Source: a virus
Virus record (IMG/VR): IMGVR_UViG_3300042892_002240
Location: 1-64,000 of that record
Reading direction: 5' to 3' (one strand)
DNA length: 64,000 bases
Shown: positions 1 to 64,000 of the stretch, one piece after another
How positions within the stretch are numbered: the first letter of the stretch is position 1
How the letters are laid out: each line of letters starts with the position of its first letter
Notes under the pieces: generated by a model
Seen by the model: only the letters and a program-made list of their open reading frames with translations
Told to the model about the DNA's origin: nothing
Database searches by the model: none
Made by a program: the position numbers and the translations under genes

Positions 1-23
1 CGGCTTACTTATCGTGAGGTACC

Positions 24-1457
24 ATGTCTAAGTTTCTAAATAATCTTGATCTCAATGGCAATTCATTGTACAATGTTAGGTTACAAAACCTAGCTACGGC
101 ACCAGCAACCAGCGCAGCCGCAGGTGGCATCTACTACGATACCGTTGGTAACGTTATTAAGTTCCATAACGGGACATCTTGGGTAACTGTATCAGTAGGT
201 GGTCCAAACACTTACCAACCTCTTGATGCTGACCTTACGGCTATTGCCGCGCTTACTGCTACCGAAGGTTTCCTCAGGACTAATGGTGCTGGGACTTGGA
301 GTGTTGACACCAACACCTATTTAACTTCAAGTACTGGTGTAACCACAGTCAATGGTTCTAGTGGACCAATTATTAATGTGGCCCTAACCACTAATACTTT
401 GGCGCAATTTGCTGCTACTACATCTTCCCAGCTAGCAGGGGTAATTTCAGACGAAACTGGTACTGGCGCGTTGGTGTTTGCTAACACTCCAACATTTGTT
501 AGCCCTATTCTCGGCACCCCTACATCAGGAACATTGACTAATGCAACTGGCCTTCCCATTACAACTGGTGTTTCTGGGCTTGGTACAAATGTTGCTACAT
601 TCTTAGCCACTCCGTCATCTGCCAACTTGGCATCTGCAGTTACAGATGAAACTGGTACTGGGCTACTTGTTTTTGGTACCAGCCCTGCAATTACTACCTC
701 TATTACTACTGGTAGTGCTTCTTTTGCCCTAGTTAATACAACTGCTACAGAAGTTAACTTTGCTGGCGCAGCAACTACCCTAAACATTGGTGCTGCTACT
801 GGTACCACTACTATCAATAACAACACCGTTATTGGTGGAAACTTGACTGTTAATGGTACAACAACCACCGTAAACAGCACAGTTATAACTGTTGATGACA
901 TCCACATTGAATTGGGTGCAGTAGCGGTACCAACAGATATTACCGCTGAAAGTGGCGGTATTATCCTTCAGGGTCTAACCAATAAGACCCTTACTTGGAT
1001 TGGTACTAATACCGCATGGACGTCTTCAGAAAACTTTGATCTTGTTACGGGTAAGGCCTACAAGATTAATGGAACTAACGTTCTTTCAAGCACAACTTTG
1101 GGTTCTGGAGTTACTGGTTCGTCACTTACCTCAGTTGGTACAATTACTAGCGGTACTTGGACTGGTACAACCATTGCTGTTGCTAATGGTGGTACGGGTG
1201 CAACCACTGCAGCAGGAGCCAAAACTAACCTTGGCTTTACAACTAAGTTTGCTGAGCCTATTGGTGACGGTTCTGCCACGTCATTTACGGTTTCTCACGG
1301 CCTTGCTTCACGCGATGTGCAGGTCTATGTTTACGAAACAAGCTCACCATGGGAACGAGTGTTTCCTGATGTTAAGCATACCTCTACGTCTGTGGTAACT
1401 TTAGAATTTGCAGTCGCCCCAACATCCGCACAGTACCGAGTTGTAGTTATTGGGTAA
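24..1457 (+). CDS. Tail fibre protein
   Basis: A 477-residue Ser/Thr/Gly-rich protein with the low-complexity beta-strand composition of phage fibres. The N-terminus (MSKFLNNLDLNGNSLYN) resembles the virion-attachment end of many tail fibres, and it contains repeats such as SPILGTPTSGTLTNATGLP that are common in fibre shafts. The C-terminal 90 residues look like a compact receptor-contact or trimer domain. The start is an ATG after GTGAGG. It sits directly upstream of a second fibre with a similar N-terminus ([12 protein letters not shown]), so the two probably share an attachment mode. The role in host binding is inferred from composition and context. Confidence 0.75.
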   Translation: MSKFLNNLDLNGNSLYNVRLQNLATAPATSAAAGGIYYDTVGNVIKFHNGTSWVTVSVGGPNTYQPLDADLTAIAALTATEGFLRTNGAGTWSVDTNTYLTSSTGVTTVNGSSGPIINVALTTNTLAQFAATTSSQLAGVISDETGTGALVFANTPTFVSPILGTPTSGTLTNATGLPITTGVSGLGTNVATFLATPSSANLASAVTDETGTGLLVFGTSPAITTSITTGSASFALVNTTATEVNFAGAATTLNIGAATGTTTINNNTVIGGNLTVNGTTTTVNSTVITVDDIHIELGAVAVPTDITAESGGIILQGLTNKTLTWIGTNTAWTSSENFDLVTGKAYKINGTNVLSSTTLGSGVTGSSLTSVGTITSGTWTGTTIAVANGGTGATTAAGAKTNLGFTTKFAEPIGDGSATSFTVSHGLASRDVQVYVYETSSPWERVFPDVKHTSTSVVTLEFAVAPTSAQYRVVVIG

Positions 1458-1474
1458 CACCATAAAGGAAAACA

Positions 1475-3196
1475 ATGGCTAACTTTCTAAAGTCCCTCTT
1501 TGTTAAGGGGGTCGAAATTGATACAGCCAGTGCAACAACTGGAAAAGTACTCACATACGATGGCACTAAGTTTGCTCCTGCAACCCCTGGTGCGGGTTCT
1601 TTAGCCCTTGACGACCTTTCAGATGTTGCTATTACATCTGTTGCTACAAACCAACTGTTGGTATATAACGGAACTAGTTGGGTAAACACTACTGGTCCTG
1701 TTGGCCCTGCTGGAGCTACAGGTGCTACAGGTGCTACAGGACCAACAGGTCTAACTGGAGCAACGGGTGCTACTGGGCCACAAGGCCCAGAAGGCCCTGC
1801 TGGTATGAATGGCGCAAATGGTTCTAATGGTAATACGGGTCCGCAAGGTGATACGGGTCCGCAGGGAGCAACGGGAGCACAAGGCCCAGCAGGTGCAACA
1901 GGCCCTGTTGCTGGTTCCGCTAATCAAGTTGTTTACAAAGATGGCTCCAACAATCCCGCAGGCAGTGTAAACCTACAATATGACACCTCAACTGGTCTTA
2001 TATTAGAAGGAGACTTAAGAGTTGATGGGGCTGGGATAAGTTCCACAACATTAAAAGTTGATGCTACTAACCATCGTGTGGGTATTGGCAAATACGACCC
2101 TGCTGAAAAACTAGATGTTGACGGCAATATTGCCCTAACAGGTTCAGTTATTTTTGAAGGTGCAACTGCTGACTCTTTTGAAACGACCCTAAGCGTTACT
2201 GACCCGACCGCCGACAGAACAATTACTTTACCTAATGTTAGTGGCACAGTAATTACCACAGGTGATACTGGTTCTGTAACAAGTACAATGATTCTTGACG
2301 GGACTATTCTTAATGCTGATATTAACACCGCTGCTGCTATTGACTTATCTAAACTTGCTTCAGGAACCTCTGCCCAAGTTGTAATTGCTAATGGTTCTGG
2401 TGTACCTACTTATAATAGTCTTACTGGTGATGTAACGGTTACAAACACGGGCGTAACAGCTATTGGCGCAAACAAAGTAACCCGATCAATGTTGGCCGCA
2501 ACAGAACAAATGCCAGTAGGCACCATTCTTATGTGGGCTGGTGGTAGTACTACTACAGCAACTTACACAACTGCTGATGTTCCAACTGGGTTTTTACTTT
2601 GTGATGGTACCGCAGTTTCTCGCACAACATACTTAGACCTATTTACCGCTATTGACATTAGGTATGGTAACGGAGATACTTCAACTACTTTCAACTTACC
2701 TAACCTTATTGCTTTTGCACCAGTTGGTTCTAAAACTGCTTCTGCAAAAACAAATGGTATTCGTGGTACGGCTAATGCCGTTGCTACTAGCTACACAACT
2801 ACCGGAGCTACTTCTGCAACAGCACACCACTCCCACACACTGACTGGCTCAAACTCCACTGCTTCAAACATTGGTATTACTGGTTCAAACTCCACTGCTT
2901 CAAACATTGGTATTACTGGCGCGAATAGTAACATCGCAGATAACCAGCACCGACATACTTACCAAAAGCCAACTTCTAACTACTTTCAAACCGACACTGG
3001 TTTTTCATATGCTATATCTGGAACCAACAGCAACATCGGCCTTGCTGGTTCTAACGCGAGCGCCTCGAACATTGGGCTTAGTGGTAGTAATGCTGCAGCT
3101 TCTAACCTCTCAGCCGCTACTCTAACTTCTGGAAATACAACTGCACATAGCCACACAATTTCTGGCCACGCGGTTGTTTACATCATTAAGTACTAA
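1475..3196 (+). CDS. Collagen-like tail fibre with collar domain
   Basis: A 573-residue fibre. Residues 74-145 form 24 uninterrupted Gly-X-Y triplets, a collagen-like triple-helix segment. Residues of about 346-410 ([12 protein letters not shown] ... [11 protein letters not shown] ... FNLPNL) match the phage tail collar family. The C-terminal part carries His-x-His motifs ([23 protein letters not shown]) like those that bind metal ions in trimeric phage fibres, and a duplicated 12-residue unit ([12 protein letters not shown]). In the collagen tract every proline is in the X position and Thr, Ala or Gln dominate Y. A 2OG-Fe(II) oxygenase lies three genes downstream. Start ATG with AAAGGAAA upstream. 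Confidence 0.88.
1694..1909 (+). repeat. Collagen-like Gly-X-Y repeat tract
   Basis: Twenty-four in-frame Gly-X-Y codon triplets inside the tail fibre gene, with repeated GGTGCTACAG-type units. The DNA is locally repetitive and richer in GC than its surroundings, as is usual for phage collagen tracts that change length by recombination or slippage. Confidence 0.85.
2849..2920 (+). repeat. 36-base tandem duplication in fibre gene
   Basis: Two adjacent 36-base copies differing only in the last base, encoding [12 protein letters not shown] twice. Further degenerate copies ([21 protein letters not shown]) follow in the same gene, so the fibre tip region looks built by duplication of a short beta unit. 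Confidence 0.85.
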
Positions 3197-3205
3197 GGAT
3201 TACAC

Positions 3206-3928
3206 ATGGCAGATTTTCCTAAAAAACTTCAAGATTTTTCAAGACCTCAAACCATAGGTAAATTCTATAAAAAAATAGGTACAGATGATTCTGTTGGAGT
3301 TTTTAGTTTTACAAGAATGGTTAATCCAAAAAATGCATTAGATGTAGATGTACCAAACGAACAACGTTGTGATGCTCGTTCTAAAAAAGGACCATCTGGG
3401 TTTCATGATTGGGACGCTGAAACAAGTACTTGTAGTTGTGGGTCTACTAATAAACCCTACGGTTTAACACACCATCACTACATTAAGTTTAATCAACTTG
3501 TGTGTATGCACACTGTAATGGATATTCCACCGTGCAGTGTAATTATGTACATGGAATTAAAAAATCCAGAAGATGAAATTAAAACTATTGAAGATTATCA
3601 TCACGAGCACACCAGGACACTCCAAGAATTATTTAGATTAATTATTGAATGGGATTTTGTTTATACAAACTTTAACAATAGAGAAGAAACAGCTATTGTT
3701 TGTAACGAAATTATGTCAAATATAAATATGCCAAGTGAAGTTAAAAACTGGTTTATTGAAGAAATGCCATCAGAAAAAGTTGGTAGGTATTTAGAAGGTA
3801 GCACAGACGCTAGGGTTAGAATTCCTGAATTAATACCAGATCTACCTGATTTTGTAAGTGAATGGTTTTTGACTAAAGTACTCTATAACAACAAGGGTAT
3901 TGGAAAGTACGATAGTTTTGATTCTTGA
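3206..3928 (+). CDS. Conserved Cys/His protein, copy 1 of a paralogous pair
   Basis: A 240-residue protein that I do not recognise. It is clearly paralogous to the next gene: both have an N-terminal FYKK/FYRKQG segment, a Cys/His-rich loop (RCDARSKKGPSGFHDWD ... CSCG here; RCDAGYPGPRSFHYWD ... CSCG in copy 2), an HTRTLQEL(F/L)R helix, a (D/E)WD(F/W)(V/A)YT(N/E) motif, and C-terminal EKxGR(Y/F)L(E/K)G. The conserved Cys and His residues suggest metal binding. It lies between the collagen-like fibre and the 2OG oxygenase, so a role in fibre assembly or modification is possible but only inferred. Start ATG after AAGGA. Confidence 0.7.
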   Translation: MADFPKKLQDFSRPQTIGKFYKKIGTDDSVGVFSFTRMVNPKNALDVDVPNEQRCDARSKKGPSGFHDWDAETSTCSCGSTNKPYGLTHHHYIKFNQLVCMHTVMDIPPCSVIMYMELKNPEDEIKTIEDYHHEHTRTLQELFRLIIEWDFVYTNFNNREETAIVCNEIMSNINMPSEVKNWFIEEMPSEKVGRYLEGSTDARVRIPELIPDLPDFVSEWFLTKVLYNNKGIGKYDSFDS

Positions 3929-4616
3929 ACCTTCAAAAAAAATAACTGATGGTTACGGTGAAGATAGCCATCCTGGGTACTTTTACCGTAAACAAGGGGT
4001 TGACGACAACAGGGGTTTATTTTGTGTTACCAAGTTTGATGTTATTCCAAAACAATTTTTAGATAATGGTGACTACATCAGATGTGACGCGGGGTACCCA
4101 GGGCCACGTAGTTTTCATTATTGGGATGGCACTGAATGTTCCTGTGGGCTTTCTACCCCTCCTGATCCTTCAACAGGCCACCACATAGTCCATCTTGATA
4201 ACGTTCGAGCATCTCTTCCTGTCATTGACGCCTATCCTTACGGAGCAATTATTTACATTGAATTGCATCCGGAAGAGTTAGAAGACCAGCTAATACTAGA
4301 GCCCCACCACACTAGGACCCTTCAAGAATTACTACGGTATTTAATTGAATGGGATTGGGCGTACACAGAGTTAAATAGCATTGAAGAAATTGCAGTAATT
4401 AGCAATGGGATAGTAAATACTTTAAATATTCCAAATTCTATAAAAGACTGGGTAATTGCCAATGTTCCTGAAGAAAAGTTGGGCCGCTTTCTCAAAGGTG
4501 AAACAAACGCCAGAGAAAGAACAACAAAACAAATACCAGACCTTACCGAAGAGCTTGATGAGTGGTTATACTCAAAAATTAACAAGTGCAGGACATACCA
4601 AGAATTTGGAGAATAA
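3900..4616 (+). CDS. Conserved Cys/His protein, copy 2 of a paralogous pair
   Basis: A 238-residue paralogue of the preceding gene, sharing its Cys/His loop (CDAGYPGPRSFHYWD, CSCG), the HHTRTLQELLR helix and the EKLGRFLKGETNAR C-terminal motif. The TTG start is preceded by AAGGG and overlaps the upstream gene by 29 bases; a second TTG at 3918 is an alternative. Tandem duplication followed by strong divergence suggests a heteromer or two related partners. No function can be assigned. It precedes the oxygenase by one base, so the three genes are probably translated together. Confidence 0.68.
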   Translation: MESTIVLILEPSKKITDGYGEDSHPGYFYRKQGVDDNRGLFCVTKFDVIPKQFLDNGDYIRCDAGYPGPRSFHYWDGTECSCGLSTPPDPSTGHHIVHLDNVRASLPVIDAYPYGAIIYIELHPEELEDQLILEPHHTRTLQELLRYLIEWDWAYTELNSIEEIAVISNGIVNTLNIPNSIKDWVIANVPEEKLGRFLKGETNARERTTKQIPDLTEELDEWLYSKINKCRTYQEFGE

Positions 4617-4617
4617 A

Positions 4618-5352
4618 ATGGAAGTGACATTCCCTGCTGGAAAATCAGGAATGATTGCAGTCTACGATGGTTTGCTTGCTGAAAACTGGTGTTCTTCTTT
4701 AATACAAAAACTACAGCCAGTTTATGATTTAATTTCTTTTGATGGCCAAACAATGGATGGTGTGCAAAAAGCAATTAAAAGAACTTCTGACCTACCGTTT
4801 GTAAACATGGAGCTATTAAATAGTAATGGTTTATCGTGGGAGTCTGACTTTAAAAAAGTTGATGAAGCAATTGTTGAAGGTATAAAAACCGCGTTGTCCC
4901 ACTACATGCAACAATACCGATCTCTTCACAGTTTAGTATTTCCGGTTGATTCTGGTTTTAATTTACAACGGTACACAAAAAATGAAGGATTTTATAGAGA
5001 ACATGTAGATTGTGTGCCTTGGGATACCTCTTCAAATAACAGAATCCTTGCAGCAATAGTGTATTTAAACACCGTAGAACACGGTGGCCACACTAACTTC
5101 CCCCTACATGAAGTGTCTGTTGCTCCAGTTGTTGGAAGGATTGTGCTGTTCCCAACGGCATGGACTCACCCTCATGAGGGTTGCCCATCTTTTTCAGAAG
5201 ATCGTTGGTTAATTAATACATTTATCATGTCAGGTCTTGTTGATAGTATTCAACCTAACAACACACCCCTTCCACAAAACAATGACCATGATCATTTTGA
5301 TCCAACGGATGAATTTGAATGGCAAGAAACAGGAGTAGAAAATGGCCAGTAA
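4618..5352 (+). CDS. 2OG-Fe(II) oxygenase (prolyl 4-hydroxylase-like)
   Basis: A 244-residue protein with the double-stranded beta-helix dioxygenase signature: an HxD iron pair in FYREHVD (H129, D131), a distal iron His in HPHEG (H186), and an Arg ten residues later for 2-oxoglutarate (R196, EDRWLIN). LAAIVYLN and GRIVLFPT are typical core strands. The ATG at 4618 follows GGAGAAT; the frame is open further upstream but that stretch overlaps the previous gene. Enzymes of this class hydroxylate protein or nucleic acid side chains. Its position beside a collagen-like fibre makes the fibre a candidate substrate, but this is unproven. The C-terminus beyond residue 210 is polar and probably disordered. 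Confidence 0.85.
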   Translation: MEVTFPAGKSGMIAVYDGLLAENWCSSLIQKLQPVYDLISFDGQTMDGVQKAIKRTSDLPFVNMELLNSNGLSWESDFKKVDEAIVEGIKTALSHYMQQYRSLHSLVFPVDSGFNLQRYTKNEGFYREHVDCVPWDTSSNNRILAAIVYLNTVEHGGHTNFPLHEVSVAPVVGRIVLFPTAWTHPHEGCPSFSEDRWLINTFIMSGLVDSIQPNNTPLPQNNDHDHFDPTDEFEWQETGVENGQ

Positions 5353-5515
5353 ACCCAAAGCCCAAAGCCCCAATGTACAAGTAGACATTAATAAAGTAAT
5401 TGAGTCCCTTGTAAATCAGATCGCCCAGCAGGCTCAGCGTGTAGCTGTCCTAGAGGCTACAATTGATGCTATACAGAAAGCCCCTAATGCACCTGGTTCT
5501 CAGGAGGAAGAGTGA
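5342..5515 (+). CDS. Small coiled-coil protein
   Basis: A 57-residue protein, MASKPKAQSPNVQVDINKV onward, with a central heptad-like stretch (SLVNQIAQQAQRVAVLEATI) that predicts a short coiled coil. It overlaps the end of the oxygenase gene by 11 bases and the holin start by 4 bases. Its GAGGAAGAG end also supplies the ribosome-binding site of the holin gene, which suggests translational coupling. Function unknown. Confidence 0.6.
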   Translation: MASKPKAQSPNVQVDINKVIESLVNQIAQQAQRVAVLEATIDAIQKAPNAPGSQEEE

Positions 5516-5715
5516 TTGTTCACATGTACCTTACAAAACAAAATAAGGCTTTGATTGCCTCTTATGCCCGTAGCGTCCTCGGAGCCGCCGTGGCTACCTA
5601 CACAGCTACACAGGACTGGAAGTTGACCCTAAATGCTCTCTGGGCTGCTGCTTTGCCTGTGGCTATGCGTTTCTTTAACCCCAATGACACGGCTTTTGGT
5701 AAAGGTGAAAAGTGA
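5512..5715 (+). CDS. Holin-like small membrane protein
   Basis: A 67-residue protein with one or two hydrophobic segments (SVLGAAVATYTA and LNALWAAALPVAMRF) and a charged C-terminus. The pattern, including ALWAA.LP...R..NP.D, matches small holin-like proteins of actinobacterial phages. GTG start at 5512 behind GGAGGAAGA. It overlaps the endolysin gene by 4 bases, the classic holin-endolysin arrangement. It would form membrane lesions that release the endolysin. The holin role rests on topology and context. Confidence 0.72.
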   Translation: MIVHMYLTKQNKALIASYARSVLGAAVATYTATQDWKLTLNALWAAALPVAMRFFNPNDTAFGKGEK

Positions 5716-6524
5716 ATTTACCCTTTATTAAACTTGTTGTCCCCACCGCCCTTAAGCAGTATAAGAATGGTCAGTTAGCTGACAGCGTTCTTGCGCCCAT
5801 TAAAACCGGTGGAAAGATGTACGCACCAGTTGCGGCAGAGTTCAACAAGTTGTATGACGCAGCAATTGCCGCTGGTATCAAGCTAAAAAACGTTGGTGAC
5901 TACCGCTCATTCCAGGGTCAGTTAACAATGTTTATGGATCGTTATGTAACCACCGATACTGGTACGGGTGTAACCCGTCAATATGAGGGTAAGACCTGGT
6001 GGTTAAAGAAGGGCAAAGCTCCTTCAGCTGCCCCAGACCCAACTGGCCTTAAGGGTTCTAACCACGGTTGGGGTCTTGCCATTGACCTTGGTTACGACCA
6101 GGGTGGTAAGACCGCTTCGTTTGGTGTAAACGTTCCTGCTTTCCAGTGGATGTGTGCTAACGCCCCCAAGTATGGTTTTTACCTTCAGGGCAATAACCCT
6201 GCTTCTAAAGAGTTTGAAGCTTGGCACTGGCAGTACGCTCTCGGTGACGCTTCACCAGATGGTTCAGCTCAGGCCGCTCCAGCAGCAGCCCCAGCCGCCC
6301 CAGCACCTGCTGGTGGTGGCATGAAGTTTGATTACCCAGGTGCTCCAGTAGGTCTTGGTTCTAAGGGAGTACACGCTTCTTTGGTTCAAGCAATTATTGG
6401 TGCAAAAGCTGATGGTGATTTTGGCCCCAAGTCTGTTGCTTCTCTCAAGGCATGGCAAACTGCTAATGGTCTAACTGCGGACGGCTCCGTCGGTCCTGTA
6501 ACATGGAAGAAGATGTTCGGCTGA
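5712..6524 (+). CDS. Endolysin: M15/VanY-type peptidase with PG-binding domain
   Basis: A 270-residue two-domain lysin. Residues of about 30-180 form a D-Ala-D-Ala carboxypeptidase-like M15 domain: GSNHGWGLAIDLG (H118, D125) and EAWHWQY (E169, H172) give the zinc ligands and catalytic Glu. An Ala/Pro linker (about 187-202) leads to a peptidoglycan-binding type 1 domain (GADGDFGPK-like ADGDFGPKSVASLKAWQ, residues 215-268). No signal peptide is seen, consistent with holin-dependent release. GTG start behind AAAGGTG. It cleaves peptide bonds of host peptidoglycan at lysis. Confidence 0.92.
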   Translation: MNLPFIKLVVPTALKQYKNGQLADSVLAPIKTGGKMYAPVAAEFNKLYDAAIAAGIKLKNVGDYRSFQGQLTMFMDRYVTTDTGTGVTRQYEGKTWWLKKGKAPSAAPDPTGLKGSNHGWGLAIDLGYDQGGKTASFGVNVPAFQWMCANAPKYGFYLQGNNPASKEFEAWHWQYALGDASPDGSAQAAPAAAPAAPAPAGGGMKFDYPGAPVGLGSKGVHASLVQAIIGAKADGDFGPKSVASLKAWQTANGLTADGSVGPVTWKKMFG

Positions 6525-6537
6525 TAAGGAGCCCTTA

Positions 6538-7356
6538 ATGGCTGTAAGAGTTCAATTTAGACGAGGCACTGCTGCGCAATGGGCTGCAAGTACCGCCCCA
6601 CTTGCTGAGGGTGAACTTGGTTATGCCACGGACAATGGCCAAATTAGATTCGGTGCAGCTGGTGGAAGCATATGGAATAACTCAGCAATTGCTGCAGCTG
6701 GTGACATTAACGCTGTATACGCTGGAACGGGTTTAATTTACGGTGCTTTAACTAACGCTGGAGGAGCATCTTCTGGTTCGGCAGGTATTGTTGAACTTGA
6801 AGTTAACCCAGCAGCAGTTCTTATGGCTAGCACTATCACCGCCAAAGGTGACATGATTGTTGGTTCTGGCAGCGCAACGTATGTGCACCTTGCAAAGGGT
6901 ACAAATAATAAGTTCCTAACTGTAGACACTAGCGTTACATCTTCCAACTTAGCTTGGTCAAACACCCTTACTAACGGCATCTTAAAAGCCCCATTAGAAC
7001 AATGGAGCATTGCAGCCACCGTGCCTGGGACTCTTAATGCCACCACTGCGTCTGCCTGGTACTTTACTTCCAACACAACCGCAAACTGGACTTTGAATGT
7101 AACTAACGTTGCTTCATTACTAGCAATTGGACAGACTATAACGGTTTCGGCGGCGGTGACTAATGGTACGACTGGTTACTACCAATCTCAATTGCAAATT
7201 GAAGGTACAAACCAAACCGTAAAGTGGAACAACGGATTGACCCCAGCAACTACCGGTGGTAGTGCTAGTGCTATTGATGTGTACACTTTTACAATTCTTA
7301 AAACAGCTGACACTCCTACTTATGTGGTATTTGGCTCTAAAACAAAGTTTGCGTAA
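6538..7356 (+). CDS. Tail fibre / tropism-determinant-like protein
   Basis: A 272-residue protein. The N-terminal 60 residues (VQFRRGTAAQWAA ... LAEGELGYATDNGQIRFG) match the hyaluronidase or major-tropism-determinant N-terminal motif found at the virion-bound end of many phage fibres. The remainder is Thr/Ala/Asn-rich beta structure. ATG behind AAGGAG. It overlaps the next gene by one base (TAATG). Likely part of the host-recognition apparatus. Confidence 0.78.
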   Translation: MAVRVQFRRGTAAQWAASTAPLAEGELGYATDNGQIRFGAAGGSIWNNSAIAAAGDINAVYAGTGLIYGALTNAGGASSGSAGIVELEVNPAAVLMASTITAKGDMIVGSGSATYVHLAKGTNNKFLTVDTSVTSSNLAWSNTLTNGILKAPLEQWSIAATVPGTLNATTASAWYFTSNTTANWTLNVTNVASLLAIGQTITVSAAVTNGTTGYYQSQLQIEGTNQTVKWNNGLTPATTGGSASAIDVYTFTILKTADTPTYVVFGSKTKFA

Positions 7357-8852
7357 TGGCACTACTCAATAGCTTTACCGGAGCAAGTAGCAGGGCATTA
7401 GGTTTCTCTAATGCTGAACCACCTTCTGCGCCCACCATTAGCACTACTAAAACTGCAACTACAATTACTGTTACGTACACTTTAAACAGCGGTGCGTTCC
7501 CTATTCAAACAACCCAGTACAAACTTGATAGTGGTGCGTTTATTACTATTACAGGTGGGTCATTTACCTTAACAGGTTTAAGTGTAAACACTTCTTACAC
7601 CATTACAATGAGGTCAACTGACCTAGCTGGGCAAACTAGCCTTGAGTCTTCGTCAGTGGTTGTCACCAACACTGAAACTGCACCTTCCGCCCCAGCTTCA
7701 GTTACTGCCAGTTCTAGTTCATCAACTACTTTAAGTATTAACTTTACGGCAGCTACTGCTGGAACATACCCAATTGCTAGTTATCAATACCTTTTGTACA
7801 CAGGTGGTAGCCCTGTTGGTGACTGGGCAACAACTCCTACTGGCCCTGGTGAAACATTTATTCGTAGTAGTTTAACTGCTGATGCCACATACACAGTGTA
7901 TGTACGAGCTATTGCTTCTGTTACAACAACCCCCAGCAGTAACAACCTTGTTACAGCACAAGTTAATCCAGAAACCCCCGCAGCACCTGCATTAAGCTTT
8001 GCTAGCACTAGCAGTAGTGATCGTGCTAACGCTTTCCTTTCATGGGGGGCTGTTTCCTATGCAACGACTTACCATGTATACAGAAACAATGCATATTATG
8101 CAGCAACTAGTTCAACAGCAATGACTGTTGCAGTGTCCCCTGGGTCTAGTTGGATTTTTCATGTGTTTGCTGGAAACAGACTTGGTAATTTTTCTAATGT
8201 TTCTAATTTTAAGTACATGACTACGGGTCAAACAAACGTTGAATACACAAAAAGAAATAATTCAATTAGGTACGTAGCTGACCCAACGTTTAATTATGGT
8301 GGGGATGCGTACAACAGCGATGTTGTGTCAACGGTAACACTTCCAAATATACCTACTAACGACCCAAATACCGCTGGTTACATTTACATAAATTCTATGG
8401 GTGCAACTTTTGCGTGGATGCAGGCACCTGGAATTGCTGGAACACCTAGCTACACAACTAGTAAATATTCAGCAATTTATTCTTTTGCTGGTTCAGGTAG
8501 AACTACGGCTTGGAAAACAGATGCAACACTTTCAGGAAATGGTTGGGGTAGTGGTTTTAACACGACCAACATTAGTGGAACTAACGCAATCAACAAAGCT
8601 CTAGGAGACAACTACTTTTGTTATATCTCTACTGGGGGAACCGCTCTTAGCGGTAAAAGATTCTCTGTTGCTGCTTTAGGTGCAAGTTGGAGTTCTTTAT
8701 CGTCTGCTCCAGACCCCAATGATGCAACACAAAGCTACGGCACACTGATTGGGTACAACGCCGGGTCTTTTGAAACCGTCTACGCATACGCTTTAATCAT
8801 GTCTTCTTTATACGTAGAGGGCTACCAAACTACAGCAACTACCTACGCTTAA
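7356..8852 (+). CDS. Fibronectin type III-containing virion protein
   Basis: A 498-residue protein with at least two FN3 modules: residues of about 20-105 (PPSAPTISTTKTATTITVTY ... YTITMRSTDLAG) and 110-205 (APSAPASVTASSSSSTTLSI ... YTVYVRAIAS), then a third, more diverged one (PAAPALSFASTSSSDRA ... YHVYRNN). The C-terminal 220 residues are an unassigned beta-rich domain, possibly carbohydrate binding. FN3 modules in phage virion proteins often hold receptor-binding domains or contact the cell surface. Translationally coupled to the upstream fibre gene. Confidence 0.78.
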   Translation: MALLNSFTGASSRALGFSNAEPPSAPTISTTKTATTITVTYTLNSGAFPIQTTQYKLDSGAFITITGGSFTLTGLSVNTSYTITMRSTDLAGQTSLESSSVVVTNTETAPSAPASVTASSSSSTTLSINFTAATAGTYPIASYQYLLYTGGSPVGDWATTPTGPGETFIRSSLTADATYTVYVRAIASVTTTPSSNNLVTAQVNPETPAAPALSFASTSSSDRANAFLSWGAVSYATTYHVYRNNAYYAATSSTAMTVAVSPGSSWIFHVFAGNRLGNFSNVSNFKYMTTGQTNVEYTKRNNSIRYVADPTFNYGGDAYNSDVVSTVTLPNIPTNDPNTAGYIYINSMGATFAWMQAPGIAGTPSYTTSKYSAIYSFAGSGRTTAWKTDATLSGNGWGSGFNTTNISGTNAINKALGDNYFCYISTGGTALSGKRFSVAALGASWSSLSSAPDPNDATQSYGTLIGYNAGSFETVYAYALIMSSLYVEGYQTTATTYA

Positions 8853-8862
8853 GGAACACAAA

Positions 8863-9702
8863 TTGGCTCGCAAAAAGTTAAATTTACAAGACTCACTAAA
8901 AGACATTATTAAAAGACAACAAGAAGCACAAGAAGCTTTTGAAGGTAAAAGCAATAGGCGTGAACAGCTTTTTCGGTCTGATGAAGAACGTGAAGAAGAC
9001 GAAGCACGTATAGCATCAGGTGATTTTTATAGCTGGGGAAAAGACGAAACAGAGGAATCTGAAGAATCTGAAGAATCTGAGGAGCCTGAAGCAACAAGTG
9101 CCCCCATCCTCCCCCCACCTGAGTTAATTTACCCAATTACTCAATCTTCAAAGTTTGGAGCAGCATCTAGATACGATCTTACAATCACTAGAAAAGATAA
9201 GTATTCTGACTACCATGGGCAAGCTGCGTCAAAACAATCAACACGTGTAGCGGCAGCCCAGTGGATTCCAACATTTGACATTGACCTGGATGAACAGGGA
9301 AACCAAACATACAGCGGTTTTGGTGACATTTTAATTGGATTTGCAAGACCATCAAGGGCGCAAAGTTCAGGGTATGGAGCCCTCTACTATTGGGTGGGTC
9401 AAAACGAGGCTATTTGGGAAAACTTTAAAACAGCAGAATCTTTTGGTAAACAAGTAGAAGTTTTGGGTGATGGGGAACAGTTTGACCCAAGGCGTATTAC
9501 AGTGTACACAGAAGAACACTCAGCACATGATGAAATGGATGAGGGTGCTGAAGACACTGTTAGATGGATTTGGACTATCGGTTTTACCACCAATCGAGAT
9601 GCTGCAGAATTTGAAGCACTTAAGGCTGCACGTAAGGCTGAGGTTGCAGCACGAGCGGCAGAAAGAGCAAGAACTACAAAGGGTAAAAAAACTACCGAGT
9701 AG
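8863..9702 (+). CDS. Hypothetical protein with acidic repeat
   Basis: A 279-residue protein of unknown function. Residues 1-75 are charged and helical with an acidic run (TEESEESEESEEPEA). Residues of about 85-240 look folded; the segment GALYYWVGQNEAIWENFKTA faintly resembles KTSC domains, at low confidence. The C-terminus is Ala/Arg/Lys-rich and probably helical and basic. TTG start with AAGGAA upstream. It ends the fibre and lysis block just before the terminase block. Confidence 0.6.
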   Translation: MARKKLNLQDSLKDIIKRQQEAQEAFEGKSNRREQLFRSDEEREEDEARIASGDFYSWGKDETEESEESEESEEPEATSAPILPPPELIYPITQSSKFGAASRYDLTITRKDKYSDYHGQAASKQSTRVAAAQWIPTFDIDLDEQGNQTYSGFGDILIGFARPSRAQSSGYGALYYWVGQNEAIWENFKTAESFGKQVEVLGDGEQFDPRRITVYTEEHSAHDEMDEGAEDTVRWIWTIGFTTNRDAAEFEALKAARKAEVAARAAERARTTKGKKTTE

Positions 9703-9716
9703 TATACTAACCAACT

Positions 9717-9983
9717 ATGAATAATTTGTACACAATTGGGCCGTTGTATTGGATTACCAGAGACACCGGAACTTACCAAGACAGAATCCTAGCAATCGGC
9801 TTTATGCGCCAAACTTCAGCACCCTGGAGAGTGGGTAGAGGGTTACATATACGCTTTGGAAAATACAGTTTTCAAGTTGGCTTGAGTAAAAAGTCAAGTA
9901 AAACAGATGACACCGAAGGCTTACTGTATGCTATGCAAGGTCGCGTGTTAGATGCATCTGTTGCAGAAATAGGAGAATGGTAA
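9717..9983 (+). CDS. Hypothetical protein
   Basis: An 88-residue basic protein with several aromatic residues (LYWITRDTGTYQDRILAIGF) and no recognised family. It lies between the acidic-repeat protein and the terminase genes, and its stop overlaps the next start by one base (TAATG). No clear Shine-Dalgarno; a TATACT box at 9706-9711 could be a minus-10 element, which would make the transcript nearly leaderless. Confidence 0.5.
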   Translation: MNNLYTIGPLYWITRDTGTYQDRILAIGFMRQTSAPWRVGRGLHIRFGKYSFQVGLSKKSSKTDDTEGLLYAMQGRVLDASVAEIGEW

Positions 9984-10210
9984 TGAAACTGTTTATGCGT
10001 TCAAAGTATGACACTCCAAAACCCCCCGCAATTCCCCGATTGGCAAAGCTTGATGTGTCTGAACTTTCTAATTGGTTTAACACAACTTTAATGGGCCTGG
10101 GTATGTCTTTTGACAAATGGAAACACCATGATGCTCCTGATGAAGTATCAATACACCTTGAAACACTGGTCCAATTGTGGTCAGAGATAAAATCTAGAAG
10201 TGAAAAGTAA
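9983..10210 (+). CDS. Hypothetical protein upstream of terminase
   Basis: A 75-residue protein, MKLFMRSKYDTPKPP onward. ATG 9983 is chosen because AGGAG at 9971-9975 is seven bases away; an ATG at 9977 in the same frame is too close. The C-terminal helix (VSIHLETLVQLWSEIKSRSEK) is amphipathic. Its small size and place immediately before the large terminase are compatible with a terminase small subunit or accessory, but no DNA-binding motif is visible. Confidence 0.5.
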   Translation: MKLFMRSKYDTPKPPAIPRLAKLDVSELSNWFNTTLMGLGMSFDKWKHHDAPDEVSIHLETLVQLWSEIKSRSEK

Positions 10211-11799
10211 TGGTAGATGAAGAATACGATCAACCTTCTGAACAAGAGATATCTGACCAAGGTGAAGAATTTTTAGACGAGTCTAACGACCTTGATGAAA
10301 CTTCAGCTGAATTTATTGACAACCTAGTACTCAAACTAATTCTTTTTACAGAAGAATTTTGTAATATTAAATTGTTCCCGTACCAAATACCTATTGCATA
10401 CAGAATTATTGAGTCAATAGTTATTGGTGACGGCGAAGAAATGACTCTGATTGCTACTCGTCAGTCTGGCAAATCAGAAGTTCTTTCAAACGTTCTTGCC
10501 TCAATGATGGTTATTTTGCCAAAGCTTGCACCGGTGTACCCAACCTGGCTTGGTAAATACGAAAAGGGTTTTTGGTGTGGGGTGTTTGCCCCAGTTGAAG
10601 ATCAAGCAGATACTGTGTTTAGTCGTATTGTAAGTAAACTTACTAGCGATCACGCTCTTGAATTCCTGCTAGATCCTGAAATTGATGACAAGGCCACGTC
10701 TGGGGGAGCCCGCGGTAAAGGCCGTATTATCAGTTTGAAACGTTCTGGCTCACTTTGCCGTATGCAGACTTGTAACCCTAAGGCAAAGATTGAATCAAAA
10801 ACTTACCACTTTGTAATGGTTGACGAAGCTCAAGAAGCTGATGAGTACATGATTGCTAAATCAATCAAGCCAATGCTTGCGTTCAATAACGGAACCATTG
10901 TTCTTACTGGAACAGCAACTAGAAATAAATCGTATTTCTATAAGATGATCCAATACAATAAGCGTAGAGATATCAATGGTAAGCGGAGCCATAGGCAATG
11001 CCATTTTGAATACGATTGGCGAGTTGCGGCAAAGTACAATACTAACTACGCAAAGTTTATTTCTAAAGAAAAAGTGCGCATCAACGAAGACTCAGATGAA
11101 TTTCAGATGTCTTATTGTAACAAATGGATCCTTGAAAAGGGAATGTTTGTTACAGATGATCGGTTAAACAGTCTGTACGACCCGTCAATGAACTTGATTA
11201 AACAATGGTGGAGAACTCCAGTTGTAGTGGGTATTGACGTTGCCAGAACAAATGACTCTACGGTTGTTACTGTGTGTTGGGTTGACTGGGACCACCCTGA
11301 CGGTTTTGGGTTTTACGAACACCGTATCCTTAACTGGTTAGAAATCAATAACACTGAATGGGAACAGCAGTACTTTGAGATTATTGACTTCCTTAGAAAT
11401 TATGATGTATATCGTATTGGTGTAGATTCCCAGGGCGTTGGTGGGGCTGTTGCAGAACGCCTACAGGTCTTACTACCCAACATTGAAGTAACGGGTGTTT
11501 CTTCAGACACCAAAACTCAAAACGAACGTTGGATCCATTTAACAGAACTTATTCAAAGAAACCAGCTAATTATTCCTGGTCATTCAAAAGCTAAAAGGAA
11601 TAAAACTTGGAAAAAGTTTAATCAACAGATGTCCGATTTGGAAAAGGTTTATAGAGGCCCATACCTACTGGCTGCTGCTCCTGATGAAAAGGGAGCATTT
11701 GATGACTACCCAGATTCCCTGGCTATTGCCTGTTCCCTATCAACTTTAGACACTATGCCTATGGTTACCGTGAGTGAATCCCCGTTCTTCGGACGATGA
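10210..11799 (+). CDS. terL: Terminase large subunit
   Basis: A 529-residue packaging motor. The N-terminal ATPase has a Walker A-like ATRQSGKS (residues 82-89) and Walker B FVMVDEAQ (201-207), with a TGTAT motif III. The C-terminal RNase H-like nuclease has acidic residues at GIDVART (D343), GVDSQG (D406) and YPDSLA (D502). The acidic N-terminal 35 residues look disordered. It translocates DNA into proheads and cuts concatemers. It starts at the last base of the preceding stop. The small subunit is not obvious; the two short genes upstream and the HTH protein at 12572 are candidates. Confidence 0.95.
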   Translation: MVDEEYDQPSEQEISDQGEEFLDESNDLDETSAEFIDNLVLKLILFTEEFCNIKLFPYQIPIAYRIIESIVIGDGEEMTLIATRQSGKSEVLSNVLASMMVILPKLAPVYPTWLGKYEKGFWCGVFAPVEDQADTVFSRIVSKLTSDHALEFLLDPEIDDKATSGGARGKGRIISLKRSGSLCRMQTCNPKAKIESKTYHFVMVDEAQEADEYMIAKSIKPMLAFNNGTIVLTGTATRNKSYFYKMIQYNKRRDINGKRSHRQCHFEYDWRVAAKYNTNYAKFISKEKVRINEDSDEFQMSYCNKWILEKGMFVTDDRLNSLYDPSMNLIKQWWRTPVVVGIDVARTNDSTVVTVCWVDWDHPDGFGFYEHRILNWLEINNTEWEQQYFEIIDFLRNYDVYRIGVDSQGVGGAVAERLQVLLPNIEVTGVSSDTKTQNERWIHLTELIQRNQLIIPGHSKAKRNKTWKKFNQQMSDLEKVYRGPYLLAAAPDEKGAFDDYPDSLAIACSLSTLDTMPMVTVSESPFFGR

Positions 11800-11825
11800 C
11801 CAAAAAAGATGCTAATCTGTACATA
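11797..11825 (+). promoter_or_regulatory. Possible promoter before 11856 gene
   Basis: A TGACCA/TACATA pair with 17 bases between, followed by a strong Shine-Dalgarno (AGGAGG at 11842-11847). The 56-base gap after terL is unusually long for this genome. Box matches are partial, so this is a weak inference. Confidence 0.3.
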
Positions 11826-11855
11826 TACCCCCGGTTCCTTTAGGAGGATCTAAAA

Positions 11856-12257
11856 ATGGCAGTATCTCCAAACCCCATGTTCCCCGAAGCCCAGCAGAAT
11901 GTTTTTGAACGTTCAATGGCACCCAGTATTCCTGGCAATCGTGGCCCTCTTCGTTTTGAAGAAGGCATTGCTACAGACACTGACGTTCCTAACGACTTTG
12001 GTATTGGTGCTTACGAAGACACGGCTCCGTCGCCTATGCGTCAGAACCACAACAACCCTGAGATGTTTTACAAGTATCCGGAAGAGACCTTGCGTGAGCG
12101 TGCTCACGTAGGTTCAGCTACCTGGATTGAAGCACCCGCAATGCTCAGTGACTTTGTTCAAGGTTCCATGTCAGGTGAAGGCATGCCCGTTTGGGAATAT
12201 GCTTATAATTCGGGTGGTCGTGCGAATCGCCCGAATCCGACTGTCGTTTACGACTGA
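11856..12257 (+). CDS. Hypothetical protein, probably structural
   Basis: A 133-residue protein rich in Pro, Asn and Gly (MAVSPNPMFPEAQ, RPNPTVVYD), largely without predicted long helices and probably extended or disordered. It has the strongest ribosome-binding site in the area (TTTAGGAGGATC) and its own terminator directly after it, which suggests high-level expression as expected for a virion component or assembly factor. The composition resembles the small proteins encoded at 56.9-59.3 kb. No family recognised. Confidence 0.6.
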   Translation: MAVSPNPMFPEAQQNVFERSMAPSIPGNRGPLRFEEGIATDTDVPNDFGIGAYEDTAPSPMRQNHNNPEMFYKYPEETLRERAHVGSATWIEAPAMLSDFVQGSMSGEGMPVWEYAYNSGGRANRPNPTVVYD

Positions 12258-12279
12258 TTGTTGTCCCCGACAGGGAATA

Positions 12280-12316
12280 AAAGGACGGAGCCTTAAGAAA
12301 GCTCCGTCCTTTTTGC
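12280..12316 (+). terminator. Rho-independent terminator
   Basis: Perfect 11-base stem (AAGGACGGAGC / GCTCCGTCCTT) with a 9-base loop, followed by a run of Ts. It closes the transcript containing terL and the 11856 gene. Confidence 0.9.
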
Positions 12317-12337
12317 ATTTTGTAATCTAAGGTTCTT

Positions 12338-12345
12338 GATAGAGT
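12338..12345 (+). promoter_or_regulatory. Possible extended minus-10 promoter
   Basis: TTGATAGAGT just after the terminator, with a TGn extended minus-10 shape and TANNNT hexamer. A similar TTGATAGAGC...CTAC lies before 52236, and CTGATAGAAT before 57522. No good minus-35 box at normal spacing. It would drive the 12377 operon. Confidence 0.35.
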
Positions 12346-12376
12346 GACTACTCCCCCCCTAGTGCATGGAGTGTCT

Positions 12377-12547
12377 ATGAACCGTCAAGATCTGTCAATG
12401 ATCGCCCATTTTCTTTCAAGAGTGTCTGTACGCGGATACCAGGAAGAAGCTGAACTGCTTGATTTAATTAATAAAGTTTATAAGCAAATCAATAATTCCA
12501 ACACAAGCACGATTACATATAGTAAGGTGGGCGACAAGGTTGCATAA
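12377..12547 (+). CDS. Small hypothetical protein
   Basis: A 56-residue protein (MNRQDLSMIAHFLSRVSV...), mainly helical. The ATG at 12377 has GGAG five bases upstream; an earlier in-frame GTG at 12344 lacks a ribosome-binding site. First gene after the terminator, leading the HTH, phosphoesterase and portal group. Confidence 0.5.
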   Translation: MNRQDLSMIAHFLSRVSVRGYQEEAELLDLINKVYKQINNSNTSTITYSKVGDKVA

Positions 12548-12571
12548 ACCCAATCACACAAGGAGCACAAT

Positions 12572-12847
12572 ATGGAGCAGGTATCAAACCTGGTCAGTGA
12601 TCTTCTAGAGAGAAACTTAGTATCGGTTCGTAATGATTGTGGTTTTTCAAGACTACGAACGCGTATGCAAGAAGTTGAACTAGAGGCACTAGACCGAGCA
12701 GTAGAACTTATTAAACTTGATAATGGATCCGGTAAAGCCAAAGTGTATTCATGCCAGTGGCTTACTGAGGTACTTAACAAGCACGGTTACAAAATAAGTT
12801 CAAGCACAATATCTCGTCATCTATCAGGAAGGTGCGGTTGTGAGTGA
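12572..12847 (+). CDS. Small helix-turn-helix DNA-binding protein
   Basis: A 91-residue protein. The C-terminal half (VYSCQWLTEVLNKHGYKISSSTISRHLSGRCGC) reads as a helix-turn-helix: KISSSTISRHL is a plausible recognition helix, as in many short actinophage regulators and terminase small subunits. It overlaps the phosphoesterase gene by 8 bases. AAGGAG upstream of the ATG. It could be the missing small terminase subunit or a regulator; sequence alone does not decide. Confidence 0.6.
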   Translation: MEQVSNLVSDLLERNLVSVRNDCGFSRLRTRMQEVELEALDRAVELIKLDNGSGKAKVYSCQWLTEVLNKHGYKISSSTISRHLSGRCGCE

Positions 12848-13973
12848 ACTATCAAATGACCTCAATAACAACTATTCATTAGGAAAAATTGCTGAATTAC
12901 TAAAGCGCAATGACATTGATCTTGCTGAAGTAGGTTCAGTAAAGAGGGTGTCTGTATACCAGTCGTTAACAAAGAACGAAGAAGGTCATGCAGAAATTCA
13001 TGACTTGTTTGGTATCCAGTTTAGTCCTGCATGGGAATCTGGTCCAGCGTGGCCAGTAGTTCAACCAGGTCCTTCTGTAAAAATCCCAGCAATTAAAGCA
13101 AAAGCTGAAAAGATCTCAGATCATCAAATTTGCGTAGTTTTACCAGATATGCAAATTGGTTATTTCCGTGCCTTAAACGGTGAATTAGAGGCCACCCATG
13201 ATGAAGCAGCAATGGACATTGCTTTGTCTATTACTAAGAGCCTTAACCCAGATTTGGTTGTAATGGTTGGGGACAACCTTGACTTCCCTGAGTTTGGTAA
13301 ATACAGACTTAGTAGTGCTTACGCCCTAACAACTCAAGCCTCTATTGATAGAGCTACAACGTTGTGCGCTCAAGTAAGGGCAGCGGCACCTAACGCTAAG
13401 ATTATTTGGCTTGCAGGAAACCACGAAGAAAGATTGGTGAATTTTGTTCTTGATAACGCGAAAGCTGCTTTTGGTATCCGTAAAGGCAATACGCCTGAGT
13501 CCTGGCCTGTTCTTAGCATTCCTTATCTCTGTCGTTTCGACGATTACGGGGTTACTTACATACCTGGCTATCCGGCTGGACAATTCTGGGTCAACGAACG
13601 CCTCCGCATCATCCACGGCACAAAAGTACGGAGTAACGGGTCGACAGCGCACGCGTACCTCGGTAGCGAAAAAACCTCTGTCCTTTACGGGCACATCCAC
13701 AGGCGTGAATGGGCTGAGCGGTCCCGTGAAGATTGGGATGGTGCAAAGACCATCATGGCCGCATCCCCTGGTACGTTGGCCAGATGCGACGGGGCCGTCC
13801 CATCTACCAAAGGATCCATCGACCTGGACGGTAGACCTATGACCATTGTGGAAGATTGGCAACAAGGTATTGGTGTTGTTACTTTCCAACCTGGAGATGG
13901 ACCATTCTGGTATGAACAAGTTCCTTTCCATAACAGATCCGCTATGTACAGAGGTAAGTTGTACACTTCGTAA
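12840..13973 (+). CDS. Calcineurin-like metallophosphoesterase
   Basis: A 377-residue protein with the metal-binding motifs of the calcineurin-like family in order: DMQ (D103), GDNLD (144-148), GNHE (193-196), HG (259-260) and GHIH (284-287). The first 95 residues are a separate, probably helical N-terminal extension. It hydrolyses phosphomonoester or diester bonds; the substrate is unknown. GTG start behind AAGGTGCGG. The C-terminal half (about 13530-13850) is noticeably richer in GC than the rest of the gene. The gene lies between terminase and portal, an uncommon but known position for such enzymes in actinophages. Confidence 0.85.
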   Translation: MSELSNDLNNNYSLGKIAELLKRNDIDLAEVGSVKRVSVYQSLTKNEEGHAEIHDLFGIQFSPAWESGPAWPVVQPGPSVKIPAIKAKAEKISDHQICVVLPDMQIGYFRALNGELEATHDEAAMDIALSITKSLNPDLVVMVGDNLDFPEFGKYRLSSAYALTTQASIDRATTLCAQVRAAAPNAKIIWLAGNHEERLVNFVLDNAKAAFGIRKGNTPESWPVLSIPYLCRFDDYGVTYIPGYPAGQFWVNERLRIIHGTKVRSNGSTAHAYLGSEKTSVLYGHIHRREWAERSREDWDGAKTIMAASPGTLARCDGAVPSTKGSIDLDGRPMTIVEDWQQGIGVVTFQPGDGPFWYEQVPFHNRSAMYRGKLYTS

Positions 13974-13989
13974 GAAGTATGATTGTTGT

Positions 13990-14292
13990 ATGACTTACCC
14001 ATACAAACTTGCCATTATTGAATGGATTGACGCATTTGATGGTGATGAAACATGGGTATACAAAGACGAATATGACTTTAATCCAGTACTTCCAACCACT
14101 GTTGGTTGGATTCTTGAAGACTTACAAGAAGGGTATGTGTCTTTGGTTTCTACATTCTGTCAGTTTAAAAACAAAGCTGATTTGTATAGCAACATGATGC
14201 ACGTACCTTCTGGCATGGTTAAATCGTTAACTTACATTGATATACCTGCTAATATTAAGAAACCCAAAAGACTTAACAAGTCAGGATTTTAA
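13990..14292 (+). CDS. Hypothetical protein
   Basis: A 100-residue protein (MTYPYKLAIIEWIDAFDGD...) with an N-terminal beta-hairpin-like part and a basic C-terminus (IKKPKRLNKSGF). The pattern IEWIDAF...W resembles short conserved phage proteins of unknown function, but I cannot name a family. The upstream open frame runs into the phosphoesterase, and ATG 13990 is the first start after that gene ends. The stop overlaps the portal start by one base. Confidence 0.6.
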   Translation: MTYPYKLAIIEWIDAFDGDETWVYKDEYDFNPVLPTTVGWILEDLQEGYVSLVSTFCQFKNKADLYSNMMHVPSGMVKSLTYIDIPANIKKPKRLNKSGF

Positions 14293-15983
14293 TGCCCGTT
14301 GATTTCTGGTCACCAAGTTATCGTGCTTCGTCTAGCGACTTAACTGTCGCTATCTCTCCTCTTGGCCTGGTTGAGCTTGCTGACGAAGAGTTTGAAGTAC
14401 ACGGCCCACGTCTTAACCGTTACAGCGCATGCTGGGCTTGGTACCTTGGTCACCACTGGTCGTACCGTCGTGAGATGGGTGAGCAAAACATCACCCTTAA
14501 CTACGTACGTACTATGTCGGACTACATCACAAACTTCTGTTTTGGCAAAAGCGTTCAATGGCGGGTTCCTCCTCAAAACGGAGCAATTGTTCCACACCTA
14601 TTGCATAAGGTTTGGGAAGAAGACAACTCAAAACATTACGTCCTTTGGGAAATGGGCCAGCTTGCCAGTGTTACTGGTGACTGCTTTGTTAAGGTTGCTT
14701 ACGAAGAACCGTATGAAGACAGCCTAGGTATCTATCATTCAGGTCGCGTGCGAGTTATCCCAATTAACCCAGCACACTGTTTTCCTGAGTACCACCCTCA
14801 CGACCGTGACCGTCTTTTGCGTTTTAAACTTAAGTACCGCTTTTGGGGAACTTCTTCTGAAGGTACTCGCCAGGTCTACACCTTTACTGAAATCCTTACA
14901 GATGACACAGTTGAGCAGTACATTAACGACGAGTTAATTGACCAATACCCTAATCCTATTGGTGTTATTCCGATTGTTCACATTCCTAATATGACTATCT
15001 CGTCATCACCTTGGGGACAGTCAGACATCTGGGACATCATTCCGCTTAACCGTGAATTGAACGAAAAAATGACCGAAGTATCGGACATCATTAACTATCA
15101 CGCTGCTCCTGTAACAATCATTACCGGTGCTAAGGCAAGCCAATTGGAACGTGGACCCAAGAAAGTTTGGGCTGGTCTTCCTAAAGAAGCCAATGTATTT
15201 AACCTTGAATCCAGCGGAAACATGGCTGGGGCTTTGGAATACATTACGTTTATTAAGCGTTCTATGCATGAAATTACTGGTGTACCTGAAACAGCACTTG
15301 GGCAGTTCCAGCCAGTGTCTAATACATCAGGCGTAGCTTTGGCTATTCAATACCAGCCAATGATGAACCGTTTCCATATGAAACGTATTCACTTTACAAA
15401 AGGCCTTGAAAAGATTAATGAAGTTATTATTCGTACAGTTGCTGTATTTGAACCAGAATTGCTTGTGTATGATCCTTCAAAATCTGAGCAACCAGAACCA
15501 GACCAATTAACTCAACTAGACCCAGCAGATCCACTTACCTATAGAACTACTGTTCATTGGCCTGAGCCGCTTCCTGTTGATGTTCTTATCAAGCTTAACG
15601 AAGCTCAAGCCAAAATGGCAATGGGTCTTGAATCCAAAGAAGGAGCAATGCGCCTTCTTGGTGAAGAATTCCCAAGAGAGAAGCTTGCTGAAATCTTTGA
15701 AGAATTGCGAGATGATGCACTTGAGCAGGGAGCACTAGACATGCTTCGTGCACAAATAAATCAAGCTGTAATGCTTGCAACCGGATTGTTACCCGGACCT
15801 AATGGCAGCAGCACTCCTGCTCCAGATGGTAATGTAACAAGCGCAGGAGAACCTCAAGAACAGCAAGGCCCCTTACCGGGCACTGCTGCAACCGGTGGTC
15901 CTGCAGATGTTATGATTAACAATATAGTTGCAAAGGCATATGGAGCTAGGCTCGCCCAGCGTCGTGTGCCAGACGAAGAATAA
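14292..15983 (+). CDS. Portal protein
   Basis: A 563-residue portal of the SPP1 gp6-like type. It shows the usual N-terminal wing (YLGHHWSYRRE, NYVRTMSDYITNFCFGKSV), the conserved core (IPIVHIPNM, GQSDIWDIIPLNRELNE), and the stem and clip helices (FIKRSMHEITGVPETALGQ, SNTSGVALAIQYQPM). A Pro/Gly-rich tail follows residue 490. Twelve copies form the DNA entry ring and dock terminase. Directly followed by the scaffold and capsid genes. The downstream 52 bases contain only an AT-rich leader with AGGAG. Confidence 0.93.
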   Translation: MPVDFWSPSYRASSSDLTVAISPLGLVELADEEFEVHGPRLNRYSACWAWYLGHHWSYRREMGEQNITLNYVRTMSDYITNFCFGKSVQWRVPPQNGAIVPHLLHKVWEEDNSKHYVLWEMGQLASVTGDCFVKVAYEEPYEDSLGIYHSGRVRVIPINPAHCFPEYHPHDRDRLLRFKLKYRFWGTSSEGTRQVYTFTEILTDDTVEQYINDELIDQYPNPIGVIPIVHIPNMTISSSPWGQSDIWDIIPLNRELNEKMTEVSDIINYHAAPVTIITGAKASQLERGPKKVWAGLPKEANVFNLESSGNMAGALEYITFIKRSMHEITGVPETALGQFQPVSNTSGVALAIQYQPMMNRFHMKRIHFTKGLEKINEVIIRTVAVFEPELLVYDPSKSEQPEPDQLTQLDPADPLTYRTTVHWPEPLPVDVLIKLNEAQAKMAMGLESKEGAMRLLGEEFPREKLAEIFEELRDDALEQGALDMLRAQINQAVMLATGLLPGPNGSSTPAPDGNVTSAGEPQEQQGPLPGTAATGGPADVMINNIVAKAYGARLAQRRVPDEE

Positions 15984-16035
15984 TCTGTTTTTATAAATTT
16001 GAGAAAAGATAAGCCCAACCAATAGGAGTCCAGCA

Positions 16036-16815
16036 ATGTCAATGCAAGCCAATGAAGACGGTATCCAAGTTCCTGTAGATGAGGCCCCGGCCCCTGTACA
16101 GAGCCCACGACCCGAAGAGAAATACTTTTCTGAAGAAGAAGTCCAGAAGATTCGTCAGCAAGAAAAGGGCAAGATGTACAAGCGTCTAGAAGATGCCGAT
16201 ACGCGTGTTAAGACCATGGAAGAACAACTTTCAGTTTTGAGTCGTGAGCGTGAATCAGCTATTAAAGATGCCGAAACTCGTGCTCGCAAAGAAGCTGAAT
16301 TGCTTCGTCAGCGAGAAGTTGAGGAAATGTCTGCCAAGGATCTTCTTCTAAAAAGAGAAGATGAATTCAACCAACGAATTAATCAGGTGGAAGAAGAGTG
16401 GGGTCAGAAGTTTTCTGATCTTGAAAAGCAGCGCCAAGCGCAAGACGCTATGCTCGAAAAAGAGCGTCAAATGCAACAGCTTGAGTCCTACCGTCAGCGG
16501 AGAATCCAAGCCGAGCAAGAAAATATTATTCCAGAACTGATTGACTTGGTAACTGGTAATAGTGAAGAAGATATCGAGAATAGCATTAAAGTACTTCGTG
16601 AACGGAGTAGTGCTATAATTGAAGCAATCCAGAGAACGAGTCAGCCAGCTCGTCCTAGGGGATCGCAGGTAACTGCGCCCCCAACTGGGCCAATGGATAA
16701 CCAACAGGAATACCAGACGTTAAGTGCGGAAGACATCCGTAACATGCCGATGGATCAATATGTCAAGATGCGTGACCGGCTATTACAGGCTCGATCCCCC
16801 CGGGGTCGTTTCTAA
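16036..16815 (+). CDS. Capsid scaffolding protein
   Basis: A 259-residue, highly charged helical protein with long coiled-coil stretches from about residue 45 to 165, rich in Glu, Arg, Lys and Gln. The C-terminal portion is basic (MRDRLLQARSPRGRF), as in scaffolds that contact the capsid shell. It lies between portal and major capsid protein. It would guide prohead assembly and then be expelled or cleaved; no protease was recognised nearby. ATG behind AATAGGAG. Confidence 0.8.
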   Translation: MSMQANEDGIQVPVDEAPAPVQSPRPEEKYFSEEEVQKIRQQEKGKMYKRLEDADTRVKTMEEQLSVLSRERESAIKDAETRARKEAELLRQREVEEMSAKDLLLKREDEFNQRINQVEEEWGQKFSDLEKQRQAQDAMLEKERQMQQLESYRQRRIQAEQENIIPELIDLVTGNSEEDIENSIKVLRERSSAIIEAIQRTSQPARPRGSQVTAPPTGPMDNQQEYQTLSAEDIRNMPMDQYVKMRDRLLQARSPRGRF

Positions 16816-16856
16816 TTTAACTAAACCAACAACCCTATCCATCGGAGGATATTAAT

Positions 16857-17945
16857 ATGGCATTACCCGCCCCACAAGGAGGTGCGATTACCGGAGCAGG
16901 TCTTGGTTCAATTACCACGACCGGTTACTCCAGTGACGCAACCCTTTCACCCGCAATCCAGCAAATTTGGTCCAAGGAAATCTTGTTCCAGGCTATGCCG
17001 GTTCTTCGCTTTGAACAGTTCGCTGTTAAGAAGACCGAGCTTGGCGTTCAGCCTGGTTTGACCATCAACTTCATGCGTTACACCAACCTTGGAGTTAACG
17101 AAACCACAGGAGCTACCTTGTCAGAAGGTGTGCGTATGGAGCCGGTTGCCCTTTCGGCCAGCCAGATCCAGATCACAGTGACTGAACACGGTCAGGCTGT
17201 CGCCGTTACCGAATTGTTGCTTAACGCAGCATTTGATGACGTCATGGCTTCGTCTTCACGTTTGCTCGGTCGCCACATGGCACAGAGCATGGACATCCAG
17301 GCCCGTAACACCCTCTACGCAAACGGTGTTCCGTTCGCTGGTGGTTCAGCAGTAGCCCCGAACGTTGTCTTTGGTCGCAAGACCTTGGGTTCAACCCGTG
17401 GCTCAATTGCTCCGTACGACGCTGGTGTTTTGGGAAGCGCAAGCTCACCCGGCTACCTCAGCCCCGCATCAATCAAGGACGCAGTTGAAGTCCTTGCTGG
17501 TCAGAACATCCCTCGTTTGGGCGACACCTACGTGTGTTTCGTCCACCCGTCGCAGAGCCGCTCGCTCCGTGACTGGCCGGAATTCATTGAAGTCACGAAG
17601 TACGCCGCTCCCGGCAACTTCATGCTTGGTGAAATCGGTCGTTTGTACGACGTAGTGTTCATTGAAACCACACAGGTCAAGCAGGGTCTCACGATCCCGG
17701 CTGACTTGGACTCAGTGACCGCAGGCGCTCAGGCTCCTGACGCGTCGTCATTCAGCGCAATTATGATCGGTGACAACTCATTCGGTCATGCTATTGCCCT
17801 CCCAGTTGAACTCCGTGACGGCGGTGTCATTGACTTCGGTCGTGAGCACGGCTTGGCATGGTATGCAATTTGGGGCTTTGGTGTTATCACGCACGAATCG
17901 CGTGTGATTATCAACACCAAGGGTGGAGCAATTGGCTCAACCTGA
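16857..17945 (+). CDS. Major capsid protein (N4 gp56-like)
   Basis: A 362-residue capsid protein with HK97-type fold features; QIWSKEILFQAMPVLRFEQF, TEHGQAVAVTELLLNAA and the VIDFGREHGLAWYAIWGFGV end fit the N4 gp56 major capsid family. Start ATG behind TCGGAGG. The gene uses C- and G-ending codons far more than its neighbours, which is common for the most highly expressed phage gene. A strong terminator follows within 60 bases. Confidence 0.9.
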   Translation: MALPAPQGGAITGAGLGSITTTGYSSDATLSPAIQQIWSKEILFQAMPVLRFEQFAVKKTELGVQPGLTINFMRYTNLGVNETTGATLSEGVRMEPVALSASQIQITVTEHGQAVAVTELLLNAAFDDVMASSSRLLGRHMAQSMDIQARNTLYANGVPFAGGSAVAPNVVFGRKTLGSTRGSIAPYDAGVLGSASSPGYLSPASIKDAVEVLAGQNIPRLGDTYVCFVHPSQSRSLRDWPEFIEVTKYAAPGNFMLGEIGRLYDVVFIETTQVKQGLTIPADLDSVTAGAQAPDASSFSAIMIGDNSFGHAIALPVELRDGGVIDFGREHGLAWYAIWGFGVITHESRVIINTKGGAIGST

Positions 17946-17949
17946 GTTG

Positions 17950-17965
17950 ACATCAATAATGATGT
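17950..17965. promoter_or_regulatory. Short dyad after capsid gene
   Basis: Perfect inverted repeat ACATCA-ATAA-TGATGT, just past the capsid stop codon and overlapping a TTGACA box at 17947-17952. It could be an operator, or a small hairpin ahead of the main terminator. Confidence 0.35.
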
Positions 17966-17970
17966 AGTAT

Positions 17971-18004
17971 TGTGGGGGTGGGAAACCACCCCCACTTTAT
18001 TTTT
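17971..18004 (+). terminator. Rho-independent terminator after capsid gene
   Basis: Perfect 10-base stem GTGGGGGTGG / CCACCCCCAC with a GAAA tetraloop-like turn and a following TTTATTTTT tract. Probably limits capsid transcription into the downstream tail genes. Confidence 0.92.
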
Positions 18005-18025
18005 ACCACTGAACAAGGAGTAGCA

Positions 18026-18283
18026 ATGGCCGTTAAGAAACAAGTCCCACAAGTTTTTGTTGATGAGTCTACAGATGACGAAGGCGAAGATAGTGCAGTA
18101 ATTGAGGAGCCCGTAGTTGTAATGGCTAAGGATTCTGATGTAGTGAGTGCACGAGTTAAGGGTACATGGAAGATGTACTGGGGAACTCAAAGTTTTGATT
18201 TTGTTGATGGTAAGCGTTATAACTTGCCAAAGGAATTGTTTGCGTATTTGCGCAATAGTGGAAACATCTACGACACCCTCTGA
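18026..18283 (+). CDS. Hypothetical protein downstream of capsid
   Basis: An 85-residue protein: an acidic disordered N-terminal half (ESTDDEGEDSAVIEE) and a folded C-terminal half (GTWKMYWGTQSFDFVDGKRY). The FDFVDGKRYNLPKELF segment resembles short head-tail region proteins of phages. ATG 18026 follows AAGGAG; an in-frame GTG at 17972 lies inside the terminator stem and is rejected. Possibly a head decoration or connector accessory. Confidence 0.6.
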   Translation: MAVKKQVPQVFVDESTDDEGEDSAVIEEPVVVMAKDSDVVSARVKGTWKMYWGTQSFDFVDGKRYNLPKELFAYLRNSGNIYDTL

Positions 18284-18291
18284 GGTTTTAA

Positions 18292-19635
18292 ATGCCCTAT
18301 GTAGTTCCTAATGCTGTTGATACAGTAACTAACCCCAAGTACCTCACTCTTGATCAAGCCGAACCAGATTCACTTGACTTTGAGGTACTTGGGGATAACA
18401 CTACTGGTGTAATTTTTGATTGTGAAGTTACATCCGCTATTGGTGGTCTGGCAGTAGACGTTAACGCTGGGGTAGTTTTGTTAAAAGGCACTGTTTATAC
18501 AGTGCAAACAAACCCCGCCTTGGCACTTTCAACTGGATTGAGTGCAGACCCCGCATTTGAACTAGTTGTGGCTAGATTAACTAGTGGCGTAATGGTCCCG
18601 ACAGTTTTGCTTGGTACCTCTAGTGCTACAAACCCAGCTTTTCCAACTTCGTTAAGTAGTAGCATTACTACTTCTGCGTCGTCGTTTAACCCCGCTACAG
18701 ATGTTTTGTTAGCAGCAGTTTACCGAAGTGGTAGCACGGCTATTACCGAAAAGAACATTGTTGACAAACGTAAACTAGTGCAAACTGCTATCCCTTATCG
18801 TTCTTCTAGTGCACCTTTAACTACCGATGGCAGCCAAGGTGACTTGTACTTTCGTACAGGAACTTTGCCTAATGGAGAATCTGGCCTTTACGTTAAAAAG
18901 GATAGTTCTACCTGGGTCCAGCTTGCAACAGCACCTGTGTCTCCTGGAGTGCCTATTGGTACTGTAATTACCTGGATTGTATCTACACCACCAGACGCTT
19001 CTCTATGGCTTGAATGTAATGGTACTACTGCATCTATTAGCACATATCAAACTCTTTCTGACTTGCTTGGTACCACTTACGGTCCAAAAGATGTAAACAC
19101 TTTTACACTTCCTAACTTTGCAGGAATGTATTTAGCTGGACAGCCGTCTTCAGCTTCTGCTGGAGTAATTGGAACAGCGGATGGCAATGTAAACCATGAA
19201 GTTAAATTGGTTTCAAATAACTTGCCTTTACACCAACACGGCATTGACCATGGCCACGCAGGTGGATCTACTGGCAACGCTGGTGGCCACGACCATGGTA
19301 CCGGTGTTACTGGCGAGGACTTTGCAACACGTCGTCAGACCTACGCTGAAGCTGGTACACAGCGATATGTAGCTCCTACCGACTCTGGTGGCCTTACAAC
19401 ACCTTCAGATGGTTTTGCTGACAAGTATGTACTTGCTGCCGGTGAACTACCTATTCAAGGTATGTCTATGTTTTGGGTTGAAAAGACTGCTTTTCAACCA
19501 GACCATGCTCACACTAATGTCAGTGTTCCAACTACTAGTGGATTACTGTCTGCTGCGGCTGGTTTAACTACACCAATTGCAGTAGATATCCAACCTCGGA
19601 CAATGTACGTAAAGTATTACATTAGGGCGCTATGA
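18292..19635 (+). CDS. Collar-domain fibre protein in head-tail module
   Basis: A 447-residue protein. Residues of about 220-290 (PIGTVITWIVSTPPDASLWL ... FTLPNFAGMYLAG) match the phage tail collar family, and several His-x-His motifs (HQHG, DHGHAGG, HDHG, DHAHTN) probably coordinate metal ions in a trimer. The N-terminal 200 residues are beta-rich and may anchor to the virion. It lies between capsid and connector genes rather than with the other fibres, so it could be a head or neck fibre (whisker). Overlaps the next gene by 4 bases. Confidence 0.75.
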   Translation: MPYVVPNAVDTVTNPKYLTLDQAEPDSLDFEVLGDNTTGVIFDCEVTSAIGGLAVDVNAGVVLLKGTVYTVQTNPALALSTGLSADPAFELVVARLTSGVMVPTVLLGTSSATNPAFPTSLSSSITTSASSFNPATDVLLAAVYRSGSTAITEKNIVDKRKLVQTAIPYRSSSAPLTTDGSQGDLYFRTGTLPNGESGLYVKKDSSTWVQLATAPVSPGVPIGTVITWIVSTPPDASLWLECNGTTASISTYQTLSDLLGTTYGPKDVNTFTLPNFAGMYLAGQPSSASAGVIGTADGNVNHEVKLVSNNLPLHQHGIDHGHAGGSTGNAGGHDHGTGVTGEDFATRRQTYAEAGTQRYVAPTDSGGLTTPSDGFADKYVLAAGELPIQGMSMFWVEKTAFQPDHAHTNVSVPTTSGLLSAAAGLTTPIAVDIQPRTMYVKYYIRAL

Positions 19636-19778
19636 ACCTAGATAAGCCTACTAATATCCCAGCAGCACAAGTGCTTTTAAAGCGGTCAACTGATGTAGCA
19701 CGGCACCGAGAACAACAACCTGCGTATAACCAGCCAACCCAAGACACCCTCCCCGGTGTTAGCTCTAACGATTCGTAG
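19632..19778 (+). CDS. Small hypothetical protein
   Basis: A 48-residue polar protein (MNLDKPTNIPAAQVLLKRS...) starting at an ATGA overlap with the upstream fibre gene, which is strong evidence of coupled translation. It ends 12 bases before the connector gene. No recognised family. Confidence 0.5.
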   Translation: MNLDKPTNIPAAQVLLKRSTDVARHREQQPAYNQPTQDTLPGVSSNDS

Positions 19779-19790
19779 TAAACTACTTAC

Positions 19791-20588
19791 GTGGCTACTC
19801 TTGAAGACATCAAAACAATTGCACGAACTTACCTTCGTGACTTCCCAAGGTTTTTCCAGACAACTTTTGATGTTTCTGGCCGCACCTACGAACTTGGGCA
19901 CACCAACGTAGATGCTTCTACTATTTGGGTTGCAAGGTATGTAGTAAATGGTGCAACTACCGAACTAACCCCTTCTGACTACTCTCTTGATGAGCGCAAT
20001 GGTGTTTTGCGTTTGGCAACATTGCCGGCGGCAAATACTAAACTTCTTATTGAAGGGTACTACTACGAGTGGGTTACCCCCACTGACTTGGACTTTTATA
20101 CTAGGCGGGCGGTTGAAAAACACGTTCATAATTTAAACCTAGCTATTGACCAACTGTCTGATGTTGTAATCAACGCTATTGGTATAGCAGCCATTACAGA
20201 GTGCTTATGGGCTCTTATGACTGAATACAGTCGTGATATTGATGTTATTACATCTGAATCAGTCCACATCCCTGCCAGTCAGCGTTTTAGGATGGTTCAA
20301 GGACTTTTGGCTCAATGGGAAGCTGAATACAAGCGTCACGCCACAGCCCTAAACATTGGGTTTGACAGGCTTGAGGTATTTAACCTTCGTAGGGTTTCTA
20401 GAAACACCAACAGGCTTGTGCCTTTGTACAAATCCAAAGAACTGGGTGACTTCTCGCCAATGGAACGCCTGTGGCCTGAAATTGACAGTGGAATTGTTGA
20501 CTCTGAAATTAAGGGTGACAATTTGCGAGAAACAGTGTATGTTGATACCACTCCGCCATCTGGTCAAACCACGAGTGCTTATTACTAA
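19791..20588 (+). CDS. Head-tail connector (adaptor) protein
   Basis: A 265-residue protein. Its position after portal and capsid, its helical middle (DLDFYTRRAVEKHVHNLNLA, ITECLWALMTEYSRD), and its YSLDERNGVLRL beta element are consistent with a head completion or adaptor protein. GTG start without a clear ribosome-binding site. The stop overlaps the next ATG by one base. The family is assigned mainly from synteny. Confidence 0.6.
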   Translation: MATLEDIKTIARTYLRDFPRFFQTTFDVSGRTYELGHTNVDASTIWVARYVVNGATTELTPSDYSLDERNGVLRLATLPAANTKLLIEGYYYEWVTPTDLDFYTRRAVEKHVHNLNLAIDQLSDVVINAIGIAAITECLWALMTEYSRDIDVITSESVHIPASQRFRMVQGLLAQWEAEYKRHATALNIGFDRLEVFNLRRVSRNTNRLVPLYKSKELGDFSPMERLWPEIDSGIVDSEIKGDNLRETVYVDTTPPSGQTTSAYY

Positions 20589-21124
20589 TGGACGTACGCC
20601 GAGAGCTTGATTTAATTAACAAGCACTTTCGCAGGCATCGTGAAATTGCTAGCGAAGCTGTAATTTGGTATGAGTTTTTGCCATTAGGCTCATCTAGCGC
20701 AGGAAGCATCTATGATGATGTGTACGACGAAGGCGTCAAGGGTGCTGGCGGTAAAAGCTACGGACCTGGTATTACCTTACCCGTTATGTTGGTTAGTGAA
20801 ACCGAAGATCAACGGCGGTCAATCCCAGAGGGTCGTCAAGTTGTACAAACAATTGACATGTTTATTGCAATTAAAGACATGCGAGAAGCGGGGATATCTG
20901 CCCCATGGGAATACCGTTACCATTTAAATGACATGTTTGTCTACGATGGCCGTTACTACCAGGTGTTTGACTACAAAGTTAGAGGCCGCTTAAAAGACGA
21001 TGTGTTTGTACTAGTTCAAGGTATTGAAATTTACATAAATCAGGAATACACAAACGATCCAGGGTTGCCTACCTTGACTGCCACTAACTACCCTTGGCCA
21101 GCACAGCTTCCCAGTTTAGGCTAA
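20588..21124 (+). CDS. Head closure / head-tail joining protein
   Basis: A 178-residue protein (MDVRRELDLINKHFRRH...) with a helical start and a beta-barrel-like remainder (VQTIDMFIAIKDM, YHLNDMFVYDGRYYQVFDYK). The DGRYYQVxDxK pattern is typical of small neck or stopper proteins. Placed second after the adaptor in the usual neck order. Assignment by context and fold impression. Confidence 0.6.
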   Translation: MDVRRELDLINKHFRRHREIASEAVIWYEFLPLGSSSAGSIYDDVYDEGVKGAGGKSYGPGITLPVMLVSETEDQRRSIPEGRQVVQTIDMFIAIKDMREAGISAPWEYRYHLNDMFVYDGRYYQVFDYKVRGRLKDDVFVLVQGIEIYINQEYTNDPGLPTLTATNYPWPAQLPSLG

Positions 21125-21135
21125 AATAAAAGTAA

Positions 21136-21151
21136 CTCAACGTGCGTTGAG
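21136..21151. other. Short hairpin between neck genes
   Basis: Perfect inverted repeat CTCAAC-GTGC-GTTGAG in the 58-base gap between neck genes. No T-tract, so not a standard terminator; it could be an RNA processing or translation-tuning hairpin. Confidence 0.35.
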
Positions 21152-21182
21152 GGCCTACCGCCTAGAACTTTGGAGAATTGCC

Positions 21183-21578
21183 ATGCAAAAGGCTAATTCA
21201 CAACCTGCTTCATCCAAAAGTTCTGCACCCTTCTTTGACCCCAAATCTTTTGCTACCGGATGCGTTGAAATCATTCAAGCATTGCAAGAAGATTTTAAAA
21301 CTGCTGCTAAAAAAGCCACGCGTGAATACCAAAAACGCATACGCTCTGAGGCATCCAACAACCCGTCATGGGCCCCATTTGCAAACAATTTATATGCAAC
21401 TTTTGATGCAAAAAACAATAAAGTTGTTGTTGGGATTGATGGCACTGACGAACTTTTAGACAGAATTGCAGAAGTTGAATATGGTACTGGAATTGTTCCA
21501 CCAGTTCCTTTATACCGTAAATTTACAACTGAATCTGCTCAAGAAGTTCAATTACTTGTAAATAAGTACAGCCGATGA
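21183..21578 (+). CDS. HK97 gp10-like tail completion protein
   Basis: A 131-residue protein with the helix-beta layout of the HK97 gp10 / minor tail family: an N-terminal helix (CVEIIQALQEDFKTAAKKA) and the motif AEVEYGTGIVPPVPLYRKF, where E-YGT and PP.P are typical. ATG 21183 follows GGAGAA; a TTG at 21147 overlaps the hairpin and is rejected. It links neck and tail terminator. Confidence 0.65.
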   Translation: MQKANSQPASSKSSAPFFDPKSFATGCVEIIQALQEDFKTAAKKATREYQKRIRSEASNNPSWAPFANNLYATFDAKNNKVVVGIDGTDELLDRIAEVEYGTGIVPPVPLYRKFTTESAQEVQLLVNKYSR

Positions 21579-22276
21579 CTAACCCCGGATTTCTCCTTGC
21601 AGAAGATGCTGCGATTAAACATCGTTTATCAAACATTTCTGTTTCCGATGATCGAAATGCTACGCGTATTGCTAAAGTTTTCTTTAGATACCCAGAAGGG
21701 GAAACGGAAAAAGAATACCCTTTTATAACCATTGAAAATGTTGGATTACAGCACGACAGATCCCGCCAGCTTTCTGAAACTAATTATTATTTTTCTAATG
21801 CTGCTGGTGCGTCTTTATCCCCAGATTATGTTAATTACTACCCTTCGGAATTAGATAACGCTGGCATGGTAGCTGCATTGGGTGCTAATAGCTTTCTTAA
21901 AATGGAATCATTTGTTCCAGTTATGCTTACTTATCAAATTTCTACGTATGCCAGAACTGCGCTGCATGACCGGCAATTAACTTCTAAAATGTTACGCAGG
22001 GTAACCCCATTCCGTCGTGGGTTTATTGATGTTCCTGAAGACGGCACAATTCGTCGTTTTGATCTTCTGTCATGGGGCAACTCGGACCTTCTTGACGGAG
22101 AAACTGGGTATCGTAAACGTATATTTAGGAAAGTGTACACAGTACAAATGTCTGCTGAGATACCTACATCCGACCTTGCCGCAGTCAAGCAAGTTACATC
22201 GGTTGTTGGTAGTATTAATAACGCAGATAACGAGAATCCCACAATATTCACCCACTCGTTTTCGGAGGATTTTTAA
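21575..22276 (+). CDS. Tail terminator-like protein
   Basis: A 233-residue protein directly upstream of the sheath gene, the usual site of the tail terminator in contractile-tailed phages. It has mixed alpha/beta composition with SFVPVMLTYQISTYARTALH in the middle. Overlaps both neighbours by 1-4 bases. Identity is inferred from gene order; no diagnostic motif is visible. Confidence 0.55.
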   Translation: MTNPGFLLAEDAAIKHRLSNISVSDDRNATRIAKVFFRYPEGETEKEYPFITIENVGLQHDRSRQLSETNYYFSNAAGASLSPDYVNYYPSELDNAGMVAALGANSFLKMESFVPVMLTYQISTYARTALHDRQLTSKMLRRVTPFRRGFIDVPEDGTIRRFDLLSWGNSDLLDGETGYRKRIFRKVYTVQMSAEIPTSDLAAVKQVTSVVGSINNADNENPTIFTHSFSEDF

Positions 22277-23862
22277 TGGCAACTTATACAAACCCAGGTG
22301 TGTACGTTAGTGAATCAACATTGGTTAACAACGTACAACGTGCAAATACGGCCCAGTCAGTTGCAGTCTTCATTGGCACTGCACCTCGTGGTCCCATGAC
22401 CCCTACGTTAATTAACTCATGGAGTGGCTTTAAAGCTTACTATGGGGACATTACAATTGGAAACGAATTGGGTTACTCGGTTTACCATTATTTTGCTAAT
22501 GGTGGGCGCGACGCGTATATCATCCGCACCTTGCATACCTCTGGTGCTGCCCCGCTGGCTCGTTCTGCTGCTTCCTACGTCACCTACTTTCCCGCAGGCA
22601 GCGGAAGTAGTGCTGGCGCTTCAGCGATGTTTACTGCAGTTGCAGCAAACCCTGGAGCATGGGGTACTGGTTTAACTATTACTACTTCAAGCAGTCCTGC
22701 TGCACCATCAAATGTAACAGCTTCCTACCCAACTTTTAATGTTTCAGTAAAACTTAATGGTACTGAAGTTGAAAACTGGAATGAAGTTTCATTGGATCCC
22801 TCAAACAACCGTTACCTCCTTGATGTAGTTAACACTTATTCAAAGTACATCACTGTTGCCTCACCTGCTGGAGCAACAGTTGGTTGGGCAATTAAGGAAG
22901 ATGTTGCTGACGTCTTTACTTTTGCTGCTTATTCAACTCCTTTTGAATCCGCTACAGTTTCTGCCAGCGTAGCTACCAACGGCACAGACGTTGGTGTTGG
23001 AGATTATCAAGCTGCAATTGGCAAAGTTGACAGTATTACTGGTTCTTTGTTGATCAACGTTCCTGGTCAAACAAACTCAAGCATTGTCACTACGGCGCTA
23101 AACACGGCTGAAGCCCGAGGTGATTCGTTTGTAATCATTGACCCAGCAGCAAGTGGTACAACTCTTACCAGTGTTACTGGAGCTATTTCTTCCTACCCCA
23201 AGTCATCCTACGGTGCTGTGTACTACCCGCAGTTGCTCATGGCTGACCCAACAAAGACCGGTCCTGCAGCAGTACGTAACACTTTCCCAGGTGGGGCAGT
23301 TGCTGGTGTTTATATGCGCAGTGAAATTGCTCGCACGGTGGCTAAGGCCCCCGCTGGTTATGACTTGGACATTCGTAACGCTTTGGGACTTACTGGCTCG
23401 TTTACAGAATCAGAAGCTGGCGCATTATACGAAACGCACAACGTAAACTTGTTTAAATCAATTCCCGGAGCAGGGATTGTCATTAACGGTGCTCGCACGT
23501 TGAGCAAGGCAACCCCAGCTAAGTACATCCCAATTCGTCGTTCATTAAATTACTTGAAGCAGGTTATTAAAGCCGAAACTGCTTTTGCGGTGTTTGAGCC
23601 TAACGATGAGCGTTTGTGGACTCGTATCAACATGAATGTTTCTTCATTACTGAGTGACTTCTGGCGTGCTGGTGGTCTAAAGGGCGCTAATGCTAACCAA
23701 GCGTTCTATATCGTTTGTAACAGTACTAATAACACGTCTACTACGATTAACAATGGGGAAGTACATGTTGAGGTTGGAGTTGCCTTGCAATACCCAGCCG
23801 AATTTATTGTTATTAATTTAAGCCAATGGACCGGTGGCTCTAACACCGTTTCAACACTCTGA
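22276..23862 (+). CDS. Tail sheath protein
   Basis: A 528-residue contractile sheath subunit. It starts with the family signature TNPGVYVSES and VAVFIGTAPRGP, followed by FANGGRDAYIIRT. The C-terminal domain (RRSLNYLKQVIKAETAFAVF, GEVHVEVGVALQYPAEFIVI) matches the conserved sheath core that links to the tube. The variable middle domain (about 100-260) would face outward. Its presence defines a myovirus-type tail. Confidence 0.95.
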   Translation: MATYTNPGVYVSESTLVNNVQRANTAQSVAVFIGTAPRGPMTPTLINSWSGFKAYYGDITIGNELGYSVYHYFANGGRDAYIIRTLHTSGAAPLARSAASYVTYFPAGSGSSAGASAMFTAVAANPGAWGTGLTITTSSSPAAPSNVTASYPTFNVSVKLNGTEVENWNEVSLDPSNNRYLLDVVNTYSKYITVASPAGATVGWAIKEDVADVFTFAAYSTPFESATVSASVATNGTDVGVGDYQAAIGKVDSITGSLLINVPGQTNSSIVTTALNTAEARGDSFVIIDPAASGTTLTSVTGAISSYPKSSYGAVYYPQLLMADPTKTGPAAVRNTFPGGAVAGVYMRSEIARTVAKAPAGYDLDIRNALGLTGSFTESEAGALYETHNVNLFKSIPGAGIVINGARTLSKATPAKYIPIRRSLNYLKQVIKAETAFAVFEPNDERLWTRINMNVSSLLSDFWRAGGLKGANANQAFYIVCNSTNNTSTTINNGEVHVEVGVALQYPAEFIVINLSQWTGGSNTVSTL

Positions 23863-23876
23863 TAGGAGACTCATAA

Positions 23877-24491
23877 ATGGCACGTTCTACTGTTACCGAT
23901 CCGGTTCGTAACTTTAAATTCCAAGTTTCAATTGTTGCTAAAGGGGCCCTTGCTACATACGCAAGTGGCCTAAGTAATATTGGATTTGCGGTTATGTCTG
24001 GTCTTTCTGTTCAAAATGAAATGGTTGGGTACCGTGAAGGTGGAATGAACACCCACCCACACAAGTTTATTGGCCAATCGGATTTTGCTCCGGTTACCTT
24101 TAGCCGTGGCGTATTTTCTGGTCAAGACCAAATGTACAAATGGCAACAATTCTTGCATTCTTGGAATCAAGCGTCGGATGGTTCAAAAAGTGGTACAAAC
24201 ACCGCAAAAGGAAACGACTACCGTTGTGACATTCTTGTAAAAATCTTTGATCACCCTATTTCCTCAGGTTCCTATTCAAACCCAGGTGACGTTGACACTT
24301 CAAACATTGCACCAGGTGACGCTCGACTTGGTTTTAAACTCTTTAACTGTTTCCCCGGCGCTTACTCATTGAGTGACCTTAACGCCGCTGACAGCGGTTT
24401 AATGGTCCAACAAATGACTGTTCATCACGAAGGTTTTGTGGTAGCTTGGAACAAAGAAGATGTTACAGCACTAGCTACATTAGGTGGCTAA
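23877..24491 (+). CDS. Tail tube protein (T4 gp19-like)
   Basis: A 204-residue inner tube protein: DPVRNFKFQVSI at the start and GLSVQNEMVGYREGG, with APVTFSRGVF and QQMTVHHEGF, all typical of the gp19 tube family in contractile systems. Immediately follows the sheath gene. ATG behind TAGGAG. Confidence 0.93.
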   Translation: MARSTVTDPVRNFKFQVSIVAKGALATYASGLSNIGFAVMSGLSVQNEMVGYREGGMNTHPHKFIGQSDFAPVTFSRGVFSGQDQMYKWQQFLHSWNQASDGSKSGTNTAKGNDYRCDILVKIFDHPISSGSYSNPGDVDTSNIAPGDARLGFKLFNCFPGAYSLSDLNAADSGLMVQQMTVHHEGFVVAWNKEDVTALATLGG

Positions 24492-24511
24492 TTAACTATT
24501 AGGAGAAGTAC

Positions 24512-25309
24512 TTGAGTACACAACAAGAAGCCAATTCGTTAAATCTATCTATTTCAGACCCAGTACCAGCATTACAAGAACCAGAAAGTCCATTAGTTAC
24601 TCTTCAAAGAGGAGTTGTTGACCCTGACACTGGAGAGTGGCAAGTTGACGCTGAAGTCCGAGAAATGAATGGTGGCGACGAAGAGTACCTAGCTACCATT
24701 GAATCCAAAGGCAATATCACTTACGCCGAGTACATGGCTGCTCTATTAAAAAGAGCAGTCGTACGTATTGGTTCGTGTGTTATCTCAGATAGCCCATCTA
24801 TTTTGGACACCATCACAATTGGTGATCGTGACATCTTATTCCTTGGGGTAATCAAAGCCACGTACGGTTCTTCAAAGAAGTTTCAAGCAACTTGCCCAAA
24901 TTGCAACAAAAGCAATGATGTAGTTATGAATTTAATTGAAGATTTTCCAATTCAAGAACCAAATGTAAACTTACGTTCTACAATTACCCAAACTCTTAAA
25001 AACGGAAAAGTTGTAAGATTACGTCTACCTAATACAGGAGACAGTATTCATGTGGGTAAAAACAGCACATTATCTGCTGTTCAGAACACTTTGATGCTTT
25101 CTAGATGTGCTGTTTGGGATGAAGCTGACCGCCCAGCTAACGCTGAAGAATGGGCTAAATCACTTAACGTTGCAGATCGTAGTATGCTTGTAAATGCACT
25201 GCTCAGTATTGAAGCAGGGCCCAAAATTGAAGGGGTGAATATCCAATGCGCCCATTGTGGGGGAGACATCTCCGTAATGCTTGATTGGATATCCCTTTTA
25301 CTTGGTTAA
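24512..25309 (+). CDS. Tail assembly chaperone with zinc-ribbon motif
   Basis: A 265-residue protein between tube and tape measure, the standard chaperone position. Residues of about 128-250 hold CPNC and CAHC pairs that suggest a zinc ribbon, as seen in phage gp26-like hub or chaperone proteins. TTG start behind AGGAGAAG. The end overlaps an open frame in the +1 phase that continues to 25442 without its own ribosome-binding site, as expected for the G / G-T type of programmed frameshift chaperone pair. Confidence 0.75.
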   Translation: MSTQQEANSLNLSISDPVPALQEPESPLVTLQRGVVDPDTGEWQVDAEVREMNGGDEEYLATIESKGNITYAEYMAALLKRAVVRIGSCVISDSPSILDTITIGDRDILFLGVIKATYGSSKKFQATCPNCNKSNDVVMNLIEDFPIQEPNVNLRSTITQTLKNGKVVRLRLPNTGDSIHVGKNSTLSAVQNTLMLSRCAVWDEADRPANAEEWAKSLNVADRSMLVNALLSIEAGPKIEGVNIQCAHCGGDISVMLDWISLLLG

Positions 25310-25442
25310 TCTTAAATACACTTATTGGGAATACGAACTCATAGCCTCTGTTTACAAAGGGTTTAACCTTACGGATTTACGGTCAATGACTGTCCGCCAA
25401 CGGGACTTTTGGTTCCATATGGCAAAATGGAGAAGCAAGTAA
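25278..25442 (+). CDS. Probable frameshift extension of tail chaperone
   Basis: Open frame lying +1 (equally -2) relative to the chaperone and overlapping its end by 32 bases. It encodes YTYWEYELIASVYKGFNL and RSMTVRQRDFWFHMAKW, typical of the T half of phage tail chaperone pairs. There is no convincing start or ribosome-binding site. The overlap contains a homopolymeric TCCCTTTTAC stretch (25292-25301) where slipping could occur. Ends 13 bases before the tape measure. The exact slip site is not proven. Confidence 0.65.
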   Translation, partial: CLIGYPFYLVNLKYTYWEYELIASVYKGFNLTDLRSMTVRQRDFWFHMAKWRSK

Positions 25443-25455
25443 GGAGGCATTATAA

Positions 25456-27837
25456 ATGAGTAACAACTTATCCCAGTCTGGTGCTGAAGGTTCAATTGGC
25501 GGCTTTGGTAGCCGCCTTATGAAGGCTGTCGGGCAAGGGCTCTCTATTAACCCACAGTCTTTATCAGGCGCAGACAAGAGCATTGACGCCCTCTTAGGGA
25601 AACTTAAAAAAGTACAAGCTCAACTGGATGGTATTAATAAGTCTGCCGCTGCCGCGGGTCTTTCTTTAGCTGGGGTAAACACCACAACAGCAACAACTAT
25701 TCAAGGTGCCGCTGGCACCAACGTGGCTGGTGGACCCACCCCTTCTGGTGGTGGGTCTAAGCCCACAAAAATGATTAGCACTTTAAAAAGTGCTGGTGCA
25801 GAATTTTTAGGTATTGGTGGTGACCCTCTTGCAAAAGCAGCATCTTCATTAGGAGTTGAAGGCTTTGCTAAAGCTAACCCTTACGTAGCTGTTGCTGCAG
25901 CTGGCACCAAAATGATAAACATGGGTATTAGCGCCGCTAACAAAAGCATGGCTAAAAACCGAGATTACACTTTGCAAGCAGACCGCACGTCAGTCTTGTA
26001 CCAACAAATGCATGGTTTAACGCAATTGGGTGTTAGCACTAAATACAGAATGCCATTAACAGACTACCGTCTTGGTGCGGGTGGTATTGAAGACATTATG
26101 GCTATGGAATCTGCTACCGGTATTAGTGGTGTCCAGCAAGCTTCAAGTATTGAAGCCATGCGCACTATGAGTGGATATGGTTTAAGTACGGGGGATGTTA
26201 CCAACATGATTGGTAATTTGGCTTCCCCTGGTACTGCTAACCAGATGTTCATGATGGGTGGAATTGGGTTAATTGGTCCTGGCGGAAAACAAAGATCAAT
26301 GATGGACGTAATGAAAAGCATTGTGCAAAGCGCAGGACTTACTGATAAAAAAATGGTTGATTCTGCGTTTGCTCCAGGTTCTGTAACCCGTTCAAAATTA
26401 AAGCAAATGGGTGTCCCTGATTCAATGATTACCCAAGTACTTCAATACGCTAAACAAAACATTACTTACAAAGAAAAGGGTGGCAAAGGACTATACGATC
26501 CTAGTGTTAAAGCACAAAGACAAACTATGGGTATTGAAGGAAACTTTGCAACTCAAGTTGAAGAAACTCAAAGATTAGAAACTAAAAGAAGTGAAAACTA
26601 TTCTCGTCGGCAAGTAGATAACTACGCCGAACTTGAGAAACAAACTCAAAGTTTGACTAAAATGTTTGGTGCCTTAGAAGACACTTTATCTGGGTTAATT
26701 GGCGGCATTGGTTCTCAAAAAATTGCAACTTCTATTTTTACAGGCTCAACAGGGTTTTTGGGTGACCCCCCAAGTGGATCGGGTGGTGGTACTAAGCCCG
26801 CTGTTTCAAACGCAAAAAAAGAAGTTAAAAGTAGCAACAAGAGCGACGACAGTATTTACGTACCAATTGAAGGTGCTGGCCGTGTTTCTATTTCAAAACT
26901 TAAATCACGTGAAGATTTTAAAAAAGTACACCCAAAACTACAAGAACGAGTACTTGGTCTACTACGAGCCCACCCAGAAGTTGGGTATGGTGGTGGGTAC
27001 AGAGATGACGATTTCCAAGAAGTTTTGTTTAAAAACAACTACAGCAAAACGTCTTTGTCAAAAGCTGAATATGACGGTTTAGACGCTGCTTCTAAAAAAG
27101 ATTACAAACAATGGGGTGGCACTTACTGGGTTAAAAAAGCAGGCGGGCATGATGTTGCTGCTCCTGGCCGCTCTATGCACAAACTTGGGTTAGCAGTTGA
27201 CTTAGGAAGTTCTAAAGCTGCAGAAGACGCAATTCGTAAATTTGCAGCAAACTATCAATTGCGACATGCTGGTGCTCGTAACGAAGTCTACCACGTAGGT
27301 CCTTCTGACCTACCTGAGTCAAGAGAGACATATGAAGCACGTGGTGCAACATGGGGGTACGGCACAGATGGTCCAACCCCTAAAGATTCAAGTTCGGATG
27401 CTGGTTCAGTAGGTGCTACACCTATTGCAGCCAGTGGCTCAGGTGTCAGCGCCTTAGAACCTCCCGCAGCGGAGGGTTATGGAGCATCTGGAATGGAACA
27501 CAGGCCTTACCAGAACATATCTACAAGAGTTGCAGCTGATGTTGGTGGGTCAATAAACGCTAGTAGAACACCTTCTATGTCTATGCCAGCAGCTTCGTCA
27601 GTTAAATTGGGGGATCCAGAACCAATTCAAACTCTTGAAACAACCCGAATGGTTAGATCAAACTCTAGTCAAAGTGGTCAAAGTGTTTCAGTAGTAAAAA
27701 GCGGAACTACTATAAATCTAAGTCCAACAATAAACATCTCTGGTGCTGGTTCAAAGGCAGACTTAAAAAAGATTGCAAATGAACTTATTACATTAATGCG
27801 CCATGAAGTGGAGTTAGAAAGTTTGAGAGGAAGATAA
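25456..27837 (+). CDS. Tape measure protein with M15 peptidase domain
   Basis: A 793-residue protein in the tape-measure position. Residues 1-450 are Ala/Gly/Ser-rich with helical and hydrophobic segments (VAVAAAGTKMINMGISAA). Residues of about 490-625 form a D-Ala-D-Ala carboxypeptidase-like M15 domain with SMHKLGLAVDLG (H575, D582) and EVYH (E610, H613). The C-terminal 170 residues are low complexity, ending in a coiled-coil-like helix. The peptidase probably opens peptidoglycan during DNA entry. At about 0.15 nm per residue, 793 residues would give a tail of roughly 120 nm. AAGGAGG precedes the ATG. Confidence 0.85.
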   Translation: MSNNLSQSGAEGSIGGFGSRLMKAVGQGLSINPQSLSGADKSIDALLGKLKKVQAQLDGINKSAAAAGLSLAGVNTTTATTIQGAAGTNVAGGPTPSGGGSKPTKMISTLKSAGAEFLGIGGDPLAKAASSLGVEGFAKANPYVAVAAAGTKMINMGISAANKSMAKNRDYTLQADRTSVLYQQMHGLTQLGVSTKYRMPLTDYRLGAGGIEDIMAMESATGISGVQQASSIEAMRTMSGYGLSTGDVTNMIGNLASPGTANQMFMMGGIGLIGPGGKQRSMMDVMKSIVQSAGLTDKKMVDSAFAPGSVTRSKLKQMGVPDSMITQVLQYAKQNITYKEKGGKGLYDPSVKAQRQTMGIEGNFATQVEETQRLETKRSENYSRRQVDNYAELEKQTQSLTKMFGALEDTLSGLIGGIGSQKIATSIFTGSTGFLGDPPSGSGGGTKPAVSNAKKEVKSSNKSDDSIYVPIEGAGRVSISKLKSREDFKKVHPKLQERVLGLLRAHPEVGYGGGYRDDDFQEVLFKNNYSKTSLSKAEYDGLDAASKKDYKQWGGTYWVKKAGGHDVAAPGRSMHKLGLAVDLGSSKAAEDAIRKFAANYQLRHAGARNEVYHVGPSDLPESRETYEARGATWGYGTDGPTPKDSSSDAGSVGATPIAASGSGVSALEPPAAEGYGASGMEHRPYQNISTRVAADVGGSINASRTPSMSMPAASSVKLGDPEPIQTLETTRMVRSNSSQSGQSVSVVKSGTTINLSPTINISGAGSKADLKKIANELITLMRHEVELESLRGR

Positions 27838-29657
27838 TGGCAGACGGTTACAGAAATAATGGGTTGTTTAAAATTGACCCAGATCTTGAAAAAGCAAGAG
27901 ATCGTGGCATCGTTAACCCACCTTTTTTATACCCACCTAAGACAGTTCGGTTTTTAGACGCTCAAGATTCATTAGATGGTGTTGCCGCAGGTGAATTTAA
28001 ATCATATGAGCTACAACGAGGTTACTTGAGAAATTTAGCTCAACCAATGATGGGCGAAACACCAATTAATAAATGTAACTTTCAATTTAACCCACAAGAT
28101 ATTAGGCAAAGCGTTCAAATGCGCGAAGACATGTATTTAGCAGTACTGCAGGACCCTGTGCAACTTTCACAGCCCATTGGCGCTCAAATGAACTTCCAAT
28201 TTGACTTGTTGTTTGATAGACAAATGGAAGTAGCACGAGGACTAGGTGGGGCTGGTGTGAGTGAAGAAGTGGCTGACCAAATTGGTGTTATGAGGGATTT
28301 AAAAGTGCTGTACGCTGCCATTGGTCAAGGTTTATCTGAAGGTATGGTTGAAAGCCAACTAAAAGCATTACAAGATGGTGCTACTAGAGTTTATGGTAAT
28401 AACAACCCAGCCACCACCCCAGACAATGGGGATGATGCCGAAACTCCCGTTGCACCAACTTTCTCAGCATTTGATGAGCTTGGTACGCAAAACGGCACCG
28501 ACTTTTTAAATATGAATACTGGAAACGCGGCTTTTCTTATGCCAAACCCAGTGCGTTTAATGTTTGCATCTTTGTTTATGCTAGACGGATTTGTTACCGC
28601 AACTAATGTTGAATTCTTAAAGTTCAGCACTAAAATGGTGCCTGTAACTTGCAAAGTAAGCATTTCAATGATGGCTGTATACATTGGATTTGCAAGAAAA
28701 GACACATTTTTAACTACACAATTTCAATCAGCAGCTGATGCTGAAAATGAAGCAAGACGAGCCGATGAAGCAGGGAGTAGGGAACTTCTTGAAGCTTTAA
28801 ACATCACAGGTAAGTCTGTTACGTGGGGGTTTAACTGGGAGTTTACCAAAGGGATGGCGAACGACGGAACACTAAGTGGTCAAACAGATGTTGACAATTT
28901 TGAAGTATTTCCCGCTAATCCTAATGATATTAACAACGGTAACCCTTTAACGGTTGGCCTTGCTGTAAAAACAAAACCATCAAAATACGTTAATACTAAT
29001 AACAACGCCCCCGAAGAACTTAATGAAAACTTTGTTTTTAGATTTGATAAAGTTAAACCTAAAAGGGGCAGCGGACGAGACACTGATGAAATTTTAAGAT
29101 TATACGAAGAAGACGCTCAATTTACTGTATCTTATAATTGGTCGTGCAGAATATATGGAGACCCAACACGAAACTCTACTAATGGTGGGTGGTTAAACAC
29201 AACAGATCCTAACCGTATTATAATAGCCGCAACTGAAGAACAATCTTGGATTAATAAACGTTTTTCTGACAGTGTTTCTAGGGCGCTTGATGACAACAAT
29301 GATTGTGTGTTGCTTGGATTATACCAAGGTTCTAAAAGTGCTTCAAGCAAAAGCGAGTGGGGTGCGGGAACAAGTGGGGATAACCATGGTGACTCTAACG
29401 CTCGTAGATTACTAATTCGTGGTAAGCGGGGAAAAGTAGCTGAATTAACAAATGGTGCTGCTTCTGCTAGACAAAACGCAAACGGATCCGGGTACTACAT
29501 AGTTGTTTGGCAACTTGAAATGACAGGGCTTGTTGCTGGATTGCGCCCTCACTCGAGGCCTGCCCCAGAACAACAATGTATCGTACAAATAAAAAACTCT
29601 AGCGAGAGATTATACATAAATTATAACAACTTAGATTGGACAGCTGGAGGTTCCTAA
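27837..29657 (+). CDS. Baseplate/hub protein, CIS-tube-like
   Basis: A 606-residue protein. The segment CNFQFNPQDIRQSVQMRED ... MNFQFDLLFDRQMEV resembles the N-terminal domain of contractile injection system tube-adaptor proteins (Afp7/Pvc7 type), where FNP..I and a LxFD strand recur. It lies directly before a LysM protein, and in Afp7-like proteins these two domains are fused. The middle and C-terminal parts (about 220-600) are unassigned. Probably sits between tube and spike. Confidence 0.65.
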   Translation: MADGYRNNGLFKIDPDLEKARDRGIVNPPFLYPPKTVRFLDAQDSLDGVAAGEFKSYELQRGYLRNLAQPMMGETPINKCNFQFNPQDIRQSVQMREDMYLAVLQDPVQLSQPIGAQMNFQFDLLFDRQMEVARGLGGAGVSEEVADQIGVMRDLKVLYAAIGQGLSEGMVESQLKALQDGATRVYGNNNPATTPDNGDDAETPVAPTFSAFDELGTQNGTDFLNMNTGNAAFLMPNPVRLMFASLFMLDGFVTATNVEFLKFSTKMVPVTCKVSISMMAVYIGFARKDTFLTTQFQSAADAENEARRADEAGSRELLEALNITGKSVTWGFNWEFTKGMANDGTLSGQTDVDNFEVFPANPNDINNGNPLTVGLAVKTKPSKYVNTNNNAPEELNENFVFRFDKVKPKRGSGRDTDEILRLYEEDAQFTVSYNWSCRIYGDPTRNSTNGGWLNTTDPNRIIIAATEEQSWINKRFSDSVSRALDDNNDCVLLGLYQGSKSASSKSEWGAGTSGDNHGDSNARRLLIRGKRGKVAELTNGAASARQNANGSGYYIVVWQLEMTGLVAGLRPHSRPAPEQQCIVQIKNSSERLYINYNNLDWTAGGS

Positions 29658-29658
29658 T

Positions 29659-29901
29659 ATGGCTACATACACTAGTTCTAACCGATACAGATTGTCCGTA
29701 GCAAACACCACCGCTGATAGGGTTGCTTACACAACACGTAGCTACTACCAATACACTTCCAAACAAGGTGACACTTTTCAAATCATTGCTTCAAAAATCT
29801 TAAATGATGGTACACGCTATTGGGAAATTGCAGATTTTAATCCTCAAATTCAATGGCCGGATGTAATTCCTGCTGGAACAACCCTTCGGATACCTAGATG
29901 A
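29659..29901 (+). CDS. LysM-domain baseplate protein
   Basis: An 80-residue protein whose residues 30-80 form one LysM motif (YTSKQGDTFQIIASKI ... YWEIADFNPQI ... IPAGTTLRIP). In contractile tails LysM proteins (T4 gp53 or Afp7 C-terminus) clamp the hub. Small size and operon position favour that role over cell-wall degradation. Overlaps the next gene by 4 bases. Confidence 0.88.
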   Translation: MATYTSSNRYRLSVANTTADRVAYTTRSYYQYTSKQGDTFQIIASKILNDGTRYWEIADFNPQIQWPDVIPAGTTLRIPR

Positions 29902-31061
29902 TTATCCATAGTGGCAACCCACTTTCTCCAAAAACCTATATTGCTTTACATAATGTTGAAGTTGACTATCATTCAATCCAACAAGCAACTTTAGACCTTT
30001 GTGTTAACAAACACGATATGGTTGTTTTAAAACTTGCAGGTATTCCTGCAAAATACATTACTGACTATATTGACGCACCAGTGAGATTAAATATATCTTC
30101 TGGGCCAGGTAGGTTTCAGGACTTTTGTGGACGTGTGTTGTACGTTGAACCCGAATCTGATAGCCGTGAGCCTCTTGTAAACAGAAGCCCTTTTCAAACA
30201 GTGCGTCTAGTTTGTTTTGGTGCATCAATGTCAATGATGGGCGCAAAAAGTAAACTTTGGGAAAATGTAAGTATTAAATCAATTGCTGAAGAGTTGTGTA
30301 ATACCTATCGGTTTAGCCTTGATGTAATTGATGACAACTTCATTTTACCTAGACTTATGCAAAAAGGTGAGTCTGACTGGGCTTTTTTAATTCGCATATG
30401 TGAAAAATACGGGTATTCCGTTACTGTCCATGGGACTCACATGCACATCTGGGACCCTTTTAAAGCCATTGGGAGGCGCCCCTCATACGAAGAGTTAACT
30501 TCTGTTTCTGCAAAAATTGCTGCGGCTCCAGGAAACATCCTCAGTTTTAAAGGTACTTTTGGGTACGTAACTCCACAAGGTTACTCAACTAACTACGAAG
30601 TTAGCTCGCTTGACAGTGATGGTGTTTCACAAACTGTTTCTAGCACTGCATTTTTAACGGGATCATGGTCTGGGGTTAACCACCCATCTAAATTTAACAA
30701 CGTAGTTTTAGAGGCTGTACAGACAATTGCAGAGGCTGAAAAAATAGTTGGTGCAAAAGAACGACGCACATTCCCGTTTAATGCAAGTGTAGAGATTAGC
30801 GCAGGTTCTGGAATTGTTCCCGGTGGAGTTGTTAAAGTAACTGGTTACAACTCACACTTTGACGGTTTGTGGTATGTTCGGGACGTAAAACATACCATTG
30901 GTGGCTCTAGTTATTTTACAAAACTAGAAATTAGTAGAGACTTTAATACCTCTGAATCTTTTGTAGTACCCCCAACACAACTAGCACAAGCAGCCCCAGA
31001 GCCTGAGTTTGTTGCAGGAGAATGGCGCGCAAGTTCAGAAAGAGTAAATGCGTATGTATAA
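29898..31061 (+). CDS. Baseplate hub protein (gpD / gp27-like)
   Basis: A 387-residue protein of the phage late control gpD family: KSIAEELCNTYRFSL followed by QKGESDWAFLIRICEKYGYS is the characteristic central motif (GES.W.FL..IA...G), and GVVKVTGYNSHFDGLWYVRD fits the C-terminal barrel. It forms the trimeric hub on which the spike sits. ATG in an ATGA overlap with the LysM gene. Confidence 0.9.
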   Translation: MIIHSGNPLSPKTYIALHNVEVDYHSIQQATLDLCVNKHDMVVLKLAGIPAKYITDYIDAPVRLNISSGPGRFQDFCGRVLYVEPESDSREPLVNRSPFQTVRLVCFGASMSMMGAKSKLWENVSIKSIAEELCNTYRFSLDVIDDNFILPRLMQKGESDWAFLIRICEKYGYSVTVHGTHMHIWDPFKAIGRRPSYEELTSVSAKIAAAPGNILSFKGTFGYVTPQGYSTNYEVSSLDSDGVSQTVSSTAFLTGSWSGVNHPSKFNNVVLEAVQTIAEAEKIVGAKERRTFPFNASVEISAGSGIVPGGVVKVTGYNSHFDGLWYVRDVKHTIGGSSYFTKLEISRDFNTSESFVVPPTQLAQAAPEPEFVAGEWRASSERVNAYV

Positions 31062-31812
31062 CGGGATGCAAATATATCGAGCAGTAGTAACTGCGTCGTC
31101 TTCAACTACTGGTTCTCTTTACGTTTCTATTCCATCAGTGCTTGGCACAAGCACAAGCATCGCTGTATCTACTATTGGCCGAGCAGCAGTATCTGGTGTA
31201 TGGGCTGTTCCTAATGTTGGGGAACAAGTCCTTGTAGCAGTAGAAGACGACAAGTTTTCTAATGTGTTTTTGTTGTACCCAGTTGAGCCTCCAGTAATCG
31301 CAGTTGAGCCTCCAGTAATCGCAGATGCGTCTGTTACTACAGATAAATTAGCCAATGCGTCTGTTACTACAGATAAATTAGCCGATGATTCAGTAGTAAA
31401 CGAAAACCTTGACATGTACCGCATGAGAGTTAGGCGGGTAACCCCACAAACTGTAGGCCCTTTATCAACTGGTCTTATTGAATTTGACACTTTAGATTTT
31501 GAAAAATACAATAATAACTCATGGATTGGGGGGCTTCCAAGTCAGGCAATTTTTCCCCAATCTGGATTATACGCAATTAGTGTAACAATAACTACAAGTG
31601 CTGCTGCTGGAACGCAAACCGCAATGCTTACAGTAGATAATTTTGTGTCTGCTACTCCGGTAACGTCTTTTGCGGGAGCTTTGTCAATAGTACTTACATG
31701 TAATATGTTTTTTTATGGCACAGAGGTACTTTCACTTAAAGTTGTTAATTCAAACAGCAGTTTGAGCAGATCATACACAGCAATGTTATCAATGATATTA
31801 CTAACGGAGTAA
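31048..31812 (+). CDS. OB-fold spike protein with receptor-binding-like end
   Basis: A 254-residue protein. Residues of about 8-85 (YRAVVTASSSTTGSLYVSIP ... VWAVPNVGEQVLVAVEDD) match the OB-fold of gpV/gp5 spike proteins. Then come duplicated linker units (VEPPVIA twice, DASVTTDKLAN-like twice) and a C-terminal beta-sandwich-like domain (about 125-254) typical of appendage tips. Start uncertain: ATG 31048, 31054 and 31066 are all in frame, with only a weak AAGAG upstream. Confidence 0.75.
   Translation: MRMYNGMQIYRAVVTASSSTTGSLYVSIPSVLGTSTSIAVSTIGRAAVSGVWAVPNVGEQVLVAVEDDKFSNVFLLYPVEPPVIAVEPPVIADASVTTDKLANASVTTDKLADDSVVNENLDMYRMRVRRVTPQTVGPLSTGLIEFDTLDFEKYNNNSWIGGLPSQAIFPQSGLYAISVTITTSAAAGTQTAMLTVDNFVSATPVTSFAGALSIVLTCNMFFYGTEVLSLKVVNSNSSLSRSYTAMLSMILLTE
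31282..31383 (+). repeat. Two tandem duplications in spike gene
   Basis: Two exact 21-base units (31282-31302 and 31303-31323) followed by two 30-base units (31324-31353 and 31354-31383, one base different). Both are in frame and encode the linker between the OB-fold and the C-terminal domain. Confidence 0.9.
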
Positions 31813-31814
31813 CT

Positions 31815-32225
31815 ATGAAAGCTATTAAAATTCCATTTCAATTTAGCGGTGGTAAGACTGCTACAACTTCATCTATGTCTGTGGCTACAGAGCAGAAAAT
31901 TGTAAACGTTCTTGTGACCCAAAAGTATGAACGTGTTATGCGCCACAAATACGGCTTTGGTATCCAAACTTTACTATTTGATGTAATAGATGAAATTGAG
32001 CTTACAGACCATATTGTAGAAGCAAAGCTAGATATCCAAGCGGCAGTTAGTGATGTATCTATCCTTGATGTAAAGCTTGCCCCAACAAACTCTATAGCGG
32101 CTTTTGGGTCACCAGAGACTACACTAGGTATAACAGTAGTTTACAAACTACCTTTAGGTTCCCCTCAATTAGTAAAGTTTGATGTAGTTTCCCCAACGAA
32201 TCTTACTGAAGATTCATTTATTTAG
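31815..32225 (+). CDS. Baseplate wedge protein (gp25-like)
   Basis: A 136-residue protein of the gpW/gp25 family. YERVMRHKYGFGIQTLLFD matches the typical E-R.M.P.FG......F motif, with the terminal strands ILDVKLAP and GITVVYKLP. It initiates sheath polymerisation at the baseplate. Two bases after the spike gene stop. Confidence 0.88.
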   Translation: MKAIKIPFQFSGGKTATTSSMSVATEQKIVNVLVTQKYERVMRHKYGFGIQTLLFDVIDEIELTDHIVEAKLDIQAAVSDVSILDVKLAPTNSIAAFGSPETTLGITVVYKLPLGSPQLVKFDVVSPTNLTEDSFI

Positions 32226-32234
32226 GAGTAAGAA

Positions 32235-33680
32235 ATGGCACTTGAAAGACCAGGGTTTGACTTTGCAAGCCGAGATTATTCAAATATTCGTAGAGACCTT
32301 TTAGCCCGAGCTGAAAGGACTGTACCGGAATGGACGGACAGAGACCCGTCTGACTTTTCTATGGTCCTAGTTGACATGTGGGCATACATGGGGGACATCC
32401 TCCATTACTACATTGACCGTGCTGCGGGAGAATCTTTTCTAGACACGGCTACTCAAAGAGAAAGTGTATTGGCCTTAGCTAACCTTTTTGATTACAAACC
32501 ACGCAATAGGACTGCAGCAAGAGCAACAGTTTACGTATCAAACTCAACTTCCTCGTCAGTTCCTATTGTTATCCCTGCTGAAACTGTGTTTTCTGGTTCT
32601 TTTAATAACACACTATACAATTTTTACTCAGAAAATGAAGTATCGGTTGCTGGTGGTGGAACAGTTGCGGTTACTGTAAAAGAAGGATCTATTATATCTG
32701 CAGAACAATTAACTACCTCTGCATCTGGTCAGATTGGGCAAAGGTATTCTCTTTCAAAAACAAATGTTATTCCAAATACTGTTCAGGTATCAGTAGACGA
32801 AGATGGTACTTCATATATAAACTGGACAAGGGTTGAAGACACCAACGTTGTCGCTTCTGGTGTTAACGCCTACGCTGTTTATGTAAACTCAGCAAATACA
32901 ACTGAAGTTGTTTTTGGCAACAGATTGAGTGGTCGTATTCCTCCAACTGGAGTAAAGATCCAAGCAAAGTACAAAATTACCAGTGGTTATTCTGGAAATG
33001 TTGGAACAAACTCAATTACTTCTATTAGGACTGCCATTTCTGGATTGTCGGTAGCTTCATCAACTTCTGCAGTTGGTGGGACTGACGGAGAAACAGTTGC
33101 GTCATTAAAAACGTCTATTAAATCAATTATCAAATCTCAAGATCGTGCAGTAACTTTAGGCGACTTTGTTAATAGAGCTTTGTTGGTTGATGGTGTGTAC
33201 AAAGCAGTATGTCAATTTGCCCCAAATGCTGGAGGTGGAAGTGTAACTGTTTATGCAATCCCCTACATTGCTGACTTCACTTCAGCTTCTGCAGGTTCCT
33301 ACGCATTAGAAACTGACACAAAGACAAGCATTAACACATCATTGCAAGCGGTGGCTACCTTGGGCGTAACAGTTACTACTGCAGCTTCTGTTACATTTGT
33401 TCCTAAATCAATTTCTGCATCAGTAACAATTAACAATTCATATGTGCAATCATCAGTTGTTACCGCTGTTACTGCTGCTTTAACTGACTTGTTTGAATTA
33501 GACAGCTTAGATTTTGGTGAAGCACTAAACCTTGGTGTTGTGTACAAAACAATTCATGGAATTGAAGGAGTTGAGTACTCAACTGTTGCACTCACTGGTA
33601 GTGATCCTACCAATATTCAATTTATGAAAAAAGGAAGTATTACAATTGTGCCTACTGGAGGAATTACTAGTTCGTCATGA
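32235..33680 (+). CDS. Baseplate wedge protein (gpJ / gp6-like)
   Basis: A 481-residue baseplate J-like protein: an N-terminal DFASRDYSNIRRDLLARAER segment, DPSDFSMVLVDMWAYMGDIL, then a repeated beta domain and SQDRAVTLGDFVNRALLVDG, which is characteristic of the family. It forms the wedge ring with the gp7/gpI partner encoded next. Overlaps the next gene by 4 bases (ATGA). Confidence 0.93.
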   Translation: MALERPGFDFASRDYSNIRRDLLARAERTVPEWTDRDPSDFSMVLVDMWAYMGDILHYYIDRAAGESFLDTATQRESVLALANLFDYKPRNRTAARATVYVSNSTSSSVPIVIPAETVFSGSFNNTLYNFYSENEVSVAGGGTVAVTVKEGSIISAEQLTTSASGQIGQRYSLSKTNVIPNTVQVSVDEDGTSYINWTRVEDTNVVASGVNAYAVYVNSANTTEVVFGNRLSGRIPPTGVKIQAKYKITSGYSGNVGTNSITSIRTAISGLSVASSTSAVGGTDGETVASLKTSIKSIIKSQDRAVTLGDFVNRALLVDGVYKAVCQFAPNAGGGSVTVYAIPYIADFTSASAGSYALETDTKTSINTSLQAVATLGVTVTTAASVTFVPKSISASVTINNSYVQSSVVTAVTAALTDLFELDSLDFGEALNLGVVYKTIHGIEGVEYSTVALTGSDPTNIQFMKKGSITIVPTGGITSSS

Positions 33681-35413
33681 CACGTAAATCTTTTACTCTT
33701 AGAAATATTAACTCTCCTTATGGTTCTTATTTAGCGTATCCATCAAATGGTGCTTCAGCACCTGGAATGGCCGCTAGGGCAGATGATGACACTCGTCTCC
33801 GTTCTGACGATATCCAGTTAGCACCAGTCCTCACATCTAACTTAATTCCAGGAACACCTGGTTCTTTGGTTGGCTTTTTTGGTGCTGAAGTAACAGACTA
33901 CACAAGCATTAACCTATCTTGGGCAGCACCCCTTGTTGAAACAATACCATCGTCAATCCCTGCTGCTACAAGAGTAATTATTGTTTATTCTGCTTTTGGA
34001 GAACCCCCAACTATTAGTGATGGGAACATCCTTGTAGACACTAACAACACAACCACGTACACTCATACTGTTCCTGAAGGGGTGTGGGCCTATTACACCA
34101 TATTTGTAAAATATGAGTCTATTGCTGGTGGAGCATTTTATGAAGCTGCTGAATCTTTGTCTGTTTTAGTACCTAAAAACTATGGTAGTTCTAGTGGCTT
34201 GTATTCAAAAATACCTTTGTATTACAGAATTTTAGATGGCGACATGGACTTTGGTGATGGGGGCCCCCTTAACAAGTACCTTTCAACTATTGGTTGGGAC
34301 ATTGACAAAGTAAGAACTGAAATTGATTATTTAATGACTTTTAAAGACCCGCAAATTGCGGATGGCCAAGCATTGGACTACTTAGCAAAAGACTTTGGAG
34401 TTAATTTAGAAAGTCGTGAATTAGGTGCTTATCGCCTTAGAAATATCCTAGGTAGCATTGGCACACTCCGCAGATCAATTGGAACTGTTTCCGGAATTGA
34501 AACGTTTATGACTGCTTTAACCGGCTCTAACGTAACAGTTGATACTGTAAACAAAGTTATAAAAGTGCACGCTCAAAGAATTAACTTAATTAAAGACCCA
34601 AACATATATTTTGGCCTTGACAGTGTTTTTGACATGGGTTCACCTGCAGGTGCATTTACAACGTCATATGACGCTGGATTTTATGACACTACGTCATACC
34701 CTGCTTCAGCAACCTTTGATGGTGGTTCTGCGTCAGCTACTGGTTCTGTTGGGACTAACCCAAACGCAAAATGGACAATAGCTTATGGAACAACAACTTC
34801 GTTGTTGTTAACTACAAACGACGATGTAAAAGTTAGCTATGGGGACACTTTCTATTTTTCTGTACAAGATTCATCAACCGTAAGTGCACAAGCAGCTATT
34901 ACAAAAGTTGGGCTATACACCTCTGGTGCTGTTGTGGTTGTTGAAGACTCTGCACCAAAAACTATTGGTAGTACAAAATATTGGAAGTTTGTAATTCCAA
35001 GTTCTGTTTCTGCTAACACCCCTGTTTTTCTAGGTATTACTTATCAAAACGCTTTAATTACTGACCCTGCGACGGCATTTAGAAGAATGCTGCTTGAAAG
35101 ATTTATTAATGGGCAGTACTTTGATGGTGACACAGTTTTAGGTGGGTGGCTTGTAGGTGCGTCATCTAACGTGTCTGATTACCGCTGGTATGACTCGGCC
35201 AGACCAGACGCAACTCAAGACACTTTAAGAAACAACTCTTTTTCTGTGTACAACGCCAACTACCAAAAAACTAAGGTAGTAGCAAACAGACTTCTAATGG
35301 ATATACTCCCAATTACACAACTTAGTACTAGCGCAACCCAATATAGTAATCAAGCTAGTATCCCAAGCCCTTTGTGGTCAATTAGGTTTAACTATGTTCC
35401 AGGAGACACATGA
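33677..35413 (+). CDS. Tail protein I-like baseplate wedge with FN3-like N-terminus
   Basis: A 578-residue protein. Residues of about 55-170 look like a fibronectin III domain (SINLSWAAPLVETIP ... YYTIFVKYE). Residues of about 180-290 (PLYYRILDGDMDFGDGGPL, GQALDYLAKDFGVNL, LRRSIGTVSGIETFM) match the P2 gpI tail protein family. The C-terminal domain (about 300-578) is unassigned beta structure, possibly attaching fibres. Completes the baseplate cluster. Confidence 0.85.
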   Translation: MTRKSFTLRNINSPYGSYLAYPSNGASAPGMAARADDDTRLRSDDIQLAPVLTSNLIPGTPGSLVGFFGAEVTDYTSINLSWAAPLVETIPSSIPAATRVIIVYSAFGEPPTISDGNILVDTNNTTTYTHTVPEGVWAYYTIFVKYESIAGGAFYEAAESLSVLVPKNYGSSSGLYSKIPLYYRILDGDMDFGDGGPLNKYLSTIGWDIDKVRTEIDYLMTFKDPQIADGQALDYLAKDFGVNLESRELGAYRLRNILGSIGTLRRSIGTVSGIETFMTALTGSNVTVDTVNKVIKVHAQRINLIKDPNIYFGLDSVFDMGSPAGAFTTSYDAGFYDTTSYPASATFDGGSASATGSVGTNPNAKWTIAYGTTTSLLLTTNDDVKVSYGDTFYFSVQDSSTVSAQAAITKVGLYTSGAVVVVEDSAPKTIGSTKYWKFVIPSSVSANTPVFLGITYQNALITDPATAFRRMLLERFINGQYFDGDTVLGGWLVGASSNVSDYRWYDSARPDATQDTLRNNSFSVYNANYQKTKVVANRLLMDILPITQLSTSATQYSNQASIPSPLWSIRFNYVPGDT

Positions 35414-35664
35414 ACTACATAATTAGTGCATTAGCTGTTTACAAGCTGCTTCAAGTAATTGACTCTTTACTACCAAGAGAACCAATGCCATGGGTTAAAA
35501 ACATTGCTGGGGTTATTCTTGGGTATGCGGCAGCATTGATAGTTGACATTGACAAGTGGTATGTGGCCGGGTTGGTAGTTGCCACTATTGCTGGTAGCGT
35601 CCAGTTAGTATTGAGGTTAACAACACTGTTGGGCGACTCAATAGAAAGAAAAACCCTACGTTAA
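35410..35664 (+). CDS. Small membrane protein, second holin candidate
   Basis: An 84-residue protein with two probable membrane helices (ISALAVYKLLQVI weakly, and IAGVILGYAAALIV / YVAGLVVATIAGSVQLVL) and a basic C-terminal tail (SIERKTLR). Size and topology fit a holin or antiholin. It is coupled to the upstream baseplate gene by an ATGA overlap. Function by topology only. Confidence 0.6.
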   Translation: MNYIISALAVYKLLQVIDSLLPREPMPWVKNIAGVILGYAAALIVDIDKWYVAGLVVATIAGSVQLVLRLTTLLGDSIERKTLR

Positions 35665-35674
35665 GGAGAACCAC

Positions 35675-36403
35675 TTGAAAGAGTTTTACGGAATTGTTGG
35701 TGCTGGATCTGCGCCAAAGAAAGTAATTGATGCCGCATTAAATGATATTGGCACTCAATCGTCATTTATTATTCCGTGGTACGGAAGCATGTCTAAAGGT
35801 TTAGAAGTTGTGTACGACTGGGTTCTTGACAATGACGTGTCTTTTATTATCGCTGCTTTAGAGGGTGTTAAAAAAGTTCCTAAATCTCTAGCTGAAAAAG
35901 CAGGAGGTATTGTGAATGTTGAAGATGTAAATGACTACATTCTGTGGGACCTTAAAGGTAAAGAAGTTCCTGGTATGTCATTAGTTCTTTGGGATGAAGA
36001 AGATGAACCTTCATCAACGCGACTTGCAGCAATGTCAATTGGTATGCAATTGCCAACCCTTGAACTTACAAATGGCCTTGTTCCTATTATGCTGGATGAC
36101 TCACCAGATGTGCAGGTTGTTGTAAGTGATGAGTTGCCAGACATTGATGAAGCTGCATATGACAGAGAAACCCTTGAAATCATGCCAACTGCGTTAGTTA
36201 AGCGAATGGCAAAAGATAAAGGGTTTGAACCTAAATCAAAAGAAGAAGCAGTAGAAATGCTTTCGCCTACAAAAGAAGATGAGAAAGTCATTGGTTCTAT
36301 TATCTTCCTAATGAACGACGGTTCAGAAATTGGGTTTAATGGCACTGAAGCAATCCTTAAAGAAATGTTTAAGATTGTGGCCAAGCATTCTGTGCAATGG
36401 TAA
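35675..36403 (+). CDS. Hypothetical acidic protein
   Basis: A 242-residue protein. The N-terminal 130 residues look like an alpha/beta Rossmann-like fold (FYGIVGAGSAPKKVIDAAL, SSFIIPWYGSM). Residues of about 170-200 (RETLEIMPTALVKRMAKDKG) resemble a SAP-like helix pair that binds nucleic acids in other proteins. TTG start behind AAGGAGAA. Last gene of the structural operon, followed by a strong terminator. No family assigned. Confidence 0.6.
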   Translation: MKEFYGIVGAGSAPKKVIDAALNDIGTQSSFIIPWYGSMSKGLEVVYDWVLDNDVSFIIAALEGVKKVPKSLAEKAGGIVNVEDVNDYILWDLKGKEVPGMSLVLWDEEDEPSSTRLAAMSIGMQLPTLELTNGLVPIMLDDSPDVQVVVSDELPDIDEAAYDRETLEIMPTALVKRMAKDKGFEPKSKEEAVEMLSPTKEDEKVIGSIIFLMNDGSEIGFNGTEAILKEMFKIVAKHSVQW

Positions 36404-36420
36404 ACCTACTTACATAAAAG

Positions 36421-36447
36421 AAAAGGCCCCCTTGCGGGGGCTTTTTC
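36421..36447. terminator. Bidirectional terminator
   Basis: GGCCCCC / GGGGGC(T) stem with a short TTGC loop, flanked by AAAA and TTTTT, so it can act on both strands. It separates the rightward structural operon from the leftward Dps operon that converges on it. Confidence 0.92.
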
Positions 36448-36480
36448 ATTTCTAGTGATAACTACCACTAGTTAGTGAGT

Positions 36481-36597
36481 TCACTTCTTCTTAGCAACTG
36501 CCTTTTTCTTTGCAGGAGCCGCCTTCTTCTTAGCGGGGCCCTTGCCAAAGCCGGGATCCTTCTTATCTTTCAAACCACATCCACATGCTGTGCACAT
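36481..36597 (-). CDS. Tiny Cys-cluster, Lys-rich protein
   Basis: A 38-residue protein. It begins MCTACGCGLKDKK, a compact CxxCxC cluster that may bind metal, and ends in an (A/P)AKKK repeat tail that is strongly basic. The minus-strand ATG is preceded by GGGAGG at good spacing. Last gene of the leftward operon. The tail resembles histone H1-like or nucleic acid-binding tails; the role is unknown. Confidence 0.6.
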   Translation of the reverse strand: MCTACGCGLKDKKDPGFGKGPAKKKAAPAKKKAVAKKK

Positions 36598-36598
36598 A

Positions 36599-36643
36599 TT
36601 ATTTACCTCCCTTCCTATATTTGCTTGTCTTTTTAGCAGCCAT
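36599..36643 (-). CDS. Possible 14-residue basic peptide
   Basis: Open frame MAAKKTSKYRKGGK beginning in a TGATG overlap with the stop of the DUF6321-like gene and ending just before the tiny Cys-cluster gene. It starts like its upstream neighbour (MAAKKK) and fills the 45-base gap exactly. Too short to be certain; it may only carry the ribosome-binding site of the next gene. Confidence 0.35.
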   Translation of the reverse strand: MAAKKTSKYRKGGK

Positions 36644-36942
36644 CAGCAGTCCCAAGCACGAAGAGATTTGTTAATACGAGAATCTGGGTCATTAGCTGTC
36701 TTGGCTGAAGTATTCTTCTTCTTCATACCTTCCATACGTGCACAAAAAGACTCACGACGTGCTGCTGACTTTTCAGACTTAGCTGCTTGTTCTTTTTTCA
36801 CCGGAGGCTTGAGGTTGCTGCCCGGGTTTGCCTTTTCATAAGACTTGCGTCCCTTTTCATTAAGACCACCCTTAGGGTCCTTGCCTTCGGCACGAGACCA
36901 AGCGGCTGTCTTTTTTGCTGGGGCTTTTTTCTTTGCTGCCAT
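36643..36942 (-). CDS. DUF6321-like basic protein
   Basis: A 99-residue basic protein: an MAAKKKAPAKKTAAW tail, then GGLNEKGRKSYEKANPGSNL, KPPV, ARRESFCARMEGM and RINKSLRAWDC. This order matches small phage proteins of the DUF6321 type as I recall it. The minus-strand ATG at 36942 follows AAGGAGCC; the longer upstream frame overlaps the Dps gene and is rejected. Its function is unknown; the composition suggests DNA association. Confidence 0.7.
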   Translation of the reverse strand: MAAKKKAPAKKTAAWSRAEGKDPKGGLNEKGRKSYEKANPGSNLKPPVKKEQAAKSEKSAARRESFCARMEGMKKKNTSAKTANDPDSRINKSLRAWDC

Positions 36943-36952
36943 ATTGGCTCCT

Positions 36953-37387
36953 TTATTTGGTTGAGGCCCGAAGTTGCCAGGACCATTTATTGTGGTTGTC
37001 AATGCGATCAGCAAGGAAATTCATAATTCCTTGTTCGTCTTTCTTTTGAGCCTCATCAAATGCTTTTTTAAGAGATTTAAGAAGGGCTTCATTTGCCGTC
37101 AACAGGGACTTGGCCATTGCTTTTGGATTAGGTTGTACATCTTTAAAATCAAGGGTGCGAAGATCTAAGAACTTTTGCAGGCTAAATGGAGCGTAATCGT
37201 CAAGTTTACGAATGTTTTCTGCAATTAGGTCAATTGACCCATAGGCATCTTCGTAGATTTCTGAAAACAAAGCGTGATATTGGCTAAAATCAGAACCTTC
37301 TACATTCCAATGGTATCCATGGGCCATAAAGTAAAAAGTGACTACATCTGAAACAAGCACTTTGAGAGCTTTAACAAGGGCTTCCAT
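36953..37387 (-). CDS. dps: Dps-like ferritin
   Basis: A 144-residue protein with the Dps ferroxidase signature: YFMAHGYHWNVEGSDFSQYH followed by LFSEIYEDAYGSIDLIAENI. The four-helix length fits Dps, and the C-terminus is short. Dps proteins store iron, consume peroxide and can bind DNA as dodecamers. Minus-strand ATG behind GTAGGAGAC. It leads a leftward operon with two basic small proteins, opposite in direction to all other genes in the window, so it probably has separate expression control. Confidence 0.85.
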   Translation of the reverse strand: MEALVKALKVLVSDVVTFYFMAHGYHWNVEGSDFSQYHALFSEIYEDAYGSIDLIAENIRKLDDYAPFSLQKFLDLRTLDFKDVQPNPKAMAKSLLTANEALLKSLKKAFDEAQKKDEQGIMNFLADRIDNHNKWSWQLRASTK

Positions 37388-37407
37388 TTTGTCTCCTACA
37401 AAAATAC

Positions 37408-37430
37408 TGGGGTATGTGAAGTATACCCCA
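37408..37430. promoter_or_regulatory. Inverted repeat upstream of dps
   Basis: Perfect 8-base arms TGGGGTAT / ATACCCCA separated by 7 bases, 21 bases upstream of the dps start in the leader or promoter. The arms resemble the GGGGTCAC/GACCCTAT iteron boxes of the nearby initiator gene, so the same protein might bind both. Operator role inferred. Confidence 0.45.
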
Positions 37431-37529
37431 CACACCCCAGCGTTTTGTAAAAACGCCAGGCTGAAGAACCACCAACTAACCTGGCAGCCCCAGTATAGAG
37501 GGTCTTTTTAAAAGATTACAACCCGGCTG

Positions 37530-37559
37530 TTGCAAAAGCCACAAGATCTCGTGTACAGT
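37530..37559 (+). promoter_or_regulatory. Possible promoter for replication operon
   Basis: TTGCAA and TACAGT boxes with an 18-base spacer. The predicted start site would lie only a few bases before ATG 37569, so the initiator mRNA may be nearly leaderless, which is common in actinobacteria. No Shine-Dalgarno precedes the gene, in agreement. Confidence 0.5.
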
Positions 37560-37568
37560 CATGGACCC

Positions 37569-38810
37569 ATGACCACCAACGTTTTTGACGGCCCTTTCTT
37601 AGCAGTCCCAGTTTGGGCTGTTGGGGAAATTAGGGATTACGGACAGCCCCGAGATTTACAAGTCTTGCTTGGGTTGGTCGCCCTTATGGAACGCCGAACC
37701 AAAGAAATTGCAGCTTCTGTAATACAGATAGCCGAGTATGTTGGTGTCTCAAAAGAGACCGCAAAACGGTCACTAAAGTGGTTGGCAGACCACAAAGTAA
37801 TCACAGTTATCCACAGGCAAAAACCATTAGTAAATGTTTACACACTGCACTACACACCGCCCGTTAAACACGGAGATAGGGTCATGGGTGACCCTATGAT
37901 GGGGTCACGAGAGACCCTATATGGGGTCACAGAAGACCCTATGGTGGGGTCACAGGTGACCCTATCTACAACAACAAAAGACCAGCATGATGAACCTTTT
38001 TCAAATTTCAATATAAAGATACTAAATAGAAGTACTAAAGAGATAGTAAAGAAAGCCGCAAGCGGCACGGAGGGCGAGATGATTTTAGGTTCAGATCCAG
38101 ACGATCCAGTTAGTGGTTTTGAACTTCCCCCAAAGAAAAAAGTACCTAGAAAAACAAATCAGTTTGTTAACCATTTCCTCAGCAACAAACACTCAATCAT
38201 GTCTAGCTCACACAGTCCAAAAGATGTAATGATTTTAAGAAAAACGTTTAGCACCTTGATTGACTCAGGTTTAACAGAGTTCACCATCATGCAAATGGTC
38301 ACAAAATTCTTTTCGGTACAACGTTGGCGGGAAGCAGACAACACTGTTTTGTTATTTTGCACCAAAGACATCCAACAGAAATTGATGGAGCAGGTTGAAA
38401 CAACAGTAGTTTCAGACAACCCCGTATTGTCCCTGATGATGAATGACTTTGAGCGCCTAGATCTTGATATCCCCTGGCCAGCAGCAATGGACTTAGTTCT
38501 TAAAAAAGTTGTCATTCGTCACGGCATGGATGTTTGCTACAGATATCCTGAAATTGTTGCTGAGTTAATAACCATCCACAACGGTGCGTTTTACTCAGAT
38601 GAATTTAATACTTCTTTGTCTGCGCTAAACTCTCTTATAAGAGTTATATCCGGAGAAGAACAAGAAGACTCAGCGTTGCTTTTAAAAGAAGTTGCGCACT
38701 TGGGTTTACCAGAAGAACTACTTAAACTTTCAAGTTCCAATCTACGTCTACCAGCGGATTCCATTGTTGAAGCGGTCTACAACTACCGAAGGGCAACCCA
38801 TGGACGATGA
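37569..38810 (+). CDS. Winged-helix replication initiator with internal iterons
   Basis: A 413-residue protein. Residues of about 20-90 form a winged helix (RDLQVLLGLVALMERRTKEI, IQIAEYVGVSKETAKRSLKWL, VITVIHR). Residues 100-135 are encoded by a repeated DNA tract with 22-23 base periodicity. A flexible linker leads to a C-terminal helical domain (about 190-413) without a recognised family. It heads an operon with loader, helicase and primase, as lambda O or DnaD-like initiators do. ATG 37569 is preferred over the TTG at 37530, which lies within the promoter-like boxes. Confidence 0.75.
   Translation: MTTNVFDGPFLAVPVWAVGEIRDYGQPRDLQVLLGLVALMERRTKEIAASVIQIAEYVGVSKETAKRSLKWLADHKVITVIHRQKPLVNVYTLHYTPPVKHGDRVMGDPMMGSRETLYGVTEDPMVGSQVTLSTTTKDQHDEPFSNFNIKILNRSTKEIVKKAASGTEGEMILGSDPDDPVSGFELPPKKKVPRKTNQFVNHFLSNKHSIMSSSHSPKDVMILRKTFSTLIDSGLTEFTIMQMVTKFFSVQRWREADNTVLLFCTKDIQQKLMEQVETTVVSDNPVLSLMMNDFERLDLDIPWPAAMDLVLKKVVIRHGMDVCYRYPEIVAELITIHNGAFYSDEFNTSLSALNSLIRVISGEEQEDSALLLKEVAHLGLPEELLKLSSSNLRLPADSIVEAVYNYRRATHGR
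37875..37966. repeat. Iteron array, candidate replication origin
   Basis: GACCCTAT occurs at 37890, 37913, 37935 and 37958 (spacing 23, 22, 23), interleaved with GGGGTCAC at 37901, 37923 and 37946 (22, 23). The array opens with an inverted copy, ATAGGGTCA-TGGG-TGACCCTAT. Spacing of about two helical turns inside the gene for a winged-helix initiator matches the logic of the lambda O iterons. Origin function is inferred. Confidence 0.75.
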
Positions 38811-39168
38811 CGACGACACCTACCACGAATACACCTTTAACAGCGTAGAAGACATTTTTGTTTTTGTTGAATGGGTAAGGGCCAATTTTGATGATGCCGA
38901 AGAATACGAAACATGGTTTTTGTACGCGATGGACGATGACATCCCCCCAACAACTTTTTGCACAAGAGGGAAAAAGGTTGAACAACCCCTACACTCCTGT
39001 GTAGAGTGCAAAGCCCAGTTCCTAACACAAGCCGGGTTAGACGTCCATCAAAAAGTAGTGCACAAGAATAAGAAGAAGATCCAAAAGCAGTTTTGGGAGA
39101 TTGTAAACAACTCCTACGAGAACCACCAAGAGGAAACTAATGACAAAGGAATTTCAGACCCCGACTGA
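38800..39168 (+). CDS. C2H2 zinc-finger protein
   Basis: A 122-residue protein. The N-terminal 50 residues are acidic (MDDDDDTYHEYTFNSVEDI), then comes one C2H2 finger of form C-x2-C-x12-H-x4-H (CVECKAQFLTQAGLDVHQ), and a basic helical tail (KNKKKIQKQFWEIV). Overlaps the initiator gene by 11 bases and the loader gene by 29. Probably binds nucleic acid or a replication partner. Confidence 0.7.
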   Translation: MDDDDDTYHEYTFNSVEDIFVFVEWVRANFDDAEEYETWFLYAMDDDIPPTTFCTRGKKVEQPLHSCVECKAQFLTQAGLDVHQKVVHKNKKKIQKQFWEIVNNSYENHQEETNDKGISDPD

Positions 39169-39727
39169 TTGGAAGTCAGCAGCATGGTGGCGTAATCGTT
39201 CACCTGAAGAGCGCGTGTTTCACGCAAAGGTTCCACCACGCTTTTACAGCGTTGAAGACATTACGGTTACTTCTAGCGTTAGCAAATGGCTTGCTAATTA
39301 CAAACCAGGCGACAGCTTAATTCTTCATGGTAAATCCGGCACTGGCAAAACTACTGTTGCTCAAGCAATTCTTCGTGAGTTAATTTCTTCCCACAAGTTG
39401 TCAGGCAGGTTTGTAACTTCTGATCGTTACCTTGAGATGCTCAAAGATCAGTTTGATAGCGAGAACGTTCTCCCATCCATGTACTCAAGCCCTTACTTGG
39501 TTAAGTACATTCAAGGCGTATTTGACATCTTGCTTCTTGACGGGGTTGGCCAAGAAAGGGAAACAGACTTTTCTATCCACGAGATTGGGAGCCTTATCCG
39601 CCGCCGCTACGAAGACATGCGCACAACCATTATCACGACTACGTTAGGCACAACTGATTTCACCCGCAGGTACGGAGAGCGTGTAAAGAGTGCTGTCATT
39701 GACATGCACGAAGAAAAGGTGTCTTAG
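39140..39727 (+). CDS. DnaC/IstB-like helicase loader ATPase
   Basis: A 195-residue AAA+ ATPase: Walker A GKSGTGKT (residues 64-71), Walker B FDILLLDGVG, and a sensor-like TTIITTTLGTTDF. The arrangement with RRRYEDMRTTII is typical of DnaC/IstB family loaders. It would load the DnaB-like helicase encoded two genes downstream. ATG within the end of the zinc-finger gene, with GAGGAAAC upstream. Confidence 0.85.
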   Translation: MTKEFQTPTDWKSAAWWRNRSPEERVFHAKVPPRFYSVEDITVTSSVSKWLANYKPGDSLILHGKSGTGKTTVAQAILRELISSHKLSGRFVTSDRYLEMLKDQFDSENVLPSMYSSPYLVKYIQGVFDILLLDGVGQERETDFSIHEIGSLIRRRYEDMRTTIITTTLGTTDFTRRYGERVKSAVIDMHEEKVS

Positions 39728-39728
39728 C

Positions 39729-40172
39729 ATGGAAGGCGGCAACATTTCCCAAAGTGTCCGTTCAGGACAAGCTTGTTTTTTTGAAGACTTACTTGTTTCC
39801 CGCCCCACAGGCGCTTCTTTAATAAAATCAAAATATTACGAAAAAACAGGTGACTGGAAATCTGCGTTAAAACTTTGGAAACCAAATGACCTTCCTTTAA
39901 AGTCTTTAATTGACACAGTTGAAAGGTTGCATGTCTCAACTGAAGTTATAACTTTTTTAAGTCCCGATGCCGTAGAACCTATTTATCAATGGTTAGTTCG
40001 CAAAGGCGTTATGACTAATGTTGAATACTACGAAAGCGTAGAGGACTACAGCGTTGACCTCCGGTATAACCGATCAATAACAACCGTCTATGTAGCAAAA
40101 CAAGAAGATGCACTTATACTTGGCCCCCGGTCTACAGTCGTAAGTCCGAACACTCAGTGGGGAAGATTTTAA
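39729..40172 (+). CDS. Hypothetical protein in replication operon
   Basis: A 147-residue protein. Its C-terminal half (VITFLSPDAVEPIYQWLVRKG ... TTVYVAKQEDALILGPRSTV) has a pattern faintly like phage HAD-fold proteins that lack the catalytic N-terminal strand, at low confidence. Starts one base after the loader stop and overlaps the helicase gene by one base. Function unknown. Confidence 0.55.
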   Translation: MEGGNISQSVRSGQACFFEDLLVSRPTGASLIKSKYYEKTGDWKSALKLWKPNDLPLKSLIDTVERLHVSTEVITFLSPDAVEPIYQWLVRKGVMTNVEYYESVEDYSVDLRYNRSITTVYVAKQEDALILGPRSTVVSPNTQWGRF

Positions 40173-41425
40173 TGGCATCCAGCGAGCTCTATCTAATCTC
40201 AAAAGTAATTCACGAAAAAGATGCCTCTGCTCCAGTCAAGGCTGGACTTAAGCCAGATCACTTAACGGGTGAGTGGTCAGACATTTGGCGTTGGATTTTA
40301 GAGTTCCAACAAACACACGGTTCCGTACCTACGGAACGCGTACTACTACGAGAGTACGGTGGGGTAACACTCCAAGACGTAAAAGATGAGCCATTTTCGA
40401 GGCTGCTTGATGAAATCTTTGAGGCGTATAGAAAACGCTGTTTGTTGGATGCACTACAACCAGCAATCAACGCCTTAAACGCCGACGATGTAAACGCCGC
40501 TTTAGCATCCCTTACTTCAGGCATTCAAAAAGCTTCAGTGGAAGCGGCACGCCTACGTGATGTTGACATTATTCAAAACTGGGAAAACCGTATTAACCGC
40601 TACGAAGAGATGCGTTTACAACCAAACGCTTTACGTGGTATTCCTACTGGGTTCTATGGTCTTGACAAAATCACTCACGGACTGCGCCCACAACAATTCA
40701 TTGTGTTTGCTGGAGAACCAAAACGTGGTAAATCTCTATTTGCCTTGATCCTCGCCAACTCAGCGCACGTTCATGGTAAACGCCCGTTGTTTGTTTCTTT
40801 TGAAATGAGCATTGAAGAGCAAGAAGCTCGCTATGACTCTTTGATTGCCAAAGTTCCGTATGACAGGATTTTGTCAGGAGATCTAAATACAAAGGACATG
40901 ACCAAGATTCACAAAGCTTTATCTATCCGCAAACACATGCAGCCTTTTGTATTCAGTGAAGACACCGCGTCGTTGACTACAGTCAGTGCATTAGCAAGCA
41001 AGGTGCAGGAGTATTCTCCAGACGTGCTATTTGTTGACGGTGTGTATTTGATGGATGATGAAGAGGGTGAAGCAAAAGGTAGCCCCCAAGCGTTGACTAA
41101 CATTACGCGTGCATTAAAGCGTATGGCTCAGCGTTTTGACATCCCTGTTGTTGCTACAACTCAGGTTTTGTCTTGGAAGCTACAGAACCGCAAGACTCGT
41201 GCAGTTACTGCTGACGCAATTGGGTACACCTCTTCATTTGCTCAAGATGCCGACTTGATTCTTGGTGTAGAGCGCAACCCAGACATTGATGACCAAGCAA
41301 TTATTAGAGTTGTCTTAGCTCGTACAGCCCCTACTGGAGAAGTACACGTTAAATGGGATTGGACAACCATGGAGTTTGAGGAGGTTATGGGTGATGCAGA
41401 AGCAACTGACCCCTCATTTGACTGA
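40172..41425 (+). CDS. dnaB: DnaB-like replicative helicase
   Basis: A 417-residue protein with the RecA-fold of replicative helicases: Walker A GEPKRGKS (residues 181-188), FVSFEMSIEEQEAR, Walker B VLFVDGVYLM, and VVATTQVLSW with a C-terminal RxxPTGEVHVKWDW-type strand (ARTAPTGEVHVKWDW). N-terminal helical domain for primase contact. ATG 40172 follows GGGGAAG; a GTG at 40157 is an alternative. It unwinds the fork 5' to 3' as a hexamer. Confidence 0.88.
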   Translation: MASSELYLISKVIHEKDASAPVKAGLKPDHLTGEWSDIWRWILEFQQTHGSVPTERVLLREYGGVTLQDVKDEPFSRLLDEIFEAYRKRCLLDALQPAINALNADDVNAALASLTSGIQKASVEAARLRDVDIIQNWENRINRYEEMRLQPNALRGIPTGFYGLDKITHGLRPQQFIVFAGEPKRGKSLFALILANSAHVHGKRPLFVSFEMSIEEQEARYDSLIAKVPYDRILSGDLNTKDMTKIHKALSIRKHMQPFVFSEDTASLTTVSALASKVQEYSPDVLFVDGVYLMDDEEGEAKGSPQALTNITRALKRMAQRFDIPVVATTQVLSWKLQNRKTRAVTADAIGYTSSFAQDADLILGVERNPDIDDQAIIRVVLARTAPTGEVHVKWDWTTMEFEEVMGDAEATDPSFD

Positions 41426-42314
41426 TCTTAGTGACATTCTAAAAGTCTCAGGGGTAGAAGTACTCCGTGTTAGTGATCGGGAAATAACAGGTAGGTGCCC
41501 AGTCCACGAAAGGGTTACTGGTCACGCAGACAACTCCCCTTCTTGGAGCATGAACGCGTCTACCGGACTTTGGCTTTGCTTTTCATGTGGAGCACGTGGC
41601 ACTCTTTCTATGCTCCTTTCCGAATTATCGGGAGAAGCAGGTATATCAGCTCAACAGTTTTTAATTAACGCTGGCATGCAGCGGCTTACTAGCTCAGACG
41701 CGTCTACTTACCAAGTCCCACAGAAACTAGATACTGAAGCTTTTTTTAAGTTTGAAAGAGTCTCCGATAAGCATTGCTTTTCAAAACACCTTGATCCCGA
41801 CATTATCTACCGTTACGGCGTTAGGTGGAACCCAACCAACAAGTCATGGTGCATACCCATTATTTCAAGCATGGGTAGCCTCATGGGGTGGCAAGAAAAA
41901 CGACCGGGTTGGGTACGTAACTTTCCTGTTGGCATTGAAAAGTCCAAGACCTTATTTGGTGTAGAACGTTTCAGGAGCAAGACTTCGGTCCTTGTTGAAT
42001 CTCCATTAGACGTAATTCGTTTTGCCATGGTGTTTTCTAAACCCCAAGCTGTCGCATCCTTTGGTGCTCAAGTTTCAAAAAGCCAAATGGACCTGCTTTT
42101 ACACATGTCAGACACGATTGTTATAGCCATGGACAATGACGAGGCTGGGATTGAATCCAGCAAACGCCTGTACAAGAACCTCGGGACTCCCCGTAAGGGT
42201 ATAAAGTGGTGGAACTACTCCACTACTAGTGCTAAAGATATTGGCGACATGACAGACGACGAAATAGAAACCGGACTACTAACTGCTACCGTTGTTCCTC
42301 CCTGGATTCGGTAA
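41394..42314 (+). CDS. DnaG-like primase
   Basis: A 306-residue protein. The N-terminus has a CHCC zinc-binding domain (C35, H38, C62, C65; CPVH and CFSC), then a Toprim domain with TSVLVESPLDVIRF and DTIVIAMDNDEAG. It is shorter than cellular DnaG and lacks a helicase-interaction domain. ATG 41394 is nine bases after GAGGAGG; GTG 41391 is also possible. Overlaps the helicase gene by 32 bases. Makes primers for the phage polymerase. Confidence 0.87.
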   Translation: MQKQLTPHLTDLSDILKVSGVEVLRVSDREITGRCPVHERVTGHADNSPSWSMNASTGLWLCFSCGARGTLSMLLSELSGEAGISAQQFLINAGMQRLTSSDASTYQVPQKLDTEAFFKFERVSDKHCFSKHLDPDIIYRYGVRWNPTNKSWCIPIISSMGSLMGWQEKRPGWVRNFPVGIEKSKTLFGVERFRSKTSVLVESPLDVIRFAMVFSKPQAVASFGAQVSKSQMDLLLHMSDTIVIAMDNDEAGIESSKRLYKNLGTPRKGIKWWNYSTTSAKDIGDMTDDEIETGLLTATVVPPWIR

Positions 42315-43861
42315 TGTTTAAAGGAAAGCTTTACCCATATCAAGAAGAGTCGGTAACCAAAATGGTTGACCGTGGGCAAATGCTTTTAGGCCTTGTAATG
42401 GGTGCTGGCAAAACCGTAACTACTATTGCAGCCGTTGAAGAGTTGTTTGTTCTCAATGAGATTGACAAGTGCTTGATCATTGTTCCAGCTTCATTAAAAT
42501 ACCAATGGAAACGGGAAATAGAAAGATTTACTGATTCTCGCGTAATAGTCATTGACGGTACACCAAAAGCCCGTGAAAAACTGTGGAGAGTAGCAATATC
42601 AGCAAGATACATTGTTGCCAATCCAGAAAGCCTTACAAAAGATGTTGAACATTTAAACCGGCTAAATGTTCAAGCAGTTGTTGTTGACGAAGCAACCATT
42701 ATTAAATCAAGGGTAAGCAAAAGATCTAAGTTAATTAAACGCATTGGCAAAAAAGTTAACTACCGGTTTGCCCTAACAGGGCAGCCAATTGAAAACCGGC
42801 CAGAAGAGTTGTTTTCAATTATGGAATTTGTTGACCCAAGCATCCTGGGTAAGTTTGATTTGTTTGACCGTACTTTTATTGTTAGGGACCACTTTGGTAG
42901 ACCCACTAGGTACAGGAATTTGGACAGCATGCACGCTTCGTTATCTGAATGTCTAATCCGCAAGACGCGAGAAGACATTGCAGATCAACTTCCAAAGATT
43001 GTTCATCAAACCATTCCAGTTCCCTTTGATGTAAAAGGTGCAATTTTATACAAAGCTATTTCTGCTGACTTATTGCATCAGCTACAACAGGCCATGAGTA
43101 GCCATGGTGGTTCATTTAGCTTATGGAACCATTACAACGACCCAGAGTCAAATGCTGCGCAAGGCCAAATTATGTCTAGGTTGACAACCTTAAGAATGCT
43201 TTGTGACAACCCAGAATTAGTAAAACATTCTGCCCTTCTATACAGGGACCCATCAAAGCCAGATCAAGGCAGCGCATATGCCGACCTCCTAGATAGTAAA
43301 GGCATGTTAACCGGGGTATCTGAAACTCCAAAATTGTCTGCTGTTTTAGATTACATTGAAGAAGTTCTGGCTGAAGATCCAATTAACAAAGTTGTTTTAT
43401 TTTCTTTCTTTAAAGACAACCTTCGTTACATCCAAAAAGCCACTTCTAAGATAACAAACTCAGTCTTATTCATGGGTGGTATGAACGCCGAAGAAAAAGA
43501 CGAAGCTAAGCAGTTATTCTCTAATGACCCCAACACACGCTTGTTCTTATCTTCAGATGCTGGTGGATACGGCGTTGACCTTCCAATGGCCAACTACCTT
43601 ATTTCCTATGACCTTCCTTGGAGCAGCGGAAAGCTTGAACAAAGAGAAGCTCGAATTATTCGTTTGTCATCCACTTTTGATCACGTAACCATTGCTACAT
43701 TTGTCATGCAAGGTTCAATTGAAGAACGACAATACGAAATGCTCCAACAGAAACGTTCCATTAGTGAGGCGTTTATTGATGGAAAACATCACGACGTACG
43801 TGGTGGTTTTGACATTACATTAGGTAGCCTAACAACATTCCTACGAGACTCAAAGGTTTAA
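42314..43861 (+). CDS. SNF2-family DEAH helicase
   Basis: A 515-residue SF2 helicase: motif I MGAGKT, Ia LIIVPASLKYQWKRE, II VVVDEA, III FALTGQPIENRPEELFSI, IV VVLFSFFKDNLRYI, V SDAGGYGVDLPMANYLI and VI EQREARIIRL. Phage enzymes of this class act in replication restart or recombination. The alanine of DEAT replaces the usual H of DEAH. ATG in a one-base overlap with primase. Confidence 0.92.
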   Translation: MFKGKLYPYQEESVTKMVDRGQMLLGLVMGAGKTVTTIAAVEELFVLNEIDKCLIIVPASLKYQWKREIERFTDSRVIVIDGTPKAREKLWRVAISARYIVANPESLTKDVEHLNRLNVQAVVVDEATIIKSRVSKRSKLIKRIGKKVNYRFALTGQPIENRPEELFSIMEFVDPSILGKFDLFDRTFIVRDHFGRPTRYRNLDSMHASLSECLIRKTREDIADQLPKIVHQTIPVPFDVKGAILYKAISADLLHQLQQAMSSHGGSFSLWNHYNDPESNAAQGQIMSRLTTLRMLCDNPELVKHSALLYRDPSKPDQGSAYADLLDSKGMLTGVSETPKLSAVLDYIEEVLAEDPINKVVLFSFFKDNLRYIQKATSKITNSVLFMGGMNAEEKDEAKQLFSNDPNTRLFLSSDAGGYGVDLPMANYLISYDLPWSSGKLEQREARIIRLSSTFDHVTIATFVMQGSIEERQYEMLQQKRSISEAFIDGKHHDVRGGFDITLGSLTTFLRDSKV

Positions 43862-43862
43862 A

Positions 43863-44318
43863 ATGATCAACAAACCAAAACTTCCAGATAGAGAAGATGC
43901 CAACATTCCTACAAAAGAGCTTCTTGGGCGGATTGCTGAGGAGTACAAAAAGGCAAAAGAATTTGCCGAAAGCACCGCTAAGCGTGCCGATGAACTAAAG
44001 AAAGAACTTGTTCGTCAGGTCTCCCAGTACGGTACCCCAGACGACAAGGGACACAAATGGATGGCCGCCGGCAATATGCAATTAAAGCATGAGCGTCGTG
44101 TTGGTAAAGCCTTTGACCTAGCTTCAGCAATTGATTGGGCAAAACAAACTGGAATTTGGGATGCCGTAAAAGAAATTGTTGAAACAACCAATGAAGACTT
44201 AATCTTGCGGTACTCATGGGAACACCCCGAGCATCAAGACACAGTTGCAAGGTTTTACACAGAACGTGAAACTTGGGCTTTTAAATTAGTTGATCAAAAA
44301 AGCTACGACGACGAATAA
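43863..44318 (+). CDS. Hypothetical coiled-coil protein
   Basis: A 151-residue protein with an N-terminal charged helix (IAEEYKKAKEFAESTAKRAD) predicted as coiled coil, then an alpha/beta part (ASAIDWAKQTGIWDAVKEIV). Adjacent to the SNF2 helicase and an HTH protein, so perhaps a recombination or helicase accessory. No recognised family. One base from the upstream stop and one-base overlap downstream. Confidence 0.6.
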   Translation: MINKPKLPDREDANIPTKELLGRIAEEYKKAKEFAESTAKRADELKKELVRQVSQYGTPDDKGHKWMAAGNMQLKHERRVGKAFDLASAIDWAKQTGIWDAVKEIVETTNEDLILRYSWEHPEHQDTVARFYTERETWAFKLVDQKSYDDE

Positions 44319-44761
44319 TGTCAAAAGACCCTCTTGATCTTTTTAACTCCCTTCCGGATTACCCGGGAAAGACGCCGCCTAAAAACAGACAAGAAACAAC
44401 AAAAAAGTTTAAGCCCATTGCCGAAGACCGGCTAAATGGGGCAAAGCCAACCATTTTTGTAATTAACGGTGTTGAGCAGCACTTCTTTTTAGTAGGGGAT
44501 TTAGCAAAAGCCCTTAATAGGAGACCGGTTACAATCCGGAAGTGGGAACTTAACGGGTGGTTACCAAAAGCAAAGTACCGGACAACTTCTCCCAAGGGAA
44601 CACAAATTCCTGGAAAAGTTCAAAAAGGACGTAGGCTTTACTCTTTGAATCAGGTAGAGTTTCTAATTACCGCGTTGTCGCGGTATGAGATAGACAACCC
44701 AGCTAAGGCCAACTGGGACGGCTTCAGACAACACATCAAAAACGAATGGCCCAACGATTAA
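44318..44761 (+). CDS. MerR-like helix-turn-helix protein
   Basis: A 147-residue protein. LVGDLAKALNRRPVTIRKWELNGWLPK is a MerR/excisionase-type winged helix motif; KGRRLYSLNQVEFLITAL completes the wing and helix. The N-terminal 40 residues are Pro/Lys-rich and disordered. Probably binds DNA as a regulator or replication accessory. Confidence 0.75.
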   Translation: MSKDPLDLFNSLPDYPGKTPPKNRQETTKKFKPIAEDRLNGAKPTIFVINGVEQHFFLVGDLAKALNRRPVTIRKWELNGWLPKAKYRTTSPKGTQIPGKVQKGRRLYSLNQVEFLITALSRYEIDNPAKANWDGFRQHIKNEWPND

Positions 44762-44767
44762 GGAAAA

Positions 44768-45478
44768 ATGATGAGCAGATATGATGATGATGACGAAGAG
44801 ACCATGGAAGAAGCACCAGTGCGTGCTACTTCTAACCTCAAGTTAGTAGTAGAGGACAAGGAAGAAGAGCCCGAAGCGGACGAAGCCCCTGCGGCTAGTT
44901 CAATCCGCCGTGGTTGGGGTGCTGCTGAAACAGTCAAGCACGCCGATTCTCCTTTTGCCCAGCGCCTACGAGTTACCGAAGAACCAACAATTGTTAAATT
45001 TGTTGAAGACGAGCCTTACGCTTCTTACCGCCAACACTGGGTAGAGCGTTCGGGGCAGAAGTCATTTACTTGTATTGCCGAGTCGGACCCCAAAGGGTGC
45101 CCACTTTGTGACGCTGGTATGCGCCCCTCAACTCGCTTTGCGTTCAACGTAATTCAAATGACCTCAGATGGTGAACCCACTTTGAAGTCCTACGAAGTTG
45201 GCCCACGAGTTATTGACCAACTTAAGAATTTCCATAACGACCCACGCCAAGGCCCATTGTCCAAGCATTTTTGGGCAGTTAGCCGTTCAGGCAAGGGTGC
45301 CACCTCAGCCACCAATCATCAGTTGGTTAAAGAGCGTGACCTTGAGGAATGGAACATTGACCAGTTAACAACAGAGACCTTTAAGCTTCTTAAGTCAAAA
45401 GCTTACGGTCCTGAGATTATTCAGATTCCTTCACGCAAGGATCTTCAGCAGATCGTTCTTGACGACCTGGATAGCTGA
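44768..45478 (+). CDS. ssDNA-binding protein (gp32-like)
   Basis: A 236-residue protein with an acidic N-terminal tail (SRYDDDDEETMEEAP) and an OB-fold-like core. A CIAESDPKGCPLCDAGM cluster could bind zinc, as T4 gp32 does. EPYASYRQHWVERSGQKSFT and FWAVSRSGKGA are typical of phage single-strand binders of this type. It directly precedes the DNA polymerase gene. Start ATG 44768 behind AAGGAAAA. Confidence 0.75.
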   Translation: MMSRYDDDDEETMEEAPVRATSNLKLVVEDKEEEPEADEAPAASSIRRGWGAAETVKHADSPFAQRLRVTEEPTIVKFVEDEPYASYRQHWVERSGQKSFTCIAESDPKGCPLCDAGMRPSTRFAFNVIQMTSDGEPTLKSYEVGPRVIDQLKNFHNDPRQGPLSKHFWAVSRSGKGATSATNHQLVKERDLEEWNIDQLTTETFKLLKSKAYGPEIIQIPSRKDLQQIVLDDLDS

Positions 45479-45492
45479 AGTTGGAGACAAAC

Positions 45493-47568
45493 TTGTCTAA
45501 CGTAGGGGGCTTAACGGCCCCCTACGTTGTCTCTACGATAGAAGAACTACACGACATTGTTGCAGAAGTGACAAGGGTAGGTGCTTTTGCTTTTGACGTT
45601 GAGACCTTTGGTGCCGTAGACAGGCATCCTGACGTTTTAAAACATATTGAAAAAGAATGGCAAAGCCATGTTGCCACCCTTACTACAAAGAATGATGACA
45701 TCCTTGCTAGATCAAGGGACATTGTTTGTGGTCGGTGGAGAAACACCCTTGCTCTTGACCCTATGCGCAATAGCGTGTTTTGGTTGGGTATTGCTACAGA
45801 GGGTAAATCTTGGGCTATCCCTATGGGGCACCCAAATGGTGAAATCATTATTCCCGAAGAACGTGGTGATGGTACAACTATCCCACCGGAGGGCTACAGG
45901 AAATTTACGGCCAGTGGAAAAGAGTCCATGGCTAAGTCAAGGTACTTTAAACCTGCAGTATTCAGCGACCCACCAAGTCAGCTAACTTGCGCAGAGGTTT
46001 TTGAAGTCCTTAAACCTTTGTTCTTTAGCGACATTGTTAAGATTGGCCACAACGTAAAGTTTGACGCACGGTCTGTCAGAAAATACTTTGACGGTGAATT
46101 GCCCGCAGAGCCTTTCTTAGACACAATGATTATGCAGCACATAGTCAATGAGAACCTTTCTGAGTACAGCTTGACCCATATCATCTCTCATAACTTTGAG
46201 GGGCACAACGCTTATCATGCAGATGGGAAGCTTGGCGCAATCATTATGGATGTGCCATTTTCAAAAGCCACAAAGTATGTGCACCTGGATGTTCGTTGGA
46301 CATGGTTGCTTTACAAGACACTATGGCGCAAGATCTCTTCTGTACCTGAGCTACTCTCCTGCCTAAGGCAAGATATGCGAGTGCTCCATGTACTAATGGA
46401 GATGGAAGACACTGGGATTCCTGTTAATCACAGAGCAATGGTTGCTCTTGGAAAGCAACTAGAAATACGCCTTAGTGAGCTTCTGCTTGGCATGATGGAC
46501 TACGCCCCTCCTGGTTTCAACCCGGATAGCGTTAAACACAAACAACAATTACTGTTTAACAAGAAGCGTGAGGGTGGGTTAGGTCTAAAGCCAACCAAGA
46601 CAACCCCTAAGGGTACTGCTTCAGTAGATGAGGAAAGTCTTCACAATCTTGAAAGCAAACATCCAATTGTTCCAATGATGATTGAGTGGTCTGAAACTAA
46701 AAAGCTCGTGTCAACTTACGTTGACGGGTTGCTCCCCAAACTTCATCACGGTGGGCTTCACCCCTCTTTTCACTTGCACAGAACCGCAACTGGAAGATTG
46801 TCTTCAAGCAACCCTAATCTTCAAAACATTCCACGAGAGAGCAGCGTACGAAGCCTGTTTGTTGCCCCCGAGGGTTACCAACTACTTGTTGCTGACTACG
46901 ACCAAATTGAGCTTCGTGTTATGTGCATGTTTTCTCATGATCCCAAAATGAGCGAATTCTTCTTGACGGGATCGGACATCCACTCGGGTGCTGCGGCGCT
47001 GGTCCTAGGCAAGCCAATAGAGGAAGTTACCTCAGAAGAGAGGCAGCTTGGCAAAGGCGTCAACTTCCTGACTGCCTACGGTGGGGGGTCACAGAAGCTA
47101 GCCAGGACTACTGGTATTGACGAAGAACATGCCCGATTTGTGATTGATCAGTATTACAGACAGTTCTCTGGCATTACAAAATGGAAGCAAGATGTCATTG
47201 CAGAGGGTAGGCGCAAGGGTTATGTGCAGACAATTTCTGGCCGTAGACGCCATTTGCCTGACCTATCTGCATCAGACAACACTTTACGCTCCCGTGCAGA
47301 ACGACAAGCGGTAAATGCAGTTGTTCAAGGTTCTGCAGCAGACATTTGCAAAAAAGCAATGATTGATGTGTATGATGACCTAACACCAAAAGGGGCAAAA
47401 ATGCTTGTGCAAGTACACGACGAATTAGTTGTACTCGTAAAGGATTCAGACGTAGATGAGTTTATGCCCTTGCTTATGTCATCAATGGGTGATGGGGTCG
47501 TTTACGAAGGTATACCATTAAAGGTATCGTGTGACTCAGCAGGTAGTTGGTCTGAGGCGAAAGGTTAG
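45493..47568 (+). CDS. polA: Family A DNA polymerase
   Basis: A 691-residue polymerase I-type enzyme with 3'-5' exonuclease (FAFDVETFGA, IGHNVKFDARS) and polymerase domains: motif A LLVADYDQIELRV, motif B-like RQLGKGVNFLTAYGG, motif C VQVHDELV. The TTG at 45493 is chosen because GGAG lies six bases upstream; a TTG at 45481 is less well placed. There is no 5' nuclease domain. Main replicative polymerase of the phage. The exonuclease domain carries an insert of about 100 residues. Confidence 0.95.
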   Translation: MSNVGGLTAPYVVSTIEELHDIVAEVTRVGAFAFDVETFGAVDRHPDVLKHIEKEWQSHVATLTTKNDDILARSRDIVCGRWRNTLALDPMRNSVFWLGIATEGKSWAIPMGHPNGEIIIPEERGDGTTIPPEGYRKFTASGKESMAKSRYFKPAVFSDPPSQLTCAEVFEVLKPLFFSDIVKIGHNVKFDARSVRKYFDGELPAEPFLDTMIMQHIVNENLSEYSLTHIISHNFEGHNAYHADGKLGAIIMDVPFSKATKYVHLDVRWTWLLYKTLWRKISSVPELLSCLRQDMRVLHVLMEMEDTGIPVNHRAMVALGKQLEIRLSELLLGMMDYAPPGFNPDSVKHKQQLLFNKKREGGLGLKPTKTTPKGTASVDEESLHNLESKHPIVPMMIEWSETKKLVSTYVDGLLPKLHHGGLHPSFHLHRTATGRLSSSNPNLQNIPRESSVRSLFVAPEGYQLLVADYDQIELRVMCMFSHDPKMSEFFLTGSDIHSGAAALVLGKPIEEVTSEERQLGKGVNFLTAYGGGSQKLARTTGIDEEHARFVIDQYYRQFSGITKWKQDVIAEGRRKGYVQTISGRRRHLPDLSASDNTLRSRAERQAVNAVVQGSAADICKKAMIDVYDDLTPKGAKMLVQVHDELVVLVKDSDVDEFMPLLMSSMGDGVVYEGIPLKVSCDSAGSWSEAKG

Positions 47569-47572
47569 CACT

Positions 47573-48004
47573 ATGGCAATGAGCCCAATAGACAAACGCA
47601 ATTTTTACTTATCCCTATCTATTATGGAAGGACAAAAGATTGCTTCAAACGCAGGGTTTGCTGTTCCTTCTGCAGAAGTGCAGGAAAGCGAAATAGTAGA
47701 CACTATTAGTAAATGGGTCATCCTTACAGGTTTAGGCATTTTTGACAATGTAAAACAATGCTCTGATTGGATGCTAGAAGTTGTTAAAGTGCACAATGAT
47801 TTAGATGACGACGAATTAGAAAGCACCCAAAACGTGTTGATGTCCTTTGGTATGTCTTTAATATCCCACCTGGTAGACAATGAATTACTTGAACTTCCAG
47901 AAACCACGCATGCCCCAGTTTCAGAATTAAACAGAGAAGCATTACTAAACTTATTGTCGTTTAGAACCGACAGTGAAGATGATGAGGAGGAAGACGATGA
48001 GTGA
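47573..48004 (+). CDS. Hypothetical acidic protein
   Basis: A 143-residue protein, mostly helical, with a strongly acidic C-terminus (DSEDDEEEDDE) that could mimic DNA or mediate contact with basic proteins. It lies between polymerase and a zinc-ribbon protein in the replication operon. ATG 47573, with AAAGG upstream. Overlaps the next gene by 8 bases. Confidence 0.6.
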   Translation: MAMSPIDKRNFYLSLSIMEGQKIASNAGFAVPSAEVQESEIVDTISKWVILTGLGIFDNVKQCSDWMLEVVKVHNDLDDDELESTQNVLMSFGMSLISHLVDNELLELPETTHAPVSELNREALLNLLSFRTDSEDDEEEDDE

Positions 48005-48398
48005 TTGGTGGTCACGTAAACTTACAGGTAACGCTCCAGCAGCCCCTGCTCGTACTTTTAACACCCCAGTTTCTACACCACCAATTGGTATACGGCAAAA
48101 CACCATGGCTGTTACCCCCTTGCATAGTCAAGATGTTGCCCAGCAACAAGTGCTTGATGAAGGCCGATCTGCAACAGATCAAATTGGCATGAGTGACGCA
48201 ATCCGTTTATGGAAAGGCGGAGAAGCTCACAGACGTGACGGTAACTCTAGTTGCCCGTCATGCGGTAGTGGTCTAGTTTTTTCTAGAACAGGTAGAAGTG
48301 GTACAACAGTTAATGGTAACGCCCCAGCACCACGATGTTTTTCATGTGGGTGGAATGGTATGTACGAACAGGCAGACCAAATTTCTTGGTCAGCATAA
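47997..48398 (+). CDS. Zinc-ribbon protein
   Basis: A 133-residue protein. A disordered N-terminal 60 residues are followed by a C-terminal zinc ribbon with CPSCGSG and CFSCGW pairs about 30 residues apart. Starts in the end of the acidic gene behind GAGGAGGAAG. Just upstream of recA. Ribbons of this type bind nucleic acid or polymerase partners; the specific role is unknown. Confidence 0.7.
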   Translation: MSDWWSRKLTGNAPAAPARTFNTPVSTPPIGIRQNTMAVTPLHSQDVAQQQVLDEGRSATDQIGMSDAIRLWKGGEAHRRDGNSSCPSCGSGLVFSRTGRSGTTVNGNAPAPRCFSCGWNGMYEQADQISWSA

Positions 48399-48411
48399 CG
48401 AGGAGAACAAA

Positions 48412-49428
48412 TTGAAAACCGAAGAGCATGAGACGCTTGCGTCTATTATTGCATCCATTAACAAGAAGTACGGCGAAGACATTGTTGTACAAGGTAACCG
48501 TGTAAAAGAAGAACTTCCCCGCATTACAACTGGCATCCTTGCCTATGACTTAATGCTTGGTGGTGGCTGGCCTATGAATCAGTGGTCTGAAATCATTGGG
48601 GATGAATCATCCGGTAAGACTGCAATTGCTTATAAAACTATTGCAGCCAATCAAGCGTTAGACCCTGAGTGGATTGCTATGTGGGTTGCAGCAGAAGAGT
48701 TTGTGCCTGAGTACGCCGCAGCAATTGGTGTTGACTTAGAACGTTTGTGGGTTGTTGAAACAAACATTATGGAACACGCTTATGATCTGATTATTCGGAC
48801 CATGCAGAACCGTGCCGTTGACTGTATTGTCCTAGACTCGCTTCCGGCACTTGTACCTAGTGATGAAAACGAAAAAACAATGGCAGAGTTCCAAATGGGG
48901 CTTGGTGCACGACTTACTGGTAAGTTCTTCCGTAAGTCATCCAAAGCACAGAAACGTTCTATGGTTAATGAAGACCGTGGTTGTACTGGCTTGATCATTA
49001 ACCAATGGCGTGAAAAGATTGGCGTCATGTACGGTGACCCCCGCACTACACCAGGCGGTAAAGCCAAGAACTTCCATTACTTCTGTCGCGTTGAAGTAAA
49101 ACGGGATGAATGGATTAAAGAAAAAGACGAGTCAGTAGGCCAAACTATTCGTGGGCGTACCATGAAGAACAAGACTTACAAGCCACAACAAGTAGCACAG
49201 GTAGATTTTTACTTTACTGACTCAAATGGTTTCTCCCTTGGGGAGTTTGACACCATTAAAGACATTGTAAACATTTGTATTGCTACAGAAATTGTTACTC
49301 GTGGTGGTGCTTACTACAACTACGATGGCCAGAAATGGCAAGGTAAGGATGCTTTGTTGCAAGCCGTAAGAGAAGACCTAGAGTTGCAAGCAGTACTCAA
49401 ACAGAAAGCTACAGAGAAGTTTCTATGA
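48412..49428 (+). CDS. recA: RecA-like recombinase
   Basis: A 338-residue recombinase: Walker A GDESSGKT (residues 63-70), FVPEYAAAIGVDLERLWVV, Walker B CIVLDSLPALVP, and GLIINQWREKIGVMYGDPRT with TTPGG. TTG start behind GAGGAGAAC. It lacks the usual C-terminal domain of cellular RecA. Mediates strand exchange in replication-linked recombination, and is paired here with two resolvase-like nucleases and an SNF2 helicase. Confidence 0.93.
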   Translation: MKTEEHETLASIIASINKKYGEDIVVQGNRVKEELPRITTGILAYDLMLGGGWPMNQWSEIIGDESSGKTAIAYKTIAANQALDPEWIAMWVAAEEFVPEYAAAIGVDLERLWVVETNIMEHAYDLIIRTMQNRAVDCIVLDSLPALVPSDENEKTMAEFQMGLGARLTGKFFRKSSKAQKRSMVNEDRGCTGLIINQWREKIGVMYGDPRTTPGGKAKNFHYFCRVEVKRDEWIKEKDESVGQTIRGRTMKNKTYKPQQVAQVDFYFTDSNGFSLGEFDTIKDIVNICIATEIVTRGGAYYNYDGQKWQGKDALLQAVREDLELQAVLKQKATEKFL

Positions 49429-49763
49429 TTCTTGGTCGTGAAGACCCCAAAGATAAACAACGACAAATAATGAAAGCTTCTAAAAAGCAGGAATTACGTT
49501 CTGCTAAGGCTTACAATGGAAGTCGTAACGCAGGATCAGGTTCTGGGTGGATGCGTAAAAATGACGTGCGCACCCATGACATGCTTATAGAAAACAAATT
49601 GACATACAATGAAAAGTCTTACTCAATTAAGTCCAAGGAACTACAGGAGTTAACGCAACGTGCTGTACTTGAAGATCGTCTTCCTGTGCTTCAGTTCGAC
49701 CTTGGCGGGCGTAATTACGTCATTCTTAATGAAGCAGACTTCCAAATGATTATTGGAGAATAA
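49425..49763 (+). CDS. PD-(D/E)XK nuclease, resolvase-like
   Basis: A 112-residue protein. The core GSGWMRKNDVRTHDMLIENK contains the D...ExK pattern of PD-(D/E)XK nucleases, followed by a Ser/Tyr/Lys helix and strands LPVLQFDLGG and YVILN. The basic N-terminus with SAKAYNGSRNAGSGSG fits small phage Holliday junction resolvases. ATGA overlap with recA supports a recombination role. Confidence 0.72.
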   Translation: MILGREDPKDKQRQIMKASKKQELRSAKAYNGSRNAGSGSGWMRKNDVRTHDMLIENKLTYNEKSYSIKSKELQELTQRAVLEDRLPVLQFDLGGRNYVILNEADFQMIIGE

Positions 49764-49945
49764 TGGACAAATACGATTATTATTGCGCAGGAATGCTAGA
49801 TGGCACTAATGATTTTAAAAAATCTGATGTTGACTGGCAAACTATTGCTAAAAATTTGTACAAAATTATTCAACAAGGAACAAAAATGCCTGTACATTTA
49901 GGGATTCAATACATTGACGACTACTTGGAGGCAACACGTGACTGA
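49763..49945 (+). CDS. Small hypothetical protein
   Basis: A 60-residue acidic protein (MDKYDYYCAGMLDGTNDFK...) between two nuclease genes. One-base overlap upstream and 8-base overlap downstream; its end supplies the GGAGG site of the following gene. No recognised family. Confidence 0.5.
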   Translation: MDKYDYYCAGMLDGTNDFKKSDVDWQTIAKNLYKIIQQGTKMPVHLGIQYIDDYLEATRD

Positions 49946-50807
49946 TACACCATGGAACATGCAAGACTATAAAACTATGATGCGTGCAAAAGGTCGGTTG
50001 CTTCCTATTGTAGAACAAGTAGCTGCTAGAGAAGCAGCATCAAAAAACTCACATAGAGATACCAAGCATCTCCATCCAAGTGAGCTATCTAAAAAAGATT
50101 GGTGTGCTCGGGCCGCTGTATACAAGATTACTGATGTTCCAGGATCAGACGAATCAGTTGCTTTTGGTCGTCTAAACATTTTTGCTGAAGGGAACTCTAT
50201 TCATGCTAAATGGCAGACGTGGTTATGGAAAGCAGGAATCCTCTCGGGGGTATGGAATTGCAAAGCGTGTGGCGTTGTTTGGGTTGGTGTCTCCCCTACT
50301 GCTTGTGTTAGTTGTAAGTCTGATCGGATTAAGTACGGCGAGGTTCCTCTATCTAATGATGAACACCGGATACTCGGGCACGCGGATGGAGAGATATGCG
50401 ATAAAGACGGCGCAGCACTCATCGAGATCAAGAGCGTAGGTATTGGTACAGTTCGGTTTGAAAAACCCTCTTTGTTTATGGACTACAGCAAGGGTGAACT
50501 TACAATTGACAAAGTATGGAAAGAAATCAAAACACCATTTGCTTCCCATATTCGCCAAGGCAACATCTACATGTACTGCACTGGCATTGACACCATGGTT
50601 TTTATCTATGAGTGGAAGCCCACGCAAGAGGTAAAAGAGTTTGTAGTTAAATACAACCCTGACATTATGGAACCCATCCTAGAAAATTGCAAAACAGTAA
50701 TTGAGCATCTTGATAATGAGACAACTCCAGATCGCCCATCTTGGGCAACAGTTAGTTCTTGTTCAGGATGCAAGTTTTGCCCGTACAAGAAAGTGTGTTG
50801 GAAATGA
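49938..50807 (+). CDS. Cas4/RecB-like nuclease with Fe-S cysteines
   Basis: A 289-residue PD-(D/E)XK nuclease: HADGEI and LIEIKSV give the D and ExK residues; HIRQGNIYMYCTGI is the downstream RecB/Cas4 Q motif. C-terminal CSGCKFCPYKKVC, with the Cys at the N-terminal DWCARA, could hold an iron-sulphur cluster. A mid zinc-ribbon-like insert (CKACGVVW, CVSCK) is unusual. Likely an exonuclease producing single strands for RecA. GTG start behind GGAGG. Confidence 0.82.
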   Translation: MTDTPWNMQDYKTMMRAKGRLLPIVEQVAAREAASKNSHRDTKHLHPSELSKKDWCARAAVYKITDVPGSDESVAFGRLNIFAEGNSIHAKWQTWLWKAGILSGVWNCKACGVVWVGVSPTACVSCKSDRIKYGEVPLSNDEHRILGHADGEICDKDGAALIEIKSVGIGTVRFEKPSLFMDYSKGELTIDKVWKEIKTPFASHIRQGNIYMYCTGIDTMVFIYEWKPTQEVKEFVVKYNPDIMEPILENCKTVIEHLDNETTPDRPSWATVSSCSGCKFCPYKKVCWK

Positions 50808-51307
50808 CCCGAATCATATCTAGCGTTCCTACGGAGGAGAACCCAGCAATTGTTAGGTTTAATTCCAAGTTTGTACTCCCTAGTCGTCCTGGGGAATCCG
50901 CACCCTCTATTCCCCGCAATCTTGATGATATGAGCGACCGGGAGCTAATGGAACTGTACTCTCAGTTCATGGCTTGGGTTTCCTACAGCAAAGCGGAGCT
51001 TGTAAAAGCAGAAATTGAAGAAGAATCTGGCATTCATAAAAGCCGAGTAATTGAAGCTACTGCGTTGATTGACCAATGGGGTATTAGCGCCAAAGGGGAC
51101 TTAGTAACCCTGGCCAAAGCACGACGAGACATTGACCCCAAGGTTGTTGCACAGCAAGAAAAAAACCAAATCTCAAAGGCTTACCGAAAGCTAGTAGAGA
51201 CTATGTTTGAATCCTGCGAACGTGGAGCACAATTGCTTTCACGAGAGCTAAGTCGTAGAATTGGTTTAAACGGTAAAGAACAACGTACATCACGGTTTGG
51301 AGCATAA
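50804..51307 (+). CDS. Hypothetical helical protein
   Basis: A 167-residue protein, mainly helical, with MSDRELMELYSQFMAWVSYS and a basic C-terminal helix (RELSRRIGLNGKEQRTSRFG). Could be a DNA-associated recombination accessory because it is coupled to the nuclease by an ATGA overlap and lies one base from the next small gene. Family not recognised. Confidence 0.6.
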   Translation: MTRIISSVPTEENPAIVRFNSKFVLPSRPGESAPSIPRNLDDMSDRELMELYSQFMAWVSYSKAELVKAEIEEESGIHKSRVIEATALIDQWGISAKGDLVTLAKARRDIDPKVVAQQEKNQISKAYRKLVETMFESCERGAQLLSRELSRRIGLNGKEQRTSRFGA

Positions 51308-51308
51308 A

Positions 51309-51482
51309 ATGACAACATGGCATGAAGTTGGCGCTAAAAACGCTCAAATAGAAAACGAACGCAGGCGTCAAGACGCTAACGCTCGTGCGTCAATTGGCCC
51401 TATTAGTGATGTAAACCAGACTCTTAAAGAAATTAAAGCATTATTAATTGAAATCCGAGAAGCCATTAAAAATGGCGAATAA
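51309..51482 (+). CDS. Small coiled-coil protein
   Basis: A 57-residue protein with a charged start and a C-terminal leucine-rich helix (VNQTLKEIKALLIEIREAIK). ATG preceded by GGAG. Overlaps the next nuclease gene by 11 bases. Unknown function. Confidence 0.5.
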   Translation: MTTWHEVGAKNAQIENERRRQDANARASIGPISDVNQTLKEIKALLIEIREAIKNGE

Positions 51483-51834
51483 AGCAAAACAAAAGGGAAC
51501 TTCCTTTGAAACCCTAATTCGTCAATACCTAAACGACAATGGTTTCCCGGTAGCACACCGAACCGTCCTTAAAGGCGGGGGGGACACTGGGGACATCAAT
51601 GGCATTAGGAATAAAGCAAATCGTCAAGTTGCTGTACAATGTAAAAACCAAAAGGCGTTTGCCCTTAGCCAATGGTTAAACGCCACTATTGAGCAAGCAG
51701 ACAATTTAGGTGGTGCAGTTCCCGCTTTGGTTGTTAAACGCCCAGGTAAGGGTGAAAAAGCCGTGGGTGATTCCTACGCTGTGCTTAGGTTATCTGATTT
51801 GGTTCAATTACTTAATGAGGCTGGTTACTTCTAA
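51472..51834 (+). CDS. Holliday junction resolvase-like nuclease
   Basis: A 120-residue protein: KGTSFETLIRQYL, then GGGDTGDINGI and VAVQCKNQ. This is the Hjc/PD-(D/E)XK layout (E13, D41, K58), but a Gln (Q56) replaces the usual acidic residue of ExK. Similar QxK variants exist in active members of the superfamily. The second resolvase-like gene of the operon. May process recombination or replication branches before packaging. Confidence 0.75.
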   Translation: MANKAKQKGTSFETLIRQYLNDNGFPVAHRTVLKGGGDTGDINGIRNKANRQVAVQCKNQKAFALSQWLNATIEQADNLGGAVPALVVKRPGKGEKAVGDSYAVLRLSDLVQLLNEAGYF

Positions 51835-51893
51835 ACTTATGTACCACAGTGCATGTTGCATTACCCGTACATAAAGTAAATGGAGACACCCCC

Positions 51894-52178
51894 ATGTCAG
51901 ACGAAGAACAAATTGAAGACATCGTAAAAGTATCCGGCACAAGTAACCCACAAAGCGTTGGGTCTATTGTTGCCCGCTCGGTTGTAGCAGGACAGTCACC
52001 CAAGATTCGCGCAATTGGCGCAAGTGCTGTAAACCAAGCTTCTAAAGCTTGTGCTATTGCTAGAGGGTTTGTTGCACCAAGAGGCATTGACCTCTTGTTT
52101 GTAATCGGCTTTGATGACATTAAAGGTGATAACGGAGAAACAATCTCAGCTATTACATTCAGACCAGTCGCCCGATAG
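51894..52178 (+). CDS. SpoVS homologue
   Basis: A 94-residue protein closely following the stage V sporulation protein S pattern: VSGTSNPQSVGSIVARSV, IRAIGASAVNQASKACAIAR and GFVAPRGIDLLFVIGFDD. SpoVS has an Alba-like fold and probably binds nucleic acid; in sporulating bacteria it affects septation. The phage role may be chromosome or RNA binding. ATG 51894 with GGAG upstream; a GTG at 51849 is rejected. Ends the replication module. Confidence 0.88.
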   Translation: MSDEEQIEDIVKVSGTSNPQSVGSIVARSVVAGQSPKIRAIGASAVNQASKACAIARGFVAPRGIDLLFVIGFDDIKGDNGETISAITFRPVAR

Positions 52179-52202
52179 TACTTCTTTAAAAGTGGTAATA
52201 TT

Positions 52203-52217
52203 TGATAGAGCTGCTAC
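52203..52217 (+). promoter_or_regulatory. Possible extended minus-10 promoter
   Basis: TTGATAGAGC followed by CTAC, 20-35 bases before the start of the 1382-residue gene. Shares 13 of 16 bases with the element at 12337. Minus-35 region not clear. Confidence 0.3.
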
Positions 52218-52235
52218 AACTATGCGAGGTTTCTA

Positions 52236-55200
52236 ATGGCAAAAAAGACCCCTAAAGTTATCAAATCTGGTAACAACAGAGAAAACACTAAAAACCCAAC
52301 ACCGGCTGCGGAAAAGTCAGAACCCAAAGCAAAAAGAACTAAGACGCAAGCTAAAGCAGATCGTCAATTAAAAATTCAAATTGATGCTGAAGCTCGTGAC
52401 TTAATATACGACGATCCAAGCTTAAGCATGGAAGAAGCTCGCTCAGAAATTATTGCTCGTCGTTACAAGCTTGACGAAAAAGTTGCTAATGAAGATGACA
52501 CTGCCGAAGCCCGAGAAGTTGCGGTAGACCCAACAGACATCACTAGTGCGGACACCGGTGAAGCTCGCATTGCTGACACCACTGAATTTTCGGACCTTGA
52601 AAACACAGGGGAAAACGTTCAAACAGAGACTTTTGACCCTACAACCATCCGTGGTTACACCCCAGAAGAGGGTGCACCATTAGGTGGTCCTGATAAAGAA
52701 ACATACGCATATTTATCCCCTGAAGAGCGTGTTGCTAAATTAGCTGATCAAAGACTTGCAGCTGGCGCTGAAGGCGGTCTTGACGATCAAACAACTTTGC
52801 CTGCAGACTTGCGTAGTACAACACCTCGTCCAGGGAGAACTCCTCGTCGTTCAATCTTTTCAAGAAGAGGACAAGTTGCTCAAAGTTACGTAGACACTCT
52901 TGATGTTTCTGACGAAGCTGCGCAAGGAAAAATGGATTCAAACAGGCGTGGTGCAGCCTTTGCTGTAGGCGGTACGCCACTTGCAGAAGGGGAACTTGGC
53001 CCCCGTTTAACGTCCCCAATTTATAATGACACTGACCCCCGCAGATCAGCGACTACACGTACTCCAGAAGAAATTGTTATGGACAGAAAGCCAGGAACCC
53101 CAGGACGCAGCCTTGGTGGCGGGTTAATCCTAGGTCGTCGTTTTAGAGGTAGAAAAGGATACAACCAAACCCCAGGTGTCGTTGAAGTTAACGAAGATAA
53201 CGCAACAAGGGCTCTAATTGGCAACGTTGATTTAGCCATTCAAAACGCAATGAGTAGTGTTGGTGCACGCCCAGCAGGACCAAGAAGTTCTGGGGCAGAC
53301 CTTACCGTTGAACAAGCTCGTACCTCTCCAGAACTTAGAGGAGCTTTGCAACAAGGAAGCATGCAAGGTGTGCTTTCTACTCAAACAGGCGACGACGTAA
53401 CTCAAATGGTTGGCTCGTTCACAACCCGAGATAGCTCCGCCCGTACTTCAGGAACAATGCCTGCAGAGGAAGCAGATGCTGCGTCACGCGAAACAACTCG
53501 TGTAGTTCCTAAAATTGACGCAAGTGGCAATGAAATGAAAGATCCTCGCAATGCTGATGTAACTTTGACAGAGCTTGCCAATCCTCGTGTTGCCCCACGC
53601 CCAGCAGCATTTCCTGAAGAAGGATTCGCAATCCCTTCAATTTTTGGTAGCCAGCAATTTCGAATGACTGCTGAATACTTACAGGCACGCAATGACGCAG
53701 AAACAGCCGCACGCGCAAGAGCCACTAGCGGTAGGGTTAAAGACGCAGATTTTGCTGCTTCTCCTGTAGGGCAAGAAGCCGCAGCACGTGCAGAGGCCAA
53801 CGAACCATTGCCTCACACCATGGTTCCAAACCCAGCGTTCACTCCTGTTGATGAACAAGGTATGCCTTATGAAGAAGGCCCAGAAGCTGACGCTGAACGA
53901 ATTGGTATGGCAGAAGCAATGGCTAGAGGACGTCGCTCTACCGGTCGTTCATTCCGCGTTAGAAAAACCGGCCGTACCGGTGAATCTAGAAACAGAGACT
54001 TTGTTAGCACCCGTACTCCAGGACAAGATGAGTACTACCCTACAAAACCAGAGTACAAAAAAGTAATTAGAGTTGCACCAGGTTCCGCAACAAGACAATA
54101 CGCTAAAGATGAAAACGGAAAAACAATCCTTGACGAAAGAGGAAAGCCAGTACCGTTGCGCGATGCTGAGGGCAAACCGGTTGTTTCTGCACAGGAAACA
54201 AAAACTGTGGATGAACCTACTGGCAGAAGAGTAGCTGATTACGGCCCAGAAACTGCTGTTGGCCCAGATATTGTTAGAGAAGCTACCGCTGCATTGCGTG
54301 AATCAAACGGTGGCATGACAGAAGAGCAGGCACTTGAAGGTGCTACTTTGTTTACAGCAGCTGAAGATGAAGCTCAAAAATCTAGGGAATCAGAAATGGT
54401 TCATCAAGGCCAAACTGCTGGGATTTCTGATCATGGTGAAGTTTCCACAACCACTGGTTCTGGTAAAAACCCTCTTCCAAAAGATGTTACGGCACGTAAA
54501 GCCCTTATCCCAGCAACTGTTGGTGGAACTGTTCAAGCTGACATTATTGACCCGGAAAAAAAGGTTACTAAAAAGGTATTAGATCCAACTACTGGAAAAA
54601 TGGTTAACCAAGAGGTATCTCAGTTGGTTGAGCATGTTACTGCTGGTGTTGCTGACCCAGAAAAAAAAGCACGTATTGCTGAAGGTTTGTTAGTTAAAAC
54701 AACCGACACTCAATTTACTGCTCCAAAAGAAGACGAGTTTGGTGTAGAAATTGAAGAAGAAGCAGAAACAAACCCACTTGATACTGGTGTAGACAAAACG
54801 CCTGCAAGAGGGTACTCCCCAACAATGCGCCCTCACCCACTCACTGGAACCCCAGCACCAGAGTTTAAAGACACTGGTCGTCCAAGAAGAGATAAAGTTC
54901 AACATGAAGCAGCTTTAGCAGAGTGGTCAAAGTACAACACAGTTGATAAGTCCCCAGAAGCTATTCAACAAGCAAGAGACCTACAACAAGCAAGCCGTAT
55001 TGCTGAACGTGATCAAAGACTTGCAGATTCGGGCAATAGTCCAGAAGCCTTGCAAAGAAGCAACGATGCAAAAGCTGCAGATATTGCAGCCGGCATTGCA
55101 GCAAGTACCCCAGAAGCTATAGCAGCCAACGCAGAAGCTGCTAAAGCAGACGCAGCCAAACGCAAAGAACAGAGTGATGCTACTGCACGACGCCAAAGAG

Positions 55201-56384
55201 AAAACCCTCCTTTGGAAGCCTCGGCTCCACCAGGAACTCCTTCTAAAGAAGAGCTTGCAGTTGCAGAGAAATCAGGCAGATCAGTAGAAGAGGTTATGGC
55301 TGCCCCCGCAGCAATTGCCGCAAAGACTGCAGCAGAAGCAAAAGAAAGAAAAGCCAATGACCCGTATGACGAAGCAAACACGCCAACCCTTGCAATTGGC
55401 GGCGGTAGCAGGATACGCAACGCTGTTTACCCACAAACATTACCTTCAGGAGCAGCACACCCTTCTGCTGGTCAGATAGTCCGTACTCGTAATGGCGCTG
55501 TTGTTGAACACGACGTGGCTACACACACCCCACGTTTTGATGAAAACGGGAACTTTAGCCACCTTGAGAGCACCCTTCCTGCGTACGAACAAAAGGTTGA
55601 ACCAATCACTTTGTCAAGAGTTTCTCCTGAGGATAGGTTCCGTATTGAGACGGCTAACAAGTTATTGGCAAAAGAAGGAAAGCCTGCAATTGTTGCTACA
55701 AGCGCAAACCGTGGCGTTCTTGAACCTGGCGTAGAAGACCATGGCACTACTTTTGGAGCAATTCCAGGTATTGTTCCGCCTTCACCAACTGTCACTAGGC
55801 CGGTTAGCACTAGCGTTCCTGGAGCAGGTGTTTCACAGCGCATTGTTAGAGATGCCAGCGGTGAAATTGACAGAGCAGCATCAAGCGGAACTGTTACATC
55901 TATGGATGTTACTGTTGCCAACCCACGTTGGCACCTTGGAAGCCAGGTTAGAGTTGGTCAGCCAGCGGTAACAACTAGAGGAGTCTCTTCCCCTAATGCA
56001 CCTATTACTAATCAACGTCAAGAAGCACTTGCTCAACTACGTAGACGTCCTGGCCAACCATTGGAAGGTCAGCCAATGCCTCGTAGAGCGCAAGAAGGTA
56101 TTATTGTGCAACCGTCTGGGTACATCCACCCAGCGTTAACCAGGGATGCTGTTGCTAGAGGCGCCAACTCAGGTACTACAGAATCACGACCTGCATTCTT
56201 GGTTGAAAACCCTGCCACCCAGGGCCCAGGCACTTATGTATCTCCGGATGCAACTGCACAACCAATTAATGCAAATTCACGACGGGTTGCAGAACGACGA
56301 TTTGGTCCTGCAATGGACCGCACTGCAGAGGAAGAACAAGCCCGCATAACTAGCGCAATGGGTGGCGGACAGTTTAATAAGTGA
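52236..56384 (+). CDS. Very large low-complexity protein
   Basis: A 1382-residue protein with almost no predicted folded domain: rich in Ala, Glu, Arg, Pro, Thr and Gly, with a basic start (MAKKTPKVIKSGNNRENTKN) and many charged repeats such as EARIADTTEF and AKADAAKRKEQS. A long Ala/Glu/Lys helix (about 905-1045) may be coiled coil. It begins a block of small proteins of like composition. Candidate internal virion or ejected protein, or a scaffold for a phage compartment; none is proven. No family recognised. Confidence 0.7.
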   Translation: MAKKTPKVIKSGNNRENTKNPTPAAEKSEPKAKRTKTQAKADRQLKIQIDAEARDLIYDDPSLSMEEARSEIIARRYKLDEKVANEDDTAEAREVAVDPTDITSADTGEARIADTTEFSDLENTGENVQTETFDPTTIRGYTPEEGAPLGGPDKETYAYLSPEERVAKLADQRLAAGAEGGLDDQTTLPADLRSTTPRPGRTPRRSIFSRRGQVAQSYVDTLDVSDEAAQGKMDSNRRGAAFAVGGTPLAEGELGPRLTSPIYNDTDPRRSATTRTPEEIVMDRKPGTPGRSLGGGLILGRRFRGRKGYNQTPGVVEVNEDNATRALIGNVDLAIQNAMSSVGARPAGPRSSGADLTVEQARTSPELRGALQQGSMQGVLSTQTGDDVTQMVGSFTTRDSSARTSGTMPAEEADAASRETTRVVPKIDASGNEMKDPRNADVTLTELANPRVAPRPAAFPEEGFAIPSIFGSQQFRMTAEYLQARNDAETAARARATSGRVKDADFAASPVGQEAAARAEANEPLPHTMVPNPAFTPVDEQGMPYEEGPEADAERIGMAEAMARGRRSTGRSFRVRKTGRTGESRNRDFVSTRTPGQDEYYPTKPEYKKVIRVAPGSATRQYAKDENGKTILDERGKPVPLRDAEGKPVVSAQETKTVDEPTGRRVADYGPETAVGPDIVREATAALRESNGGMTEEQALEGATLFTAAEDEAQKSRESEMVHQGQTAGISDHGEVSTTTGSGKNPLPKDVTARKALIPATVGGTVQADIIDPEKKVTKKVLDPTTGKMVNQEVSQLVEHVTAGVADPEKKARIAEGLLVKTTDTQFTAPKEDEFGVEIEEEAETNPLDTGVDKTPARGYSPTMRPHPLTGTPAPEFKDTGRPRRDKVQHEAALAEWSKYNTVDKSPEAIQQARDLQQASRIAERDQRLADSGNSPEALQRSNDAKAADIAAGIAASTPEAIAANAEAAKADAAKRKEQSDATARRQRENPPLEASAPPGTPSKEELAVAEKSGRSVEEVMAAPAAIAAKTAAEAKERKANDPYDEANTPTLAIGGGSRIRNAVYPQTLPSGAAHPSAGQIVRTRNGAVVEHDVATHTPRFDENGNFSHLESTLPAYEQKVEPITLSRVSPEDRFRIETANKLLAKEGKPAIVATSANRGVLEPGVEDHGTTFGAIPGIVPPSPTVTRPVSTSVPGAGVSQRIVRDASGEIDRAASSGTVTSMDVTVANPRWHLGSQVRVGQPAVTTRGVSSPNAPITNQRQEALAQLRRRPGQPLEGQPMPRRAQEGIIVQPSGYIHPALTRDAVARGANSGTTESRPAFLVENPATQGPGTYVSPDATAQPINANSRRVAERRFGPAMDRTAEEEQARITSAMGGGQFNK

Positions 56385-56396
56385 TAACCTGACCAT

Positions 56397-56687
56397 ATGA
56401 CATCACTATTTGCAGCAAACGGATTACTAGAAACAACTGAAGGCAAGACTTCAACACTTCTAACAGGTGGTGGGGAATGGTCTCCAGAAGAGATTAAAGC
56501 AATGACACCACGTCTGGCTACCCAAGCAGAGTACAACTTTAGAGCAAAGCAAGAAGCGGATAAGAAAATTAAACAAGCTGAAGAAAACGCCTACAACATG
56601 GAATTAATGAAAAACTACAAAAACAACGTAAAGACATTCCGAATTTACGACCCGATCACAAAGACGTATTCTCCGCCTAATAAGTAA
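56397..56687 (+). CDS. Hypothetical helical protein
   Basis: A 96-residue protein, MTSLFAANGLLETTEGK at the start, then a long charged helix (EYNFRAKQEADKKIKQAEEN). Thirteen bases after the large low-complexity gene. Weak ribosome-binding site. Unknown function. Confidence 0.55.
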   Translation: MTSLFAANGLLETTEGKTSTLLTGGGEWSPEEIKAMTPRLATQAEYNFRAKQEADKKIKQAEENAYNMELMKNYKNNVKTFRIYDPITKTYSPPNK

Positions 56688-56691
56688 CTAT

Positions 56692-56856
56692 ATGTCACCA
56701 AAGAAGAACCAAAATGATTGGCGCACCCTAGCCAACAACCAAGATTACGCTGATCAATTTGATGACTGGTACACAGAAGAAGCAATTCGGGATACCAAAA
56801 ACAAGCGTCGTGAAAAGGATCGACATGCCAGCAAAGAAGATAACTTCTATTATTAA
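56692..56856 (+). CDS. Small charged hypothetical protein
   Basis: A 54-residue protein of very polar composition (MSPKKNQNDWRTLANNQDY...), rich in Asp, Lys, Arg and Asn, ending KEDNFYY. Starts five bases after the upstream stop. It overlaps the next small gene by 32 bases in another frame. Unknown. Confidence 0.5.
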   Translation: MSPKKNQNDWRTLANNQDYADQFDDWYTEEAIRDTKNKRREKDRHASKEDNFYY

Positions 56857-56968
56857 AAGGAATGAAGAAGCCCGCAGGCAAGCGGCGCCTAGACCCATTT
56901 CTATGGTTGGCGCTGGTAGCCAAGGTGGGATGTTAACGGGCATGGGAACTGGTGGAGATCGTGGCTAG
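56825..56968 (+). CDS. Small basic hypothetical protein
   Basis: A 47-residue basic, Gly-rich protein (MPAKKITSIIKRNEEARRQ...). ATG with AAGG upstream; it overlaps both neighbours. Coding status less sure because of the overlap, but the frame links well to the following gene. Confidence 0.45.
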   Translation: MPAKKITSIIKRNEEARRQAAPRPISMVGAGSQGGMLTGMGTGGDRG

Positions 56969-57473
56969 TCAGCAAGCTGCCAATCAACAAACATTTACAA
57001 ACTGGGGCAGCAGTTACGACCCCTACTCCAATGACGCTCAGACGGCAGCACTTGGACCAACCCCTACCTTTCGTAACCCTAAAGACGCTCGTTTAGCCGC
57101 CTGGGGCTCTTCCCCAGACACACAGTATCCAGATGGGTACCTTGGCACCTTATCGGCCAACAGGCGCCAGGATAAGGTTACAAACGCCATTCAACGCAAT
57201 AACGCTCGCCCATACACCAGAGGCGTCCACAAAGGTGAGCGTATTAACCCCGGTGACTACGTTTGGCCCGATGAATTCAACCCCATGACTGGCTTGTTAC
57301 TGCAATCACAAGGTAAGAAGTTTGCTCCAACTGGGGCTGTAAACGCTCACCTTACTAACGGTGGTAAGGCTGGGCCTAAAGGCGTACCGGGAAGCTTGAA
57401 TCGCCCCAAGCAAGAAGTAATCAACCTCCAGAGGCAGTCAATGCTCAAATCATTAGCTCCGTCCTGGAAGTGA
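56961..57473 (+). CDS. Hypothetical Asn/Pro-rich protein
   Basis: A 170-residue protein with an extended composition (TNWGSSYDPYSNDAQTAALG, NPGDYVWPDEFNPMTGLLL) and a repeated AWGSSPD/NWGSSYD element. GTG 56961 follows GGTGGAG; a GTG at 56952 is an alternative. The content resembles virion-associated minor proteins, but no family is recognised. Confidence 0.55.
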   Translation: MASQQAANQQTFTNWGSSYDPYSNDAQTAALGPTPTFRNPKDARLAAWGSSPDTQYPDGYLGTLSANRRQDKVTNAIQRNNARPYTRGVHKGERINPGDYVWPDEFNPMTGLLLQSQGKKFAPTGAVNAHLTNGGKAGPKGVPGSLNRPKQEVINLQRQSMLKSLAPSWK

Positions 57474-57485
57474 CATTAAATAACC

Positions 57486-57500
57486 TGATAGAATTATCAC
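57486..57500 (+). promoter_or_regulatory. Possible extended minus-10 promoter
   Basis: CTGATAGAAT in the 48-base gap before 57522, third site of the TGATAGA type in this window. No clear minus-35 at usual spacing. Confidence 0.3.
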
Positions 57501-57521
57501 AACTTAACAAAGGACTTTATT

Positions 57522-57962
57522 ATGGCATTTAACCTTCCAGGCATTTTAGGACGCAATAACCAAGCACGACAAGATCGCCTTAATGAAGTTCATAACGATA
57601 CACTCCGTCGAGCAAAAAGTGATGTTGACAATGCAATATTTAGTCGGGAACAAGCACTTAACAGTAAAGACGCATCTCCTGACAGTTTTTCTCGTAGATC
57701 AAACAATTCAAAAGCAAAAACTGAGGTTTCACTTGCGGGTACTGCACAAGATTCTTTGTATGGACATAAACTTAACGCTGTTAAAACAGCTAAAGAGCAT
57801 GTTTCTAACTTAAAAGAAAAAAGTTTATTAGGCAAAGGTGAAGACCGCCGCAAACTGGGTGAGGTTAGTTCTGCTAAAAAAGATGCTAAAGCATTGGCTG
57901 CAGACGCTGAAAGTTTTAACCCTATGAAGAAAAAAATATACAACCCGCTAGCTGAGTTATAA
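57522..57962 (+). CDS. Paralogous basic helical protein, copy 1
   Basis: A 146-residue protein sharing its first 17 residues (MAFNLPGILGRNNQARQ) and a C-terminal GEVSSAKKDAKALAADAE segment with the next gene, while the middle has diverged. Charged helices and net basic charge. AAAGGAC upstream. Tandem paralogues with conserved ends suggest a shared docking N-terminus. Unknown function. Confidence 0.65.
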   Translation: MAFNLPGILGRNNQARQDRLNEVHNDTLRRAKSDVDNAIFSREQALNSKDASPDSFSRRSNNSKAKTEVSLAGTAQDSLYGHKLNAVKTAKEHVSNLKEKSLLGKGEDRRKLGEVSSAKKDAKALAADAESFNPMKKKIYNPLAEL

Positions 57963-57972
57963 AGGAGCCATC

Positions 57973-58407
57973 ATGGCATTTAACATTCCAGGAATTTTAG
58001 GACGTAACCGTCAAGCACGCCAAAGCATGGTTGAAAATACTATAGCTGATGCTCACCAAGCAGGTGAAAGCCGTTTTCAAGACAAGTATCATGACACCAG
58101 AGAGCAGTTAGTAGACAGCATTGGTAAAAAGAAGGCTGAAAAAAGTGCTCGAGTTATTGGTCAAATGGGATACGAGAACGTAACTAACGACAGCATGACT
58201 GACGCTGTTAGTAAAGCAGCTTCAAAAGTTGAAGAATTAAAATATGCCCGTGCTAATAGCAAATGGGACGAAGAAGTGGAACGCCGCCCAGGCCGTGGAG
58301 AAGTACGCGGTGCTAAAAAAGATGTAAAAGCTTTGAAAAAAGCTGAAGTTAAAGTAGCACGCCATTTAAATAACGCATGGAACGAACCTCCCCTAAACGA
58401 GGACTGA
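57973..58407 (+). CDS. Paralogous basic helical protein, copy 2
   Basis: A 144-residue paralogue of the preceding protein: MAFNIPGILGRNRQARQ at the start and GEVRGAKKDVKALKKAEVK near the end. The middle (SRFQDKYHDTREQLVDSIG) is unrelated to copy 1. AAAGGAGCC provides a strong ribosome-binding site. The conserved hydrophobic N-terminus, FNIPGILG, could be a virion or capsid targeting peptide; this is speculative. Confidence 0.65.
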   Translation: MAFNIPGILGRNRQARQSMVENTIADAHQAGESRFQDKYHDTREQLVDSIGKKKAEKSARVIGQMGYENVTNDSMTDAVSKAASKVEELKYARANSKWDEEVERRPGRGEVRGAKKDVKALKKAEVKVARHLNNAWNEPPLNED

Positions 58408-58412
58408 AACTT

Positions 58413-58688
58413 ATGGCTACTCCTCGTAAACCAGGTATGTGGGCTGATGGTATGCCAATTGCTCCAGGCTCTCGCCTTCGCGTAGATCGCCCAACTCTTG
58501 CCGCAAAGAAGATTAGGCCTACTTTAAGTCTTACTTCTAATCAAGATGATGCACCACCCATGGGTATGGCTCGCCCACAGATTCCTGCCCACCTAAAAGC
58601 TCCGGTTTACAACGAACCAGATCCAGCTGGAGGTATGGCCCGCCCACAACTTCCCGAACACTTAAGAAATCTACAGCAAGGAAAGTAA
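58413..58688 (+). CDS. Proline-rich protein with internal repeat
   Basis: A 91-residue protein with a duplicated GMARPQ(I/L)P(A/E)HL(K/R) motif at about residues 50-85. Pro-rich and likely disordered. ATG 58413 is chosen over the ATG at 58377, which overlaps the upstream gene. The next protein starts with a like MARP sequence. Unknown. Confidence 0.55.
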   Translation: MATPRKPGMWADGMPIAPGSRLRVDRPTLAAKKIRPTLSLTSNQDDAPPMGMARPQIPAHLKAPVYNEPDPAGGMARPQLPEHLRNLQQGK

Positions 58689-58690
58689 TC

Positions 58691-58987
58691 ATGGCACGCC
58701 CCTGGCAGTCACGACAAGAGTTTCTTACGGATCAGGCTTTGCAGTCTGCTATTAGCGATCCTGAAACTATTCGCAAGACCCGCCCTGTTGTGCCCCAGCA
58801 GCTATTCCCCGAACGTGAAGGCTTTAGTAAACAAGAAGGCACTATTCAAACAATTCTAAACATTGATCGTTACATGCCTACTAAGCGTTCATGGTTGTCT
58901 GGTATGCCAGTTATGCGCACATCTATTGAAGATGGTAGTTTTGAAGGCTCAGGAAGATACTCAATGAACAGTATGTGGGGTGGCTAA
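58691..58987 (+). CDS. Hypothetical protein
   Basis: A 98-residue protein (MARPWQSRQEFLTDQALQS...) with some predicted helix at the start and a Ser/Gly/Met-rich end (RYSMNSMWGG). One-base overlap with the downstream gene. Part of the small-protein block; no family recognised. Confidence 0.55.
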   Translation: MARPWQSRQEFLTDQALQSAISDPETIRKTRPVVPQQLFPEREGFSKQEGTIQTILNIDRYMPTKRSWLSGMPVMRTSIEDGSFEGSGRYSMNSMWGG

Positions 58988-59274
58988 TGAAGAGTGAATG
59001 GGACCCAATGGGTGGGGATATCACCCAAGCATCTACTTTAGGTAAAAACCCAGCCCAAACCAATATGGCAGCTAGTTCGGTTACAACTGGATACGCACGG
59101 GATTTGGCAGAGGCGGGCCATGGTCCAGGAAGCGACCCTGCTTTGTTTCGTCACAAAAAAGCAAACATGTCAGGAAATGCGCTTTTACCCACACCTTCAT
59201 TTGAAAAATCTCAAGGTAATACTCCACGAGCAATGCAACGTGCTGACATGCCTAAGACAAGGATGGTTGTCTAA
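58987..59274 (+). CDS. Hypothetical protein
   Basis: A 95-residue polar protein (MKSEWDPMGGDITQAS...) rich in Asn, Ala, Pro and Met. Start in a TAATG overlap with the upstream gene; stop overlaps the next gene likewise. Unknown function; probably extended. Confidence 0.55.
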   Translation: MKSEWDPMGGDITQASTLGKNPAQTNMAASSVTTGYARDLAEAGHGPGSDPALFRHKKANMSGNALLPTPSFEKSQGNTPRAMQRADMPKTRMVV

Positions 59275-59831
59275 TGCCTAGAGAAGACTTAAGTCCTTTG
59301 TCAACCTCTAACAGAGGTGCTACATCCAACCTTTTAATGGCTGGTAGCACAGTTAAAAGTGGCATGGATGTCAAGCTAGAAATGCGCTACGGTGGTCAAG
59401 CAGACGCTGGTTCTTACTCTGGCCATATGGGTTCTATCATGGATAATGGTGGAGCTTTCATGCAAGACAGGGTAAACCGTCGAGGTAGTTTTGGTGGCGG
59501 TAGCAGTTTTGGTGGCGGTGGCGGTGGTGTAGGTGGTACTGCTCGTAACTATGGCCCAGGTAACCCTGGTGGTTACAACTGGAACACTGTTGATAAAGGC
59601 GTTAACTTTGTTAAGAAGAAACTAAAAAATGTAAATAACGCTATGACCCAAAGCAGAAACGATTACAATCGTAATCTTATTGAGAACAAAATTGACGAAA
59701 TTCGTGACCAAGTTAAAAGCACAAAAAAACAAATAAAAAGTTGGAACGCACCAATTAAAGCAGCCAACAAACGTTTTCCTGGGATGCCCCCCCTACCTAC
59801 AATCCCCACTCCATGGGCTCAATCGCCCTGA
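59274..59831 (+). CDS. Glycine-rich hypothetical protein
   Basis: A 185-residue protein. Residues of about 70-105 are glycine-rich (GGGSSFGGGGGGVGG), then comes a charged helix (about 110-165) that can form coiled coil (LIENKIDEIRDQVKSTKKQ). The C-terminus is Pro-rich. Gly-rich to coiled-coil design suggests self-assembly or a structural role. TAATG overlap upstream. Confidence 0.6.
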   Translation: MPREDLSPLSTSNRGATSNLLMAGSTVKSGMDVKLEMRYGGQADAGSYSGHMGSIMDNGGAFMQDRVNRRGSFGGGSSFGGGGGGVGGTARNYGPGNPGGYNWNTVDKGVNFVKKKLKNVNNAMTQSRNDYNRNLIENKIDEIRDQVKSTKKQIKSWNAPIKAANKRFPGMPPLPTIPTPWAQSP

Positions 59832-59843
59832 TAGGATATAACT

Positions 59844-60068
59844 ATGGCAGTTAACGAATCCCGATCAATGAACGACGACCTCCACTCAGGTGTTAATGAT
59901 GGTCGCCTAAAGAGCATTACCCCTGATCGTGGGGGTGTTGTTGATATGGCTGAGGTTACAGTTCGGGCAAACCTGCTTCAAACACAGTATGGAATGTCTG
60001 ACCTTATGAATAGAGTTCAGACCCCAAACGTAGACAACAACTTTGAAACAGGGTATGCTGAAGACTGA
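59844..60068 (+). CDS. Small hypothetical protein
   Basis: A 74-residue acidic protein (MAVNESRSMNDDLHSGV...) with a central amphipathic segment. Last gene of the small-protein block. TAGGATA upstream is a modest ribosome-binding site. Unknown. Confidence 0.5.
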   Translation: MAVNESRSMNDDLHSGVNDGRLKSITPDRGGVVDMAEVTVRANLLQTQYGMSDLMNRVQTPNVDNNFETGYAED

Positions 60069-60073
60069 ATAGT

Positions 60074-60090
60074 GTTGTCAAAGTGACAAC
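60074..60090. promoter_or_regulatory. Operator-like dyad
   Basis: Perfect 7-base inverted repeat GTTGTCA-AAG-TGACAAC between two genes. Its left arm contains TTGTCA, which could be a minus-35 box with TACTAA 17 bases later. The size and symmetry fit a site for a dimeric regulator of the following operon (zinc protein, HAD-like, WhiB). Confidence 0.5.
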
Positions 60091-60115
60091 GTTGTACTAC
60101 TAATTAGGAGCACAA

Positions 60116-60571
60116 ATGCCTCGGCTATTGACTTGCCAGTCGTGCGGCACAATGTACCGTATGCGGGACTACGAAGGACCAACTGAGTATGACATGGAGC
60201 TCATTGAGCTCTGTCAGAGGCACCTTGGTCAAGCTGCTGACCCAAACCCTGACTCTCACCTATCTCTCATTCTGCGTTGTGATGAAGAAACGTGGGCCAA
60301 GCTTGGGGATGAAACCCAAGTTAAAAAAGAACTTATGCAAAATGAGATTGAAGTTCGTGAAGTTCGTGACGATCTTAAAGTGGAAGCACTCAAGTGTTTT
60401 GCTAGGCACTCAAGCCCCAAGCAAGGTTGCATTGATTACGAAGATGAGTCTAAGACTATTGGCCGCAAAATTGGTGTACCTCAAGCACACAGGCAATACC
60501 TCTGCCACTATTGTCCAGCCCAAGCATTTGTAACTCATGGCATTCGCAAGAAAAAGGGTATGTACGACTAG
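60116..60571 (+). CDS. Zinc-binding hypothetical protein
   Basis: A 151-residue protein. N-terminal CQSCGTMY and C-terminal CHYCPAQ Cys pairs may join in one zinc site; additional C and H residues (KCFARHSSPKQGC) lie between. The middle is a charged helix. AGGAG before the ATG. First gene after the operator-like dyad. Stop overlaps the next start by one base. Confidence 0.65.
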   Translation: MPRLLTCQSCGTMYRMRDYEGPTEYDMELIELCQRHLGQAADPNPDSHLSLILRCDEETWAKLGDETQVKKELMQNEIEVREVRDDLKVEALKCFARHSSPKQGCIDYEDESKTIGRKIGVPQAHRQYLCHYCPAQAFVTHGIRKKKGMYD

Positions 60572-61044
60572 TGATCATTTTTAACTTTGATGTACTCGCA
60601 CGACCGGGTGCGTCACTAGCAGTACGCCAACCAGACCCAGACGGCAGGGCAATTTGGCGCATGATGTTTGAACACTACACAGGGCGTATTTGTGTTGTTT
60701 CAACTACTGAATACCCAAAGATTCAATTTGAGGAATGGTTAAAACGGGAACAATTTAAAGCTTCTGTTTATGAGTTTTTAGATGTACCAGATGCGGTTCT
60801 TAAAGCTGAGCGTGTTCACATCATTGGTTCATCTTTTGGCAGAATCACTTGGTATGTAGACAACGACCCTCTTGCCTGCGCAGAAACTCTTAAATTAGGC
60901 ATTCCTACCTTGTTGGTTGCTTCTCCTTACATTGTTAGACCTGAGTGGGGTGGCACCAAAACAACTAAGGAATGGGGAACCCTTGTAACAGAGATGGACG
61001 AACAAGCCTTAAAAGCATCTGAAAAGTCTTGGAGGGAAATGTGA
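60571..61044 (+). CDS. HAD-like protein
   Basis: A 157-residue alpha/beta protein with HAD-fold features: IIFNFDVLARPG in the first strand (one Asp rather than DxD), RICVVSTTEY in motif II position, and ITWYVDNDPLACAETLKLG as motif IV. The second catalytic Asp of motif I is missing, so it may not be a phosphatase. GTG start at the last base of the upstream stop. Phage HAD-like proteins occur in this neighbourhood in other actinophages. Confidence 0.65.
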   Translation: MIIFNFDVLARPGASLAVRQPDPDGRAIWRMMFEHYTGRICVVSTTEYPKIQFEEWLKREQFKASVYEFLDVPDAVLKAERVHIIGSSFGRITWYVDNDPLACAETLKLGIPTLLVASPYIVRPEWGGTKTTKEWGTLVTEMDEQALKASEKSWREM

Positions 61045-62471
61045 AAGTGTTCTTTGGTGGGGCTGAGAAAGGCTCCCACAGAAACATCCTGTTAGCTAAT
61101 GACGTTGAGTACATGGCAGTCAATTTGACTCATTTGCCTATTCCTAAAACTAAAGAATTCAGCATTCCTAATACGTTTAAAAACGCTGGGGTTATTGTGT
61201 ACACCTCTGAGGGTGACGAAGACACAAATAGATACAATGACTTTATTCGGCAGCATGCTGATGACCTTGCCTTTGTAGTGGGTCGCCCTGATTATGACGG
61301 AGAATGGCTTGGGGAAAAGTACATTCCTGTGTGGTCAGATGGTGATGACTTAGAACGCTTAGCTTGGTTGTGCCAACGCCATGGTCGGGCAGCTATCTCA
61401 GACAAAGCAATTAATGCTAAAACTCTTCCCCGAATTAGGTCGCTGTCACAAAGATGGGGCGCTGCATTGCTCGGTATTACTAGCAAGCCAGACATCATTG
61501 AAGCCCTTCCTTGGGCAGCAGTAATTGTTGGTTCATGGACTAGCACTTTGCGTTATGGGGAAACTCAAATCTGGGACGGACACGCTTTGCGACGATATCC
61601 AGCTCAACAAAAAGAGTCGTCTAGACGGAAGCACCGGCCCGACATTATTCGTCTAGGAATTGACTTTGATGCTGTTATGGAAGACGACGTAACTACTGTT
61701 GGAGCGTTAGCAATTCGTTCTTGGCTAGCTTGGGAAGACCATACAAATTTGGGCTATGACCCTGAAGAAGGTGTAGACGAAGAGGAGTTTGTAAACAATG
61801 AAGAGGGGGAGATAGCAACTATACCCCCTGAAACCCATAGTGGGGTTAAACCGGCTTCTAGGGGGTCTGGTATTGCTACCGGCCCTATAGAAAAGCGGCA
61901 CGACAGTGAACGGCTATTACTCCCTGTTATGGGTATTGAGCACATTGTTTCAATGGGTACACAAATGCCTAATGAGCAGGGAGAAGTCATTGAAATCGAC
62001 CCTGCAGAAACCGCTGTCATTAGATATCAATCAAACCCATTGCGACAGTGTGATAGTTGCTATCTGGCCTCAAGATGTCCTGCATTCAAGGAACATTCAG
62101 ATTGTGGTTTTAGATTGCCTATTGAGATCCGTACAAAGGATCAACTTAACGCCGTTTTGCAAGCCATGATTGAAATGCAAGCAAGCCGAGTTTTGTTTGC
62201 TAGGTTTGCCGAAGAGCTTGAGGGCCAAGGTCTTGACCCAGCTTTGTCGTCTGAAATGGATCGCTTGTTTTCGCTCATTGACAAGTTTAAGAACATCTCA
62301 GATACCCGAGATCTCATGAGAATTGAGGTTGAGGCAAGGGGTGGAGCCGGCGTTCTCTCTAGATTGTTTGGAAGCAAAGCAGGGGAATCAGCCAAGCAAC
62401 TTCCTGGCGGGGGTATGAGTGCTAGTCGCACTGATCAGTTTATTTCTGATGTAATCAATATTGGCGAATAA
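61041..62471 (+). CDS. Large conserved protein, possible TIM-barrel domain
   Basis: A 476-residue protein. The N-terminal 200 residues have a repeated beta-alpha pattern (VKVFFGGAEKGSHRNILLAN, AAISDKAINAKTLPRI, AVIVGSWTSTLRYGETQIWD) suggestive of a TIM-barrel-like fold. A later Cys cluster (CDSCYLASRCPAFKEHSDCG) might bind metal or Fe-S, and the C-terminal 130 residues are helical. I recall similar proteins in other actinophages but cannot name a function. GTG start behind GGAGGG. Confidence 0.6.
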   Translation: MKVFFGGAEKGSHRNILLANDVEYMAVNLTHLPIPKTKEFSIPNTFKNAGVIVYTSEGDEDTNRYNDFIRQHADDLAFVVGRPDYDGEWLGEKYIPVWSDGDDLERLAWLCQRHGRAAISDKAINAKTLPRIRSLSQRWGAALLGITSKPDIIEALPWAAVIVGSWTSTLRYGETQIWDGHALRRYPAQQKESSRRKHRPDIIRLGIDFDAVMEDDVTTVGALAIRSWLAWEDHTNLGYDPEEGVDEEEFVNNEEGEIATIPPETHSGVKPASRGSGIATGPIEKRHDSERLLLPVMGIEHIVSMGTQMPNEQGEVIEIDPAETAVIRYQSNPLRQCDSCYLASRCPAFKEHSDCGFRLPIEIRTKDQLNAVLQAMIEMQASRVLFARFAEELEGQGLDPALSSEMDRLFSLIDKFKNISDTRDLMRIEVEARGGAGVLSRLFGSKAGESAKQLPGGGMSASRTDQFISDVINIGE

Positions 62472-62507
62472 TGGTGTATGCTAAGTTCCCCTACTAAAGG
62501 ATGTACG

Positions 62508-62819
62508 ATGAACAACTCGCATAACTCCATAGAAGAACTTGACCCATATCAAACTGCCGAGCAGCTAGTAAAGATGGCCATTGACTTAGGTTCAGATACT
62601 TTAAGCATGACTATCAATGATGTATCAAAATCATTAGTTGAAGCAGCCCACTTGATTACCCATCTTGCCGATGAATCAAACCATTACCGTTTAAAGACTC
62701 AAGTAGTGGTCAATGTAAACGGGACAGATCTACTGGTTGACCAAGCAGTGGTAGACAAGCTGTTTGCTTCTACTGTTCAGAATCTCATTACTAATGCCCT
62801 GAATGAAACTACGGTCTGA
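62508..62819 (+). CDS. Hypothetical helical protein
   Basis: A 103-residue acidic helical protein (MNNSHNSIEELDPYQTAEQ...) with a VVVNVNGTDLLVDQAVVDKL segment. ATG 62508 is preceded by AAAGGA. One-base overlap with the next gene. No recognised family. Confidence 0.55.
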   Translation: MNNSHNSIEELDPYQTAEQLVKMAIDLGSDTLSMTINDVSKSLVEAAHLITHLADESNHYRLKTQVVVNVNGTDLLVDQAVVDKLFASTVQNLITNALNETTV

Positions 62820-63121
62820 TGGATACTGACGCTTCAAAGCAGGCAATGATTAACGCCCTGACACAACGTGTTGAGCAACTTGAAGAAGTGTTACAAAGTA
62901 TTCTTCCCCCAGCAATGTCGTATTACTCAGAAGAGTTATTTGCTGCTGGGTGGTTGACTGGTTTAGAGAAAGAACTACCCCAGCACGTATCATCTATTGA
63001 CAAGGCCGCTACTCTTCTTGGTATGATACCTGTATCGTGGCATTATAAGGAAGAGAACTCGATTTGGCACACAACTTGGAAAAAGTACCCAATTACGTCT
63101 ACCAAGACCGACGACGTTTAG
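62819..63121 (+). CDS. Hypothetical protein
   Basis: A 100-residue protein: a coiled-coil-like N-terminus (LTQRVEQLEEVLQSILPPA) and an aromatic C-terminus (SWHYKEENSIWHTTWKKYP). Overlaps the next gene by 58 bases in another frame. Unknown. Confidence 0.5.
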   Translation: MDTDASKQAMINALTQRVEQLEEVLQSILPPAMSYYSEELFAAGWLTGLEKELPQHVSSIDKAATLLGMIPVSWHYKEENSIWHTTWKKYPITSTKTDDV

Positions 63122-63285
63122 CTTCTGCTATTTTTTTAACTACCATTGTTTCAGTATCTAATTCTTTTTCAAAGAACGGAACTGGTTGGCCTTTCTTATC
63201 TACTTTTGGATTCTTTTTTATCCTAACAACTGGACCACTTGTACTTGGAAAACTACTTGACATTTTGGGTGAAAAAGATGTTTAA
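63064..63285 (+). CDS. Small membrane protein
   Basis: A 73-residue protein with one or two hydrophobic segments (AIFLTTIVSVSN and FGFFFILTTGPLVLGKLL). TTG start behind AAGGAAGAG. Its topology would fit a holin-associated or other membrane role. The overlap with the upstream gene is long, so the start is uncertain. Confidence 0.5.
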   Translation: MAHNLEKVPNYVYQDRRRLASAIFLTTIVSVSNSFSKNGTGWPFLSTFGFFFILTTGPLVLGKLLDILGEKDV

Positions 63286-63303
63286 AGAAATTAATAACAA
63301 CTA

Positions 63304-63678
63304 ATGGATTGGCTTGAGCAATCTGCTTGCCGTGGTAAAAATGTTGACATGTGGTATGCGCCACTAGATGCATCAAACCCTAATGATTACTACGCTGTAG
63401 GTAAAACTGCTTGTAGAAATTGTTCTGTGTGGAAAGATTGCATGAAGTTAGGTGCAGAAGAAACATGGGGCATGTGGGGTGGGTTAACACCACAAGAGCG
63501 TAGAGGTACAGTAAAACTTCAACACGGAACACTTGAGAGTTACCGAAAAGGTTGCCGGTGTACTCCGTGTATTGATGAATCAATTGCTGCTATGGACTAC
63601 ATCATGCCAATAGTTCTTCCTTCTCGCGGAGAAACTTTTGATGTAAAGTCCCTGCTCTACGCACTAATTAATCCTTGA
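63304..63678 (+). CDS. WhiB-family regulator
   Basis: A 124-residue protein with the four-Cys iron-sulphur pattern C-x27-C-x2-C-x5-C (C9, C37, C40, C46), followed by EETWGMWGGLTPQER, the conserved G[VIM]WGG turn that contacts the host sigma factor. A further CRCTPC cluster (C84, C86, C89) follows. WhiB proteins occur only in actinobacteria and their phages, so this points to the host. It may redirect host transcription. Confidence 0.92.
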   Translation: MDWLEQSACRGKNVDMWYAPLDASNPNDYYAVGKTACRNCSVWKDCMKLGAEETWGMWGGLTPQERRGTVKLQHGTLESYRKGCRCTPCIDESIAAMDYIMPIVLPSRGETFDVKSLLYALINP

Positions 63679-63686
63679 TGTAGGGA

Positions 63687-63708
63687 GTTACCGTCATGAG
63701 ATGGTAAC
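63687..63708. promoter_or_regulatory. Inverted repeat after whiB
   Basis: Perfect 6-base arms GTTACC / GGTAAC with a 10-base centre, overlapping a TAACAT minus-10-like box (63705-63710). May be an operator and promoter for the following lipoprotein gene, or WhiB-responsive. Inference only. Confidence 0.35.
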
Positions 63709-63718
63709 ATATGTGTAT

Positions 63719-63744
63719 GGCCCTACCCCCAAAGTAGGGCCTTT
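63719..63744 (+). terminator. Hairpin terminator
   Basis: Perfect 8-base stem GGCCCTAC / GTAGGGCC with a 7-base loop and a short TTT tail. The T-run is short, so termination may be partial. Ends the whiB transcript. Confidence 0.75.
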
Positions 63745-63771
63745 CCATATCCCCTATCAAGGAGAAAACTA

Positions 63772-64000
63772 TTGCGTAAACTTACCCTCACGAGTGCAGT
63801 CATTGTGGGCGCTCTACTACTCACAAACTGTAACGGAACAGTAAGGACACAAGAAGTTCCAATCTCAGTAACTACCACAACAATTACCCCACAAACAACT
63901 ACATCCACTACATCCACAACAACTACGACAACCACAACAACTACGACAACACTTGTTCCATTAGGTTCTAAATGCGAAGAACTCGCCCCCATTGCTTTAC
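63772..64000 (+). CDS. Lipoprotein with Thr-rich linker (partial)
   Basis: Runs off the window end. N-terminal signal with lipobox (VGALLLTNC), then a Thr-rich linker of about 35 residues, ending in LVPLGSKCEELAPIAL, which looks like the beginning of a folded domain, possibly a wall-active one. TTG start behind AAGGAG. A phage-encoded lipoprotein could act in superinfection exclusion or envelope change. Confidence 0.7.
   Translation, partial: MRKLTLTSAVIVGALLLTNCNGTVRTQEVPISVTTTTITPQTTTSTTSTTTTTTTTTTTTLVPLGSKCEELAPIAL

Follow-up and report, generated by a model that had tools for sequence, protein, structure and literature searches.

What are the proteins encoded by two tandem genes, here called P1 and P2, that lie between a tail fibre gene and an oxygenase gene of a phage, and what might they do for the fibre? 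The stretch of DNA in which they were found, hereafter the window, comprises positions 1-64,000 of a virus record that is 92,494 bases long. The terminase it encodes comes closest to those of Streptomyces phages such as BRock (~47%), and this, together with the WhiB-type gene and the tail-sheath domain listed in Table 1, suggests that the phage probably has a contractile tail and an actinobacterial host. An Mtd_N domain at 6538-7356 prompted us to consider a diversity-generating retroelement, which was rejected, as the 92-kb record has no reverse transcriptase. Positions 57522-57962 and 57973-58407 encode two further small proteins in tandem that resemble each other, both starting MAFN.PGILGRN.QARQ and both without a Pfam match.

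Table 1. Features of the fibre locus and its surroundings; coordinates are those of the window unless another record is named.
Feature	Position	Strand	Evidence or remark
Tail fibre: collagen-like repeats, Collar domain, three HxH	1475..3196	+	Directly upstream of P1
P1, first Cys/His paralogue	3206..3928	+	Open frame, 240 aa, ATG start
P1 CHCC hairpin (C55, H67, C76, C78)	3368..3439	+	Four residues invariant, 28/28 aligned members
P2, second Cys/His paralogue	3900..4616	+	Open frame; TTG start at 3900 (238 aa) or TTG start at 3918
P2 CHCC hairpin	4083..4145	+	Same four residues as P1
2OG-Fe(II) oxygenase, prolyl-4-hydroxylase-like	4618..5352	+	PF13640 1e-14, over cut-off
Oxygenase HxD; distal His; Arg; tail with HDH motif	5002-5010; 5173-5175; 5203-5205	+	Alignment
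Endolysin-like gene	5712-6524		Downstream of oxygenase
Tail-sheath domain protein	at 22276		
WhiB-type transcription factor gene	63304-63678		PF02467 1.1e-10
Extra family copy in G002	L033, 4671-5420	-	RCD kept; H67 and most of hairpin lost

We first consider the two genes themselves. The first codons of P2 overlap the end of P1, and BLASTP aligned the two proteins over 222 residues with 41% identity and 59% similarity (E 6e-54). A preliminary description of this locus had called them tandem paralogues with common CDA, FH.WD, CSCG and HTRTLQEL motifs, and this was borne out, the first motif extending to RCDA in both. Its further statement that they differ greatly elsewhere overstated the divergence, given the identity and similarity just cited. 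The dN/dS ratios against the related record L001 were 0.16 for P1, 0.13 for P2 and 0.09 for the oxygenase, the next gene; these values indicate purifying selection, and P1 and P2 are thus genes rather than chance frames. Tandem CHCC gene pairs were found in the window, L001, L009 and L027-L030, and the remaining loci were single-copy in the DNA searched. A tree in which P1 and P2 are recent duplicates was rejected (AU p 0.0007), so the duplication happened before the window phage and L001 diverged. Second copies forming a single clade were not rejected (AU p 0.47), which is compatible with one old duplication common to L009 and L027 too. We conclude that P1 and P2 diverged long ago as paralogues within an undescribed phage family.

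Relatives came from profile searches in a collection of viral contigs, and a second search starting from the oxygenase, of which the best 80 of 560 matches were followed, added nine loci. Together, 29 records with a CHCC member were obtained, 20 through the family search and 9 through the oxygenase search, and 28 members were aligned; L003, L005-L008, L023 and L026 were records already counted and were left out. The 29 records are not independent, as they include close or identical groups (L011/L012, L013/L014, L027-L030, L038/L039 and L052/L053), and this phylogenetic non-independence applies to all of the co-occurrence, fibre and tail counts given below.

Searches joined P1 and P2 to no known family. 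Nothing significant was obtained for either in Pfam, PHROGs or NCBIfam, and PHROGs and Pfam searches with 21 members gave one match in PHROGs (0.0041, one member, to phrog_38219, which has no assigned function) and one in Pfam (0.046, one member). Among 50,697 records of cultured phages, tblastn found no match to P1, P2 or the members from L004, L016, L017, L033 and L050, and bacterial genomes gave no family match to a single peptide pattern, which distant members could escape. Structure prediction, a check named beforehand, gave a confident AlphaFold2 model of P1 (mean pLDDT 84.6, pTM 0.86) with a beta part, in which the hairpin is flanked by short strands, and a C-terminal part that begins near residue 121 and is helical. 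This model had no clear counterpart among solved structures: Foldseek found no PDB match at E 0.001 or below, and the best PDB alignment was to an RRM domain (VIA-align Z 2.7, rmsd 5.1 over 94 residues). An RRM-like identity was set aside, since PDB matches with Z of up to 2.7 are too weak to use. The predicted fold of P1 did recur in three BFVD models from uncultured Caudovirales phages, all uncharacterised and without a function label: A0A6J5R3D4 (222 aa; Foldseek E 8.6e-21, TM 0.83, 33% identity), A0A6J5NMD2 (368 aa; E 3.2e-9) and A0A6J5QQQ2 (363 aa; E 4.7e-9), the latter two being about as long as the long subfamily described below. The family is therefore undescribed, and its database relatives are uncharacterised entries only.

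We next asked whether these proteins carry a metal site. Residues C55, H67, C76 and C78 (P1 numbering), a zinc-type set of the sort usually seen around a bound metal, were invariant in 28/28 aligned family proteins, all from uncultivated phages. The alignment has only 22 invariant columns, four of which are these, and with Cys and His making up 2.1% and 3.1% of residues, the CHCC motif lies far beyond chance. The spacing is C-x10 to 12-H-x6 to 9-C-x-C, inside R-C-D ... H ... C-x-C, in all 28. No other Cys or His column is kept throughout; the best of the varying ones, H91, is kept in 25/28. In HTRTLQEL, the His (P1 position 135) is shared by only 14/28 as aligned, which places it outside any conserved metal-type site, and the invariant residues of that motif are R137, T138, Q140 and E141. 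Thus, of the conserved metal-type residues that had been proposed, those of the hairpin stood and the HTRTLQEL His did not. Three hairpin segments searched against Pfam matched no known zinc-finger model at E 10. Judged from the conserved residues, the hairpin most likely holds one structural zinc.

The surroundings of the family were then compared. In 28/28 checkable loci (L039 was left out of this count), the product of the gene upstream of the CHCC member had three or more HxH motifs and ended in a short hydrophobic stretch with I-I-K or I-I-R, so that the fibre-operon location noted earlier for the window proved to be a fixed setting. A Collar domain (PF07484) was present in 9/9 upstream fibres tested; the window fibre matched PF07484 at 4.3e-15 and PF01391 (Collagen) at 6.1e-13, and has 3 HxH motifs as well as 24 Gly-X-Y triplets, counted in runs of five or more. 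The fibre and family genes overlap at the fibre stop in nine loci, where they share 4 bases in five cases and a single base in four. Directly downstream of the CHCC member stood the oxygenase, in 29/29 records. The gene order is therefore fixed: HxH collar tail fibre, one or two CHCC proteins, 2OG-Fe(II) oxygenase. That the family is strictly linked both to the oxygenase and to fibres of the HxH type was missing from the preliminary description.

Genes for fibre chaperones typically come right after the fibre gene; in an experimental case, the V22 tail fibre requires the downstream gp27 for cell binding (PMC10579305). The CHCC protein could accordingly be a plain fibre chaperone or a fibre-tip protein with a structural zinc, and the oxygenase a co-traveller that acts elsewhere, on a host or metabolic target. 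We consider this somewhat unlikely, because a co-traveller would not be expected beside the CHCC member in 29/29 records, because the CHCC protein was always present where an oxygenase adjoined a matching HxH fibre (among the best 80 of 560 matches), and because known fibre-assembly families were unmatched; PF02413 (Tfa), in particular, gave no match to P1, P2 or the 21 members. Within the same best 80 of 560 matches, 8/9 oxygenase loci that have the family also showed a matching HxH fibre, and a contig end cuts the ninth; of the loci without the family, 0/71 showed one. The test for a matching fibre was a rough one, in which a frame no more than about 3 kb away had to have three or more HxH and end in a hydrophobic I-I-K/R.

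The oxygenases themselves were also compared. The HxD..H residues plus K/R were complete in 28/28 alignable family-linked oxygenases, the 29th (L013) being truncated. A C-terminal tail with HxH or HH was present in 17/19 non-redundant family-linked oxygenases (L051 and L052 being the two without it) and in 0/63 family-free ones, a contrast that is weakened by the many family-free oxygenases that end in tails of 3-10 residues; those with long tails (e.g. L041-L046, L048 and L054-L057) also had no HxH or HH. The family-free oxygenases occupy other kinds of locus: near one of them, L041 carries a tryptophan-halogenase gene at 247-1719 (PF04820 3.5e-98), and halogenase-type genes of similar look, judged by eye, lie near the family-free oxygenases of L043, L044 and L046.

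Collagen-like runs are the classic substrate of prolyl 4-hydroxylases. Gly-X-Y runs occurred in only 5/28 upstream fibres (the window, L002, L017, L024 and L047), so collagen is not the general substrate, and collagen proline hydroxylation as the general function of these loci was rejected.

Relatives without the hairpin were informative. A long subfamily of 367-381 residues (L004, L019-L022 and L025) does not have the CHCC hairpin, and it shares the C-terminal domain with the CHCC family (hhalign probability 99.4, E 1.1e-21, 126 columns). Its predicted structure had a pLDDT of 46 and was set aside. The second long-subfamily copy of L004 is split in two frames (2843-3283 and 3308-3958), and is a single frame in L019 and L020. 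Searches with the window enzyme and PF13640 found an oxygenase in 0/6 of the long-subfamily records, one of which is 126 kb and which may be fragments, and the upstream gene had no HxH in 4/4 checked. The second case is the extra copy in phage G002 (Table 1), which follows a Peptidase_S74 fibre; the same phage also has an intact copy, and its single oxygenase match lies about 20 kb from the extra copy, beside the intact one. In the comparison of phages with and without an adjacent oxygenase, proposed at the outset, CHCC members had one in 29/29 and hairpin-less relatives had none adjacent, the latter pattern resting on about two events.

These relatives retain the core domain, which is therefore independent of the metal-type residues. 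The suggestion of a new metal-binding family accordingly holds in that the family is undescribed, but the label fits only the oxygenase-paired subfamily, in which metal binding itself is predicted from the hairpin. Hairpin-less, oxygenase-less members still follow structural-looking genes, as a plain fibre chaperone would. That hairpin and oxygenase come and go together would also be expected if the CHCC protein were the oxygenase's own substrate or regulatory subunit, with the link to the fibre a matter of operon order only. This reading leaves the constant upstream HxH collar fibre unexplained, and we regard it as quite improbable.

Because the hairpin and the enzyme come and go together and the core domain stays with structural-looking genes, a modular model is the simplest. 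We propose that the CHCC protein acts as an accessory on the fibre side, where it would be an adaptor, or a factor in assembly, that couples the new fibre to its hydroxylase, and we give this a probability of roughly 0.4. The core domain would engage the fibre soon after synthesis, in the manner of chaperones encoded downstream of fibres; the putative zinc hairpin would recruit or position the oxygenase; and, ahead of assembly, the oxygenase would hydroxylate residues in either the fibre or the accessory protein itself. The observations behind this proposal are gene anatomy, residue invariance, cassette order, co-occurrence and the intact Fe-binding residues of the oxygenase; binding, zinc and hydroxylation are its predicted parts. 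The co-occurrence could instead stem from inheritance as a single block, near-identical records being numerous among the 29. The scarcity of collagen-like runs in the upstream fibres and the two enzymes without a His tail also speak against the proposal.

Metal delivery has to be weighed against this proposal. As a metallochaperone, the CHCC protein could work with the oxygenase's His tail to deliver iron or zinc to HxH sites of the fibre needle. HxH sites of this kind are described as iron-binding at the needle of the T4 fibre tip (PMC11705849). Metal-type residues are, moreover, present in all three cassette members. Against this, the invariant CHCC set looks more like a structural site than one that exchanges metal, and T4 is, to our knowledge, not known to use such a cassette, so that an HxH fibre does not in itself require one; metal delivery therefore seems improbable to us. 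The T4 case also counts against the adaptor proposal.

The presence of the cassette with every CHCC relative found points to phages that carry out the chemical finishing of their fibres themselves. In the fullest form of the adaptor proposal, the three genes would be a fibre-maturation cassette in which a dedicated enzyme hydroxylates the HxH collar tip and the zinc-hairpin adaptor brings that enzyme to the nascent trimer; the new hydroxyls could, in a small number of phages, then be decorated by a family 2 glycosyltransferase. We offer this fuller scheme only tentatively and consider it unlikely to hold in every part. Genes for family 2 glycosyltransferases were seen beside or near the oxygenase in L002 (9428-10246), L047 (2469-3278) and L024 (7799-9013), with Pfam confirmation for L002 and L047. 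They were found in 3/29 family loci only, with 0 to 5.3 kb of downstream sequence searched in all loci other than that of the window.

Phage 2OG-Fe(II) oxygenases are widespread and, as far as we know, their substrates are largely open. The present loci tie one clade of them, in all cases found, to one fibre type and to one undescribed partner protein. We found no description of a cassette of fibre and prolyl hydroxylase in the open-licence literature, and passages from papers on Lake Baikal, Mediterranean and methylophage viruses (PMC9611531, PMC5628999, PMC9004378) contained nothing bearing on it.

Comparison with known systems shows which elements are shared. Like the fibre chaperones of the V22 gp27 type and Tfa (Caudo_TAP), the family is encoded directly downstream of a fibre, often overlapping it; unlike them, it has no sequence match to fibre-assembly models, and it has both the CHCC hairpin and an oxygenase as its partner. 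The position of a fibre-accessory gene is thus known, and what is new is an undescribed family tied to a hydroxylase. The oxygenase resembles the bacterial and algal prolyl 4-hydroxylases (5iax, 3itq, 5hv0, 2jig) in its profile match (up to 2.5e-13, with 5iax, the best in the PDB) and in its complete HxD..H plus K/R, and differs from them in having a CHCC partner and usually a His-rich tail, and in that collagen is not its general neighbour. The cyanophage 2OG-Fe(II) oxygenases (phrog_61) belong to the same enzyme class, the best matches from cultured cyanophages being about 28-31% identical. In contrast to the loci described here, 71/80 oxygenase loci of viral contigs (the best 80 of 560 matches) had neither a detected family member nor a matching HxH fibre, and in this respect the phrog_61 type differs from the oxygenase that accompanies the CHCC proteins.

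Follow-up and report, generated by a model that had tools for sequence, protein, structure and literature searches.

Conserved disordered proteins and exchangeable tagged proteins in a phage module: a possible protein-delivery platform

The IMG/VR virus record IMGVR_UViG_3300042892_002240 contains a block of eleven small genes that is a real, conserved module of a large virus group. Three of the proteins are nearly constant among related phages, and many of those that are exchanged between the phages carry a common N-terminal tag of about 17 residues. The tag occurs in six classes, is found on unrelated bodies and is conserved at the protein level. Here we describe the module within a window of 64,000 nucleotides (positions 1 to 64,000 of the record). 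It may be a phage protein-delivery platform, in which interchangeable N-terminal address tags load fast-changing small effectors onto a conserved disordered scaffold and bring a modular effector repertoire into the host; we regard this full reading as possible, on balance rather doubtful. If true, it would be, to our knowledge, the first tag-based cargo system outside the T4-like phages, and also the first in which several classes of tag are equivalent.

The locus and its genes

The eleven consecutive open reading frames singled out by the initial annotation lie on the + strand at 56397-60068, and all were recovered by a codon-usage gene caller. They sit between a disordered protein of 1,382 aa and a DpdA-like gene. 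Replication and recombination genes (Cas4-like exonuclease, RusA, SpoVS) are upstream of the module, and the DpdA-like gene and WhiB are downstream. The features of the locus are:

51894..52178, + strand: SpoVS-family protein (Pfam PF04232, 9.3e-21; syntenic), which bounds the module on its left in all relatives
52236..56384, + strand: large disordered protein, 1382 aa (no PHROG match)
56397..56687, + strand: b1, 96 aa, lineage-specific
56692..56856, + strand: b2, 54 aa, a charged protein with homologues in 37 loci, or 61 in a wider set
56825..56968, + strand: b3, 47 aa, small basic protein with a C-terminal PRPIS..GGG..GG motif (48 of 62 loci)
56961..57473, + strand: b4, 170 aa, a core protein with GTG as start codon, present in 62 of 62 loci (gp48 in Streptomyces phage BRock)
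57522..57962, + strand: b5, 146 aa, variable protein with a tag, paralogue of b6
57522..57572, + strand: N-terminal tag of b5, class T1, MAFNLPGILGRNNQARQ
57973..58407, + strand: b6, 144 aa, tagged variable protein
57973..58023, + strand: N-terminal tag of b6, class T1, MAFNIPGILGRNRQARQ
58413..58688, + strand: b7, 91 aa, conserved N-terminus MA.PR..G.W..G.PIAPGSR and two GMARPQ motifs
58563..58580, + strand: first GMARPQ copy in b7, DDAPPMGMARPQ
58632..58649, + strand: second GMARPQ copy in b7, EPDPAGGMARPQ
58691..58987, + strand: b8, 98 aa, a core protein present in 59 of 62 loci (BRock gp47 is probably a distant homologue)
58987..59274, + strand: b9, 95 aa, lineage-specific
59274..59831, + strand: b10, 185 aa, Gly-rich, hypervariable
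59844..60068, + strand: b11, 74 aa, a core protein present in 62 of 62 loci (gp45 in BRock)
60116..60571, + strand: g60116, 151 aa, which bounds the module on its right

The tight 1-base overlaps described earlier are present at two junctions only (TAATG, at 58987 and 59274). Elsewhere b2 and b3 overlap by 32 nt, b3 and b4 by 8 nt, and the other junctions are gaps of 2-48 nt.

The proteins had been called mostly disordered, which agrees with their charge and hydropathy. This test places 10 of the 11, together with the large protein, on the disordered side and b8 on the line, compared with 1 of 22 other genes of the window that were tested. AlphaFold2 gave no confident fold for b4 or b8 (pLDDT 55 and 61, from alignments of 22 and 27 sequences), and profile searches of the PDB with the two found no match. 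They can also rightly be called unknown proteins, as Pfam and PHROG searches returned no useful match for any member of the block. Among cultured phages, no match was found by nucleotide search or by tblastn with the 1382-aa protein.

A conserved frame with exchangeable contents

Synteny in related phages had been proposed as a check on the block, and it is clear in 62 distinct loci from IMG/VR and three cultured Streptomyces myoviruses. The gene order SpoVS-(b3)-b4-b8-b11-g60116 is fixed, with b4 and b11 in all 62 loci and b8 in 59, and the genes between these constant members differ from phage to phage. Homologues of b2, b3, b4, b7, b8, b10 and b11 (7 of the 11) are held by at least 15 related contigs, so these are not chance open reading frames.

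The large protein, b1, b5, b6, b9 and b10 are either restricted to a lineage or evolve fast. The block is therefore a conserved frame with exchangeable contents, not a set of eleven conserved subunits. For the large protein, for example, one clade has analogues in the same position, of about 430-1685 aa, whose sequence is hardly conserved. The position of b10 is occupied by a variable, usually Gly-rich protein in 59 of the 62 loci, and b10 is hypervariable between genomes that are otherwise 98.6% identical. The paralogues b5 and b6 have a common start, MAFN[LI]PGILGRN, which the initial annotation had missed. Among the variable members in the relatives are a dATP/dGTP diphosphohydrolase-like protein and some small DUF6496/DUF6321 proteins.

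The module also has cultured relatives. Streptomyces phages BRock, GiJojo, LuckySocke, Alone3 and pSt2308 (cluster BS / Borockvirus) have the gene order SpoVS-..-b4-b8-like-..-b11-..-g60116, as in the studied phage; in BRock this is gp51-gp42. In the BRock-like module b4 adjoins SpoVS, and the b11 and g60116 homologues follow downstream in order. The studied phage and this group have homologous b4, b11, SpoVS, Cas4 exonuclease, DpdA-like gene and tail sheath. The b4 proteins are 51-54% identical over about 100 residues, compared with about 27-28% for the neighbouring DpdA-like gene. The gp47 of the group matches the b8 profile with 71.6% probability (E 3.5e-5) and lies in the place of b8. Unlike in the studied phage, only six small genes separate SpoVS from the lysis genes in the BRock group, where the module adjoins the latter. 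The group has no recognised tags and no large disordered protein, and its genes in the module are all annotated as hypothetical. The literature yielded no proteomics of BRock-like phages, and neither a virion proteome nor expression data were found for any protein of the block.

On the basis of WhiB and the cultured relatives, the hosts of this myovirus lineage are probably actinobacteria. The isolated phages of Nanopelagicales are 39 kb. A scan of genome contigs with b4 found one short contig, binned in a MAG, which is probably a phage fragment and so gives no evidence of a host or prophage.

N-terminal tags on unrelated bodies

Similarity between the variable proteins is concentrated at the N-terminus. 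Of 49,682 pairs with non-homologous bodies, 706 have an N-terminal similarity score of at least 30, non-homologous here meaning no BLASTP match at E<=1, a definition that may miss kinship between short disordered bodies that have diverged far. At the same score the controls gave 5 pairs (residues 20-37), 1 pair (residues 30-47), 1 pair (C-terminus) and 1.8 pairs (shuffled). In five of the classes, identity falls sharply to near background after residue 16-20. First and second positions of the tag codons are kept more than third positions, 54% of identical tag residues are encoded by different codons, and tag pairs from the same genome have an identity of 0.2-0.7 at third positions.

Tags are also swapped on related bodies. 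A body that is 70% identical between two loci has tag class T2 in L111 and tag class T4 in L085. Another has T2 in L140 and L144, and tag class T4 in the second tagged locus of the studied phage itself. A third has T2 in L028 and T6 in L201. Second tagged loci, about 20-25 kb away, are present in several genomes; that of the studied phage lies shortly before tail-fibre-like genes. One class often has several copies per genome. Recognised tags are absent from 17 of the 62 loci, and a query with a T2-like tag found nothing significant among cultured phages. A Pfam scan of 100 tagged proteins gave three marginal single matches only.

Three repeated motifs had been reported from the block. GMARPQ does recur: it is present twice in b7 and again in relatives, and G[MI]xRP occurs 25 times in 348 variable proteins, compared with 2.1 after shuffling. 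MARPW and NWGSSYD occur once each, as the conserved start of b8 and the start of b4.

Possible roles of the tagged proteins

The presence of tags on unrelated bodies points to recruitment by a common partner. Each tag is probably a recruitment signal that this partner reads, and GMxRP a further docking motif. The constant, unfolded-looking proteins b4, b8, b11 and usually b3 would form a common assembly platform, or bind to one, and between them would lie exchangeable small proteins, many with one of about six tags. The protein b10 may be a fast-evolving, host-facing component. The shared partner could be part of the forming virion, with the tagged proteins packaged and delivered into the next host cell, a suggestion by analogy that we consider plausible but short of probable. 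Taken as a whole, a conserved disordered platform with exchangeable tagged proteins, recruited by their tags and possibly packaged in the virion, is our best explanation, held tentatively.

The initial annotation had suggested one assembly or cargo system. Its synteny, the near universal b4, b8 and b11, and the tags on unrelated bodies agree with a single system, but not with eleven conserved parts, and assembly and carriage in the virion are conjectural. Loss of conservation, or unrelated documented functions, would speak against it; neither is seen for the core, and the lineage-specific or fast-evolving remainder (the large protein, b1, b5, b6, b9 and b10) speaks half against it.

The analogy is with the internal proteins of T4 and their capsid targeting sequence (CTS). 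IPI, IPII and IPIII are small, non-conserved proteins that differ among related phages and have a common short, transferable N-terminus (PMC9026906). The tagged set resembles the T4 proteins with a CTS (IPI, IPII, IPIII and Alt) in the short N-terminal sequence common to otherwise divergent small proteins, and in varying among related phages. However, the T4 internal proteins are basic and the tagged bodies are not (mean net charge +0.2; tags +1.3). The tagged set also differs in having at least six tag classes, with no known sequence similarity to the CTS, and conserved disordered core proteins in the same locus. No prohead protease family was recognised near the capsid gene among the head genes searched, and the gene before the capsid gene (16036-16815, a putative scaffold) had no PHROG match; T4-style cleavage of the tags is thus not supported. 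The ejection proteins of P22 and of the giant Salmonella phage SPN3US are also multiple proteins packaged with DNA and delivered, a likeness in general idea. We know of no shared short N-terminal tags among them.

Are the tagged proteins packaged, or do they act inside the infected cell? In the latter case the tags would direct new proteins of counter-defence or takeover, specific to a lineage, to a place in the cell (such as the replication compartment, nucleoid or a host complex), where b4, b8 and b11 would be hubs. In favour are the neighbours of the module, which are replication and recombination genes before it and the DpdA-like gene and WhiB after it, not the head genes, and the diphosphohydrolase-like and DUF6496/DUF6321 proteins among the variable members of the relatives; the high turnover would fit counter-defence. 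However, the lysis genes beside the module in the Streptomyces relatives, and the tail-fibre-like genes near the second tagged locus, are usually late neighbourhoods, and we judge a purely intracellular role to be on the unlikely side.

Two other readings need no recruitment, and both rank low in view of the codon pattern, the sharp boundary of the tags and their swaps. Ordinary fast-evolving paralogues without a common partner, each keeping a functional N-terminus while its body changed past recognition, would suit short, disordered bodies and the clear paralogues b5 and b6; such an origin is quite improbable given that the drop in identity is abrupt rather than gradual and that well-conserved bodies change tag class altogether. 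Very improbable, too, are tags as recombination anchors, with homologous 5' ends that aid gene entry into the locus and a peptide of no function. The locus is highly mosaic and tag classes are repeated within genomes, but the protein-level conservation with diverged synonymous sites argues against shared DNA, which also would not explain several classes interchanging on one body. The least likely is a virion surface or tail accessory that delivers nothing into cells, with b10 a Gly-rich adhesin (the tip adhesins of some T4-like phages are hypervariable and Gly-rich, as is b10), the others chaperones or decorations and the tags assembly contacts, since searches gave no similarity to a tail family and the tail genes lie far from the locus.

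If the tags recruit cargo, as in the explanation that we prefer, tag sequence alone would predict a catalogue of small effector candidates. The phage group has more than 200 IMG/VR contigs, and about 100 distinct tagged candidates are without functional annotation. The tags would also be a short address that can be transferred to foreign proteins in order to load them, and the module would allow study of the way in which an assembly is organised by disordered proteins. Should the tags act inside the cell instead, they would still mark rapidly exchanged phage proteins that standard family searches almost entirely miss.

The conserved frame and the variable proteins within it

All eleven small ORFs that the initial annotation placed at 56397-60068 (b1-b11, in order) exist. 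The 1-base overlaps that it described between them are present at two junctions and absent at the others. Its description of the block as mostly disordered holds by the charge-hydropathy rule for 10 of the 11, b8 lying on the dividing line. The neighbouring 1382-aa protein is also disordered by this rule, as is one of 22 other window genes tested. No useful Pfam or PHROG matches were found for b1-b11. The genes used here are as follows.

51894-52178: SpoVS gene, left boundary of the module
52236-56384: large neighbour, 1382 aa
56397-60068 (+): b1-b11, including b4 (56961-57473), b7 (58413-58688), b8 (58691-58987) and b10 (59274-59831)
60116-60571: g60116, right boundary of the module

Scanning IMG/VR with the DpdA-like gene identified 50 related contigs, with the Cas4-like exonuclease 76 and with a b4 alignment at least 217. 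Each locus was gene-called with a codon-usage gene caller, and the frame was counted in 62 distinct loci, each covering SpoVS through g60116. Both b4 and b11 are in all 62, b8 is in 59 and b3 in 48, and the order SpoVS-b3-b4-b8-b11-g60116 is invariable. The three loci without a recognised b8 are Streptomyces phages; by profile comparison (71.6%, E 3.5e-5), gp47, at the b8 place, is probably a distant homologue of b8. Median identities to the window are 58% for b4, 64% for b8 and 57% for b11, a pace of evolution matching that of the neighbouring enzymes (DpdA-like, 63%; exonuclease, 53%). Compared with the BRock group of Streptomyces myoviruses, b4 reaches 51-54% identity across its central 100 residues, against about 27-28% for the DpdA-like protein and about 35% for the tail sheath. 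AlphaFold2 gave no fold for b4 (pLDDT 55) and three short helices only for b8 (pLDDT 61), on their own weak evidence for disorder because the input alignments were small. A relative of b4 (44%) is also present on a 5.6-kb contig (RFPR01000134.1) binned in a MAG titled Proteobacteria; this is probably a phage contig.

Between the anchors, the 371 distinct variable proteins of the first locus set fall into 90 similarity groups, most of them in few phages. b1, b5, b6 and b9 are almost restricted to close relatives of the window, and a variable, usually Gly-rich protein is at the b10 place in 59 of the 62 loci. Between the window and L002, a contig 98.6% identical to it over 15.5 kb, b10 is the most divergent block gene. 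Amino-acid changes and insertions are concentrated in this gene, the changes falling in its Gly-rich stretch and C-terminus. A second stretch divergent from L002 is at 48200-49400, within ORFs upstream of the exonuclease gene. GMARPQ, previously noted as a repeated motif, does recur: two copies are in b7, within a linear motif, roughly [DE]xAxPxGMxRP, found in variable proteins. G[MI]xRP occurs 25 times, in 20 of 348 variable proteins, where 2.1 occurrences are expected after shuffling.

N-terminal tags on unrelated bodies

Side-by-side reading of the variable proteins identified recurring N-terminal starts on unrelated bodies, the body being the remainder of the protein. Six classes were set, first by eye and afterwards with regular expressions and small profiles.

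N-terminal tag classes
T1: MAFNIxxILGRN (b5 and b6 of the window)
T2: MARGEDTRHHPNRKVDR (largest class)
T3: MGIxxxxRGGxGxGRGDNPH
T4: MAxDHRGxPLHAGKRT or MAHDHRMNPVGEPHL
T5: MDSQAxHPxRKTDRxSH
T6: MPHSPEHM

A set of 322 non-redundant proteins gives 49,682 pairs whose bodies, counted from residue 26, lack a BLASTP hit at E<=1. Residues 2-19 score >=30 (BLOSUM62, ungapped) in 706 of these. Other segments reach that score in 5 pairs (residues 20-37), 1 pair (residues 30-47) and 1 pair (last 18 residues), and shuffling of residues within the N-termini gives a mean of 1.8 pairs. This control presumes that related bodies are detectable by BLASTP at E<=1, an assumption on which neither the abrupt tag boundary nor the tag swaps depend. 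Mean pairwise identity is roughly 30-80% within the tag; past residue 16-20 it is about 5-19% in five classes and 7-12% in T2. The tags are conserved at the protein level: when tags from one genome are paired, conservation is usually lowest at third codon positions, and different synonymous codons encode 54% of the identical tag residues. No recognised tag is present in 17 of the 62 loci, the lack of a tag in one record being weak evidence of absence. None was found in the cultured Streptomyces relatives, and T2 has no significant match among cultured phages.

One body can carry different tags in different phages. Bodies in L111 (T2) and in L085 or L035 (T4) are 70-71% identical over 94-101 residues, those in L037 (T2) and L166 (T4) 35% over 114, and those in L028 (T2) and L201 (T6) 44% over 71. 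With E values of 1e-5 to 4e-5, T2 bodies of L140 and L144 match a T4-tagged protein of the window phage's own record, at position 82,294, the identity being 34% over about 70 residues. The tag classes, judged by these swaps, thus look functionally equivalent.

Several genomes, that of the window phage included, carry tags in a second place as well, a locus about 20-25 kb away from the block. In the window phage a second cluster of small disordered proteins (record 81,721-86,215) contains this T4-tagged protein (L133:2795-3088), another ORF with DHRGR (L133:6124-6318) and a 381-aa protein that has an HELGHA motif and weakly matches DUF6782 metallopeptidase (E 0.0037). A 74-aa family (WLKLGMESNWCGPVVCETHDGLP; L133:6726-6950 and L042:9765-10004, for example) differs in place among phages, adjoining the second tagged locus here and lying elsewhere between g60571 and the DpdA-like gene. 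This suggests that genes are exchanged between these two places.

Proposed recruitment and the T4 precedent

The best explanation for a short address that is conserved as protein, stands on unrelated bodies and can be exchanged between classes is a recruitment signal. The nearest precedent is the internal proteins of T4, which are directed into the head by N-terminal propeptides of 10-19 residues, the first 10 being enough for targeting; these propeptides may allow T4-like phages to take in varied proteins (PMC9026906). By analogy, the tagged proteins plausibly work in the same way. Membership in the T4 class is not claimed; against it, the tagged bodies are not basic. No prohead protease was recognised among the head genes searched. 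The main rival to recruitment into the head is that the tags act inside the infected cell, and the present data fit either reading.

The phage and its cultured relatives

The window belongs to an IMG/VR virus record of 92,494 bases. The phage is contractile-tailed, with a tail sheath at 22276, and also encodes terminase, portal and major head protein. Its host is likely to be an actinobacterium, since the cultured phages with the nearest tail sheath and DpdA-like gene are the Streptomyces myoviruses BRock, GiJojo, LuckySocke, Alone3 and pSt2308. The window also contains a WhiB gene at 63304. This is followed, within 63304-64281, by what is by eye a secreted, possibly lipoprotein-type protein (L132:273-782), in which a long poly-Thr linker is combined with a lysozyme/transglycosylase-like C-terminus; it has no PHROG match. 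Of two overlapping genes at 36643-37435 (-), one encodes a ferritin/Dps-like DNA-binding protein (phrog_3636) and the other a small protein of the phrog_727 kind; a protein of the latter kind, with a DUF6321 look, is also within the variable block of L116. At record 74,683-76,950 (-; L132:11184-13451), in an early-looking minus-strand arm, an AAA-ATPase (GPPGTGKT) gene adjoins a VWA-like (DQSGSM) gene, resembling a MoxR/VWA or CobS/CobT pair.
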